Positions 1-64,000 of a stretch of 64,000 bases of DNA are shown one piece after another. The notes under the pieces are model-generated. The model was given only the letters and a program-made list of their open reading frames with translations, was not told the DNA's origin and did no database searches. Position 1 is the stretch's first letter; every line of letters begins with the position of its first letter. The position numbers were made by a program, and so were the translations under genes. Source of the stretch: Pomacea canaliculata (lineage: Eukaryota > Mollusca > Gastropoda > Architaenioglossa > Ampullariidae); NCBI RefSeq assembly GCF_003073045.1, contig NC_037593.1, forward strand, positions 21,636,720-21,700,719, in the 5' to 3' direction.

Positions 1-2283
1 GCACGCGCGACGCAGTCTCTCCTTGGAAAACTCTCCTCGCTTCAGTTCCAGTGCGATTGTGCTTCGGAATTCTTTCATGTCAAATATCTGCAACAAGAAG
101 GACAACAAGTTCGCTGAGCAAAACCAAATTGCAGATGGTCAGATGGCAACTGTTCGAGAGGTCACCTGTCCGGCTGTTTGCCCTTTGTTTCTGTGATCGA
201 GATCGTTGACCGTCTTGCAGCAGATGTTTCCAGTTGTGTCCTCTCATTTTAAAGCGGATGTTCTCTGTGTTTCTGTTTCTTCAATCTCCATTTTTCGAAT
301 ACTGACCGACCTCCGTTTGGATATTCAGACTGCGACTTGTTTCTGATTGGTGGTCAATCATCGATGTTCTAGATACTTCGGGTGTTTCCCTGCTTCTAGT
401 GACGGTGTTACTTCGTGAAGTTTCCTCGATAATTTTGATCTTCAATTACAGTGGTTGCTATGGTGACTGGTGTGCGTTGATCTATTGACATCAAAGTAAA
501 CATCAAGTCAGCTTGCCTTTGCAACTTCTCACAGTCATCTTGCACACGCACGCGCGTGTTGGAGGGTTAGGGAGAATGTGTGTGTGTGTGCATGTGACGT
601 GTGACCGTGCTCACGTGCCTTTATGTGACGTTCCTCTGTTTCCAACATTGTGTATGTGTGTACATCTCTTTAAGCCTGACAGGTGCAGTGTGATGACGCT
701 TTATAAGTATGAATTATTGTTGTTATTTTTATTTACAGACCTTGATTGTCTCATCAAAGGGGAGATTGCCCTTTTGCAGGAGGACGTCAGCAGAGAGACA
801 GAAGGAATGCGGCTGTTGCAGACCTTTGACCGTGACAGTCAGCTCCGTCAGACGACACGCTAGAATGTTGCCGTCAGAGTCACCCGTTAAACGCACGCCC
901 TGCCAACAACACAAATATTGGTCAGTGCAGGTAGGAGATGGTAAAGCAGCTCCTAGTATATTTATAGATATATACTTATTATCTTTGAGGAGCGGTGGGG
1001 TAGAGGCTTAGATTGGCGGGTAAGTGACGTTTTGATGAAAGTCTGCCCTCAGTGGTTAGAGAGAGGTTAAAAGAGTTGAATCGTCCGGAATCAGATATTA
1101 CTCATTTGCACGGAAGATAAACATAATATTCTAATTTCTATTTCATCTGATAGACTGATTGTAATACAATTTGATGTTCTTATAGTTTTTAGCGGTTGGA
1201 GGTGATGTCATGCATTGGAGGGAGAGCTGTGGAGGCTAAAAGCAGCTGGACACTTACCTCGCGAATCTGGTCGCGGAAATATGCAGTGTCTCTGTCTCTC
1301 AGGCGATTCTGGAACTGTCTTAAGCCAAACTTGGCAACCGTGGCTCGTTCAGCACTGATCAAAGTGAAATGTACTGACCGATAATTTAGGGGAGGGATCA
1401 GAAATCAGCTAATAGTCATCCTTTCAACAACAATTCAACAGAAACACAAACACACACACACACAAACACGAAGAAGGGAAGAGATCAGGAGCGTTGATCA
1501 ACAAATTGTCTTGACGGATGGTGACTGAAGAAGTGGAAGCACAGCACAGTGTATAAAATGTTCTCTCAGAACAAGTACAGAGGTGACGTCATCATTAAAC
1601 CCACCTGTCTTCGTCCACTGAGGTAAAGGAACCGTCGATCACGACCGAGCGTGAACTCAGGTAGGTGCTGGTGACTTGTCTCCCCCTCTCCATGTAAATC
1701 ACCTTACCCCAGGTTTTTGACTCGAGCTTGTTCAGGGACACGAGTACTCCGTAAATAAGTTCCTGAAAAAAGAAGTGCTGAATTTTAATAAATAAATATT
1801 TAAGAGAGGAAGAGCATGAGAGGCGACTAGAGAAAGATGGAGGAGCCTGTAGAGAGAAGTATTGGGAGGGGGGTGTGTGTGGTGTGTGTGAGAGCTATGG
1901 CCTTCTGACCAGTTTGAATATTTCATGCATACTAATTAGGTCTAAGTTCGTATGCACTTCAAGTCTTTCGTAATGTCCATGATCACTCTTTTGTTTAACA
2001 TCCTTAAAAACAAAGCCAATCGCAACGAGCTGAAAAATTTTGTGCTGATACTTTCCTCAACTACTTCAACTGCAGGTACTAAAAACAAATAAAAGCCAAT
2101 TAGAAACAATTACAAACTTCTTAACAGAATAATGTATAACAAAACTAGTTTAAAGTCTATCGACAGAGTGTAAAGGTTAATAACCTCTCGGAAAGTAGCG
2201 GGATGTTCTGTGGCGATGATGTTTGATGTGTCAACGACGTCGGCGTGCGGTCTTTGATGGTGATGCCAGCCGCTTGAAGCTCG
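1..2283 (-). CDS. MH2 (SMAD-type) domain exons at the myosin C terminus
   Basis: Exons 2185-2283, 1605-1762, 1258-1354, 741-899 and 1-87 encode about 200 residues. Landmarks compared with SMAD MH2 domains: TWGKVIYMERGRQV (SMAD: HWCSIAYYELNNRV), SSRSVVIDGSFTS (SSRSVLIDGFTD), FGLRQFQNR (LGLLSNVNR), QIREGVRL (HIGKGVHL), GNILACRLTELTVTV (GEVYAECVSDSSIFV), and IKIFDMKEFRSTIALEL (LKIFNNQLFAQLLAQS), ending ...RLRRAC against ...LTRMC. All phases are 0 or matched, including the junction with the IQ exon (phase 0). The C-terminal strand and any SSxS phosphorylation tail would lie left of the window. MH2 domains bind phosphoproteins and trimerise. A separate SMAD-like gene is the alternative, but no promoter, start codon or polyA signal is seen between the IQ and MH2 exons. 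Confidence 0.8.
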
Positions 2284-5214
2284 CTACCAGGAGAAAGAAG
2301 AGAGACAAAAATGTCAAAGTTAGACATTCGATAAATTTGATTTTGACAAAGTCACTTCACGGACAAACATTAATTGTTGTAAACATAAGTAAACAGGCTG
2401 TAACATTGGGTAGACAAGCACCAGTCACAGTAGATAGTTTATAGATAGCCCTATTCAGCGCAGACAGATTAGTGTCAACATCACTGCTTGGAGTTCTTCA
2501 AATAAATTTTCATCTGTAGATTCTGGTACATTGTTGACCAGCAACAAAGCACAGGTCACCAAGTTTGAACCTCGAGAAGAATAGAGAAGCTTTGGAAGAA
2601 AAGCTCGAGAAGTTAATTAAAGACGATTTTGTCCGTTCGACTGGACGCTTCCTCAAAACGTCCTTTGAGCTTCGAGGCGACTTTGTGTTGAGAAGTCGTG
2701 ATCGAATGACTGTTTGGCAATGTAAGAACACATATAGGGACGACTCCATGATATTTTAAAATCAAGGTTGTTTGATTAAGTGTTTCTTTTTTAACATCAA
2801 TTTATGTGCACCTCCTTTTTTATGGTTTTAAAGAACGTTTACAAAATTCTGTTATTTGCAAACAGGGAACGCTTGCTACAATGGATTGCAAAAGAGAAAG
2901 CACAATTTAGTTCCGAATAATGTTTAACTTAATTGTTATAGCCCATGACATCTCTCTCTCTCTCTCACACACACACACATCAGCATCCACTATTTATCCA
3001 CGGTGTAAAGTTTTGTAATGGTAACACAAGCAAACTCTTACATTTAATTCCGCCATGGCCCCATCAATGTCCGCTTGATCTCTTGTGGTTCTCCAGGCCT
3101 CGCCTCCCAGTAGAGCCACGTGATCGCAGAACTGCTGAATCCTGCTTGTTTGTTCTTCCGGTGTCAGGGAGCCACCCAGACGTTTGCGCACGTGATAGCC
3201 GCGCACCACACTCTGACACACAACCACCTTGTGCAGGTACTCCGCCATCAGAGCGTGGAGTCGCTGCACGTGCCAGTACCGGAGAAATACCTGAAGCAGA
3301 CCAGCACACCTTGTCGACATCTGACCAACATCTTGCCAGTATATCTCACAAACAGTTAGTGCTTGTGTTTGATTATGCATGGAGATAAAGTTTGTGTTTT
3401 CAATATCAAACTTGTCACACAGAGCGACATGAGAAAAAATAACTCCATTCGGGGCGTTAAATGTTAGGGACAAGGTGTGCAAAAAAATATATATGTATAG
3501 GGTGCATGGTAGCTGTGTGATGAGAATTGCATCAAAGAGCAGCAGTTCAACAAACTCACTGATTCTTTGGTCAAGACAGGTCCGCGGCCCAAAAGTTCTG
3601 CAGCTGTTAAAATTAGCCGGCATGCTTCCAGAAGTTTCTCGATTCTGACTGATGAATGAAATCTCAGAGCACGGAAGCTGTTGATTCATATTAAAGACAA
3701 GTTAGCCACATGTACATCCCCAACTCTACCTACACAGATAGAGCACATGTCTACACACTACACATCCCTCGACATTCTCATTTCTTCTCTCCCTCTAACA
3801 CACACACTTGATTTATACTCACACTGGTTATTGTGATAAGAATATACTCGCTTGCTAGCATAGTACTGCCACATTACAAAAAAAGAGAGAAATATACCTC
3901 CTGACGAAGTCCGCGTGAGTCATGCATGCAGAGTATCCCAGCTTCCTCTGACGAATAACCTCCACTATGTTGGCTTCCTTCATCTGAGACGTCACTTCCG
4001 CCGTGTCAAACTGACCTGGCACCGCACCCGGGTTAGGACGCATGCACCTACGAGAGGATAGATACTGTTTAATAATAATGACACTCGTTCAAGAGGTTTC
4101 CAGGATGAGAAAAGTCTGTGAAAGTTCTGTCAGTAAGCAACACACCACAACACCATCCACAGCAGTTCTCTAAATAATCCAGGTTTTTCAATTTGTCTCC
4201 TTTCAGATATAAATAAGTGAGATTTTGACACGAACAATAAAACAATGCGTTCAAAATCGTTCACATAAAATGGTTTACACACTGCTTTATCGCCATAATC
4301 AATTAATTTCAGACACTGTAATTACGAACATAAATATTCGACAAGTTTGTTTAAAAAAATGGCAGGTGATGATTAGTGTTCTGTTTATATGTTCTCCTCA
4401 AGATCAATCCTTCTTTTACGAATGAAACATTTGTGATGTCAATGGAAATAAAAGAATCTCAGAGTGTGGTCATATTCTTGTCTTCTTGGCTGTGATAAAG
4501 ATTCGCACGACACGTGACAACAAAGAGGGTTGATCCTCTTGGTGACAGGGTCAGGGGCTGACCTGATGTAATGAAGACTGCTGTTGTCAAGGCGATGACG
4601 GAGAAAACTTATTTCGTCCTGAAAAATGAAGCACGAGGGATGAGACAGTCTCCACATCAAAACATACTACAAGACGACTTCCTCAGTTATCATCTATTAT
4701 CACCTGCGTGTTTCGCAAGGAGAGGAACTAGCAAACTTACCTTCAGTCATTATGTTTAGGATATAAAGGTAAATTAACATTATGGTGTCAAGTTGAAATT
4801 AATGATGTTGAGAAAAAAAACTCTCAGTAACACAGGGTGTAGGTTTCTCTATGAGGAAGACTCAGATCGTCGTCATCGTCAATCTTTAAACGAGAACATG
4901 AATCTTCACAAGAGATTTCAATTCAAAAATAGGAACAGCAACTCTGGTCATCTTTTAAGCTAGGTGACTTATTCAGAAACTGCTCAGAAACTTGCGGCAT
5001 CTCGACAGAAATGAATAACTAAAAGTCAGTTGTTTATGAGTGGCATTTCTGTGCTACACATGACACTGTGCTGGCTGACTACTAACAATGGCGGTCAAAC
5101 CAAAAAATACCTTGAAATTTCTGTGCGATGTGAATGTCTGTGACTCCTCAGGCACATACCTGTAAAAATAATCCGAGTCTGCTTGATTGTGCATTCGTCT
5201 ATTATTCAATAAAA

Positions 5215-5251
<37 letters not shown>

Positions 5252-6532
5252 ACACACCACACACACCACACACACCACACACACCACACACACACACACA
5301 CACACACCACACACACCACACACACCACACACACCACACACACCACACACACACAAAAGCATGTTTCTCTAGCCAATCATAGGCGTGTAGCACCATCCTA
5401 ACCATATGACTTACGCATCTCCATTTTAGAGACGGATTTCTGAGCACCTGCCACCGCCTGTCACTTTTATTTTATGCTTCCTTGACCTTATTATTTCCCG
5501 GTATTTCCCGTTCAACATTTAACCATGTACACCGGTGCTTTCGTCCATCCTTCAGTTTTTCGTTTTGTCTTTATAGTCCAGTCAAGGCACCTCCTCTGTT
5601 TTGCTGTTTATCTCATTTTTAATACATCTTCGGCTCCTCCTCTCTCAACCACCTCAATCAGCCTCATTGTTACATCCCTCAAACCAATGCCCAACTCCTC
5701 TGGTGCCAAACATACCCTAGCTGCTGCTGACACCCCATCCTATCCTTGCTCACCCATCCACCCGTCATCAGGTGCAGGACGTACCCGCGTTGTTGCTGAG
5801 TGACGTCATAGGCTATCTCCTTGGCCAACGGATTGGCGCCGTAGATCAGCAGCTGGGCAATGGAGTCTGGAAAGGAGGCTCTGGACCTTGCCAACAAGTC
5901 ACTGGCATCATAGGTCATCTGCATACAAACACCTTGTACACATACATGGCTACAAACATGCTACACATAGTGTCACTAGAAATACAAAGCACCTGTAATA
6001 TCACTTAGTAGCATATAGCATCTGTAATGTCACTTAGTAGCATGTAGCATCTGTAATGTCACTTATAGCACAAACACAACACTTTAATGTTAAATCATGG
6101 CTAGAAATACATAGTACTTATATTTTAATATCACACATACCGACATGAGCAACTTTCACCAGTCGCAAAATATTTTCAGTAAAAGTTCACATTGTTAAAA
6201 TTAACGAGGCGAACTCCTAGGTGTCGGGACTAAATAAATATTTGTACTGCGAATCTGAATGATCAAAATGTTGTACATGTCAACCATTATCAGAAGCAGA
6301 TAAATGCTTACCTGGCTCAAGAAGTGTTTAACAGTAAACAAATGTTTTTCTTTGCATTTCAAGAAGATCTTATTCTTCTTATAAGCCTTGTTCTTGCACA
6401 GACTACGCACGAGCTCTCTGGCGGCTTCCGTCTGGGGTCCAGACTGGTGCAGGAGGAGGTCGAGCAGGCCGGTCTGTGGCTGGTGGTAAGACAGGACCGT
6501 GAGAGGGGACGTCTGTCTGTCTTTCTTTCTTG

Positions 6533-6604
<72 letters not shown>

Positions 6605-9600
6605 GCCTGTCTTTGCGAACGCTGTTACATTACTTATAGTGTCTGTTAATAATTATAAAGACTAAATTCATTCAAAAAAACAATGGAGAACAATGCAAAG
6701 AGGGACGACAAAGAAACGTGTCTGTCAAGCAAAAGGACAAAGAAAAAAAGAAAAGAAATCTTACTGTAAACACGGCCTGCACGAGCAGTGTGTTGTCCAT
6801 GTACTTCACTCTGTAGGCCGCGATGTCCTCGCGCTCACAGCAGTCCACGTCCCTCTGCAAGATGGCGGCGTTGAGGTAGTTCTCCATCGCCTCGGCAGCC
6901 ATGTTGCGCTGGAAACTGTCCAGACCCTGCAGTCCAGTTGTGTCGACACCCACAGAGTCCACGACACACACTGCTGTCAGTCGTGTGTTACACCTGTGAT
7001 AGTGAGTTTTGTGTCGCAATGGGCCTTTCGTTATACATTCTGTTATGCAAGTATTAATAGATATTAACTTTTCATGAAGATCTCTTTCCTTTTGGAAGAA
7101 AATGCTTTAACAAGACCTTGCATGCCTATGAAATAGCAGGACATGGATCCTAGCAGTCACCTAGCAGTCACCTAGCAGTCACCTAGCAGTCACCTAGCCA
7201 AGCACGCATAAGCCCGCTGCGCCCTCCCTCCAACTGTTAGGTAGACATGCGCAAAGCCTTCTCAAGGCCCGTAGCTATGGCTTCAGACGGTTATTCGGAG
7301 AAGAACTGTTGTTATTCTGAAGAGGAATTCCGTGTTCATCTTATGAAATGCAATAAAACAAAGCTTGAAATAAACGCATGTAGTCAGTAGCAATATATAC
7401 AGCCCTATCACTGATAGTACAATAGAGAATACTACACACTACAGCAGTACAATAGAGGACATCAAACACTACTTTGAGACTTACAACTCCTCTGGTGACA
7501 GAGACAGCGCCATTTTGATCTTCTTAGAGACGATGGCACACAGACGATGGTACAACTCCACGACGGCCATGTCGATAATGTACGGCAGTTGTTGTAAAGT
7601 ATATGGAGCCTGGACCACCTCTCCTGCACCAAGCATCTCAAAGTAATTATGTACATACAAGATTATATCTTTATGTAGATATATAATATATGTACATACT
7701 AGATTTTATATATATAGCTATAAAAAAGATGTCTTTACAGTACAAATGCCAAAATAGAAACATAATGTATAACATGTTACGCCGATTACCACTCTGCAAG
7801 GTGTACTTGATGCGAGAGATTAACAAAGCTGTTAAATTTATTGCTTTCTCATATGAATTGTGTTTGAAGAATGCGTCTCAATGTCTGACAGCCATTCCGA
7901 AACAAAAGCAAGAAAGCCTCGCTGCAAGTTCTACCTGCGACTTGAGTTGTGTTGTTGAGTAAAGCTCCTTCCAGGTAGTCTGACCTGACCCCCAGCAAAT
8001 CTGCAGCTGTGAACACAAATGTCGACAATGCACTGTTTGAACAGATTATGTATGTATGACAAGTACAGTCAGTTACCTATGCTGACAAACACATTGACAT
8101 AAGTACTCGTCACAACACAACAGTTAATGTCACAGCACACCTGGCTGAACTCGTCATTTACGCCCAAGAAAATCCACAAGGCAGCCACACATAACCTGCA
8201 TCACGTGATCAGTTGATGAAGACTGGGACCGTCAGCAAGAACAGCCGATAGTTGGAAAACTTGAGAAAGTAAAACTAAGTATATAGAACTCGGAAATATA
8301 GAACTAAGCTTAAAGCTTCTGACAGTTAATGTCAGGTGTGCCGGGCAGTCTGTTGTCGAGGTTTGGGTAGTAAGTACCTGCTCTCAGCTCCTCTGGGTTC
8401 GAGAACGCTGGCCGGCCGGTGTGCGGGTGCACCATCACGGTTAAGTTCCCCAGATGCAAGATGGTGGCCAGCAAAGCCAGGAGAGCAGATAACTCGTGAC
8501 CAGCATAGTTCTGAAACTGGAGAAGGGAGCAAAGTAGGAGACAAATATTTAGTGATTCTAACAGACTTTGTCCTCTGTGTCTGGCTCAAAGGTCTGGCGG
8601 AGGGAGTATTTTCTGAGTGCGATGAGTAGTGTGCTCGCTCTCCACTCTACAGATGGCGAGTTCTAGGTGTAGGTACATTTGCAAAATCTTTAACACCTCT
8701 GAACTATCTTCTAGTCTTGTCGTTGGAACCACAGGAAAGGTGTATGGGTATGTTTGTAAGAGGTAAAGTGAGTTCAACGAGAAATTCTCGTCTTCTGGGG
8801 ATATTAAAGAAAAGCGTTCCTACCGTGTGGTCGAGTCCCAGCTGCGCCATGGCGCTGACAAAGAAGCCAAAGGCGCCGCCGCTGCGTGCGTAGTCCTGAC
8901 GATCCAGGAAAAGGTTCGATCCGTCACCTGCATCCAGCAGCCTGCAGCACAGACTCACATTTCAAACCCTTTCACCCACGATTGTTTTCATTTAACAAAT
9001 TGAGGAAGGGAGAGTCATAGGAAGCTGACTGTCAGTACAGACTGAAATGCGAGTCATACGGGGCTGTCCCTACAAACTGATATGCGAGTCATAGAGAGCT
9101 ACAGACACTGACCTGTAGGTGGATAGAAGGTAGTACATCTCCTGCTCTCTCTTGCTCATACCAGCCAACATGGAGTAGAAGACACTGAAGGTACCCCAGC
9201 CTTTTGGCCTATAGACCAGCAGCCATTTCTCAAGGCACAGAATCCCCATCTCCGCTAGTGAAGACAGGAACAAGAAGCAGAAATGTCAATGGATGTGTTG
9301 TGCAAGAAGACTTGCCTGCTAGCTCTAGTCACATCATGCACAGAAGCTGAACACAAGAAAGGTCTTGGTTTAGAAAACTGCATGCACACACACTCTGACT
9401 CAACCTGGTCTACCTAGAGTATAATGGTGGCCATTGCTCAATGGCATGGCCTGGAGAATGAGACAGAAACAATACCACTTACCCATTACCATCTGCCTGT
9501 CTTCTGGATGAAAGAACAGCGTGGTCGTCCTGATTGCACGGGTGGAAGCGGCGTTTACGGGTGTTCGGACACGCGCCATGGCCTCCAGCATGTGCAGCGC

Positions 9601-12600
9601 CTTAAACAGACACCTCCAAGTCATGTGACAAGAAGACTGATCTGCTCTTTATGGTTTATTATTTGACAAGAATTCAAGGCTGATGTGTTCTTCGTTATGT
9701 GACAACGAGATGACTGTTGCGTTCTTTATTCTTGTGACAAGGATTATTTTTTCTGTATTCTTTGTTATGCTTTGTTATTTCTGGTGCGGACGACAACTAC
9801 AGAGAATAGTGTCGACGCAGTAAATAGACGAACTGGATTCTCTCTAGCATTCACGGATAGGTCACGAAAAAAAACCCAAACAATTTCGAGAAAGACAGAG
9901 CGCATTCAAAACGAGTAGTGTTTGATAAAAAGTCATAGGGAATAGTGTTTAATGGGAAGTCAGAGTGAGTTTACTATATTTCACAGAGATGAAGAAAGAA
10001 ATTCGCACAGAGGGACAAACGGATGGACAGACAGCAGGCGGACAAACGTATGGGCAAACGTATACAAAGACTAGCATAATTCTCCATTAGGTTTGAAGAT
10101 ACCTTACCACCAAAAAGAAAAGCATAAAGCAGCTTACCAAAGTAACACGGGAACCCAGGCCAGAGAGAGGAGATAGCCGGGACTCTCTCATCAACTGCGT
10201 GATGACCAGCTTTGAGGCTCGAGTTTTGCCTGAAATGACAAATTGTCTTCCTTGAACATAGGCATGCTGGCACCATTCACCAATTAAAAGACATGGTATA
10301 ACCCTAAAGGCATGATCTCATCATCCGCCCGAGCTTGGCGAGGACTTACCGGATCCTGGTCTGCCAGTGATGAGGACACAGTGGGCGGGGGCGCCGGCCA
10401 GGAGGGCCTGGTGCACGCGGTGGGCCAGGCCCAGGACGTGGAGAGGTTGCTGCTGCAGCGGCTTGAGGTCTCGTATCTCACGACCGAGCTGCAAAGACAC
10501 GGGTAGGTAGCTATCATCGATTATCGTTTTGTCATCAAGCTGAGAATATTTGGCTCTTCTAGATATATCGGATGGTAGTCTTCGTGGGGCAGAGAAAACC
10601 GAGCTGTCATTGTAGCTTTACTCTGTCTCTATAATGTTAACCTGTCTTCTTCCTGTTCTAAAGTCAGAACAATCGTGTCTCTGCAACCTTGGTCAACGAA
10701 CTTCTGTATCACTCTATAGCCTTGACCTATCATCGCAGTCATTTATTTTTCTCTGCACTGTCGGTTTCTCTTCAGAAAGACTTAAAGCCTTATTAAATTA
10801 TAATTATTATTGCTTCATGAATGTGTAATTGTCTGTCTTCAATTAAACAGTATTTTCGCTGTATGATTTTTTCATTTTTCTTCAAATTTATAAAGCCTAA
10901 AACAAAACTAAAAAGAAGAAACAAACAAACAAACAAACAAGCAAACAAACAAATAAAAATAAACAAAAATAAACACAAAACTTGTTGTCATGGATCTAGT
11001 CAGAGTGCTAGGACTGGGCGCGTGTGTAGATGAAAGCGTGCGAATGATGGACGTTCTCTAAATGGAACGTGAAAAATGACGTATAGTGACGTCAAAAGAA
11101 AGAGTGAGGTAAGCGGGAGAGACGTTGAGAAGGGATATGGAAGCAGAAGGACGTGAGAGGACATTTTTAGAAGAAGAAGAAAGTAGAGAGTAGATAGAAG
11201 AGGTAGAACGATAGCGAGTGGAAGAAGAAGAAAGTAGAGAGCGGAAAGGGAGACGTGAACGTATGTGTCAAGACAGTGAGTTTATAGCGTGTGAGGTGTT
11301 CGATGTACTTTGTAGAAGTGGAGATTGAAGGATAAACTGTGGTGTTAGAGACCGTTTTGCTTTTACAGTTAGGATCTATTTTTTTTTTTTTTTTTTTTTT
11401 GGTTGGTAATTTTGATCATTAAACAGACAGACTCGTACAGGCGAGTCATTCTTCAATTGGAACGAAAGAACGCGCAATTGTCCGACCCGCTGGTGAGTTT
11501 GAGAGAGCGAGAAACGATAGGCACCGGCGGCGTCGTGACAATTTGGTGACCCCGACGTGATTCGCCTGTTGCGGGTCTGTCTGCGTCGTGAAGAAGTCGT
11601 CAGATTTGTTTTATAGAGATTTGCAGAATAGAAGGAAAATGGCTGCTCAAGAAGAAATTGTGATAGATGTTGCAACCTATAAGGAGGAAGGAAAAACAAT
11701 AGGACTAGAAGGTGAGGCTTTGACAAAATATATATTACAGTGCATAGAGAGACATGAGCGACGCTTAGCACGAGCAGCAGAGAAAGAGAAAGCAGAGAGA
11801 GAAGAGAGACTAGAGAAAGAGAAAGCAGAGAGAGAAGAGAGACTAGAGAAAGAGAAAGCAGAGAGAGAAGAGAAACTAGAGAAAGAGAAAGCAGAGAGAG
11901 AAGAGAGACTAGAGAAAGAGAAAGCAGAGAGAGAAGAGAGACTACAGAAAGCAGAGAGAGAAGAGAGACTACAGAAAGCAGAGAGAGAAGAGAGAACCGA
12001 AAGAGAGAGAAGAGAATTTGAATTAGAAAAGCTACGGTTGGAAAACAGCGAAAGGATAATTCACAACGACAGTGAACCCGGCCGTGGAGGTCGAAATTTC
12101 CAAGGACTAACCCCAAAACTTCCACTTTTTAAGGAAGAACTCGACGACATAGACTCATTTTTATATCGATTTGAATCACATGCTAACGCCCTTCGATGGC
12201 CAAAGGATCTATGGCCTCTCCACCTTTCAGCCATTCTTCAGGGAGAATCTCTTAAACTCTACCATGCTCTTTGTATTCAGGGATCTGTTGAATACGAAAA
12301 ACTAAAAAGAGAACTACTGACTAAATTCCAGTGCACAGAGGAAGGTTATCGTGAACCACTAAGAAGCATTCGACCCCAAATGGGAGAGTCAATGATATCC
12401 TTCTCGACAAGATTAATAAGTATAGCTGACCGATGGGTGGAACTTTCTAATGTCGAAAAGTCATACAACGGAATACGAGATCTTCTTTTACGTGAGCAGT
12501 TAATTCAAAGCGTTTCAAGAGACCTGGCGGTTTTTCTGAGAGAAAGAGCTCCTAGCTCCGTTGAAGAAATGATAGACTGTGCTGAAAAGTATAGACAAGC

Positions 12601-15600
12601 CCACCCAAACAAGATCTTGGCTCGACGACCTGAAAACGCCGTAGCTGCTAACGCTACGTATCATCAGCCAGGCAAACCCAACCTTCCTCAATCATACCCT
12701 CCTAGAATGCCTAACACCCAAACCATATCTCGCCCTACACTAAGTCGTCCTACTGCCCCGATACCTCCCTCACACCCTTCCGTATACCAACGAAACAATC
12801 AACCTAGACAATTCCAACCCCGTTCCCCTCCTACGTCTGAAAGCATCCAGTGTTATGCTTGTCGTGGGTATGGCCATCTAGCCCGCGAGTGTGCTAATAC
12901 ACTGCGTCGCGAACACAATACCGCCGCAGCAGTGGACACGGAGGAGGCAACCGCCAACATTGCCGTCTTATGTTCCTCCTCGATCCCTAACGAATTGGGA
13001 CAGCTACATCTTTTCCAAGGAGAAGTGAAAGGGAAGTCCGTCCAAGTTTTGCGAGATACAGGAGCAACAATCTCAGGCATTCGGGCAAGTTTGGTGGCCC
13101 CACGTGAGTATTTAAATAAACGCCAGACATGTGTAACATTTGGCGGACGGCGAGAGTTCTTCCCGTTGGCAAGAGTCCAAGTTAGAACTCCATTCTATAC
13201 TGGGCCCCTCACGTGTTGCGTGATCAAAAGCCCCATTGTTGACCTAATCATTGGAAATGTTAGAAGAGAAACTACTCGTTGTGATGTAGAATCTGAGAGG
13301 ACCAAGGCTCAAAATGTGTCACAAACACAACAGCCGACAATACAGAGAGAATCGACTCCTCAAGAGGTTCATGAAGCACTGAACCGTAAAATCAACGACA
13401 TGAGTGATGAAATCAGAGAGTTGCGACAATGTTTACAGAACTTTAAAGGAAATACTGAACGTGATGAATGCAGACTGCAGAGAGAACTCAGAGACCGGGA
13501 CAAAGAAATTATTGGGCTTAAAGATGAGACAGAGGTTTGGCGAAAAGAAAGAGATGAATTGTGTAGACAACAGTGGGTAACAGTTGGTGACTTTGCAGAA
13601 AAGGTTCGTGAACTTGAATTAGGTCATAAGAAACAGTCTAATGACCTACAGAAAGCCTTGGAAGAAATCAAATTCTTCAAGGAGCGTGAAGAAAGCATGA
13701 AGAAAGAACTTGAGAACACTGTAACAAAAGAGAAATATCTGGACAAGGAGATATCGGCCAATGGTGAGACTAACAGGGCGGTGGAACGATTGACAAGACT
13801 AAAAAGAGAACCCGAACAAATCTACGAAGACAAGAGAAAGACTACAAAAGTGTATCTGGACTCGAGACATCAGGTGTCGAGTGAAGTAGAGGAAAAGATG
13901 ACAGACGCTGGCATCGTGACCAAAGAGTTTGAGGTTCATCAGACCTTCAAAGAACCCAAGACAGATCTGGGAAAAGCCAAGAAGAGACGACCATTTTCAG
14001 AGGACTATTATGGGACAACTTTCAAAGAATTAGGATAACTGCTGCTAAGTTTTGATCCGGAGGACAAGGACAAGAAAGAAGAAGAATGTGAGAGTATTCA
14101 AGAACAGAAAAAAAGAACTATCAAACTAATCTTTACATGACTCTATAAGGATAGAATACAAGCCTTCTATGACTGTTGATTTTCAAAAGGGACGTGTCAT
14201 GAGAAAAAGGATATTGTTATTTAATGTAAAATCAGAAAAAAGTGACTACGAACATTAACATTGGGAATAGTATAGTGTTTGTCATGTAACCTAGCTTTAC
14301 GGACAATGAAAAAAAATTTAGGAAAATTTTTTTTCAATGGAAGGGGGGAGAAATGTCATGGATCTAGTCAGAGTGCTAGGACTGGGCGCGTGTGTAGATG
14401 AAAGCGTGCGAATGATGGACGTTCTCTAAATGGAACGTGAAAAATGACGTATAGTGACGTCAAAAGAAAGAGTGAGGTAAGCGGGAGAGACGTTGAGAAG
14501 GGATATGGAAGCAGAAGGACGTGAGAGGACATTTTTAGAAGAAGAGGACGTTAGAGAGTAGATAGAAGAGGAAGAACGATAGCGAGTGGAAGAAGAAGAA
14601 AGTAGAGAGCGGAAAGGGAGACGTGAACGTATGTGTCAAGACAGTGAGTTTATAGCGTGTGAGGTGTTCGATGTACTTTGTAGAAGTGGAGATTGAAGGA
14701 TAAACTGTGGTGTTAGAGACCGTTTTGCTTTTACAGTTAGGATCTATTTTTTTTTTTTTTTGGTTGGTAATTTTGATCATTAAACAGACAGACTCGTACA
14801 GGCGAGTCATTCTTCAATTGGAACGAAAGAACGCGCAATTGTCCGACCCGCTGGTGAGTTGGAGAGAGCGAGAAACGATAGGCACCGGCGGCGTCGTGAC
14901 ACTTGTATTACAGCAAGATTATATTAAAAGTTCCGGATTGTTTTCAAATATTATAGTAATGTCGAGTAATACACAGCAGACTACAAAAATATTTCTGCTG
15001 CTGACGAGGACTTTAGAAAAGTCGACGATTGTGATCTCACCTCTTCTTCATTTTCGCCTGTGTCATGGCAGGGGTTGAAACTCAGGAGAAAGTCACCAAA
15101 ATAAGTCTGTGAAAAAGAAAGTCAGTCACCAAAATAAGTCGGTAAAAAAAGAATTTACCATATATTTACTGAACTTAACTAGCCTAGCATGACGTCACTG
15201 GCTCACGCACTCACTCACTGACTCACTGACTCACAAACTCACACACTGAGTTACCACCTACGCAGTACTGTTGGAGTTTGAATCGCTCCGCTAGCACTCC
15301 GAGCACTTCAGCTCCTTCGATGTCAGCGAGTGCAGCGAGGTCAGTCAGCTTGACCCTGCCATGGAAGAAAAGAGACGTGGATGTCATGGGTACCTGATAC
15401 TCGGCTAGTGAGAGACGTACAGGGACAACATGGGACTGGGTACAAACGTATCAAGAATGCTATTTATTATTTATCCACACCAACGGCACGATACACGACC
15501 TACCGACGAACTCTACATGTGGCACTGAAAGGAAGGCGCCATTATCTTTCAGACTGTAACATTTCACGGCTCAAGTATTTTCAGATTTAAATTATTTGTT

Positions 15601-17045
15601 GTGATTTGGAAGAAGTGTTATTTTTTATCTGTTTAGGACAGTGGTTCTTAACCGGGGTTCGATCGAACCCTAGGGGTTCGGTGAGTCGGTCTCAGGGGTT
15701 CGACGGAGCCTCCGCCACGGAGGTCAAGACACACCCGCAATTTGTGATGACACTAAAGAAGGGTTTGGTGAATGTGCATATGAAACTTGTGGGTTCGGTA
15801 CCTCAGACAAGGTTAAGAACCACTGGTTTAGGATGATATGACTGCACACCGCACCTTATTAAAGATCGCATGACAACAAGACGCAGAGAGTAACAAGGCT
15901 CAAGCTACCAAGATACCTTTCTTAGTCTTGGGTAGTCTGTTCCTCCGTCTATAGGAGGGGCAGCTTATCAAGGGAGGCCTGTTGGTGTACCTGACACCAT
16001 CACAGGACTGTAGTTTGCACACCTGCTTGACACAACGCGCACCTGGCACCAAACTGTCTGCCGCTTCTCACTGTACTACTTTCACAGAGATCTCTCCTCG
16101 CCGTGCTCATCGTCTGATAATCAAGCAAAAGGCTACTTGAATATCGCACTGCTATATGGCTGCCATTGATTAGCCGATGTTGCTACAAGGACACTGACAA
16201 GTGCCCTAAATCATGGCCCAAGTATGCCAGTGACGTCAGCATTGTCGTGCAATGTACAGGTAATGCCAATGGTGGGACAGGTCAGTTACATAAGGCATCT
16301 GTTAGCCTGTAAATCACACCTGACAGACATCCGTTTGTAGATAAACCGCACCTAATGGATATCAATATAAATGGCGGAGCAGACATAGGGTCCATGTGCA
16401 GGTCCTGCACACACACACTGTCTTACACACACACACTATCTTATCCCGCCCAGAATACAATTCGTTTTTTTTAAATGCTGGAGATCGTAATACTCGTTGT
16501 CTTCTACCTATATCCATGTCATTCTCAGCGGGTGTGTCAAGATACCTTATCTCAGGTGTCGAGTTCTCGGTAGGTCATAGGACAGAGTGCTGATCCCCGA
16601 GAACAAACCGCGATAAGCGGCGAAAGACACTACGTACACTTTCATAAGCATTCACAGAGATGTGTGACAAGCTACATGACTTCACATTACTATTGTGTGT
16701 GGTCCACAGTGTCGGACACATAAACACCTGTCCGTCACGATTCACTCACAGAGGATGTTTACACAGGTATTCACACAGAGACAGTCACACGTACACACAA
16801 GACAACCAGACCCATGTCCCGTCATTGCAAGATATAAGCAACACAACAAAATATTTACTTTACTCTCAGGACATGCAAAACTCACTTTCAACATAAGAGA
16901 AATATCACCTGATTTCTCAGTAATTTGAATTAGCATATTTTCAATACTAGAGAAATTTCCTAGAGAGGTACGCAGATGGGGATTCAACGCACTACATACA
17001 CATCTCGGACACCCAGTCTGTTAATTCGGGTACTTACACATCCAT
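1..17045 (-). CDS. Unconventional myosin heavy chain with C-terminal MH2 domain (24 exons traced, 3' end outside window)
   Basis: Exons in transcript order (high to low): 17038-17045, 15262-15355, 15041-15106, 10350-10488, 10138-10229, 9483-9600, 9113-9254, 8824-8941, 8378-8516, 7935-8006, 7485-7623, 6765-6993, 6312-6479, 5785-5918, 5111-5159, 4563-4618, 3898-4047, 3560-3677, 3042-3290, 2185-2283, 1605-1762, 1258-1354, 741-899, 1-87. Every junction has AG/GT sites and matching phase, giving about 960 residues so far. Seen in order: motor start (GDFLLSFNP), P-loop GRPGSGKT (98-105), switch I-like NAASTR (149-154), FSVFYSMLAGMS, LLATILHLGN, switch II-like DSVGVD (388-393), HYIRCMRPN (585-593), converter, one IQ motif, then an MH2 domain. 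Myosins are actin motors; class III has the most similar neck (VFLRYWHV) but its N-terminal kinase is absent here. Class is left open. The motor identity is certain; the exact 5' exon is less so. Confidence 0.9.
3042..3290 (-). CDS. Myosin lever-arm exon with IQ motif
   Basis: The exon encodes 83 residues (678-760). It opens with VFLRYWHVQRLHALMAEYL, the conserved start of a myosin lever arm, followed by an IQ-like motif CQSVVRGYHVRKR (702-714), whose consensus is IQxxxRGxxxR; C replaces I. Such motifs bind calmodulin or a related light chain. The rest (TPEEQTSRIQQF...) is helical and acidic/basic mixed. Only this one IQ motif is seen before the MH2 domain starts, so the lever would be short. 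Confidence 0.88.
3560..6479 (-). CDS. Myosin lower motor and converter exons
   Basis: Exons 6312-6479 (QTGLLDLLLHQSG, then HLFTVKHFLSQ), 5785-5918 (MTYDASDLLARSRASFPD, ...GANPLAKE), 5111-5159 (a 49-nt exon), 4563-4618 (DEISFLRHRLDNSSLHYIR), 3898-4047 (CMRPNPGAVPGQFD, ...EVIRQRKLGYSA) and 3560-3677 (FRALRFHSSVRIEKLL). They match in order the FTIxHFAGxVxYD segment, the actin-binding helix, the HFIRCIKPN element, the SH1-type helix and the converter. Phases are 0, 0, 2, 0, 2, 2, 0. The insert between GANPLAKE and DEISFL (loop 2) is short. Confidence 0.9.
5213..5354. repeat. Compound (CA)n microsatellite
   Basis: A pure CA run is followed by CACAC-CACA interruptions at regular 9-10 base spacing. 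It lies in the myosin intron between 5159 and 5785. Confidence 0.95.
5985..6067. repeat. 29-bp direct repeat, about 2.5 copies
   Basis: The unit TCACTTAGTAGCATGTAGCA plus CTGTAATG is repeated with few differences in a myosin intron. Confidence 0.7.
6536..6612. repeat. (GTCT)n microsatellite
   Basis: About 18 near-perfect copies lie in a myosin intron. Confidence 0.95.
6765..9600 (-). CDS. Myosin central motor exons (switch I to switch II)
   Basis: Six exons. 9483-9600 has MLEAMARVRTPVNAASTR, which aligns with the switch I region NNNSSRFGK but loses the G-K pair. 9113-9254 has EKWLLVYRP and FSVFYSMLAGMS (canonical FHIFYQLLAG). 8824-8941 has LLDAGDGSNLFLD. 8378-8516 has LLATILHLGNLTV. 7935-8006 has AADLLGVRSDYLEGALL. 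7485-7623 has GEVVQAPYTLQQL and a helix ending in SLSPEEL. 6765-6993 has TAVCVVDSVGVDTTG, where other myosins have DIxGFE, so the switch II glutamate and phenylalanine are not conserved. Helix-forming segments are well kept, arguing for a folded, selected protein rather than a pseudogene. Confidence 0.88.
7147..7200. repeat. 11-bp tandem repeat (CCTAGCAGTCA)
   Basis: Four to five perfect copies lie in the myosin intron between 6993 and 7485. Confidence 0.9.
10138..10488 (-). CDS. Myosin P-loop exons
   Basis: Exon 10350-10488 encodes LGREIRDLKPLQQQ, a hydrophobic helix, then HCVLITGRPGSG. Exon 10138-10229 continues KTRASKLVITQLMRE. Together they form the Walker A loop and following helix, where most myosins have GESGAGKT. 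Glycines, the lysine and the threonine that contact phosphate and Mg2+ are kept, while the E-S pair is R-P. The GRxGSGKT form resembles class XVIII motors, which are weak ATPases, but the neck does not look like class XVIII. The LTR element at 10986-14901 lies in the intron just upstream. Confidence 0.9.
10918..10978. repeat. (AAAC)n microsatellite
   Basis: An A-rich CAAA/CAAAT repeat directly abuts the 5' target duplication of the LTR element. Confidence 0.85.
10986..11540 (+). repeat. 5' LTR
   Basis: This 555-bp repeat is matched by the copy at 14354. It contains purine-rich GAAGAAGAAG tracts, a CRE-like TGACGTCA sequence and a long T run near the middle-to-3' part. Confidence 0.93.
11639..14038 (+). 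CDS. Gag-protease-coiled-coil protein of the LTR element
   Basis: A single open frame of about 800 residues (ATG at 11639, MAAQEEIV). It has an N-terminal run of 11-residue Lys/Glu/Arg repeats (EKAEREERLEK), a gag capsid-like region (FKEELDDIDSFLYRFE ... FSTRLISIADRW ... ERAPSSVEEMIDCAEKY), a Pro-rich linker, a CCHC zinc knuckle (CYACRGYGHLARECAN), and a retropepsin-like site (LRDTGATISGI). The last 240 or so residues are a charged coiled coil (heptad-like, from about EALNRKINDMSDEI) in the place where polymerase would be expected. The role is inferred to be particle and RNA packaging; polymerase would have to come from a related element. Confidence 0.85.
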   Translation: MAAQEEIVIDVATYKEEGKTIGLEGEALTKYILQCIERHERRLARAAEKEKAEREERLEKEKAEREERLEKEKAEREEKLEKEKAEREERLEKEKAEREERLQKAEREERLQKAEREERTERERREFELEKLRLENSERIIHNDSEPGRGGRNFQGLTPKLPLFKEELDDIDSFLYRFESHANALRWPKDLWPLHLSAILQGESLKLYHALCIQGSVEYEKLKRELLTKFQCTEEGYREPLRSIRPQMGESMISFSTRLISIADRWVELSNVEKSYNGIRDLLLREQLIQSVSRDLAVFLRERAPSSVEEMIDCAEKYRQAHPNKILARRPENAVAANATYHQPGKPNLPQSYPPRMPNTQTISRPTLSRPTAPIPPSHPSVYQRNNQPRQFQPRSPPTSESIQCYACRGYGHLARECANTLRREHNTAAAVDTEEATANIAVLCSSSIPNELGQLHLFQGEVKGKSVQVLRDTGATISGIRASLVAPREYLNKRQTCVTFGGRREFFPLARVQVRTPFYTGPLTCCVIKSPIVDLIIGNVRRETTRCDVESERTKAQNVSQTQQPTIQRESTPQEVHEALNRKINDMSDEIRELRQCLQNFKGNTERDECRLQRELRDRDKEIIGLKDETEVWRKERDELCRQQWVTVGDFAEKVRELELGHKKQSNDLQKALEEIKFFKEREESMKKELENTVTKEKYLDKEISANGETNRAVERLTRLKREPEQIYEDKRKTTKVYLDSRHQVSSEVEEKMTDAGIVTKEFEVHQTFKEPKTDLGKAKKRRPFSEDYYGTTFKELG
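14354..14901 (+). repeat. 3' LTR
   Basis: This 548-bp repeat is nearly identical to the 5' LTR. The target duplication CTTGT follows at 14902. Confidence 0.93.
15041..17045 (-). CDS. Myosin exons 1-3: start codon and N-terminal motor
   Basis: Exon 2 (15262-15355) encodes VKLTDLAALADIEG...RFKLQQYC, and exon 3 (15041-15106) encodes TYFGDFLLSFNPC, matching the 'YTYVGDILIAVNP' segment that opens a myosin motor. Exon 2 needs an upstream exon ending in two bases. A GTAAGT donor at 17037 follows ATG-GAT-GT, which supplies them and gives MDVVKLTD. An in-frame stop lies just upstream, so the coding part of exon 1 would be only 8 nt and the protein would lack both an SH3-like subdomain and any kinase. 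The donor and phase are seen; use of this ATG is inferred. An unseen exon elsewhere in 15.4-17 kb is the alternative. Confidence 0.6.
15639..15825. mobile_element. Non-autonomous hAT-type MITE
   Basis: A 187-bp element with terminal inverted repeats CAGTGGTTCTTAACC and GGTTAAGAACCACTG. It is flanked by a perfect 8-bp target duplication GTTTAGGA (15631-15638 and 15826-15833), which is the hAT hallmark. The start resembles the CAGTGGTTCTYAACC ends widespread in animal hAT elements. It has no coding capacity and lies in the first myosin intron. Confidence 0.93.
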
Positions 17046-18039
17046 GTAGACGACGGAGTTTTCGTGCAGCTACACATCCACACAGGTCAGGATCGTGAAG
17101 TCACCCTGAGGCAGGTCTCACACGAACCCAAGCAAAGCGCACGAAGGCAACCCGGACTGCCGTGTGCAGAGTGTGACCCCAGTTGACCCCAGTCACGACT
17201 GACACTGAATCGCTCTCTTCCGGGTAGCGCGTCGTGCACCCGCCGAACACTTCTGATTAGTTCACGTCACGAGGGTATTTCTGGTCTCCAAAGCCTAGCG
17301 TCAGAAGCTTTTACAAGAACAGAATCATAATCAAGCGCGTGTGTTCGTGACTGCGCGTGTCACACCGTTACAAGGGTAGCGAGGGTAGTAACAGACTAAC
17401 CTGACTAGTGACAGTGTTTGGAGACCTTACACTGATGGAAAGCAGAACATCATGATGATGATTGAGCACGAGACGACTTAAAGCACTAGTGGGGTGCAAT
17501 GTTTCTCAAATGACTTGATTAAACTCTTTACATCTCCAGATAATATTTCTCTGAATGTGTGTCAATACATCTCTCCCGTTATCGAGATATGTGTCTTCAC
17601 ACATCCCCGTGCACAGCTAATCAACATACATTTCCAACTGCCCTTTTGCCTCAGTACTGTACTATATTGTTGTTGTTGTCTTGCTATCTATGTTGCTGAC
17701 CTTCACCTTGTAGGCGTGTATCTTGAGAGCGGGAGGGAGGTGTTATCCAGATTTGAGGAGATACTATCTCGCATTGACTTTATTTTTGTGAAAAATCACA
17801 TTGCATCCCGTCTCGTAGAGCTGATCTTTTCTCGTGACTTGGGTAAAGGCTCAGTGCAAGCAGAAATTCTCTCTGTTCTCTCTGTTCTAGGTGATACTTT
17901 CTAGTGAATACCGTTTTCCATTCTGTAGTTTTGGCCTCCACAATTCGTCATCGTAACTTGAGCGGAGCTTTAACGAGGGGCTAGAAAGACATTTGCACTC
18001 ACTAGACTGCTGTCGCGAAAACAGCTGTCACTACAGCGC
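17046..18039. other. Intergenic region 5' of the myosin gene
   Basis: It probably contains the myosin promoter, but no convincing TATA box or coding exon is seen. A plus-strand open stretch at 17494-17904 has no recognisable features. Confidence 0.5.
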
Positions 18040-18660
18040 TAAGCGCCGCCATCTGTGATTATGGTGACTGATATGACCAGGTGATATGAGAGATCAGCCG
18101 CGAGAGAGTGTGTGTGTGCTGCAGAAGTATAGCGTGCTTGTAGAAAATGGCGTTGTATGGCAAATATCGATGAGCAGAGTCCACGTTTCACACCCATAAA
18201 GAAGGATTTGTACAACAAGGGCCTTGCACACACCTCGTGTTATGGCTATGCCACATCCTGTCCAGTCTAGCCTTTGCTGTTGTTGCTGTTGCGATCCTGA
18301 TTCGGACATCTGTCGTGGACCTGCCGTCCTTGAAGAGGGTGGATCTCAAGCACCCGAAGCTGCTGACCTTTTGGAGCGGCACTCAGTTCATGTAGATCGC
18401 TGCTGTACCATTGCCGATGATCACGACTTCGCTCTTGTCAATGCCGGTCTCCATTCCATGTGTGTTTTAACTGTCTGTAGGTCTGTTGGCGAGGTCTTGC
18501 AGTTCTCTATTAGTATATGCTATTACTTCGATGTCATCTGCAAAGCATTAGTGAGGGTCTTTGTTGTGTTATCCCCCCATTGCTTGAGGAGGCATGCACC
18601 TAAGCTAGCGGCCAACTCGTCCCTCTATATGCATTCTGGAGAACAGAATACCTCAATGAC
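18040..18660 (-). mobile_element. LINE reverse-transcriptase fragment
   Basis: Reading the minus strand, FADDIEVIAYTNRELQDL (catalytic FADD box; 18470-18545) is followed by KSEVVIIGN, then VSSFGCLRSTLFKDGRST (canonical FKYLGSTLTKDG), RLDRMWHSHNTR and ILLYGCETWTL. These are the palm-to-thumb blocks of a non-LTR retrotransposon of the type common in molluscs. Stops and a frame change near 18290 show that it is dead. Both ends are truncated. Confidence 0.88.
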
Positions 18661-19766
18661 CTGACTAACGAAGTGTAGTTATCATAATACAGGATCTTGC
18701 ACTTAAACAGACAGGTCAGCAACACCTTCTGTGTATCTCTTGCGTGTAACCACACCCTCTGGACGGCAGGTACCCTAGGGTAACTGTTGTGCGACGGCGT
18801 CTCTCTCTCCAACAGACGAGCGCCCACGCACACACGCACGCACAAGCATGTGACATCATGTAATAGCTTACACGCAGAATGAACCTCTTTTGTTTTCTTT
18901 TGTACTCAGTAATTGATTTTCTCGGAAAACGAAATGTCTTTTATAGATAACGAGAATTATTGACTGTACTCTTATGAGAATCAAAGCTGACATTCATGTA
19001 AAAACTTTAAGAGTTAAGAATCAAATAAAAAATACAAAAGTTAAAACTGAAAACGAGAAATGAATCAAAATATAAATTTGTGAAGTTGAAAATAAAATAA
19101 TAAAACAACAAAAATAAAATACACTAGTTAAAATAAAATTAAATAGTTCAAAAAATAAAATAGTTGAAAATAAAATAAGTTAATTATAGAATATATTTGA
19201 AAGCTGACTGTAACGAGAGCCTGCTGTTGAGGAATAATGATCTTGATTATGGATCAGTGTTCACTGCCCTCGTCGTCTACTGAGATAAAGTTTCGCTCCT
19301 TGATTTACCCCTATCCTCATTAGGATGTACAAAAAATGGCACAATATTTTTAAGAATACCTACACACGAACAGTAATAATTAGGAAAGGATATATTCCAA
19401 GCGCCAGTCACTGTGTATGTGAGGAAAAGGCTCTGTCCCAGTGTGTCACAGACTACACGTGACATGTCATGTAGCAAACTGTGTGCCAGCTGTGGCAACA
19501 AGTCACAAACTTTGACAGCAACTCCACAGTCAAGATATTTAGAACATTTTGATTATAAACCCACGTATGGTATGACTAATACTATTATGAGGTAGTCATT
19601 GTCCGTTTATAAAGACATACACAGTCGAAGTACTCCTATTACAGACCAGTACTGATCATCACCGCCGCTGCAATCACGATGGTATACAAATACTATACTG
19701 CTCTCCAGATAATAAGTCCACTTTGTCAAGCCGTTTGAGGCAAAGGACATACTACAGCACGTTAGA
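18661..19766. other. AT-rich intergenic region
   Basis: It holds an AAAATAAAAT-rich stretch (19020-19200) and no supported gene. A potential GPCR promoter should lie near 19.6-19.75 kb, but no clear core element is visible. Confidence 0.5.
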
Positions 19767-21453
19767 ATGATTCAAATAATGCCCTGGTATGTTATGTCAT
19801 TGTTCTTTGCTTTGATCCTGACCCGCATGACCCCGACATTCCAAACAGCGACGACTTGGACAGGACTGCCATTCCCAAGTGCAGGTAACATCAGAACCTT
19901 GTCTGGGCAGACGACAGCAAGTATTTCCATTACACAACACACGAGCGACGACGACAACTTCGAGAACGTCGCCACGTGGAAGCAGGAGTCAAAGCTCGTG
20001 ATGAGTAACGATGAAGGAGAGCTGCGAGCGGAAACACAGAATGGCGGGTTGCTCAACATCACAGTCTCTCCTCCTGCGCAATATGACAGGGCGCTGATCA
20101 TCACCAACGTCGTCAAGACGGTCGTCAGCGCCGTCTGCCTTGCTCTGTGCACTCTCAGTGTCGTCGTCTTCTGGCTTCTGAGGGCAGAGAACGCCGCCAA
20201 CCACTTCCTCCTGGCCATCAATGCTGCAGAGGCTGTCACCGCTGGCCTGGCGGTGATGGTGGAAGTCACGAGTCTCGCCGACAGCCGCCATCAGGACACG
20301 CTGGCCTTCCAGTGGTTCACAGTCGCCTCTCTCTTCGTCAGCGTGTCTCTCAAGAGATGCGTGTATGTCACCTACCTGTTTACCTGTGTGCTCTGCACCC
20401 TGGCTGTCATCTTCCCCATGAAGCCATTTCACCGCGACTTGAGGAAATCTCCGAAAATAGTTATCGCTGTTCTCTTTTTAATAATCTTTTCTTTTCATCT
20501 TTATCTCATAGTGGAACACAAGGTTGAGTTTGAAGATGGTAAATACGTGCTTAAAAAGTCCAATGTCTACATTGAGGAGAAAGAAAAATTTTTACTTTGG
20601 GGAAATTTTGGTAAATCACTTTTTTCTTACTTTCCTCTGACTGCGAGCCTGATACTTAACGGACTGCTGCTGGGCGTCCTGACGACATGGCGGAGAGCGT
20701 CCAAGGTCTTGCACGAGGGCCAACGCCGCCAAGAAGAGCATCTTAAGGTCATCAAGAACGTCACTATTTTCCTGGTAATGCTTCTAGCTAGATGATGATT
20801 ATTAATAACGAAAGTAATTTTGTTATTCTGTCTCTACTGCCGACTGTTATTACCGTCATCTCTTCCTCCACTGCCAGCTGTTATGACATCATCTTCTCTA
20901 CATCCGATTGTTGTTACCCCATCTCCTCCCTTTATTCCAACTGTTATATCATCATCTCCTTTACCTCCGACTGTTATTCTATTATACCTTCGTCCCCTCC
21001 TCTTCTTCCTGATGTTATGAAATCTCAACTTTTATGACCAACAAGTAATCAGGTTATTTCATTGGTGTAAACTGAGTTTCACCTGATGTTAGTTTAGGGA
21101 TACCGTTTGATGTTATTACGATGTAGGTATAAGGTCTGTAGCTGTCGCTGCAACATCGTCTCCACGTTCTGTGAGCACAGATTTCCTGTCTGCTCTACCT
21201 GCTGCTGTCGCTGCCGTCCAACACCCTGCAAGTTGTCGCCACCTACCACCCGACCCTGGGCTTCTACAAGGCCGACCACTCTCTCTACGTTCTGCTGGGT
21301 GAGATGTTCATCGTCTGCCAGGATCTGGGCAGCGCACTCACCTTCCTCACCTACTTCACCCGCAGCACGCGCTTCCGCAAGACATGCAGGCCGCTGCTCC
21401 GCTTGATCTTCGCTTGTAATCAGTCGGTAATTATCCCGCTCACTCGCAAGTAA
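19767..21453 (+). CDS. Class A-like G-protein-coupled receptor (two exons)
   Basis: Exon 1 is 19767-20774 (donor CCTG/GTAATG) and exon 2 is 21181-21453 (acceptor GAGCACAG), phase 0, giving 426 residues. A hydrophobic leader (MIQIMPWYVMSLFF) is followed by an extracellular region with an N-glycosylation site (NIT). Seven hydrophobic segments follow: IITNVVKTVVSAVCLALC (TM1), FLLAINAAEAVTAGLAVM (TM2), FQWFTVASLFVSVSL (TM3), KIVIAVLFLIIFSFHLYL (TM4), SYFPLTASLILNGLLLGV (TM5), TIFLISCLLYLLLSL (TM6) and VCQDLGSALTFLTYF (TM7). The intracellular tail begins TRSTRFRKTCRPLL, typical of invertebrate peptide- or chemosensory-type receptors. LKRC stands where (E/D)R(Y/C) is expected, and the NPxxY tyrosine motif is altered. 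Ligand unknown. Confidence 0.82.
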
Positions 21454-21574
21454 TTTGATTCTATTTGATTACGCAGAGAGAGCATCATCCGTACAAGAAC
21501 AGCTGTTTACAACTCCCCCCCTCTTTCTTGGTTTCAATTAAGAAATGTTAACATTTGACTCTGCGTGTGTGTGA

Positions 21575-21624
21575 GAGAGAGAGAGACAGAGACAGGCAGA
21601 CAGACAGACAGACAGACAGACAGA
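21575..21624. repeat. (GA)n/(CAGA)n microsatellite
   Basis: A GA run passes into CAGA repeats, just 3' of the GPCR gene. Confidence 0.9.
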
Positions 21625-22332
21625 GGAGAAATTGCGGACGGTCAGTTTTCACGTTATAGGCTTTGTAAAGCGCGGTGAGCTTCAGATGGGCGGAGGTACT
21701 GTGCTCTATAAGGTTGATGATGACGATGACGACGACTACGATGACGATGATGATGAGGAGGGGTATAGTGGTGATGAGGATGATTAATGTTGTACATGAG
21801 CGTTACCGAGTGATTTGGGTAATTTATCACATCTCTTATGGACAGTTATTCTGTGCGGTGACATAAAGACTGTCACGTGCTCGCAATGTTGGTAATATTC
21901 ATTATATTGAAGAAATATTTTGTAGCACCAGCTTGGTAACCGTATAGACTGGATGCTGCAACTAAGCATATCCATATCCTGAGTCTGGAGAACTAATTAA
22001 AGTACCTCAGATCAATTAAATCAATAAAGACATATTACCAGTAACATATTTGTACATACATATTTTAGGTAGAATGGATTAAACTTATCTTGGTTTAAAG
22101 CGAACCGTATAAATAATATTATCATGTAACTACTTCTGCCTCGCAGTTTCATGAGAAGACTCACTTTGTTGAACGAGATGTGTCAAACAAAGTTGCTGGT
22201 GGGGAAAAAAATCCAATTTTATGATTTGACTGGCTCTTTACTGCAGACACTGTTGTACTGCCTCTTACAAGACAGGTGCTTAACGGCTGTTACCTCTTTC
22301 TGTCAAAACAAGTTCGCTTTCATTATTCAGAA

Positions 22333-22638
22333 ACAGGTATCCACTGGTTTCAGTGTTTAATAACAGGTATTCATAGGTTTCCTTCTTTAGTAAATTCACA
22401 ATTCAGCAACAGATATTCATTCATTTCAGCATTCAGTAAAGGTATCTGTATTGGTTTCATTATTCAATAACAGGCAGCCATTATTTCAGTATTCTGTGAC
22501 AGGTGTCTGTAGATTTCAGCATCCACAAACAGGTAGCCACTATTTCAGTAGTCAGTGACAGGTACATACTGGTTTCCTTACTCAATAACTGGTCGACATT
22601 TTTTCAGTATTCAGCAACAGATATCCATGGTTTTGGTA
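22333..22638. repeat. Degenerate 30-bp minisatellite, about 10 copies
   Basis: Units of 29-30 bp start ACAGGTA and centre on TTTCAGTATTCAG (for example from 22472, 22500, 22530 and 22559). The copies are diverged, so the array is old. Confidence 0.8.
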
Positions 22639-22639
22639 A

Positions 22640-24163
22640 AAATAAACAGTGCATCATGAAACTCCTGTGGCTCAGGAATTCGTTTAACATCAAATGGACT
22701 TTAAATAATTGTTTTTCATTTGATGGAAATTTAAAGCAATAAAGTATGTTGATAACTTTAATAATTTACTGATAAAATCCTCGCTGGTTTATGAAGAAAC
22801 TGTTGTAAAGGGACTTAGGTTAATTCGATGGTTCTTGTACCTGTAATAATATTATATATAATAATATTAAATATATAATTATAGGTATCCATTGTCGTTA
22901 TGCAAGTCGCTTCTTATAATTCACAAAGTCTGTTACAGAAACTGTTTGCTTCAGACAGCTTCAGTTTCTTTTTTGACATAACTGCTTTCAGAAAACATGA
23001 GCAACAAAGCAAGAGAAATCGCCGATGATGTATATAAATGTTATAAAAGTGGTGCTCGCTGTCAGTTGGGATAGTAAACTACGGCCAGTACATACAGGTA
23101 TACAGGTACATACAGGTATATACAGGTACATAAGGTATATACAGGTACATACAGGTATATACAGGATCATACAGGTGGCGCTCAGCCGTGAGAGAGCTAT
23201 GAAGAAAAGTGAGTTATATTACCCAACACAAAAGATTCAAGCAGATAAAAATACAATACAAGGACAACTCAACACATAATATCTTTAATCATCCTTGTCA
23301 TGAAATTGTTGTCTGTCGACAGTATCGTCAGAACATCACTTCACATCAACATGCAATTCTAGTTCTCCATTTGTCATAATTGACTGTGGCAGTTATAGTC
23401 TCCCTCACAAGGTTTAAACATCTGTCGACATTCATATTGCCTCTCATAATAGAGTATGACATGAAATTAAAAAAAAAAAGTCGACATTAAAACAAACTTT
23501 CTGGTCTGGTCTGGTCAGGTACATTCATGTGCGTGCTGTTTGTTGTATATCTAAACATCTATATAGTGCAGATAACATGTGGCTCTAGCTCTAGGAACTC
23601 TAAACCTGCTTTTTTTTTTTTTTTTTTTTTTTTTGTCTATCTCTTGTCACAGTGGGTGCAAGTTTTGTTGATCAGAAGCTTGTCATACCTTGTCTTTATA
23701 TCTTTCTCTTTCCCTCAAACTCCCATCCCCAGCCCGTTATTCTAGTCTTTGCTCAGTTTGTGTCTGTCCTGCTTTGCAGTGTTCCCACTGCAGCACACTG
23801 CACTGAAAGTAATGATGCTGTAAACAACAGAGGTGTAAAATATTTGCAGAAGTTGTAAGCGCACATTAAATGAATATTTGTAACTGTCCACTCTTCTTAC
23901 TACTTCTCTTTGATAAGCATTTCATAAAAAATAAACTTGCCTTTCCTAAAACAACAATCATTTCTTTAGTTTTCTTTACATCCAACAATTCTCATCACAC
24001 CAAGCAACAAAGTGATCAGTCTCCTCCCAGTAACAGGAGTCATCGTTGAAAATCCGTCTCGTAAGTCCGATGCCGTCTGCAAATTTAACTATGAGGAATT
24101 CTCATTTCTAGATCCATACTCTGCTTTATGCAAGAAAATATAAAAAGGGGGAAGTTATGTCGG
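22640..24163. other. Intergenic, no gene seen
   Basis: AT-rich sequence with a 24-bp T run near 23610 and scattered simple repeats. Confidence 0.5.
23086..23176. repeat. (ACAGGTATAT)n-type repeat
   Basis: Alternating ACATACAGGT and ATATACAGGT 10-bp units, about nine copies. Confidence 0.88.
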
Positions 24164-24165
24164 TA

Positions 24166-25073
24166 CAGTGGTACCTCGACATACGAGTTTAATTCGTTCC
24201 GTAACCTTGCTCGTATGTCAAATTGCTCGTATCTCAAAGCAATTTTCCCCATTGAAATTCATTGAAATGCCATTAATCCGTTCCAGCTCCCAAAACACCA
24301 CCTCGGTTGTTTTTGTTAAGTGTTTTTGAATAAGAAAAAGTGTATTTACAAGAAGAAACATTTATTTATGAATAACAAATACATATTCTATAAAAACATA
24401 TTAAATTCTTCGTTTGTGGAAGTGTGTGGATCTGCTTCAGCAAAATCACCGTAAATCGTCGTGCTTCTCACACATGATGCTTTGTGTTAAGGTTCCTCCT
24501 TGAAGCTGCTTCTCTGTCACCCACACAGTCAATAGTTTCTCCATCTTTTCATGGAGAGAAGTCCCGAGCTTAGAAATTATTGTAACGCCCCTAGCTGGCG
24601 TTGTACCCTTTATCAACTCCTGTTTAAGCACAGTTCACATCATTGATGTGCTACACCCGCACATCCTCGCCAATCAATTACTCGCACACCTTGCTCGTGT
24701 TTTTCTACGATTTCGCGCTTTAATTCAATAGACATCATCTTCTTCTTCGGACCCATGGTTACAAAAATAAATGTGATAATGTTTTGTAAATGTACAAAAA
24801 GCAAAATAACGCGAACCCAACTTATCAAAAATGCTTCGAACACGAGGGAAACAAGCACACAGACTGAGGTCTAGTCTGAGGTGGGAGAAACTGTTAGACG
24901 CTGCACACGACCCCAACATCCACCCCGCATGTTGGGGTCGTGTGCAGCGGTGTAGTGTGCGATTCCTCGTATCTCAAATCTTGCTCTTATCTCGAAGCAA
25001 AATATCGCTCGCTCGGCGGCTCGTATCTCAAAACACTCGTATGTCAGGGCACTCGTATGTCGAGGTACCACTG
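24166..25073 (-). mobile_element. Internally deleted Tigger/pogo (Tc1-mariner superfamily) transposon
   Basis: A 908-bp element flanked by TA on both sides, with terminal inverted repeats of at least 23 bp starting CAGTGGTACCTCGACATACG. On the minus strand the transposase start MGPKKKMMSIELKREIVEKH (ATG at 24756) is the N-terminal CENP-B-type helix-turn-helix of Tigger proteins. GTTPARGVTIISKLG and KLLTVWVTEKQLQGG lie at 24446-24631. The catalytic DDE domain is missing, and the remaining frame has stops and a frame break, so the copy is non-autonomous. Motifs CTCGTATCTCAAA and CTCGTATGTC recur near both ends and look like subterminal transposase-binding sites. Confidence 0.92.
24899..24949. 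repeat. Perfect 21-bp hairpin inside the Tigger element
   Basis: Arms 24899-24919 and 24929-24949 are exact inverted copies (CTGCACACGACCCCAACAT core) around a 9-nt loop CCACCCCGC. Confidence 0.9.
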
Positions 25074-25075
25074 TA

Positions 25076-25817
25076 TTTATTTACAGAATATCAGAAAAAG
25101 CTATAAATAGCTAAAGCTGGCTTAGTGACGTGGCACAACAGAAATTTGTTGTCACCCGAGGTGTGCCTGTGAAGTGAGTACAAGACAGTGTCCAACACTC
25201 TAAACACAGCAATAAGAACGATTTGGAAGTAATAACTAGAATTGCGATCTGTATCAGGTTTCTCATAGGGCGAAGTATGAATAGCTTGCTAATTGTGCAT
25301 TAGCCTCGTGGTGACGAGGTTGGCTGGATAACTTGAGGACTGTCTTTAGTCTAGTGGTATGGTATGGTATGTGGTATGGAGGATTGTCCAAAGGTGAAAT
25401 GTACCTTACCGTTATACTCAGACCTGTTTCCGACTGTCAGTAAAGAAACCTGCTACAATTATTGCAAAGGGTTTAAGCTGTGATGTTTTGATGTCCCACT
25501 CCAGCTTTCCTACTGGTATCACGTGGTGCGGGACCTCCACTGACCACATGAGCAGGGCTCCACTAGGACTGGTCAGTCAGCAGGAGGGGCAAACAGAGTG
25601 CGCATGCCAAAAGCGATATCAAAAATTGTATATAAAATAGGAGAAACACGTGGCTAGCTTTTTTGTTTTTTCTTAAATCATTTTCTCATTCTGGAGGGAT
25701 TCAGTCCATGGGTTGAGACAGAGGACAACCCTACGCTCTGAAGACAGGTCAGTCGGTAAACATGTTAGTTTGCTTCATTGTTAGTAGCAGGTTTATTAAA
25801 AGATTTATAAGCACACG
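25076..25817. other. Intergenic, no gene seen
   Basis: No supported coding sequence. A short GGTATGGTATG repeat lies near 25360. Confidence 0.5.
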
Positions 25818-25818
25818 G

Positions 25819-25867
<49 letters not shown>

Positions 25868-25905
25868 CGTCGTCGTCGTCGTCGTTGTTGCTGTCGTCGT
25901 CGTCG

Positions 25906-25961
<56 letters not shown>
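25818..25961. repeat. (GTT)n with (GTC)n core
   Basis: Trinucleotide repeat with GTC interruptions in the centre. Apparent poly-Asn or poly-Leu frames are translations of the repeat. Confidence 0.95.
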
Positions 25962-25962
<1 letters not shown>

Positions 25963-26029
25963 TGTGTTTGCAGCATCTCTCTCTTAGCCTAATAGACGGA
26001 GCCGCAGAAACTCCTACCACGAGGTGAGG

Positions 26030-26740
26030 ACTCGGCAGTGGCCTTAACGGTCCAGACATTTCGGTTGCTACCAATAATTTCACACAAGCTAAGATGTTAA
26101 TTTTATTTCTCTCGTGGAATGTTGACAGTCTGCTTTCTAAAATGACTGTTAGCGACCTGATCTCACATGTAACTAAGCTGGACTTCATATGAAAATGTGG
26201 ATACTTGAGTGCTTCGAAAGCGATTTGTTTGCGTCCTAGGATTCCTTTGCACAACCTGCTATAAACATTATCTACCCAGGGTCGCGGATCAGGAGGAATA
26301 ATGTTTTTAGTAAACACAAACTAGCAGATTTACCAAAAACAAAAATAATTGAACTTTGACAATATCGTAGTTATTAACATCTCAAGGACTATTGCAATAC
26401 TACTATAGACGTGTACCTCGTATACAACTATTCACCAGCTGCTGACTCAGTTTTATGAGCCACCAGACTTTAGTAACGGTGTTTCTATCCTAGAACAATA
26501 CTTACTGGAACTTACTGAAAGTTATGCTGAAGCTTCATATATCATTGTAGGCACCTCAATTCTAGAATCTCTGTATTTGAGGACAACACAGCTGCTAAGG
26601 ATGTTTTTAGCAGAACTGAGATCAGACAGTCAAGACATATCATAAACGATTGTAATGAGTTGTTATTAGAGCTGTGCTCAGTCTTTGACCTGCTCTCTCT
26701 CTCCTTCTTTCTGTCTATATATTATATATATTTCCCATTC
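26030..26740 (+). mobile_element. LINE endonuclease fragment
   Basis: The plus strand reads FLSWNVDSLLSKMTVSDLIS near 26100, the usual start of an apurinic-type LINE endonuclease, and later YEPPDFSNGVSILEQYLLEL and SYIIVG, followed in another frame by SRISVFEDNTAA-like sequence and IINDCNELLLELCS (canonical IIxGDFNSR block). Several stops and frame changes show long decay. Ends are unclear. Confidence 0.75.
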
Positions 26741-27176
26741 TAACCTGGAACATACGAAATGGAATAATCCACTCAGCATTTACTGAATTTTTATTTTTAT
26801 GCAGGTTTCCTTTTCTTGGTTACAAAAGTACAAGTTGTTAAAATTTTCATCTTTTTTTAAAAAAGTTTGTAGTTAATACCATAAACTGAAATCTAACCTG
26901 GAATACTTCATTTCATGGATTTTACTTATTTTAAAACTATTTATTAAAGCTCAAATCACTGCAGTTTTTCAATTCTTTTTGACAGAAATTTGGTTCATAC
27001 TTACATATATTTTATATATTGTCATAGATCTTTGAACCTTTGGCGTTTTTGTGCACTTTTTGGCTGCTTTGTATCACATTGTTATATAATCATTGCAAAA
27101 CACATTCATTATTAATCCATTTGATATTTTGGAATGAGCACCTGTGACACACCACAAGCTGGATGTTGCTGAGCTG
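26741..27176. other. AT-rich spacer
   Basis: No coding signal. It contains CTGGAACAT...GGAATAATCCACTCA, which recurs near 62495-62540. Confidence 0.45.
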
Positions 27177-30100
27177 CTAGCCCGGCACACAGAGCACAAA
27201 CTGCGACTTGCTACAGTCTTCTACCTGACATCCAGGTGCCACAGGACGTACATCCTTCAGGACGAGGTCCTCCACCGGAAATGTGATCTTGAAGTTATTG
27301 ATGGCTTCGTCTAAAACTGCCGAGAACTGAATTTCCTCGTCACAGTAGTCGCTCTTGGCGTCGTTGTCGTGTCTTAAAAACAGCTTTTGTAAGAACGGCA
27401 GGCTAGTGGCAGCAGCCGACAACAAGAACTGGTTTGTAAAACTGAGATCCACAGCATCTCCAAACATCATGACGATGACTAGAGCAAAGAAAAGGAAGAT
27501 GATAAGCTTCGAGAGCTTTGCTAAAGCCATCATCACTCTCTTGTAGAAAGGGCCGGGACAGCCATAGTAACTGAGGTTCAAAGTGTGATGAAAAAAAGCC
27601 TCTGGTGTGTACACCATGTCTGACTGGTCCAGAAAGACAAGAAGTCCTTGGCATTGAATCTGAAGCTTGTTCTTCTTGATTCCCTCTAGTCCTATAGTTA
27701 GTCCTTCAGGTGGATCAGCTTTGTCGCCCACGCGACGGAAAGCCGTGTTTGTCTGTCTCTCTTCTCTCGTTCGCGCTTGAGTTTGCACCTGCGAAAATGG
27801 CAAATTAAAATAATTAAACTTCATTTGTCTGTTTGTTGATCTGTTTGGGTTGGGTATACTTTTATCTTTCGACTATCATTGTGTAACCATATATTTGTGC
27901 ATAGGTAAGTTAAAGAATATTCATGACTATATAGCTAAGGGACAAATGTCATCACTCTTCCCCCTCCCAAAACGTACACACGCTACCCTAGTATCACTTC
28001 CTCACGACCCACACACACACACAGATAGCTACCCTGGTCTCACTCCCTCACGACCCACACACACACCCACAAACAAATAGCTACCCTGGTCTTGACGGGC
28101 TCGAGCAGTCTGGCGAAGAGTGCCCTGTGGTACTTGATGTACACGTCGTACACGTCCATATAACAGCCTCGAGAATAGACGACGACGGAGATGACAAACG
28201 GCAGGTAGCCGGCCAGTGCCTGATAGTTGATAATCAGGCCGATGAGCGTGTAGATGAACATTTCCACCAAAAAGCTGAGGCATTCCGCTGCTAGTAAAGT
28301 CGCTGACCAAACAAACAACAGCGCCAGCATGACGTACAGAGCCTGCAATGTAAACACCAGCCTGAGGTCACGTGGCTCTGCACTATACAGCACTAGACTG
28401 AGGTCACGTCACCTAATAGTAAACAGCACTAGACTGAGGCCACATTGCTCAACCTCAGGTGAAGTGTCAGTGGTGTGTGTGATGTTTTGAGTAATAATAA
28501 CAATGATGTTTTATGTGTCAGAAATTGTCTCACCTGTGGAAGGAACCACCGGGGCTTGAGTGCAGCATGGCGAAGCAGGTTGCTCATGCCGCTGTCCTCC
28601 GGGTCCTCATTCCCTGCCTGTGACGACAGTGGCCAGGTGCTTTTCCGCCTGCAAGGTGTCAGTTGCCCAGGTGAGCGAGCAGCCGCACGGTCAGGTTGAC
28701 GCTGGGGAACAGGTAGTATGCCAAGTACAGCACCACCAGCGGACTCGCGACACACAGCATGGGCAGCCCGTATATCCCGCGTCGCTGAAAAAGGGGTTTG
28801 ATCGTAATTATACAATGTTGGAAGTAATAATAACTCTACAATATTAATATTAAAGTCAGTCAGGGTAGTGACCAGTGGTACGAAAGAATTCTGAGTATTT
28901 TGTAATGATGTAACAACAATATATGTGACGAATGTAATGCCATAACAATAACTTCATGTACTGCTAAAACAATATCTGTTATGTGACTTGTGTATGTTAA
29001 AATAAAAAATTATATGGCATTATCTCTCATTTAACGGTAGCAATTAGAAATTTTTGTCCATAGTGTCTTATAATGTAGTAAAAACAATCAGGTTAGTGTT
29101 TAACTCCAGCTGTCATGTTTGACATAAAGTCAGAAGACAACGATGACAGACATGACAGTAGAAAACGGCGACAGTGATGAAAGTAGACCAGACAATGCAG
29201 TAGTGCAGACAATGACATGACGGTAGTGCAGACAATGACATGACAGTAGTACAGACAATGACATGACAGTAGTGCAGACAATGACATGACAGTAGTGCAG
29301 ACAATGACATGACAGTAGTACAGACAATGACAGTAGTGCAGAAAATGACATGACAGTAGTGCAGACAATGACATGACGGTAGTGCAGACAATGACATGAC
29401 AGTAGTACAGACAATGACATGACAGTAGTGCAGACAATGACATGACAGTAGTGCAGACAATGACATGACAGTAGTACAGACAATGACATGACAGTAGTGC
29501 AGAAAATGACATGACAGTAGTGCAGACAATGACATGACAGTAGTACAGACAATGACATGACAGTAGTGCAGACAATGATGGCAGACATAGTAGGACTGAA
29601 AGACACGGAGTGCTCACCCTCACTGGGGACAGGACCTTTCTAAGCAGTTTCGACTGACCACCCTGTCCTTTCTTCGCACGCTCGGAGTACAGGTCCCGCA
29701 TGCTGGCCAGGAGTATTTTCTTGACATCCCTGCGAAAACTGCTGTCAAATATTTCGTAGGCAAGGATGAAGGTGAAGGACATGCCGTAGAGCACGAGGAA
29801 GACATCGTGACCGGGTGTCAGGTACAGGGCCAGCGACCCAGAGAACGAGTACGTCACACCCAGCCTGTCTGCGGCCCTTTTTTTGTCCTCCTCCAGATGC
29901 TGTTCATACACATAATAAAACATCATTCTCAACACCCAGGGTAAGGTCAGGGTACACAGAAACAGTAACCGCGCTAGCAGGCGACATAGTTTGTACCAGG
30001 GGATGTAACTGCTCTTGTAAGCGTTGTCGCGGTTGTCGTCGCTCTCTCCGCAGATGTTGGCCTCGCAACACGCTGTCAACCCTGTCGCATGCCTCACGTG

Positions 30101-32501
30101 ACAACGCAAGACCTGGTCATAGAAAAGCTGGAAAAAGCCGACAGGAATCTCCCATCTGGTCAGCAGTTTCCGTCGCTTGATGGAGAACATCACTGTGTCC
30201 ACATCCACCTCGTACATTATGTTCCTCTGGATGCCTTTGCCATCAAGAAAGTTTAAAAAGTGGACCATTTCTTCTCCTTCCATCTTGTCAACGTAGAGTT
30301 TGGGCGGAAGACCTTTAGACAACGACCCACACTTTAGTATTCGTGGTGTGGCCGTCTCCTTCACAACCGTGAGTGTGAGCGACAAGGTCTGGTCGCTGGC
30401 ACCTGTCGTCTCGGGCAGCTGGTGATCATTTCTCTTCGGCAGTTGGTAACTAAATGTTTCAGATGCAAATCCTTCTCCAAACAGGTTTCGTGGTATCAGC
30501 AAAGGGGTGAACAGAATTACGAGTACCTTGCAGACAGAAAGTATAAAAATCTTTTAAAAAGTAATTTTAATTCAATTTAATGGTTAACAAACAACATCCG
30601 CAGACAGCATAGGATCCAGGTCCAACATTGGTCCGATGCCTAAGCTTAGGTTATCTCGGGTACAGGGAGGCAGCCCTTTGCCAGCATGTACCCGACACAC
30701 CAGCCACTAAGGAAGATCGTTAAGCTTCTTCTGAGCAAGGATAGTTAATATTGAGAGAGACTTGAGGGTTAACATTGAGGATTGACATTTTTAGTTGACA
30801 TTGTTGCTATTGTATACGTTTGCCGGGTGCTTGCTCCTGCACATCCTGTACCCTGTGCTGTCAGGTACTGTGTTCGCACCCGGTTGTGAACAATTAATCA
30901 AACCTTTACCTTCAGACCCCATATGCCAGCCGTCAGCAAGTGCGACCACTGACTGTGAGTTAGCGTGTAGCAGACGAGATGTACATCCTTCGAGCTTTCA
31001 TTAACCCCCGGCTCGGCACGAGACTCCTCCAGAGGTGACGTCATGCTGCAGCAGACGTACTCAAACTGAGCCTCGTTCCTGCTTCCTCGGGTAGCTTCAA
31101 GGTTACAGACCTAGAGAGAAAACTGCTTTTTTATTTCCCCCTTTTCTCAAATGAAGTTGGACTTTTTTTAGTATTTAGCTGGGGCACCTTCCGTCATGTC
31201 TGATGACCAAAAAGTAATTTGGCAAGTCTCAAAAAACAATGATAACAATATTGTCTGTCTTGTGCCATACGCAAGATGTTTTTTAAATAAGTATATGTGA
31301 AATTATATGAGTGCATAATTTATTAAGATTGTCGTTAAAAGATAAAAGGTCAAATAACGATAGCTCCCCCAAAACAGAGGAAAGATGTAACAAACCTCGA
31401 CAAGCTTGTCCGCACCGGTGACGTAGACACCAGAGTTCGTGCTGGAACTGTTGAGTAACAATATCCTGATGCTTCTCTTCCTGTCTTCTTCAGACCTCTC
31501 CATCAGACATCCTTCGGGGACGTCACTGACGGTGATGGTGACGTGCGTGGTGCGGATGGACAGCGTGCCCAGCGACAGCACGCGGTAGTTGTCGTCCAGG
31601 TGCAGCAGACTACGGCCCGCGCTGCTCGTCACGCGCACCCAGTGGTCACCGCGAAACACCACATCCGGTGACGAGAACAGTGGACCTGCTACACATCCAC
31701 ACACACACATACGCACCGTTCGTTCGTGCTTTATCGGTCACTTTGGTGTAAAAGCTAGTTTGATGTTCAATGTTTGCTGTAAATGTCAAGGATGTGTAAC
31801 AACGGAATTAAAATACCTGTTTGCTTTGTCAGGGGGACAGAGACGCCCCTCCTTGTGTGTGTGCAATGCTCTCAGCTCGGGTAGCTGCATGGGGCTTGTA
31901 CATAATACACATGCCTCGGTGCTCAGCCAGGTGTTTTGACCTTACACCGCGGAATATGAAATCAACTTACAATATTGTTTGTGCTCCTTGTATCTTTGGA
32001 AAATAACGATTCTATTCACTGTTTGTCTTTCCCGTATGTATCTTTCTCTGCATGTGGCATCTGTTTACAGGGCTGGCTGCCTTGTCTTAGTTACTGGTTC
32101 GGCGTAAAATATCAATTCCTCCCTCCCTTCCCCTTCCCCGTATGTATCTTTGGAAATAGTCATTGTATTTACTGTTTGCCAAACTGTGCTGATGCCTGTG
32201 ACTAACGTTTCTTACCCTTGAGACTGTCGTTGGCGGGGACCTCCATGTCGTCGTGGACATACGTCAGCGAGTACTCCACGAGCGCGGAGGACGGCGACAC
32301 GGGGCCACCCTTGAAGGAGGCCGCGAGTTGACAGGAGTCGGACTGATGGCGTCGGTCTGTTGGTCCCACGACGGCCGCCACGTTTGGCAAGTGTCCGGCG
32401 AGCCCCACGTCAGGGCCCAGAGGCACGTTGGATGCGGAAACATTTTCCAGTAACTGCAGCCAGTAGCACAAGAAGACCGCATAACCTGGAATCCCAGTCA
32501 T
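27177..32501 (-). CDS. Multi-membrane-span protein of unknown function (seven exons)
   Basis: Exons: 32216-32501, 31396-31685, 30910-31110, 29618-30526, 28534-28784, 28085-28342 and 27177-27788; about 935 residues. ATG at 32501 begins a signal-peptide-like leader (MTGIPGYAVFLCYWLQLLEN). An ectodomain of some 400 residues follows (FRGDHWVRV..., LVEVCNLEATRGS...). Membrane segments include LCRLLARLLFLCTLTL, VFLVLYGMSFTFILAY, MLCVASPLVVLYLAYYLF, ALYVMLALLFVWSATLL, FIYTLIGLIINYQAL and KLIIFLFFALVIVMMFGD; the tail has YGCPGPFYKRVM and PVEDLVLKDVRP. I recall similar uncharacterised proteins in snail genomes, with no known function. Phases agree at every junction except within 28534-28784, which is 251 nt between two phase-0 boundaries, so the frame must shift there. 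A local base error, a small unseen intron or a lesion is possible. Confidence 0.8.
28352..28442. repeat. Short direct repeats around CACTAGACTGAGGTCACGT
   Basis: Three imperfect copies lie in an intron of the multi-span protein gene. Confidence 0.7.
29196..29585. repeat. 23-bp minisatellite, about 17 copies
   Basis: Unit AGTAGTGCAGACAATGACAT plus GAC, with GTGCAG/GTACAG variants. It lies immediately after the large exon (29618-30526) in its downstream intron. The unit has no stop in any minus-strand frame, producing long spurious frames rich in Cys, His, Leu and Ser. Confidence 0.95.
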
Positions 32502-35500
32502 CTGCGTTCACATCACAAACACACGCGAAGTCTTCCGCTGTCGCACCGGTAAACAACAGCAAGGACACCTTTGGCTCGTGTAGCGAGGTCTGTTTCCGCT
32601 GTCGCTGTGTTTGTAAGGGAAGACGGAGGTGTCCTCTTGCTACTAGCGCCACTCCTTTGCACCTGTGAGTGACGTCACTGGTTTGCGCGCGCTCGCCAGG
32701 TAAGAAGTGGGGTTAGGGGTAGTGAGAACGGTGCAACTGTCTTTTGTCTTTTTTATTTAACGTTGGCTTGATGGATCGCCCACACCGCCAGCGGGACAAG
32801 ATGGTGGATAGAATATGACACTTGGCGCGAGACATGAAATCACCACAGCATGACGGAACCGGCACTTGAGTGTAGGTGCAGTAGGTCACTGCATGTCAGC
32901 GTGACGTGTAGTCGTGTAGATATAGCATATATATATACAGTTCTGACAGCAATTGCACTAAACGAACAAATTTGATTGGGAGATGGGGAAGGGAACAGCA
33001 GTCAACTCTCCATTCATCCAATAGGTTACACTAGGCGAGAGCGTCAAATCTAGTCACGTGACTTTTACAAGGCCTACTTTTAACCGATGCAAGAATATCC
33101 CTATCACACACTTTATGAAAGGCACACAACGCCGCACCCACTTTCATTTGTAGAATCTACACAGCTCCACTTTCAAATACCATTAGGAGGATCCATGTTG
33201 ATGCGGAGATAGAATATGCCTTTCAATATTTTACAATCAATTAAAAATTCCTTGTGGAAAATTTGGAAATGCTTTTTCTTTTGCAGCAGTTTTCAACCTG
33301 CTCTTCTTCACTAAACACAGGCTAGAAACTGTAAATACAGTTGGGTGTCCTTTCCTGGTTAGAAGGATGTAGTCTTTCTCATCCTAGTCATGGTCATGTA
33401 GAGTATGTCTTCTTGTTTCTCTTGTCGCGCTGGCTAACTAATGATTGCATGGCTGAAAGATGCTTATAGTTGTGTGTTTGTCTAATGCCATATCCCTGGT
33501 TTGTGTGTGTGTGTGGGGGGGTGGGGTGTTTGAACGTACTAAGTTTAAGTAAGGAAAGAAGAACTTCCCAGGCACTTCTCTGCACGATGTCAGTGCAAAC
33601 GGAGCGCTTGGTCAACGGTCGTCAAGTTATCAACTGTCTTCAACGTCCAGGGACTTTTGTTCGAGACTTTAGCCAGAAAGGCTTCATTGAGAGACTTGAG
33701 ACTCGGGAGACAGTCGGAACACCCGGGTTAGAGAATCTTGAGGCAAGGGGCTAGTCAGCGACAACAAAGTGTCAGGACTGCCAGCTGTCGTGGAAATTCC
33801 AAGGACTACACGACCAGAAACTGGGCTACCTGTGAGACCCTGTGAGACCCTGTGAGACCCTGTGAGGCCGGCAAGAAAAGTCGTCTTTAGCTGATGAAAA
33901 GATGAAGAACAGGTGGCTTACAACAGTTGCACACCCAGTACAAGCCAGGCTCAGTAGGCTTTTAAACTTCTATCTCATCCTCAAAATGCTTCACTACCTC
34001 ATCCGACAGACAGAAGGATGAATTGTTGAACGGCACCGATGAAAGAGCGGGAGAAAGAGATAAAGGCGGGTTGTAAAGACTCAAAATCTTTATTGTTAAA
34101 CAATAATGAATGCGTATCAAAAGACGAAGAACGATCAAGTATATTTAGCACAATTTCACAAAAACACGCGCGGTGAATTGAGGCATTTATCTAAGATAAT
34201 GCGAGTAAATGAGTGGCACGGACAGCAGAAGCGAAAGGTTATAACAAAAGAAAACTTGTTCTAAAGGGAGACAGTCGCAAGGTTAAAAAAAACATTTTGT
34301 AATTCCTGATTATACCAGTTACTTCCCTTTCTCCGACCAACACTCGCGAGCCGTCCGTTGATCGATTACACCTCGACTCGTCTGCTTCATTTTCTAATAT
34401 TGTTTAATACAATGATATTCATAACTCTGCACTCTAAATGAATATGTCAAATTATTTTGATGTGATCCATATTTTTAAAACACGCAGTATATTAATTACT
34501 TTCTTCTCGAAGCCTCTAATTCCTTATATTCTGTAATATACAAGAAGCCTCTAATTCGTTATACATGTATTCTGTAATATACAAGCTACAGTATAATAAT
34601 ATAGCGCATTTGCAGCGAGCTCAATGCGATGTAGAAAAAAATATGCAAGAAAAAAATACCAAAGTATGAAAATGGGGATGATATCATACTATTGACGGAC
34701 CGAGACTGGCCGGCCAGCTGACCATTCTGTCTTGTGTTGCGAGATGCAGTTATAATTAGAAGACGCTTTTTTTAGAACGATGACTTCAGCGTGACCCTGT
34801 CCTGACCCTGAGCGTGCATAACGCGTGTCTGTAATTTACTTTGTGTATGAGTGTATGGAAAGCACACATTATCATCCCTGATTTCTTTACAACATACCCC
34901 ATGTCTACTAAGCGTTTGACAGTCTGTGGTTCAATTTATTTTCCGTTTTGTAAATAAATTTCCTCTGGAAGTAGGATGCCAATAATTACATAAAATTAAT
35001 CTCGATCTGTGGTTTCTTTCACTGAAACCTATTTGGAAGTACTGGCTGTTAGTCTGACCTTCCGGCATCATGCCACATTTTGCATGCACTTTGAAATGTT
35101 GTTGCTTGCTCAAGTTTTGACACAAAATAAGGTATAAGGTTAATAAATTTACAATAGAATTTGAAGAGCACGCTCCTGGTTCATTGTGATCAGAGTATTG
35201 TACACAAGAATGCTTCAAAGATTGAGGTAGATAGGTCAACACTGACACACAGAAATTATAGAGTTCTTAGCATGAAACAGGCTGCTTATAGTTGAACGAG
35301 CAACTATGTTCTTTAAATTCCTCTTGTATCAGCATTGTTGCTTTTGGGAAAACTCTTCCGTCCACACAATCTCACCATCACAGTCTGTACCGTATGCTGC
35401 AGAGCAAATGTCTTTTGAAGGAAATGTAAGCCAGGCACCTGGGCTCCAGATGCCTTTGTGTCCCACCATTTCATTGCTGATTCATATCTGTGCAGGAAAT

Positions 35501-38355
35501 TTCTGTGCGTGAAGTCTTGCAGGCATATTGCACATAGAAGTAGATACATATTCAAAGATGCCTTGAAATAGATGTTATCTCATACTTTCATGATATTCTA
35601 TTTTTTTATTTTCTGTTCTCATGGATGACATAATGTTCTATTAATGTACACGTGTGTGTGTGTGTGTTCCTATTCGTTTGTGGTATTTGATGTGTGCATA
35701 CATTTGTGCCAGATACACTGTCGTTTAAAAAAAAATACTTGCTTTCCATAAGGTTGCAATAGCGTGGCTGCAACTTTTGCTTTTTCCCGCAAAGCTTGTG
35801 CAGCCTGTTTCCATAGTGCCATTTGTACTAACACCCAAAAACGATATTTGGAGTCGTTGATAGCCAGCTTTGGCGTACTTCTGACAATAGAACTAATTTA
35901 TCCATCGGACAATATATGTATATCTAAAAACTCTTCCCACATTGTTTCAACAACAAAAAAATTAACTCTCTAAATTTATGTATATTTCGTCTCTTGGCCA
36001 TCGACGCCTATCAAAAGGACGCAATAACATCGTTTTAGGAAAAAAAAATTCGCGGCCGAGTCAGATCAACTGACTTTGCGGGCGGTACTTTTCCCACCTC
36101 TGCTTTTCAAGGTCTATAGTGCGATTCCTTTTTTTTTTTTTTTTTTTTTTTTAACTGTTATTTTTATTTTATCGACGAGAGATTGTTCTATAAATAAACC
36201 TACAATTAAACATCCATCCCCAGGCACAGACAGAGAACAACAACACGCATTTTTTCAATGTAATGACTAATTTTACAAAGATGGAAAGAAAGAGCAGATG
36301 TGTGTTATGTAGTCGAGACGACATTTCGGAGGATAATCAATACAGCCCGCCTCCAGCTGCGATTACGCCCCTTTCCCTGCAGCCGACGTTCTAGAATATT
36401 CCACAGGAGCAAAGCTGCTTTCTTACTGGGCGAGTGCTACAAAGTAGTGGTCACAGCAAAGTCTGCATGTGCACAGCGAAACACACCGACACTGTCTCCT
36501 ACACCATCCAGCGACTACTGTCACTACATCATCACCAGTGGAAATCGTGCAGCGACTGTGTACACTGTTGCAGGTGAGTGGCTTGCTCGTTGCATCAGCT
36601 GCATATTTATACTTATTTACTTTTTGTGTCATTACTTTTATATGCATCAATGCATGGGAATTTTCCTTTGGCATTGACACTCATTGCTGTCATATGTACA
36701 ATGCAGAAAAGAACACTTAAAATCTGTCATTGAAACTAAAAGCAATGCAGAAAAGGAACACTTAAAATCGTTGAAACTAAAAGCAGGTGCCTCTACTTTA
36801 AATGGGATCTGAGTGGTGACATCAGCAAACATTGAGTTATCCTCCATCTCTTTTTGCTGCGTTAAAGAACTGCTGCTTGTGTTTTTTCAATATCAAGCAG
36901 AAAAACAAAATGCTTTAGGAATGAATGATTCAGTGGGGAAATCATTTAGTAGGCTCAAATCTTGTTATTTCTCCTCGGAAGTCGCGATGCACAGCAGCCA
37001 CACCCACCTGCGTGTAGAGATGCTGACCACAAGGCGATTTGATGTGGATGGGGAAGATGGTTGGCATTGTCTGTATCTTAGCCTATGGTGAACGAAAATA
37101 CACAAGCATCTTCTGTGTCTTGTTATCTGCGCTATGGTTATTAATGATACAATCGGTGTGCATGCAGTGTGATCTTTGAGTCAAACACTAATAAAAGCCC
37201 GAGTGTCTGTGCTCCTTAAAGTCAATCAGGATGACAGGTAAGGTCATGGTGCGTTTGTGTGAAAATTACTCCTATCTATATCTGGAAATGTTGGTAAAGC
37301 GACAATGTAAACTACACCCTCAGCCAACCCTAATTCCAAAATGAGATACGAACTCACACAATGCAATGACAGGGAGATAGAATTTAAGCTATGTTGCTAG
37401 TATAATACTTACATTGTACATATCATTCCTCATTGGCAGTAATTAAATACTCCCATCCCTTCTGTGGCCTTAATTTTTAGAGAACAGTTATATATAGGTG
37501 GTAATCCCACCCTGATATGGGGGCGTGAAGTACTCAGCTCGCCTAACGCAGTTCTCAGTATATGTTTGCACGATCGTGTGTAGATTTTCAGCATGCAAAA
37601 GGCCAGAAATTTTCTGTTGACCTACTGTCTTGAGTGTGTAAGAGAGCTAGCAAGCAAGACGACACCGACTGCACCTGCCACACGTGTTAAAGATATTTCA
37701 GGAATGTTGAATACACCATTGTCATGCATCACACAATAGTGAAATATTCACGCGTGACGGCAGCAAGCAAATCACATCCTTCACAAGTGCTCAAAATACA
37801 TCTTTACCAAAAACACTTTAATTACTTCATATCAAATAATATGAAAACTTTTCTGCAAAATATAACAGATAAAACACACATGGTGCGTGAGTCAGGATGC
37901 TGGATGGAAGTTAACAGCCTAACCATCGACTTCCAAGTACAAGTATTAAATAGAAATGACCGAAATACCAGCAAAAGTACTGCACAGCAAACATAAATAT
38001 AAATAGTCTATAAAGTGGGACAGGTCAGTGGCGCGGTACATATCCTCAAGACGTCTTACGGGCTCGTCGTGGCGTCAACACAGCCGGTACACACCGGTAA
38101 ACAGAGTGACTCACCCTCATCACCGCCTTCCTCACTGATGTATTTAGACCCTCCGACACAGCAGCTCCGTCTGATTGGTCAGAACCCGGGATGGCGTCAA
38201 GCGGGGGCAATTCCACTGCGTGTGACCTCTCACCGTGGATGCGCCGAGTGCGCGGACTTTAACCTCTCCCTCCTATGACATCATGTAATTATTAGGGTTA
38301 GGTGAGGCTCCAATCTGTTGACAGCAAGCTGTGGGGAGTGAGTCAAAAGTAGGAC
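32502..38355. other. Long intergenic region without a supported gene
   Basis: Contains an 11-bp repeat CTGTGAGACCC (four copies, 33831-33866), a (GT)n run at 35652, a T run at 36128-36152 and AT-rich sequence at 34.3-34.7 kb. A short reading frame at 36282 (MERKSRCVLCSRDD) and an exon-like stretch ending GCAG/GTGAGT near 36572 are not convincing. Confidence 0.5.
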
Positions 38356-38525
38356 TATAAAGAAGGGGGGCTCCTACAGCTGTTAACTTCAGCTTCGAGA
38401 GCATCCTCACAGCATTCCTGCTTGATTTGTTGAAAGCTGTCAGTCACCTCGTCTAGTCAAAAACCCGTGAGACAATCTGGCTGTGTCGTTCCAAACAGCA
38501 CCTGCAGAAAACTGCAAAATTTCGA
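38356..38525 (+). promoter_or_regulatory. Candidate TATA promoter and non-coding first exon
   Basis: TATAAAG at 38356-38362 is followed about 30 nt later by CAGCTGTTAACTTCAG, and a strong donor TTCGA/GTAAGT lies at 38526. This could be an alternative 5' exon for the acetyltransferase gene downstream; that link is inference. Confidence 0.35.
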
Positions 38526-39915
38526 GTAAGTCAAAAGCACACCTGAAGTTACTTACACCTCATTGTGTACATTGTATCTAGTTAGCTACACGTTATTCTG
38601 CACCTAGACATCTGTAGCTACAGTCTAGCAGCTATGATTCACTAAAACACTTAGCTACAGCTTTATTCTGTAGTCAGTTTACAAGTGCAACCAGCGACTT
38701 GTTGGGGAACAGGGAGAGACAACGCCTTTATAAATTGGTTTTCAGTTTTGTTGTTATTATTATTATTTTGACGTTTGTATTTTCTTACTTGTCATTATGC
38801 TTTTTTTCTGGTTACCTGCGTTGTTTCAGTCAAGACTTAACTGAGTTATTTGTCGCACCATCTCATACAGGACAAAAGCTAATAAAGAATGTTTGCAAGG
38901 TTATGTCACCTTGGATACTCAGCCGTACAGAAGTATTTCAGATAAGCAGCTCTCAACCCTTGCCTCCCACCCTCTGACCCCCGCTATCAGACACTCGTTG
39001 TTTGTAAACATGGTAGACAAGGATGGCTGACAGTCTCATTGTGTGAGGGCACAGTATGCAGGCTCATGTAGCATACGTGCATAATCTGCCATTGAAGTAT
39101 GGCTTGCCGGTGGCATTTGTGGCTGGACGACATTTGAGGCTTGTCCTGAACAGAAGGTGCAACGATAATTTACTTTCACAAATCTTTACATTTTCTTTCG
39201 AAACTGGACTAGTAGATTTCGTCAGCCTTCACGGATTGTTTTAACCTTTGACATGAGCGCAGACTGATGTCTTGCGTCGGTCACACCTTCGACTTTCACA
39301 AGTACTTTAATTGCTGAGTATATATATATTTCAATAATACACACTTAACGTCAATGTATGCATACTTAAGGCAATAAATCCCTAGTTTAATAAATCATCA
39401 ATCATACTGAAGAAAATACAATTTAAAGCGTTCAGCAATCTGCTATGTGAGCAGTATCACAATCTTCTATCTTTGGTTATTTTTTCACACCTTTATCTCG
39501 ATCATCAGTGTTGTAAAGACGAATGGGCAGAGCTAATGATGTCACTTCCCGCACTCCGGATGAAGGCTATATTAACTAAAAGTGATGAAGCATAGCAGTT
39601 TCCCCTGTGTGCAAGACCTGTGGGTCAAGCAAGACAAGCTATTCCACTTGAACTCTGCTTTTCTGTACAGTCTCAATGCCCCGCATCCTGTCTCGTCTTC
39701 GCGTATCGTGGCGTATTGTGATGTATAGTTGTGATCCCAGCCGCTATCGGTACATCACGAAGTGTATGTAGTGCGCGTTGCTTGAAAGTCGTCTTGCTCT
39801 GACCGGGATTTTCCACAATGCCTGCCGCTACCCACCCACCTACCCCACACCCCTCAAGGTCCCCCCCAAAGTCGGTCTGTCATCTGCCAGCCACAGCGCT
39901 CCGCCTCCACCGCGG

Positions 39916-39923
39916 TATAAAAA
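39916..39923 (+). promoter_or_regulatory. TATA box of the acetyltransferase gene
   Basis: TATAAAAA lies in a GC-rich context (CCGCGG upstream). A TCTCACATC initiator-like sequence follows about 30 nt downstream (near 39946), and the first coding exon starts at 40022. Confidence 0.6.
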
Positions 39924-40021
39924 CTTCCCTCGCGAGCTCGCGCATCTCACATCGACTCGACTGCTACAGCTGCTGACCTCAGTGCTCAAAGAACTCTGGT
40001 ATAAACAGCTTACAGCATTTG

Positions 40022-41030
40022 ATGCACGACTGGCAAGGCTGGCATTATCACACAGCACAAACATTTGCAGGTACATTGACGGGTAGATGAAGTGACAGAT
40101 GTCTGGTGAGAGGTCGAGTAGGAGCTGCGTGTGATCATTACTCTTGACCCCGCGCTGTGGCGATTTGTAAGTGACCCTCCATCGCCACCCTCAACCCGTT
40201 GTTTCTGACAGATTAGCAACTGATCCCGCGGCTGTAAAGCTTAAGTTGATGTTAAGCACCGAATTAAGGATTTCTTAAAGGTATTGGCTCACTACACAGC
40301 TAGCAGCTGCACGGAATTTACTGACTTTATCTCGATCATTAAATGTTTCTTATGTTGAAATGTTTGCATGATACAGATTTGAAATAATTATTTTACAACT
40401 TGTGTGATTTCAGATCCGTTCAGCACAGAAGTTAAACACTTCCCGCCTCACGAAATGCTACCCACAGTGCAACAGCCCACAACCAAGCTCTCGCTGGTGC
40501 CCTTTGTGACGTCACTCCATGACGGCACGCGCGTCATCATCGACACAATGACAGACGCTCAGCTGACACAAACGTACGGCCTCATCCACGACGCCGCGCA
40601 GCATGGTCAAGGTTTTGGGGTGGACGAGTACAGCGATGAGAGCGAGTTCCGCGCCGACGTCGCCAGCGGGTTCCACTTCGCCATCATGGACAAGGACGGC
40701 GGCGATCTGCTGGCCGCCTTCATCCTGGCCCTCAGTCGCTATTCGCGCGGCTGCCGGGTGGCTGACCCCTTCATCATCGTGCGACCTGACCAGCGCGGCC
40801 GGCGCCTGGGGGAGTTGTGCTTGTGCATGTGCGAGGTCTTCGCCCGCCACCTCGGCTTCATGGGCATGTACGTCGACACCTTCGCCAACAACACGCCCAT
40901 GATCAAAGTCATCGAGCGCATCGGGGGTTATCGCCTGGTGGGGGCGCTGCCTGCGGGGGGCTACATGACTGATGGTAGCATGGTGGGCAGCCTGGTCTAC
41001 TACAAGGACCTCAGACCTGGCAACGAATGA
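40022..41030 (+). CDS. GNAT-family N-acetyltransferase (two exons)
   Basis: Exon 1 coding part is 40022-40070 (MHDWQGWHYHTAQTFA, donor GCAG/GTACAT) and exon 2 is 40414-41028 plus stop; acceptor TGATTTCAG, phase 1, 221 residues. The acetyl-CoA loop is in RPDQRGRRLGELCLCMCEVF (consensus R/QxxGxG/A), preceded by the strand DPFIIVRP and followed by GMYVDTFANNTPMIKVIERI, the usual 'N..A..LYEK.GF' position. The C terminus VGALPAGGYMTDG...LVYYKDL matches fungal Mpr1-type (azetidine-carboxylate) acetyltransferases, where VGRIPGAG...ALQFYYDL is seen. The substrate in animals is unknown to me. Exon 2 is GC-rich compared with its surroundings. AATAAA at 41461 is a plausible polyA signal. Confidence 0.85.
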
Positions 41031-41460
41031 CAGGTCCACGACCTCCCTCTACCCAACGTTTCACTGACCCAAGCTCATGGCTTAACGTCGTTGTGCGCAA
41101 GTGGCGCCATCGACTTCCGCCCTGACGAGCGAGAGATGCTGCTCCGCACGTTGGAGCAAGTGATTTTCGTCTTGGGTGGCGTCCCTTGGTGCCCAGAGGA
41201 CATCCAACTTCCGCGACCGGAACCGACGTCAGAGAAAGAGGAATGTCGCGATTTTTTGACAGTTGCTAGTGACAGTGGTGAGTGCGTCACCCAAGGCCAT
41301 CAAACGGGGAAATAATCTACAACTTACGTGACTGCACAAATGGCGGTTCTCGTCACAGTGAACAGGAGACGCAGCTCTGTAAAGATGTACAGAAAAGAAC
41401 AGAAATTTGCAGTGACTTTATTTTATAACTTCCATCTTTGGGAAACATTAGTCTGCACAA

Positions 41461-41466
41461 AATAAA
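41461..41466 (+). terminator. Candidate polyA signal of the acetyltransferase gene
   Basis: AATAAA about 430 nt after the stop codon. Confidence 0.4.
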
Positions 41467-44400
41467 ATGGTTTTTGATTTTATGAATGACTCACACAGAA
41501 CAGCAAGTGATCTGTTCCTGTAGCTTCCCATGACCTCCACAACCCGTGACATCATTCACTTTAATTGTAGTTAATGAGCCTGTGACATGAGTAATACCTG
41601 AACATCCTGTACACCTGTGATACAGGTGACACGTGCAGTACCCGTCAACCTGTAACGCAGGTGACAGTCGGAAAACTCGGTGAGCCCTTAGTCTGTGTTG
41701 GAAACATATTGAAAACCGTGTCTTCTAGCAGACCACACACACACACTGCAAGGGTTGTATAATAAACTGATTATGATGATTGCCATCACAATGTTTGCTT
41801 AATGCTCATTTTTTTTTTAATCCTTATATTATCTTTCTCTCTTAGTTTCACCCTCTCCTTTTTTTTCCACACCACACACACTTCCAAAGACTACTCTCTA
41901 GTTTCACTGGCCCTCGGGTTGTGTTGTTCTTCACAATTAGTCAGGCTGTGTGTGTCACATCTAATCACAGACTGTCAGTCTGCATGGTGTCAGTTCCAGG
42001 ACGGTGATAAGTGTTTGCTTTCACTCAGTCACATGCAGTACACACTGCACAATACTAGCTGATGGATGAGTGATGTATGTTGACAGTTTGTAGATGTAAG
42101 TGGTAAAGTGATCTAACCATGGCTTTATGTTTAAAGATCTCATTGACGACTGTCACAAAGGTTTGTTTGTCTGCTATGAGTTTTTATAAACGATGCCTGC
42201 AGCTTATGGCCGCTCACACAGTTTTGTTTACAAGAAGCAAGCTGTGAGTTGTTGACAGTCTGTTGACAAGTATTTTCAGAAAGTGAGATGTTCTTTGGTT
42301 CTAGCAGGAGACAGCTCCACGCTTGCTTAACAGGTTTATTCTACCAATGTCATCAATGAAGGAGACGAGAATGTCTCATCTGATGAAAAGAGAGACTAGA
42401 TTATTATGTCAAGATGAAGAATATCCATTGTTCTTGCACAAAGCTATCAATAAAATTATGTACACTTAAAAAAAAACTATTCTTAATAATTTTGAAAGAA
42501 AGAAAAAAGTGAGAGAAACTGCTTGGTTGACAGACACCACAAACACCCTGTTCGACACAACGACGTCTTCAACTGATTATAGTAACAGCACTTTAATATC
42601 GGCCTCATTATTAATGTCATCATAGGGTACATGTGTGATAATATGGATGCAGCGTGAGCTCAGTTATACTTGAGTATTTGTAACACGAAACATGAGCTCA
42701 GATATACATCACAGACTCACATTACAATGTTGTTACGAGCAAGCATCATATCAGGCTGCCCTTGCTGTACTACACTCGCTCACTCTCACGGTTCACTTCC
42801 TCGCGCGATGCGCGTGGCTCCCTCGTTCGCGCGCTGACCTCGTGGCCTACTTCACGCACGTAAACAAGCGGCGTGACCTCACCTGGCCTTGAGCCTCGAA
42901 CGACCCTTGTTTGTCTGCAGCTGCCGTGCTAGCACCTTCATCAGTCGGTCAGTCACCTGTACACGCGGGGGGTCACTTTCAATGCCAGGTTCTGTCAACA
43001 CAGTCGATCGCCGGTGTGAACTTGACCGTGACGGCGGCTCACCTGTGGACTGCGAGTAACGGAAGGTGACTGAAGGATGAGTAAGAGAAGGGACGGAAGG
43101 AGCCTCGACATGACTTTGTTGCCACTTTTCTTTCTTCGTCTCGTTTGAAATATACCACGTAAAGCTTACTATACAGAGCTGCTTCGTGGTGTAGGACACC
43201 CCAGTTCTTTCCGTTTCATGAATTTCAGGATTGAAGTCGACAACAATGGAGCAGAAGACAAAAGCTTTGTGTCCTGGAAGGGACTTCGCATATTTATCAC
43301 ACAATCCCAGCTCTTCCTGCTGTCTGCTTCGTGCGTGGTTCTACTTCTTGAAAGTCGGTGAAATCCTTCACCATGAAAATACCGGAGATTTTTTTTTCAG
43401 GAGGAGTAGGGTGGAAGGGGAGCACGTTTGGCGATGTAAGAAGGAAAATTGCGAATAAGTCTTATGCCAGCATTTGACGGTTACGTGAAAGATGTAAGAT
43501 CTGAAGTGAAACAAGAAAACAAAATATCACACCAAGCCTTGACAGGGACAGACAGCCAGAGAAGTTGCCACAATAAAACAAAAATACAATATAATGGGAA
43601 CGTTGCTTGCGTACCGTGTTCCATAGCAACCAACGTGTCACGCCTGTTAGTGGAGCAAAGGAAGGAAACAGCCGCTTGACGTAGGAAGACCGGAAGTCTG
43701 AGTTGTATCAGTATACAGCGTAAATTGAAGTCAGGAAATATCATCTCACTTACAGACACAAACATGGACACAAACATCGAGTATTATCTCTCCTACAGCC
43801 AATATCGACAGAACAGATGGCGACCATTGCTGATATTGCCTTTTTTTATGTGTGTGTATGTGTGTGTCACTGTCGGAAGCCAGACTTCAAAATGCATTTT
43901 TGAAAGGTTCATATTGAAAATGTTCACCCCAGGATGGCTTTTATTCTGTCATTTACTTGTATCTTGGACGTCCATTCTGCCCTGAATCTGCTAATTGATG
44001 TTTTGACATCTACCATTATGTCAGTTGTGGCATACTGTGTCCTGTTACTTGCAATTAATTGTGAAGTATTGAGTCCATGCAACCCTCCTGCGCAGGGCTG
44101 GCTCCTCATTTCGCTGCCATAGTAACAGAAGCGTTACATCCACCGGGTGGGCCTGTCTTTTACTGAAGGAATTGATGCTGGAGAGTGGAGGACCACCATG
44201 CCGGAGGGGAAGGGGATATCACTGAGTGCAGTACATCACAGAAGAAACGAGATGGTGAATGATGGTAGGTTAGTCAGCATGGTCTGACCATCAAATGGGT
44301 TGCTCAATATGGTTCGAAGTAACCACCTGAGCACGTTTGTGACCAAACAGTTTTGACTGGGATTGGCCAGACTGTGGTGGTCAGTCAGAACAACAAAGGG

Positions 44401-45682
44401 CACGTGATTAGCACTGACTGTCTAGCAGGTAACTGAGTATGTAACACTAAAGGAAAACATGCATTCAGCCTGCTTTTCTTTCAAGGGAGCGGATATGCAG
44501 GGACAACAGCCACGAGAACTGAGCTGAAGAGGATGTCGCTTCCGGTATTAAAGGAAGCTATTAAAGTGTAAAGTAGGTTAAAGGCAGAGTTCGGACCTTT
44601 GTGTTTTGTTAGCAACTTACAGCAGAATGAATAAAGTATCGTTGTAAAGAAGAGTTGTAATGCTGTGTTATAGATTATGATCATTTGCTATTCATCTACC
44701 TTCTCTCTCTCCTTGTGCTTTCTAGAATCTTATCTATGGGCTCGTTGTCCTTCTATGCACGGGTTCTCTAGTAAACAGGGTAGGGGAGCACCCGCTTTTG
44801 TCTGGTGGAGAGGTGCCCAGCATAATGGATGTCGGGAAAACTAGTCCTGGGTCGTCCAGTTATATTTGCTTGTAATCACCAACGCCCCAACCCTGACAAA
44901 TGTCGTTTAGTCGCGGTTATCTTGCAGTCAACATGCAGGAGGACACACGTGTCCTTGCACTACATTAACAGTGTAATACTTACAGTGTAAATAATTACAC
45001 AGCCCACACCACCATTTCTCTCTGTCGCATTCTCTGGCTGGTATGTGTGTGTGAGAGAAAGGAGTGTCATGACCATAAATGTGCATGTAATTAATAGTAT
45101 GTTTGTGCGAGGGAGAGAAAGACAGCATGTGTTTTACAAATTATACGAACACAAATATGCACACTCGTTCTGAACAGACATAAAAGGGTTAAGTAGTAAA
45201 ACAACAAAGGTTCAGACATACAAGAGTTAACCACTGTTTACGCGGCGCTTAGCAAAAAAAAAAAAAAGAAGAAGAAGCAGCGGACCCAGATGAGTAGAGG
45301 GTAACTCCATCCGCTAATCTTTATCAAGGAAATCTTTTCTCATGCTTCTCGTTTTGGCAGAGGTGTGGCTGGATACTGTTTTCAACCTCTGCATTGTATT
45401 TGCCAGATTTTTATCAGAAGATGGCGCTGTTGTACTTTAAGAGGTCAAGTCCTTTCCTGCCCCTCTAGATACTTAAAACTTCAGTATTGTAAACCTATCT
45501 TGACAAACACAACATTATTTGCATTGGTCGTTTAACGGATATGTACCTACATATTTACCCCGACATATCAGCAGGGGATGTCAAAGAAAAAGAATTGCAG
45601 AGGCACACGAGTTTCGTGCAAGTGCTGCTGTGGTGGAAGGTGGAGGTCGTTTGTATTTCGGTCATAAACAAGTCTGAAACAG
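41467..45682. other. Intergenic region, no supported gene
   Basis: Contains simple repeats and two X-box-like motifs (43620-43633, 44113-44126). A minus-strand open stretch at 42879-43304 has no recognisable domain. Confidence 0.45.
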
Positions 45683-46664
45683 TTGCCAAGGACAACCTCG
45701 CTTGCTCCTGTTGCTCCTTGCTCCACTCCTCCATCAGTCTGCAGGCCGGCCTATGTTGCTGAAATACAGTAAACTATACATCAGAGTGCACTCATGCATT
45801 ATTTCTCAAGAAGTATTATTCTCAAAGTAGTAAAGTTCTATTCTTTATGACTAACTAACTATGTCAATATTTTGTATGCTTATGTAGGCACTTGGGCAGC
45901 TGGTCCTACATCTACAGATTGATTTCACCAGGTGAGCAAGGACTGTGTACTTGCTCTGAGGACTTGCCTTGTCGCTGTAAGGAGGGAGCCTGGACCCTCG
46001 TCACACCATGGACGTGTGTAGGTTGATTGCTGTCTGTCTGCCAAGACCAACACTTGGCCTCTTGAAAAGTTCTCCGCTGTTAGTCTCGGCGAGCCTAAAC
46101 AAAGAGTGTGACTAAACCGGAAGCTATGGCGTCTAATGCCTCGTTTTAGAGTTACCTGGGGAAAAAAATCATCTGCCAGCAGTCTAGGGATATTAGTTCG
46201 TGGTCACACGCTGTTTTTGTAACATATAATGACATCATCTGATGGTCTTCCCTCTTCTCTCTGAACATCTACTCTTCCATAAAGTTTTGAGCACTTTTCT
46301 TTTCCTGCCACTTCTGTTTTGCCCCGGTGCAAGTCGATGGACACAAAGATCGTCGCTGGTTCAGTATTTTGTACTTCGAAATTCATCTGTTCGAGGTTCC
46401 TGGGTATTTTCATCAACGAAACCACATAATATTTTCTGCTTTTCATGTCATTCAAGTTTTTATTACTTAATGTTGTTTTCAGATGAGAAACCTATGTATC
46501 TGCGTTTATGTATTTCTCGATGTCTTACTCATCTCAGGGGTGCGTGTCCTAGCTGTGAATATTACCCGACACGTGATGCTTGTATTGTAGAAAAACAAGT
46601 CTGCTTGTTCGAACAATACATTCTGAAAACCTCTGACTGGAAGAAACAGCATCAGAGATGTTGA
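45683..46664 (+). CDS. Candidate cysteine-rich protein, 3' exons
   Basis: Three exon-like segments join in matching phase: 45683-45768 (LPRTTSLAPVAPCS..., donor TACA/GTAAAC, phase 2), 45888-45931 (HLGSWSYIYRLISP, acceptor TATGTAG, donor CCAG/GTGAGC, phase 1) and 46482-46664 (DEKPMYLRLCISRC... to a stop after QHQRC; acceptor TGTTTTCAG). The last exon has eight cysteines in about 60 residues, in pattern CxxxC(7)CxxC(9)C(6)C then a final C, suggesting a disulfide-bonded extracellular domain. I do not recognise the family and see no upstream start or signal peptide. The splice sites and phases are seen; the gene is inferred and could be chance. Confidence 0.3.
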
Positions 46665-47624
46665 CATGTCTGTTATTCCTCACCTGTGTTGACGAGGACG
46701 TCTCAGGCACGTGACTTGGGTTGTAGAGAAGGGAAGGGTCTCTCTGCTGGAAAGTTCTGCTGCTCGTGTCAGGGTCTCAGTGGAAACTAGGTCTACACTT
46801 GAGCCCGTATCTTGTCCCAAGGTAAGTTAGATTAGTGTAGGTTGAGACCTAAAATAGCCCACTGATACGGAATGATAGCGGCGTGTGATAAGTAAAGTGA
46901 CAACAGCGGTGTGAAGGGTCAGATAGCACTGACCGTGGCGACAGAGCAAAGGTCGCGGCTTTCTCGCACTGCCGTCTGGCCTCTGCCACCAACACCCCGG
47001 GTACCAACCTCACATAACAATCAGTCAAATATAAAATTACATTCCAGCAAGTCATTCTGTCCGTCCCTCAATCTATTTTTCTTTTCTGTCTTTCCTTTCT
47101 TGTGTTTTGTTCCTTTAGGTTTTTTTTTAACTTTCTTTCCTTACTGGGTGTTTCCTTTATTCTTTCAACGGTTATTAAATCTTTTAAATTTTACTTGTTT
47201 TTGTGACACTCTTGCCTCTCACTTGTCCTGGCAAATTTTGCGAGGAAACGTAGCAAGAAGATCGTTTCTCTTGTTTGTAAATGTAGTAATAAGTAGTACA
47301 TCAATGGACTTTCATTAAGTTGAAACAGTTATCGCAGTGTTTACAGTGCTTGCATGTTTACTTGTAACCGACAGTATTGTCAGCTAACAGGCCGGCGAGG
47401 CCTGCATTTCGCGATGGTAACCCTATCCAAGCTACTGCGAGGTCAACGAGCACCACACCGCCCTCTCGTGTTTACTGTAGTAGATAACACGTGTGACCAC
47501 ACCATGCTTACCAGTCTCCAGTTGACCTGTTATAACTACAAACCCTTACTGACTACAATGAGAAACACATTGTTTACAGAGACTAGAACAAACAAACAGA
47601 TGATGATGTTCATGTAGATCTCTG

Positions 47625-47679
<55 letters not shown>

Positions 47680-49494
47680 AACCCTGATTGCATTTGCCCT
47701 CGGCAGTGCTGTTCTCCGTTCGTATGCGCTGGCATTGTCTGGTGATGAGGTCTTGCGGTTTGATGATGATGCCCGCCATCAGGTAAATGTCGTCTGGAGA
47801 TTGCGTAGGTGTCTCTCACCGATGAAAGTGGAGATGTGATGGTCAAGAAGGTTTTTGCATGATATTCTTCCAAAAAAAAAAAAGTGTTGAATAGTACAGG
47901 CGACAGGGACGCTGACTGTTGTCTGAGACTGAGGATACTGCTTTGTCATAGGAACAGCATAAATGATGCAAATAAAATAGAACAGAATGCTGTAAGGCCT
48001 ATGGAAACGCTCGAAGTTTTGTGCACCTGAGTTCCTTGTTACCTGGACACCAAATGTAAGCCTTGGAATGTCAACAAACGAAAATATTCCTTTGAAATAT
48101 ATATTTAACAGATTCAACAAACGGTGACGGGTAAAGGCGCGGCATTAAAACAAAGGCCATCATTGAGGAACCGCTTGTCTCGTGCATCTAAAAACGTCTG
48201 CGTGCAGGTTGCAGTGAACGGGCTGAGGTGTGGGTGAGGAGTGTTCATACGAACACAATGCGTATAACATATAAATATAACATATAACAGTCACAACACG
48301 GACGTATGTAGGGATGTACGTGATCACAGGGATCACAAAGGGGGGTGAGGGGGTCACAGGGAGCGCACTACGCCGTGTGAAGGTCAGAGTTCGCTGCGTG
48401 AGCGAGTTCCGGATCATGACCTCCGCAGTGGCCGGGTGCACGTACCGTTAGGGAACGAACGCACCCTGCTGGGGTCTCCGTGTGACCAAGAGCACGTACG
48501 TCGCCCCACAAATCTTTGTCGTGGGACACATAAGAACAAAGTAGGCCACAGGGATGATAATAACCATATATTCTCTCACTCCGTCTCTCCCTGTGTGTGT
48601 GAGCGCGCGCACGTCATTATTCAAACCATGAAAAGTCCGGCGCGGGTCATTTAGTTCTCGCACACTACTGTTTATTCTCGAGTTCTTGCAACATTTCGGC
48701 TACTGTAATCGCAACCACAAAAGGCGACCAACATCCATGTGGGAAACACAAACATTTAGAGTCGATCTTAACATTGCGGACTTTTTGCTTACAGCTTATC
48801 CATGAGATAATACCGGCTGACGTGAGTTTCGTCCTGTTTCCACACACCGCAAGCTGTCTGATATTTTTGGTAAGAGCTCTGCTTACAGGGAAAGGTCACG
48901 CGTAGAAAAACAAAACAGCAGTCTAGACTCTGGAACATGTGCTTGAAACAGGGTGGAAAAAACCGTTAGGCGAATACCCGACGGGAAGGACGAAAAATGA
49001 GAGAACAGAGCACGGTGGTATAGGAAGATTTTCGATTTCATGGGGGCAAATTCTATGCTTTCAGTAAACATTCATATTCTTGCCTCCTCAGCATCTTTTT
49101 TACCGCTCTCCTTCTCCTGGTTCCTACCCCTTTATATACCCCACTATAAGTACACATTGTACTTATTTATAATCTGAGACCGGAGACGGAAAGATTGAGT
49201 ATGGACTGGTGCACTGGGAGAAGTGTTTGTCAGACAGACAGCAGACAAGGCGGACAAGCGAGTAAGAATGTTTGTTCGTGTGTCACTGCAGCACACAGCA
49301 GGGTGCAGCCGCCGCGTGACGCAGCTGGAGTACGCAGTGAGCAACGCTTGCCTTTAACGGCGGGTCAACGACCGCCACAGCCACACTTCACAACAACGTA
49401 TTTACCACCAACTCACTTCCGGATTGTTGTTCCAAATAAGGGATTCGCGATCGTCTGCTATTTTCCTCTTATTGTTATTATTACTCGGTGCAGG
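46665..49494. other. Intergenic region, no supported gene
   Basis: Contains T-rich sequence at 47.05-47.2 kb and a (GTT)n run at 47624-47679. Scattered open stretches lack splice support. Confidence 0.5.
47624..47679. repeat. (GTT)n microsatellite
   Basis: About 18 perfect copies. Confidence 0.97.
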
Positions 49495-50217
49495 TGTGAC
49501 TACTGTAAACATGAGTGAATGGGTGAACGGGCGTGAATGATGGAAGTTTCCTAAATGCGTGTCTCTTCTGATGTTAAAGAAGAAAGAAAGGGTGTGACGG
49601 GAGAGGGAGGGAGAGGTCAGCGAGGGGAGGCTGGGGGAGAGGACTTGAAATTGGACGCTTAATTGTGGGGAGGAGGTACTGGGTTTTCTTTTGTTGTTGT
49701 TTGTTTGGTTCGTTTGTTTGGGTTTTGTTTTTTGGAAGTGATCGAAGCCACTGCCGAGACAGTGTGCTTTAATAGGTCTAAGGATTCGGGGATTGGGTGG
49801 ACGCATCATTCGGAGTAGAGAGCCATTGCCGAGAGAGAGAGAGAGCTTAGTAGTGTATAGGAGAATGAGTGCATTTTTGCGGATGTATAATTCGTAGAGG
49901 ACAGCCATTGCCGAGACAGTGTGCTTTACTAGTGTGTAAGAGATTCAGTGGATTTTTGTGGCTTTGTTAGTGGAAGGGAAAGCCAATGCAGAATGTGCTT
50001 TACTGGTGCATAAGAAATTCGGTGCTTTTGTGATTGTGTACCATCTGGAGGAAATAGATCATAGCTAGGACTTTTTTAGTAGTAGTATTTACGTTATTTT
50101 GTTTTGATTAATAAACACAGGCAGACTCGTACAGACAAATCATTTTGTTTTATTGGGAGAAAGAATGCGCAATTGTCGAAAGAGTGTGAACGAGGGACAC
50201 TACACGGTGTCGTGACA
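49495..50217 (+). mobile_element. Solo-LTR-like relic related to the LTR element at 10986-14901
   Basis: The 3' part matches that LTR: CAGACTCGTACAG, then GAGAAAGAATGCGCAATTG-type sequence and a terminal GTGTCGTGACA. The 5' part has GAATGATGGAAGTTTCCTAA like the LTR's GAATGATGGACGTTCTCTAA. No internal region follows. No matching target duplication is seen. It is clearly older and more diverged than the two LTRs at 11-15 kb and belongs to a related subfamily. Confidence 0.75.
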
Positions 50218-50988
50218 CCTCACCTAGTCTATATGCTAGCTTCTTGTTTTGCTCAAGTGTGCATTCACAAACACCATTACCACTCCCGTACAAACAACTC
50301 TGAAGTTCATGTAAACATGTATTCCACACACATAGACAATGACGTCATAGAAACGCCACACAAGGAGGTCAAAGGACAGGGTCCACATCTGGAACTATTT
50401 AAACCATTGAATAATTATACCGAGGACTCGCCCATCTGACTCGCTATAGTACGAAGTTTTCGTTGTGAAAGTGTTAACATTTCGTCACCTGTACTCAACC
50501 CTAGTCGCGTCACCTGTGCATAACCCCAGTCACGTCACCTGAAGGCGTCAACTAGTTCTCTTCTTCTACTAGAGAGCGCACATGCACAAGTGGTTGACCC
50601 AGTTGACTTTGACCTATTTAATCATGTTGCACGCTCGATGTTTGGCGTCCTGGAAGTAAAAACTGCTGACGGCCAGTGTGGGAGATCGATTCCCACAGGA
50701 CGTATGGGCCTCGGCAACTCAGCGTATGGTGACCCTGCTCAGCGAATGTTTACATGACGATCTGATACAAACAATCGCCCAACATAGTCACGTATTGCAG
50801 ATGTAATATATTGCGGTTAAGCAAACCACTTCAGCAGCTGCAGCTAGATGTAGCGGCCTAGTAGTCGCCACACTGGTACATCGATTCAACGTTGACTGTG
50901 AGTGACGTCAGATAACCTCGGTCACGTGTATTTCAGCGCGTGATGAAATCAGTTATTGCACACAAGATGGTAGCAGCTTGCCACGAAG
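50218..50988. other. Spacer upstream of the 50989 start codon
   Basis: No coding signal. It may hold a promoter for the exon at 50989, but no TATA box is evident. Confidence 0.4.
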
Positions 50989-51953
50989 ATGGCGTTTAAG
51001 CAGGCTGCACTCAGTGCTGTGTCCTTCATACTGATGGTGGCTGTCTGTGTCTGTGTCCATACCATTATCGGTCATGCTGGTTTAAATCCTTGCAACTGTG
51101 GGGTTCCCTGTCTACTTACATTTGAACTATCGAACCCCAACACCTCCCGCCATGCCACACCCACCGGTGAGTTTGGGGGAGGGGTAGAAAGCACTTCTAT
51201 ATATATATAAAGTGTAGGCTGGCACAGCGCATGCCAAGGTTGGCTCTCAGTCAACAGCCCGGTCTAAGTAGTTCACACAATGCAGCATGCCAGCAAGAAC
51301 AACAACAACAAAAAAGACAAGTTGCATTTATCAAAGAAAATAAGAATTTTTCGTTTGATATTGTTGGGGAAGATCTGACCTCTCTGTATTTCCCCCAACC
51401 CACACTTGTTCATCCCTCCTGCGTGTGGTGGTGGGTGAGAGAAACATAAGGGTTAAGTCGGTCATAGATCGAGGAAGGTGGGCTGGGTGTTGTCAGTACA
51501 TCAGAAACCCTCTTTTACCTGAGAATGAAGCAGTAAGTTAGCACTGGGTCCCCTGGCTTGCTGTTGTGGATTCAGTGTAAATTTCCACCTGACCTGCTCA
51601 CACGCGCCTTGAGCGCTCACTTAACACGTGCTCGTGCACGCGTGCACTTGGTTTCAAAACACCTCCTGTGAATCATTCGCTCGTGGCAGTGTTTCTCTGA
51701 TATTATTGTTATTATTATTCTGCACTTTTTAGCCTTATCTTAATATTGCAGTTGCTTTGTCTCTTTTGCTTCTTGCTTTCTTTCCACACTACTTTTTACG
51801 AGTCGGCTGTTATATGGGGATGTGTAAAGGTGTTCGCTACACGTTTGGACAATCCTCATTATCACTTTATTACAGAGGTGTTGTGGCTATACGGAGATAC
51901 TCCTCGATCATTATTACGGGAGGCGCTCGCAGGATTTAAGTGGTTCATTAGAG
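50989..51953 (+). CDS. Candidate first exons of a secreted protein gene
   Basis: Exon 50989-51166 starts with ATG in good context (GAAGATGG) and encodes a hydrophobic leader (SAVSFILMVAVCVCVHTIIG) followed by NPCNCGVPCLLTFEL; the donor is ACCG/GTGAGT, phase 1. Segment 51876-51953 (acceptor TTATTACAG, donor AGAG/GTAAAG) is in phase and would continue EVLWLYGDTPRSLLREALAG. The next exon was not found, and no family is recognised. The second segment is also open in another frame, which weakens the case. Confidence 0.3.
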
Positions 51954-52569
51954 GTAAAGGTGCGGAGAAAGTGCAATAGAATGATAGCAAACAACTGAAT
52001 TCTACTCTCTGCCTTTATCAGCATCATGTAAACAAATGCCAACCGCCAAGGACAATTTTATGTGATGTCCTCTCACTCTCTGTTTTATCTCACTCCCACC
52101 TGATCCCCCCTCTCTCACCTGATCTCCCCTCTCTCTCCTCTCTCTCTCTTCCCAATAGTTTCCTGGCGATCTCCTGTTTAAATGGCTCAAAGCTAAAAGT
52201 TTGTGATTTAATGTATATGTTTGTGTGTTTATATATATATTGTGTAGGTGTTTGCCTGTGAGAACCAGTGAGTCTGGTGTTTATGTTCTTGTGAGAACAT
52301 TAATTTGGGGGAGAGAGAACAGATGAGTTATTTTTGATAGGTTGTTTTTTGTTTTGCTTTGTTTTTGTCTTTTTCTTGTTTGTGTTTGTGTGGGGTGGTG
52401 GTGGTGTGTTTTGCCTGTGTTCATGTTTTTAGTTTGATTAGAGTAGAAGGCAAAAGTAAGTCGATCAGATTTGGAGATTTTATGCAGCAAGAAAGGCAGG
52501 TATATGTATTCACTGTTTGTACTCAGCCAGGGGAGCGCGGAAAGTTGATGTAGTGAGTACGAGACTTAC
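51954..52569. other. Spacer with TC-rich and GT-rich tracts
   Basis: A CTCTCTCCTC tract lies at 52070-52150. A minus-strand segment from 52173 downwards (RSPGNYWEERERRERG) would be in phase with the exon at 52570, but it is low-complexity. Confidence 0.3.
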
Positions 52570-53390
52570 CGAGTATGAGGCATCTGACACTTCACCTTTC
52601 TGGAGACCATGTGAGGCAGTCGGTTCACAAACAATTTCGGGTGGTACCTGAGGTCAAAGCAGTGGAAACGTTCGAGGTCAGAAGGTTATTCGCGGTTAGG
52701 CAGGAACGGCGCGGTCACAAAAACAAGAGCAGGGTGGCGGAGGGGGGCGATGAGAACACGTGACCGGCAGAAGATCAAGCAGGGTACAGACATCAGTAAA
52801 CTGTCCTTGGACAGGGCGAGGCCCCTACTGCTGACAGCATGGGGCATCATCAACAGTTGACCGAAGCCCGATGAAAACATCGCGACCTTCACCTGCCTGA
52901 TGAAACCGAGAGAGTGTCATCTATATCCCAATGTTTTGATTGCTCCTTCTTTCAATCCATCTTTTCTAAACTGACATAATACAGCTGCAAACATTTGGAG
53001 TTAGGTGGGGTTGGGAGTGTTGAGAGGAAGATCATCGACAGAACGAATAAGCCGTACTTTATATAGCCAGGCATTAATAATTCTATAAATAACTAAATAC
53101 ATTATTTCTATAAATAAAATCTACAGATATACACTTTAAAAAATATTGTAAAATAGAGGTTTTCTCCATCAAAGATAGTCTGTTTTCATATTCTGTTTAC
53201 AAACTGGAATTAGAAAAAAAATATATCTTTGTATTCCAGCAAATATATTTTTAAAGAACTTTTTTAAAAAGTCGTGAGATTTCTTTGAAACTCTGTCAAC
53301 CATCAGTTCATTCAACCAAAGAGACCTCGCCTCACCTTGACAGAAACGAGACCGTCAACGAAGGTGAAGGTAGAGGACAGGTGCCGACCG
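52570..53390 (-). CDS. Unrecognised minus-strand exon chain
   Basis: Three segments have AG/GT borders and agreeing phases in transcript order: 53336-53390 (GRHLSSTFTFVDGLVSVK; donor CAAG/GTGAGG), 52765-52892 (VKVAMFSSGFGQLLMMPHAV..., acceptor CAGGCAG, donor GCCG/GTCACG) and 52570-52647 (YHPKLFVNRLPHMVSRKVKC..., acceptor CTCAG, donor CTCG/GTAAGT). Phases are 0, 2, 2. No start, stop or domain is recognised, so this would be the middle of a gene. It could be a chance chain. Confidence 0.3.
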
Positions 53391-56300
53391 CTGGGGTGGA
53401 CAGGTGACCGTTATCTCGCACAGACGTGGCCAGACTCACGTTCAGCCGGACAGTGCAGCGGCCATCCCAAGACAAAGTACTAGCACACGCTCTGAAGATT
53501 GTAATTATACGGGAGACAATTTCTCTGTCTGTCTGGCTCCTGGCCTGTTTCTCTGTCCTGACCGAGGTGTCATACGCATACACACCCGTAATTACTGATG
53601 CCTCTATCGGGTATTCATGTCCAAGTCTAATCACTGGCTGTAATGATGACAACAGTCTGCTAGATGCTTGTACAATTTACCAACAGCGAATTCGCACAAT
53701 ACTTACTACAGCTGACAGAGAGAGAGAGCAAGAAGAAGAGCAGAATAGTAGGAAAGGCACGGTGAATATCATCATCAGTTAAAAATAGTAATGATGGGCC
53801 AAGAAAAGATCGCTGTGAGGGAAATTCAAGTCGACTCTATATTAGGATGTGCCAGCCGAGGACACAAACCTAGTTGTCACAAACACTTTTACAACTCAGC
53901 ACCGGGCCACCAACTTGGTCCTGGGTGGAAGTGATATGGTCACGTGACATGACACGAGCTAGTGCTAGTTGTAAATTTGTCGAGTCGGTGTAGAGAAGCA
54001 GGGCGCCATCACCTTCTCATATTCCCAGCTGCCGCAAATAGTCTTCTGGTACTATTTTGGTCAGTATTGTTTTCTTATTCGCTAACAGGTCACCTGTATA
54101 TATCATGGTTCGTGAAAGCTTTGCAGAAAGCATCCAAATCTAGCTCATCCATCACTCCCTCGGAAATCTCATGGGTGGGTTCCCATAGCAGAGTATAACT
54201 CCCACAGACCACATTCTGTAAAACAAGCAGGCTGCCAGCAGTCAGTGACCATCTTATTGCTACTCCGCTATTTCATTCACAGGAAGCATTGTTACCATTG
54301 ACAACCAATAAAGACATAGAAGGATATCTGAGCACGCGGCGCCAAGGGGAAATTTAAAAAAGTGTCCCTAGCTCTGATATTCATTTTATAATTGCATATT
54401 GCATTCTTTAGCTACAAATTAATTTTATCTTTACAGCTTTAGTTGTGGCTTTGGTCCCCAGCCATTGTAAATCCAGTCACTGATCGACCTCTCCACTGCC
54501 ACTGTTTGTTGGATTGTTTTTCTGTCTCAGTTTCCGTAACGGTATCTGTTTACAGAAATGAACTGTTATTGCCCAACCCCCTGTGACCCTGACCACGACA
54601 AGGTGGTGGTCCAACAGGGGTCATTGAGGTTCATGCGAAAACTAAATATTTGCTGCTGAAGCCATTCTATCAATAATTAGATGTTGCCTCGACTTCATAC
54701 TCCGGAGCTGGCTGCCTTGCCGTGATATAGCCTTAGTAAACACCACTCCCCACTTCCTCTACTTCCTACAAATAATTATCAAAGATCACAGTGCGATGCC
54801 AATAGTGTAAGCAAACACTATAATAACAAATACAGTACACAGTATAGGTGTGATACGGTGTGTTATGAGTCACGTGACACTGCATGCTTTACCAGCCATG
54901 ACACTGTGTGTTGCCAGCCATGTTCATCGAGTCCAGCAAGAAACACAGTGAGACAGACAAAGTGTGATGTGAAGTGTACATTTCTCTAACTACATCACAA
55001 GAAAACGTTCCTTAAACAACAACAAACAAAAAAAAAGCCAGTGGCTTTTGCCATTTTTGCTGATCCCTCCCTTATTTTCTTCCTGAATCATGTTTCCTCC
55101 TCAGTTTGTCGCAGACTGTTGTTTGTGTCCCTCCCGCGGCTGTCGGAGCCTGAAGGCCTTTTTGTTGACTGCCAGCCTGCTCTTGTTATTGTTTACCAAA
55201 AACAATGGAATCCTTTAACAAATAACACTCATTAATGAAGCTTATCGTCAGCAACACATATTTACTTTCAAACTGAATAATTTTAATTGTTTACAAATGG
55301 AATCAGTGCCCTATGACCCGTAAACTGAGAACCTAAGTGTGACAGACAGTCTGTACATGAAGGATGAAGCAAACATGAAGGCCTCGCAGATGGTGTTTGT
55401 GTAAAAGAGAGAGTGTCTGTGTGTGAGGGTTGTAGATGTTAAACATAGAACATGTTGACTGTGTGTAGTATGTTGGTAGACAACAAGTGTCAGCAGATTG
55501 CGTATATCGCTTGACAACAAAGCCCAGGGTGGGGTGGTTATCAGTATACAAGCGTGTGGACGTGCGGATTAGCGGGTGAGTGGGTGTGAGAGGGCGAAGG
55601 TCGGGTGAAGCAAGCCAAGTGCTCATTTCCCTCGGACGAGTTAGACCCAACTTCTCCCCGCCTCATTCGTCACACTAAACTTCAATGAAGAAACTTGAAA
55701 ACAATTCAGGATGACGATGAAGATCACAACAAAATGTTTAGACAAACCATGAACACTAAAAGCAAACGAAACTCATTAAAAATTATGAAAGGTAGAGAGC
55801 TACTCCATCCGCTGTCGCTACTCAGGCCAACAACATCGCTCATTATCTGAAAATCACTCCCACGCCCTGCATGCCCTCCGTGTCATGTCACGTGACGTAG
55901 ACCAGGTGTGGAGGTGTGGAGGACGTAGGCGTGGAACGTGGGCGCTATGGCAGTCAGGACTCATGTTTCTCAGTCAGGTTGCCCTCAGTTCTGTGAGTAG
56001 GTGTCTGTCCTTCATCTGTGTCAACTAACATAGTCTCGACAATGCAGGGTCGGCATCTTAAGCCTGGCTTTGTTACAGGATCCCAAGTCACATCAACCGT
56101 TATACCCAGTGGAAATGCGCAGTGTATACTGAAATACTAAGTGTGTGTGAGAGAGACTAAGGATGCTGATGATCGGTAATTGTCATGAGTGATGGGTGTA
56201 TTAAAATACACAGGGTGGTATTAAAAGTTAATTCTTTCATGAGAAAACTCCTTCCCCAGTGACCTCCAGTACCACCTAATGGTCGTCCTCGAGCAGTTCT

Positions 56301-58640
56301 TTGACCAGTTCACGTGTCCTGAGTGAGTGTGTGACTTATTCGACGACTGGTCGTAGATACAATAAATTACACGCAGTTAGTTTTTACTTTGTTTCAAAGA
56401 AGTAACTGTGACTACAGGTTCTGTTCTTGTTTATCGTTTACAGTAAAGGTACATCGTGTACTTGTGGATGCTTCGTCTCTACACCTGATATTGGTAGTGG
56501 AAGGCGAAAGTTAATAAAGAGATGACTAACGGAACAGAAACCGATCCAGAACAACAGCTAAACTTGTTGCTGATAGATAAAAACAGAGGTCTCTAGTAAT
56601 AGTCTTTTGTATCACCTAGGTACGAAAAGGACGAAGTATTAGTCCTCCATGCAATAAAACAAGAGATTGTAAAAGCTCATCTTGCCAAAGACACTCCAAC
56701 CTCCTAAGGCTCGCCTGGTTTAGTTTGGCATCTCTTCTACTTCTCACGTCGCTGACATTATTGACGATGTTCTTGAAAGGATCCCTTTGTAAAAAAAACT
56801 TTTCATCAACAATGTCATCTATATGATAGATTTTGTTGGCTTACTTTAGTCGAGAAAACTATTCATGTTGGTACTTGGGTATGATGAGCTTCCAAAATTT
56901 CCGAGACCTTTCCAGACTTTAGGGTGAACGTGAAGCACGATAGACTCCCCCCGTCAGCTCCACTTGTTTGTTGTTCATCCAGCTCTGCCTCTACTCATTG
57001 ACCCCTCTGTCACCCTCGAGACTACTGCTTGGAGCTCATTTTCTTTCGAAGTTTGTCTGCTCGTTTGAAAAGGAAGAAATGGGGAGTATGGATTATTATT
57101 TATTTTTTTTTTTTTTTTTTTTGATAGAAACGGAAATTTCATCAAATTCTGCTTTATGCGAGGCCCTGGCTGAAATGCGTGCATGTCAAAAGCACAGAAC
57201 ATTACACTCATCAATCGCCACTGATCAGTGTAATGTTATCAGTGGTCTGTTATCAGTATTTCTGTTATTAGTCATATCAGTGTTCTTGCGTGGTGCCCTC
57301 TATCGACCCTCTTCGATCACCTCCCGCTCCCCTCCTTCTCGCCCTCCTCTTGCTGTACTTCTTCTCCAGTCGCAGGGTTGGCGTCATAGTAACGCATCAA
57401 TTAACTGCCTGTTAATTGTCTCCATGATGTTCACAGGACTGTTTCAGTTGCGGGTGGCAACATGATCACTCCAAGTCTGTTTGTCGTCTGCTGTGTGCGA
57501 GCTGCTCGGCAGATGGTTTGCTGCCACTTGCATCGCCGGGAAACATTTTCACGATGTAAACAAGTTTTGGCCTATTTTCAGGTCAACGCTTCTTTTTTGT
57601 CCCAGACCAGATGTAGGTCACTGGTGCGTCCTTTGCGAATAACAGAGCGATAACACACAGCTATCGTACTCACACTCGTTAGATAACCGGCGGGGAGGAG
57701 GAATAGAGTTCTGCTCGTACACAGTAGGTCAAGTTCCACAACACAAGGTTCAAGGGCAAACACGTGTATCGATTAGCTGTAACCCTGTGCAACAAGTCCC
57801 TGGCTGCTCCTCCCAGATGACATAGGTCACGTGAGTCATATTTTGCACACGAAATGAAGTCAGCGTCATCCAAAGGTTAAGAATATATTTTGTTTCTGAC
57901 ATTGCAGCAAATCTTCCTCAAACTGTTCCGGCGAGAGGTGGGTTGTTATTATGATGGGGGGGGGGCGGTCGTGCAGTGTTGTAAAGGTCCACCCCCCCCC
58001 CCCCGACAAGAGGGTCAGAGGTCGGCTCGGACACTGGACACAAGCCACGTAGTAACCTAACGTCCGTGTCGTGCAGCGGGCAGTTGATGGCGGCGTGCTG
58101 GACTGCACGTGCATCAGTGCTGCACCCTACTGACACTGCATGGACGCCGCCAGATGACGCTGCAGCTGCTCGCTCTCACACTCATCAACAGCACATAATC
58201 GACAGCTAGACGATAACAGCTACAAGTTATCGTCTGCAATCTTACATAGCTTATCTTGCTTTGAACATATATATATATCACTTCGTCTTCGTACGCTTGT
58301 CTAATCTGCTGTTTCAAAAAAAGAATAGATAGCTGACTCCTGATAAGTCGCCAAAAGGACAGAACGGACAGAATTAAGTACTTGTGTCGCGTCACACGAT
58401 AGGACTTCTGTGACAGACTTAGACATAGTGATATACAGGACCTTTGATTCATTCTTGTATCTCAGAAGTTCGTAGACGAACATACGAACATACTTTAATT
58501 GGAACGCAGCGCACCGACCACAGTGGACACTTGTCGAAACATTTGTTGGCTCAAACATCCATCGATGAGTCTGGTCGTCATACGCCATCTACCATTCTGT
58601 TTATTTTCCTCGATACAGTTTCGAGTTACTGAAAGCACGT
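53391..58640. other. Intergenic region, no supported gene
   Basis: A plus-strand open stretch at 53426-53782 has a hydrophobic segment (SLSVWLLACFSVLTEVSYA) but lacks splice or homology support. A short exon-like piece lies at 56263-56319. Simple tracts include a T run (57101-57122) and adjacent G and C runs (57956-58003). Confidence 0.45.
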
Positions 58641-58643
58641 GTG

Positions 58644-59010
58644 GTGCTTAGAGCTAGGAATACAGGACCACACCACTCTCTCCTTCGTTTTCTCCACTGG
58701 CTTCCCATCCGTTCTGGCATCCAGTACAAACTGTCCATGCTGTGTTTTAATTTCTTTGCTGGCACCTGCCCTGATTATTTCTCTGAACTGCTTTTCACTT
58801 CCCAACTAGACAACTCCGCTCCTCGTCTGATGATAGTCTTCTTACTCTTCCTGTCACAAAACAACAAAACATGGCCACAGGATTTTTAGTTATTGTGCAG
58901 CGAAACAATGGAACTCTCTCCCTTTCCATACCCGCCACCTACCCACTATTGAATACTTTAAACGTGCACTGAAAACATCTCTTCCGTAAACATTACTCCT
59001 AACAACCTTT
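58644..59010 (+). mobile_element. LINE 3' end fragment
   Basis: The plus strand reads RARNTGPHHSLLRFLHWLP then IQYKLSMLCFNFFAGTCPDY, the C-terminal signature of many LINE reverse transcriptases (HxTPLLRSLHWLPVRxRIxYKL). LRSSSDDSLLTLPVTK and HLFRKHYS follow in other frames. A frame break and stops show it is dead; it is truncated at the 5' side. Confidence 0.85.
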
Positions 59011-59328
59011 CCCATAATGCTAGTCCTTTGTCACACCCTTCCTTTTGCAATATCATGTTAGTCTCAGCTCTTGTTCTTGTGAAATTCGACACGAAATGAA
59101 TGAAATTTTTTCGATCTTAACTTTATTTAAATCAATAGTCACCTCATTTTGATTTGTTTGTTTTTGCTGTTGTACTCTGTGGCAGTCGAGCTGTGTACAT
59201 CAGGCTAGCTGACCATGAGGCGAAAAGCGGTCTGTCAACGTATTACTGACAATGATCGAGTTTGGAACCCATCTCGAGTAGGAACGATTAATGGATTGAG
59301 AAATGTATGTTTCAGGTGCGAAATGTGA

Positions 59329-59402
59329 GGCGCCATAGCTCAGTTGGTTAGAGCGTCTGCCTAGTAAGCAGAAGGCCGAGGGTTCGAATCCCCCTGGTGC
59401 CT
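59329..59402 (+). tRNA. tRNA-Thr (AGT anticodon)
   Basis: 74 nt without intron. The acceptor stem GGCGCCA pairs with TGGTGCC, with one G-T wobble. The A box is TAGCTCAGTTGG and the B box GGTTCGAATCC. The anticodon stem TCTGC/GCAGA encloses loop CTAGTAA with anticodon AGT. The T arm GAGGG/CCCCC closes well enough. CCA is not encoded, as usual for eukaryotes. Confidence 0.95.
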
Positions 59403-59413
59403 TGTTGATTGCG

Positions 59414-59421
59414 TTTTTTTT
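59414..59421 (+). terminator. Pol III terminator of the tRNA gene
   Basis: A run of eight T begins 12 nt after the tRNA 3' end. Confidence 0.85.
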
Positions 59422-62400
59422 AACAAGAGTAAATTCCCGCCCCGTCGAGGAATCTTCCTACAATAATGCCACTACCGTTCGGGTATACACCGCAGTAGAT
59501 CGCTTCTGTAAAACACATAAAAAATAAATCCTCATCCTTTTTCCAGATTACACCAACACGCCATGGCGCCTGGAAGTTGCAAGTGAAGCAAAAAGAAAAA
59601 AAAGGTCTTCACGCGCGAAAGATGACAAGGGGCGCTAACTGCATGGGTCATACTAGGTTCTTGGACTTCGATCTCTCACAGATACCTTACTGTACTGATC
59701 TCTCTGTCTTACACATAAGGTGAGCGGCTGGGCAGCAGGCTGCTAATTGTAAACATTTGCACGTGCAAAGGGTGAGTAATGTCTCGGTGAATAAGTTTAG
59801 GTTTCACGACCGGCCCTGACCTCGTGCGGTGGATGTGGAATTGAACACTGTGTAAACATGTCAGGTTTTTTTTTTTTCTCTCCAGTTGCAACCGTCCTGT
59901 ATTCTTACGTAACGCTCTCAGTCAGGATTGTTTCTCGGACAAACCTTCTGTCGAGATCATTAATCGTATCAAGTCTGGAGCAGGAAGACCTGCTTTGAGT
60001 CACGAAGGGCCTGTGATGATGAACTGTGTCAGCTAGTGCACTTCATTTCTGTTGACTAAGCAAGAGTTGACAGTTTAACATACAGACACCAGATCAAGTG
60101 TTTTGCAAGTCCTTAGTAATATCACGAACTAATAATCATACACGTCCATGATAATATGAAGATAACCTGGAATAATACAGGTGTGCATTTCGTTTCAACA
60201 TATTTAACATTCTACAACCTTAGGGTTTAAGCACTAACAAAGGGATAGATGATTTATTACAGTCAGAAAAGCAAAATGTTTACAGTGCACTTGGAAATAA
60301 AATATGGCACTGACTGTAAATAAAAGTGTCAGCTTAGAAATAATTTGCAATCATCTGCCTATCCTTTGGCGCTCTGCATGCCATTTTATTTTCACTGCAG
60401 TCGTCTACCCCTGGGGCGACGGCTACAGACTGCGTTCGTCAGACCTGACGAGCCCCACATTACTAGTCACCTTTGTTTACCTGTTTGCAAAAGAGTCGCG
60501 CGTTGTGTCGCCAAAAATGGATTGTTGACGGTTGCTGTCTGATCGCGTGACGACACCGAAGGGTCAGGTCACCGCAGCTAGGAATGTAGTGCGTCACGAG
60601 GAGCATGGACTGCAGTGCAGTGTGCAGCAGCGGCATTTGCACATGACTTTATAGAATGTTGATATTACTTAAAGTCACATAGATGTGTGCAGGTATTGGT
60701 GTCTAAAGGTACTGAAGTGTGGGAGGGGGGGGAGGTACTGACGGGTGGATGATATCCTCTTCAGTGTAGGGACTAGGGACAACAATGATGTGACCTCTCC
60801 GTAAAGGACAGCATTCGGACTATCGAGATAACAATACTGTGTCCTGTTATTAAGGGACAGTGTGGTGTATGTTTCTGTTCAGAGTATTTCATAGTGTGAT
60901 TGTGTGATGGTTTACATGTGTATATTTCTGTTCACTGTAATTCATCAGCGTGTGTTCATCTGTCCTTTTAGTAACACCTCGTGAAATGTAGTGCTCACCA
61001 AAAGTCACCAAGTACGATATACATTGTCTAACTCTTCCGAATGATTTGCGACATTAAATCCTTCCGTGTGTAACCTCCTGCCCTCTGGAGACATAAAACT
61101 CCTTATCTGACTCTCACCCTTACAGATGGCAAATCAGTGTCAGCATTGTTGTATGGAAAGAACTCACATACCGCGAATATATTTGCTTCTAATTGAGGTG
61201 CTCTGTCCTCTTCTGGGCATAGCAGTATATGGTATGACGTCACTTTGTCGTATGCCCTCGACCAGCTCCATTGGAAGCTCGTTCATCAGTTGTTTCAGAC
61301 ACTGGCCGCCCAGACCTGATGTCTCCGGCCCGGACACCGAGTGTCTCGAGAGTCTTTTTCACTAAACCCTTTTTTTTCCTCGACCTGCCTTCAGAACGAA
61401 AGACGAGACGGTCAGCACTGAACGAGTGAAGGAAACCTATGATGTCCAAGATTATACAGTGCACCCTGCTGTTACGTGTTGTGCATCGTGTCTTACCCGG
61501 CCGTTATTACAGCCATTATTCCATTCCTACTCTTCCACTCCAGGTTGGAGTCAATCTTAATGTCAATAAGAAAGTTTCACTGCCGGCTGATGCAAGTCTC
61601 AGCAATCCTCAAAAATGTCGGTCTCTCTGTGTGTCTCCACGTCTCTGCCTGTCCCTCCCTTACTTACAAACGCAGGCATGCAAAAACACACACACATACA
61701 CAGGACAGAGAGAGAAGATGGACGATTGATTGATTGATTGAATGATTGATTGATTCTGCAGTACCACTGTAAACAATACATTTAAAACTGACATCAAAGC
61801 TCTTGACATAACACATGCACCACACTTCTCCCGCCCACAGTCTCCAGACTGTATTTCCACATTTAACTTGATGTAATTCCAGATGTTGATTCACTTGCAT
61901 CCAAGGAGCTACTGACGAATCTATGAAGAAACAGAAATGAGAGTATGAAAGTAAATAGATGGGACATAATGACTATTAACACCACAAAACTTACATGTTA
62001 ATTAACACATTTGACAGCTACACTATTCAGCCAGCCTACGACTGTATTCGGCCAGCCTACAGGACAATTAGAAAGCAGCTCACAGTTATAATTAATAATA
62101 ATCACTAACATCGGTATAGCCCAACATCAACAATTACATAACACACAGTCACTCATACCCACCACACGGCTCACTAACAACAATTCATTCACACACCCTC
62201 AGTGTTCGGAGGTCGTTTGACTGAAACAAAAGAAAGAAAAGAAAGCCTATATCTGTTGATCCTGCACACGAACACACAAAAGGCTGTAATGTGTGTAAAG
62301 TCTTGTCAATGGACACTTCCATCTTATCTCTAATAGTCTTCAAAGATATCTCGGTATTTCACACAGGCATAAAAGCAAGCGACTTTTAGCAGTTGTATCC

Positions 62401-63600
62401 ATGGTGCATGGATTTTGCTTTACTAGTAGTTTTAACACATTTACCACACCCCTCAAAATGTGGAGATTTTTAACATCCCCTCTTCTCAATCTGGAACATC
62501 CTGTCGGAAATTTCCAAAAGGGAATAATCCACTCATCATAAGCCAATAAATTCTATTTCATTTGCAACAACGGCCAGAGCCTGAAATAAAGAGCATCGTC
62601 TCCATGCACTGTCTAAGGATCACCGGGGTCGATTTGATGGCTGCAAGTTCATGTGTCCTTATTTTATTTCATCATAGCAGTTTAAAGCGAGGGTTTCTTT
62701 TACAATGCAGCGACAGAGATAAAATCCTCACATTTCTTCTTATATATTGGAGAAAGAAAAAAAAAAACCCTGCACCTTCAGGTTTGGAACGCAAGGCTTC
62801 TCAACTACTACCTGCAACAGTTTTAGCTCGCGTTCTAAGCTAACCTACTTAGCATCTTAAGACAGCCTCGAGCATGAGGCGTCTAGGAAAACCACGCTCC
62901 ACCCCCGAGTGTGTGTGTTTATTTGACCTTTAACATAGCTGAAAGGTCAGATTGTCCCGAAAAGAATTTTTAAAAAAAACCGTCGGTTAGAGGAAAACGG
63001 TCACAGGGCTAATCGACGTCAGACAACGCCACCCTGTGAGTGTGGACAGTGGATGTCTTTGGTGTTGGGTATCTCCCGAGTCGCCATGATTTACCAAAGA
63101 CACCAGAACAGATTGTTGAGGGCACTTTTCGTATCTGGCAAACTTACTCCTATAGTGAGATGCTTCACTTTGTTGTGTACTGTGTGTGCTGTGGTTCCAG
63201 CTACAGCGCATGTCAGCTCCTGCTGGCTTGGTTTCAGTTTTAATCCTCTCAGATCGTTTGTTAGAGGAGGTGTGACATTGTAAGTTCCTAATCTAACCCA
63301 GCGTGACATTGGATATCAACCTGAAATTTGTATATATATTTTTTTTTTAAGTCATGTACTTCATATACTTCCATATATGAGTAAGAAATTGCACGGTAGT
63401 GTACATTATGGGGCGCTGAGAGGGAACTTTTCTCTAATGACCTCTATAAGTATAAAATGCATTGTATAGCTGTAGAGAGAGAAAATTAGAGAAAATTCCC
63501 CTCTTGGCGCCTCATGTGCGCACTCAGGCCATCATCTGGCAAAGGCCACGACCGTCTATCAGAGGGGAGAGAGCACGTGACATGTCGGCCTGTCAAACTC
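59422..63600. other. Intergenic region, no supported gene
   Basis: Holds a (GATT)n repeat (61724-61754) and otherwise non-repetitive AT-rich sequence. No exon chain is found. Confidence 0.5.
61724..61754. repeat. (GATT)n microsatellite
   Basis: About seven copies, one interrupted. Confidence 0.9.
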
Positions 63601-63633
63601 CAGTTAAGCTCCGCCCCGTGTGTTGCGGCGGCT

Positions 63634-63902
63634 GATAAAAGGCTGAGAGCTGCGCGACACCGTATCCTTGGAGCGCGACTACCACAACAACGACAGCGTT
63701 ACAAGTCCCCGCCTGCCACAGACGACAGTCAGCGCTTTTAATTGTTGTTCTTCTGTTGACATTAGCCTCAATTTCCATTTGAAAACGCCGTACGTGCCGG
63801 TACTTGCTGCAGACTACAAACGCTGCTTGCGTCAAGTAAACTGCAGGAGGACAGACGCACTGCTGAATAGACTAGCTGGTGAAAGGACGCACATACCTGC
63901 AG
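63634..63902 (+). promoter_or_regulatory. Candidate promoter and first exon at the right edge
   Basis: GATAAAA (63634-63640) lies in GC-rich sequence (CCGCCCCGTG upstream) and a CTGCAG/GTAAAT donor ends a stretch at 63902. The reading frame from 63668 has no ATG at its start, so the exon may be mostly untranslated. The gene would continue beyond the window. Confidence 0.35.
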
Positions 63903-64000
63903 GTAAATATCTCGGTCGCGGCTCTTATTCAGGGCTTCTGCTTACGCAAAAAATTGCGCACAGTTCGCATTAAAAGTTCGGAGGACCCCTTCAATTTTCC

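What the first reader, a model, noticed from the sequence alone, without database searches (positions are those of the whole stretch)
1..3290. Myosin motor fused to a SMAD-type MH2 domain
The exon carrying the IQ motif (3042-3290, ending phase 0) is followed on the same strand by five in-phase exons whose translation tracks the SMAD MH2 fold through at least six landmarks (WGKVIYMERG, SRSVVIDG, FGLRQFQNR, IREGVRL, GNILACRLTELTVTV, IKIFDMKEF). No start codon, promoter or polyA signal separates them. MH2 domains are known from SMADs as phospho-dependent oligomerisation modules. I know of no named myosin class carrying one. If real, this is an actin motor or anchor with a signalling-type tail.
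Basis: partly seen in the sequence, partly recalled or inferred. Interest (0 to 1): 0.9.

Follow-up and report, generated by a model that had tools for sequence, protein, structure and literature searches.

The report
Snail myosin with Expansion-type MH2 tail
A snail gene really does fuse a (probably weakened) myosin motor to an MH2 domain; such fusions were already reported, but this MH2 is closer to the insect protein Expansion, which is tied to chitin secretion, than to SMAD signalling proteins, which suggests a new, testable role.

Summary
The fusion is real. The window lies in the apple snail Pomacea canaliculata. A 27-exon minus-strand model (26 of 26 introns GT-AG, in phase) gives 1135 aa: myosin head, weak IQ, MH2, C-terminal tail; it runs past window base 1. 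Key support: a processed retrocopy on another contig (poly(A), target-site duplication) carries the exact 3042/2283 junction and all tail exons spliced; a 3802-nt contig elsewhere holds a whole 1139-aa motor-plus-MH2 frame; six proteins (five named caenogastropods, one unnamed) have both Pfam domains. The architecture is not new: MH2 myosins were reported in 2014 and 2017. The phospho-oligomerisation reading is not supported: the tail matches Drosophila Expansion's N-alpha-MH2 (130.7 bits) far better than any SMAD (best 49.2), aligns over its extra N-terminal helix and has its short L3 loop. The motor is divergent, with altered nucleotide-binding motifs in 5 of 5 sequences compared, so it may be slow or non-cycling. 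It groups with two Pomacea heads found upstream of chitin-synthase exons (98% ultrafast bootstrap; long branch, ten taxa). Best reading: an actin-bound scaffold; bold reading: a partner of chitin synthase, as Expansion is in flies. Interest 0.5.

The parts
15262..15387 (-). E1, motor N-terminus (...VKLTDLAALADIEG...); start codon uncertain
   Evidence: absent from the NCBI model P0001, matched by P0003 and P0004
15041..15106 (-). E2, motor (TYFGDFLLSFNP)
10350..10488 (-). E3, motor, first part of P-loop (GRPGS)
10138..10229 (-). E4, motor, rest of P-loop (KT)
9483..9600 (-). E5, motor, switch I (NAASTRAI)
9113..9254 (-). E6, motor
8824..8941 (-). E7, motor
8378..8516 (-). E8, motor (ILHLGN)
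7935..8006 (-). E9, motor
7485..7623 (-). E10, motor
6765..6993 (-). E11, motor, switch II (DSVGVD) and following region
6312..6479 (-). E12, motor
5785..5918 (-). E13, motor
5111..5159 (-). E14, motor
4563..4618 (-). E15, motor
3898..4047 (-). E16, motor, SH-helix region
3560..3677 (-). E17, motor end (converter region by alignment)
3042..3290 (-). E18, end of head, weak IQ motif, linker
   Evidence: its last 26 nt are in the retrocopy
2185..2283 (-). E19, linker before the MH2; omitted by the NCBI model
   Evidence: present in the retrocopy L005
1605..1762 (-). E20, region aligned with Expansion's N-alpha helix and start of MH2
1258..1354 (-). E21, MH2
741..899 (-). E22, MH2
1..87 (-). E23 (part), MH2 (IFDMKEF...); exon continues to -105 outside the window, followed by E24-E27 and a 3'UTR with AATAAA at -2695

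Best explanation
A single gene encodes an MH2-myosin of the class-80-like / lophotrochozoan orphan kind. Shown: spliced head-to-tail fusion with relatives in other caenogastropods; an MH2 closer to Expansion's N-alpha-MH2 than to SMADs; non-canonical nucleotide-binding motifs in the motor. Inferred: the head holds the protein on cortical actin with slow or abolished cycling, and the tail is a monomeric protein-binding module that recruits a membrane-associated partner. It would act as an actin-bound scaffold or anchor, not as a phospho-dependent SMAD-like oligomer.
For: Gene model with 26 of 26 introns GT-AG and in phase. Processed retrocopy carrying the last 26 nt of E18, E19 to E27 and the 3'UTR without introns, with a run of A and the 14-bp ATTAAAAAATTCTT on both sides. 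Six proteins with PF00063 plus PF03166 over three searches, one of them whole on a 3802-nt contig, so without introns like those here. Profile of five MH2 tails against the PDB: Expansion 4r9p 130.7 bits, best of 24 SMAD sequences 49.2 bits; no gap against Expansion in L3, 6-residue gap against SMAD1. Reverse search in the Pomacea genome: Expansion finds the retrocopy at E 3.3e-14, the only other match being an MH2 exon on C2 (presumably a SMAD, not confirmed) at 0.79. In 5 of 5 motors compared the P-loop GESGAGKT is GR[PA][GA]SGK[TS], NxNSSRFGK is [NS]xxSTR[AG]I, and DIxGFE is absent; two Pomacea heads near chitin-synthase exons keep GESGAGKT, NxNSSRF and DIxGFE.
Against: P-loop lysine, switch I arginine and an acidic switch II residue remain in 5 of 5, so ATPase activity is not excluded. 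Actin binding, partner and localisation were not testable. Both structure models were poor (mean pLDDT 35.3 and 45.2), so the helix rests on sequence alignment. The evidence against SMAD-like trimers comes from Expansion, not from this protein. P0003 has serine-rich SSVSSLSS near its C-terminus, a faint echo of the SMAD SSxS end, absent at the end of the Pomacea protein.
Confidence: 0.65

Rival explanations
1. Two neighbouring genes (a myosin and an MH2 protein) misread as one.
For: The retrocopy is 5'-truncated and by itself shows only the last 26 nt of the myosin exon; an in-frame ATG lies in those 26 nt.
Against: Six proteins carry both domains, one on a 3802-nt contig; no polyadenylation signal in the intron between; junction precisely spliced in the retrocopy.
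Confidence: 0.02
2. A SMAD-like tail that oligomerises on phosphorylation, linking the motor to TGF-beta signalling.
For: Pfam calls it MH2; P0003 has SSVSSLSS near its end.
Against: Far closer to Expansion than to any SMAD found; L3 short and acidic (DDADD) in place of the SMAD loop; about 140 residues follow the MH2; Expansion itself takes no part in TGF-beta signalling and its N-alpha helix clashes with the trimer (PMC4388265, passages and section 21).
Confidence: 0.06
3. A fully active transport motor with MH2 as cargo adaptor.
For: P-loop lysine and switch I arginine kept; Pfam head match spans nearly the whole model.
Against: Altered P-loop, switch I and switch II in 5 of 5 sequences, while two Pomacea heads near chitin-synthase exons are close to canonical; long branch (1.38 substitutions per site).
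Confidence: 0.22
4. Partner of chitin synthase in apical chitin secretion, as Expansion/Rebuf are for Kkv (see novel case).
For: Expansion-type MH2; motor grouping with heads near chitin-synthase exons and, in print, with class-36 (PMC5583752, passages); N-alpha-MH2 required for chitin translocation in flies (PMC9894549, passages).
Against: Kinship is not function. Class-80 myosins occur in echinoderms and hemichordates, where chitin is scarce (recalled). In the same paper the mollusc and annelid orphans are polyphyletic in the motor trees. PMC4388265 states that Expansion's functions are conserved in Mollusca too, so molluscs may have a separate Expansion; my genome search would miss one split into small exons. 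No expression data.
Confidence: 0.25

Closest known systems
Class-80 myosins and lophotrochozoan orphan MH2-myosins (PMC5583752; passages seen)
   Same: Motor plus C-terminal MH2; reported in molluscs and annelids; orphan motors sister to or grouping with class-36
   Different: The passages seen do not relate the MH2 to Expansion ('Smad' and 'FHA' do not occur in the text) or remark on the nucleotide site; this gene adds a conserved C-terminal tail and a retrocopy
Myosin III-like proteins with MH2 in Salpingoeca rosetta and Oscarella carmela (PMC3942036; passages seen)
   Same: Same architecture
   Different: Sequences not compared here
Drosophila Expansion/Rebuf N-alpha-MH2 (4r9p; PMC4388265 passages and sections 16, 21; PMC9894549 passages)
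   Same: MH2 subtype by sequence, aligned helix region, L3 length
   Different: No motor in Expansion; its MH2 is N-terminal
Class-36 chitin-synthase myosins (PMC5583752; animal chitin synthases PMC3942024, passages)
   Same: Motor relatives; two candidate heads found upstream of chitin-synthase exons in this genome
   Different: Chitin synthase tail; near-canonical nucleotide site
SMAD MH2
   Same: Pfam family PF03166
   Different: Much lower score, longer L3, MH2 at the C-terminus (recalled)

Membership tests
MH2-myosin (class-80-like / lophotrochozoan orphan) | Myosin head and C-terminal MH2 in one protein | tested here: met
MH2-myosin (class-80-like / lophotrochozoan orphan) | Motor sister to or grouping with class-36 | tested here: inconclusive
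   Grouped with 2 Pomacea heads near chitin-synthase exons, UFBoot 98; ten taxa, composite sequences, no class-80 sequences, long branch
Class-80 proper | Monophyly with ambulacrarian class-80 | not tested
   No class-80 sequence obtained
Expansion-type N-alpha-MH2 | Sequence closer to Expansion than to SMAD | tested here: met
   130.7 against 49.2 bits; reverse search
Expansion-type N-alpha-MH2 | N-alpha helix before the MH2 | tested here: inconclusive
   Aligned without gap from profile position 7; helix 9-19 in a low-confidence model
Expansion-type N-alpha-MH2 | Short L3 loop | tested here: met
   No gap against Expansion, 6 residues shorter than SMAD1
SMAD | MH1 domain | tested here: not met
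   None in Pfam scan at E 1
SMAD | MH2 at the very C-terminus with SSxS (recalled) | tested here: not met
   About 140 residues follow; Pomacea ends ...TSGQD; P0003 has SSVSSLSS a few residues from its end
Active myosin motor | Canonical P-loop, switch I, switch II | tested here: not met
   0 of 5 sequences compared
Active myosin motor | Actin-activated ATPase | not testable with these tools
   needs biochemistry

The most novel reading that the evidence does not exclude
The insect chitin-export factor Expansion/Rebuf and this myosin tail are one protein module. In snails it rides on an actin-bound myosin head related to chitin-synthase myosins and serves chitin synthase at the apical membrane; insects use a motorless version. 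Pomacea shows how a motorless version can arise: a retrocopy has released the tail as an intact 372-codon frame with fewer replacement changes than expected for a dead copy.
Probability: 0.22. Interest if true: 0.82.

Novelty: new member of a known kind. Interest (0 to 1): 0.5.

Why it matters
MH2-myosins have been listed since 2014; in the passages I saw, only a general protein-binding role was offered for the MH2 (PMC3942036). Placing the tail with Expansion links them to a module with a known genetic function in flies (chitin translocation) and the motor to the family fused to mollusc chitin synthase, so a role becomes directly testable in snails. It also bears on the published idea that MH2 arose on myosins before SMADs (PMC3942036): if the myosin MH2 is Expansion-type, Expansion may be a motorless descendant of it.

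Tried and rejected
Two-gene artefact: rejected (retrocopy, homologues). SMAD-type oligomer: not supported by sequence. Structure: full-length P0003 (mean pLDDT 35.3) and the MH2 piece (45.2) were too poor, so no fold search was run. Homologue searches gave six proteins in all: five from named species, which are Caenogastropoda by lineage, and P0003, unnamed. The searches need shared 5-residue words, and only the 7991 candidates sharing most words were scored, so absence from bivalves or annelids means nothing. No class-80 sequence was obtained, and further gene copies in the genome were not counted (tail query did not complete).

Literature: the two papers in the held library that contain 'MH2', 'myosin' and 'rebuf' are by title and abstract unrelated (listing only); 'myosin', 'MH2 domain', 'mollus' gives the two myosin surveys alone. 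That covers open-licence PMC papers only.

In the motor tree one overlapping weak fragment (C13_0_25156, 5.2 bits) was dropped, hits of 5 bits or less were ignored, and columns with more than 20% gaps were removed, leaving 623. P0006 (566 aa, partial) was left out of motor comparisons. Flanks of 40 kb upstream were fetched for five of the chitin-synthase places (17 matches listed there); two of the five had head matches. The family control also rang in 4 of 14 control genomes, all bacteria, so PF03142 alone does not prove chitin synthase.
Full report
What the window is. The window is part of a 440,159,624-base genome, contig C4, which is 34,737,321 bases long. The closest protein hit, C0Q70_07899 of Pomacea canaliculata, lies on a contig of exactly that length, so the organism is the apple snail P. 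canaliculata.

The gene. Reading the minus strand from about 15.4 kb down through base 1 and on into the neighbouring sequence L009 gave a 27-exon model in which 26 of 26 introns are GT-AG and every junction keeps the frame. Two acceptor choices were then moved to agree with P0001, giving 1135 aa. The window's edge cuts exon 23, and the last four exons lie outside it. The joined protein (1122-aa version) scores Myosin_head at residues 16-671 (216.4 bits, E 8.7e-64), MH2 at 816-989 (74.1 bits, E 2.1e-20) and an IQ motif below cut-off (14.8 of 20.3 bits). The NCBI model P0001 lacks exons E1, E2 and E19 and begins with a different exon. P0003 and P0004 support E1 and E2, and the retrocopy supports E19. 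An element flanked by long direct repeats (two matching blocks within 10986-11543 and 14354-14904) sits in the E2-E3 intron, a possible reason for the missed exons. The start codon remains uncertain.

The junction is real. The genome holds a fossil of one. Locus L005 on contig C9 contains a continuous stretch matching the last 26 nt of E18, then E19 to E27, then the 3'UTR to about 20 nt past the AATAAA at -2695, with all introns removed (1691 of 1788 aligned positions identical; 21 differences in 1130 coding bases). It ends in a run of A and is flanked on both sides by ATTAAAAAATTCTT, the marks of a processed retrocopy. It is 5'-truncated, so it does not show the head. The head is covered by homologues: P0003 is a 1139-aa motor-plus-MH2 frame on a contig of only 3802 nt, which leaves no room for introns, so it is a transcript or a full-length retrocopy (inference). 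Across three searches six proteins carry PF00063 and PF03166 together: Pomacea, Batillaria, Nucella, Babylonia, Littorina (a 566-aa partial) and the unnamed P0003; the five named species are Caenogastropoda. No polyadenylation signal lies in the 758-base intron between head and tail.

What kind of MH2. A single-sequence search of solved structures gives Drosophila Expansion (4r9p) at E 2.4e-15 and SMADs only from 0.31. A profile of five tails gives Expansion 130.7 bits (E 5.6e-37) and, among the 24 other sequences listed, all SMADs, at best 49.2 bits (E 4.9e-12). The alignment to Expansion begins before the MH2 core (LYKEHIQEVLDKW against LYEEIVEKVLSSL) and has no gap at loop L3, where SMAD1 has six more residues. 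In reverse, the Expansion domain searched against the whole Pomacea genome finds the retrocopy at E 3.3e-14 and otherwise only an MH2 exon on C2, presumably of a SMAD, at 0.79; genes split into small exons, like the parent itself, are missed by that search. According to PMC4388265 (passages and sections 16 and 21 seen) the helix clashes with SMAD-like trimers, the short L3 would not support them, and Expansion does not act in TGF-beta signalling. Against this: P0003 has SSVSSLSS near its C-terminus, and nothing was measured on this protein.

What kind of motor. In the five motors compared, the P-loop GESGAGKT is GR[PA][GA]SGK[TS] in 5 of 5, the switch I core NxNSSRFGK has become [NS]xxSTR[AG]I in 5 of 5, and switch II DIxGFE is present in 0 of 5 (its glycine is kept in 2 of 5). 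The lysine of the P-loop, the arginine of switch I and an acidic residue in switch II are kept in 5 of 5. Of five chitin-synthase places whose 40-kb upstream flanks were fetched, two (C13 and C2) have myosin-head exons about 10 kb upstream on the same strand; that head and synthase are one gene there is inferred from published mollusc proteins. These heads keep GESGAGKT, NxNSSRF and DIxGFE, with one change in switch I (FAK for FGK) in the C2 copy. A maximum-likelihood tree of ten motors put the five MH2-myosins with these two heads, apart from myosins X, Ic and XV, with 98% ultrafast bootstrap. The branch to the MH2-myosins is long (1.38), sampling is small, the two heads are composites of exon pieces (495 and 500 residues), and by plain identity they are nearer to myosin X (39-43%) than to the MH2-myosins (24-28%). 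The result agrees with the published statement that the lophotrochozoan MH2 orphans, though polyphyletic, are sister to or group with class-36 (PMC5583752, passages). I infer a slow or non-cycling, actin-tethering head.

What is already known. PMC3942036 reports MH2-bearing myosin III-like proteins in Salpingoeca rosetta and Oscarella carmela (passages). PMC5583752 describes class-80 (echinoderms and hemichordates) as containing most prominently a C-terminal MH2, and mentions mollusc and annelid orphans of the same architecture (passages). So the architecture is known, and this is a new, documented member. What I did not find in print (open-licence library only) is the link between this myosin tail and Expansion; the word myosin does not occur in the Expansion structure paper or the fly chitin paper.

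How it may work. In flies the N-alpha-MH2 of Expansion/Rebuf is needed to move chitin made by the synthase Kkv out of the cell; it is not needed for apical localisation, and alone it neither localises nor works (PMC9894549, passages). In the snail protein the head could supply localisation and the tail the interaction. With the motor's kinship to chitin-synthase myosins, this makes a chitin-secretion role the most pointed hypothesis, though it rests on kinship alone. Against it: class-80 occurs in echinoderms and hemichordates, where chitin is scarce (recalled); PMC4388265 names Mollusca and Annelida among the phyla in which Expansion's functions appear conserved, so a separate mollusc Expansion may exist; and no expression data were available.

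The retrocopy. Its frame is open for 372 codons from an in-frame ATG, with 12 silent and 9 replacement changes against the parent (NG86 dN 0.011, dS 0.048). If it were dead while the parent is constrained (assumed omega 0.05 to 0.3), so few replacements would be expected with probability 0.045 to 0.015. This is suggestive, not proof, that a motorless tail protein is in use; transcription was not tested.

Noticed in passing
L005:1328-3110 (G000 C9, about 13.48 Mb): Processed retrocopy of the myosin tail with a run of A, target-site duplication and intact 372-codon frame; replacement changes fewer than expected for a dead copy (P 0.015-0.045 under stated assumptions).
   Followed up: partly
window 10986-14904: Element flanked by direct repeats (98-99% alike in two blocks) with an 825-aa open frame holding a weak CCHC zinc knuckle (20.5 bits, cut-off 20.8), inserted in the E2-E3 intron of the myosin gene.
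   Followed up: partly
P0001 (C0Q70_07899): The NCBI model omits E1, E2 and E19 and starts with a different exon.
   Followed up: yes
window 19716-20795 +: 359-aa open frame with several hydrophobic stretches by eye; no Pfam match at E 0.01.
   Followed up: no
G000 C13 about 17.996-18.007 Mb and C2 about 41.665-41.671 Mb: Myosin-head exons about 10 kb upstream of chitin-synthase-family exons, keeping the P-loop and switch II motifs; one switch I change (FAK) in the C2 copy.
   Followed up: partly
P0002: Batillaria model carries an unusual repeated insertion near the end of the head (VLMKAASGGA...), perhaps a model error.
   Followed up: no
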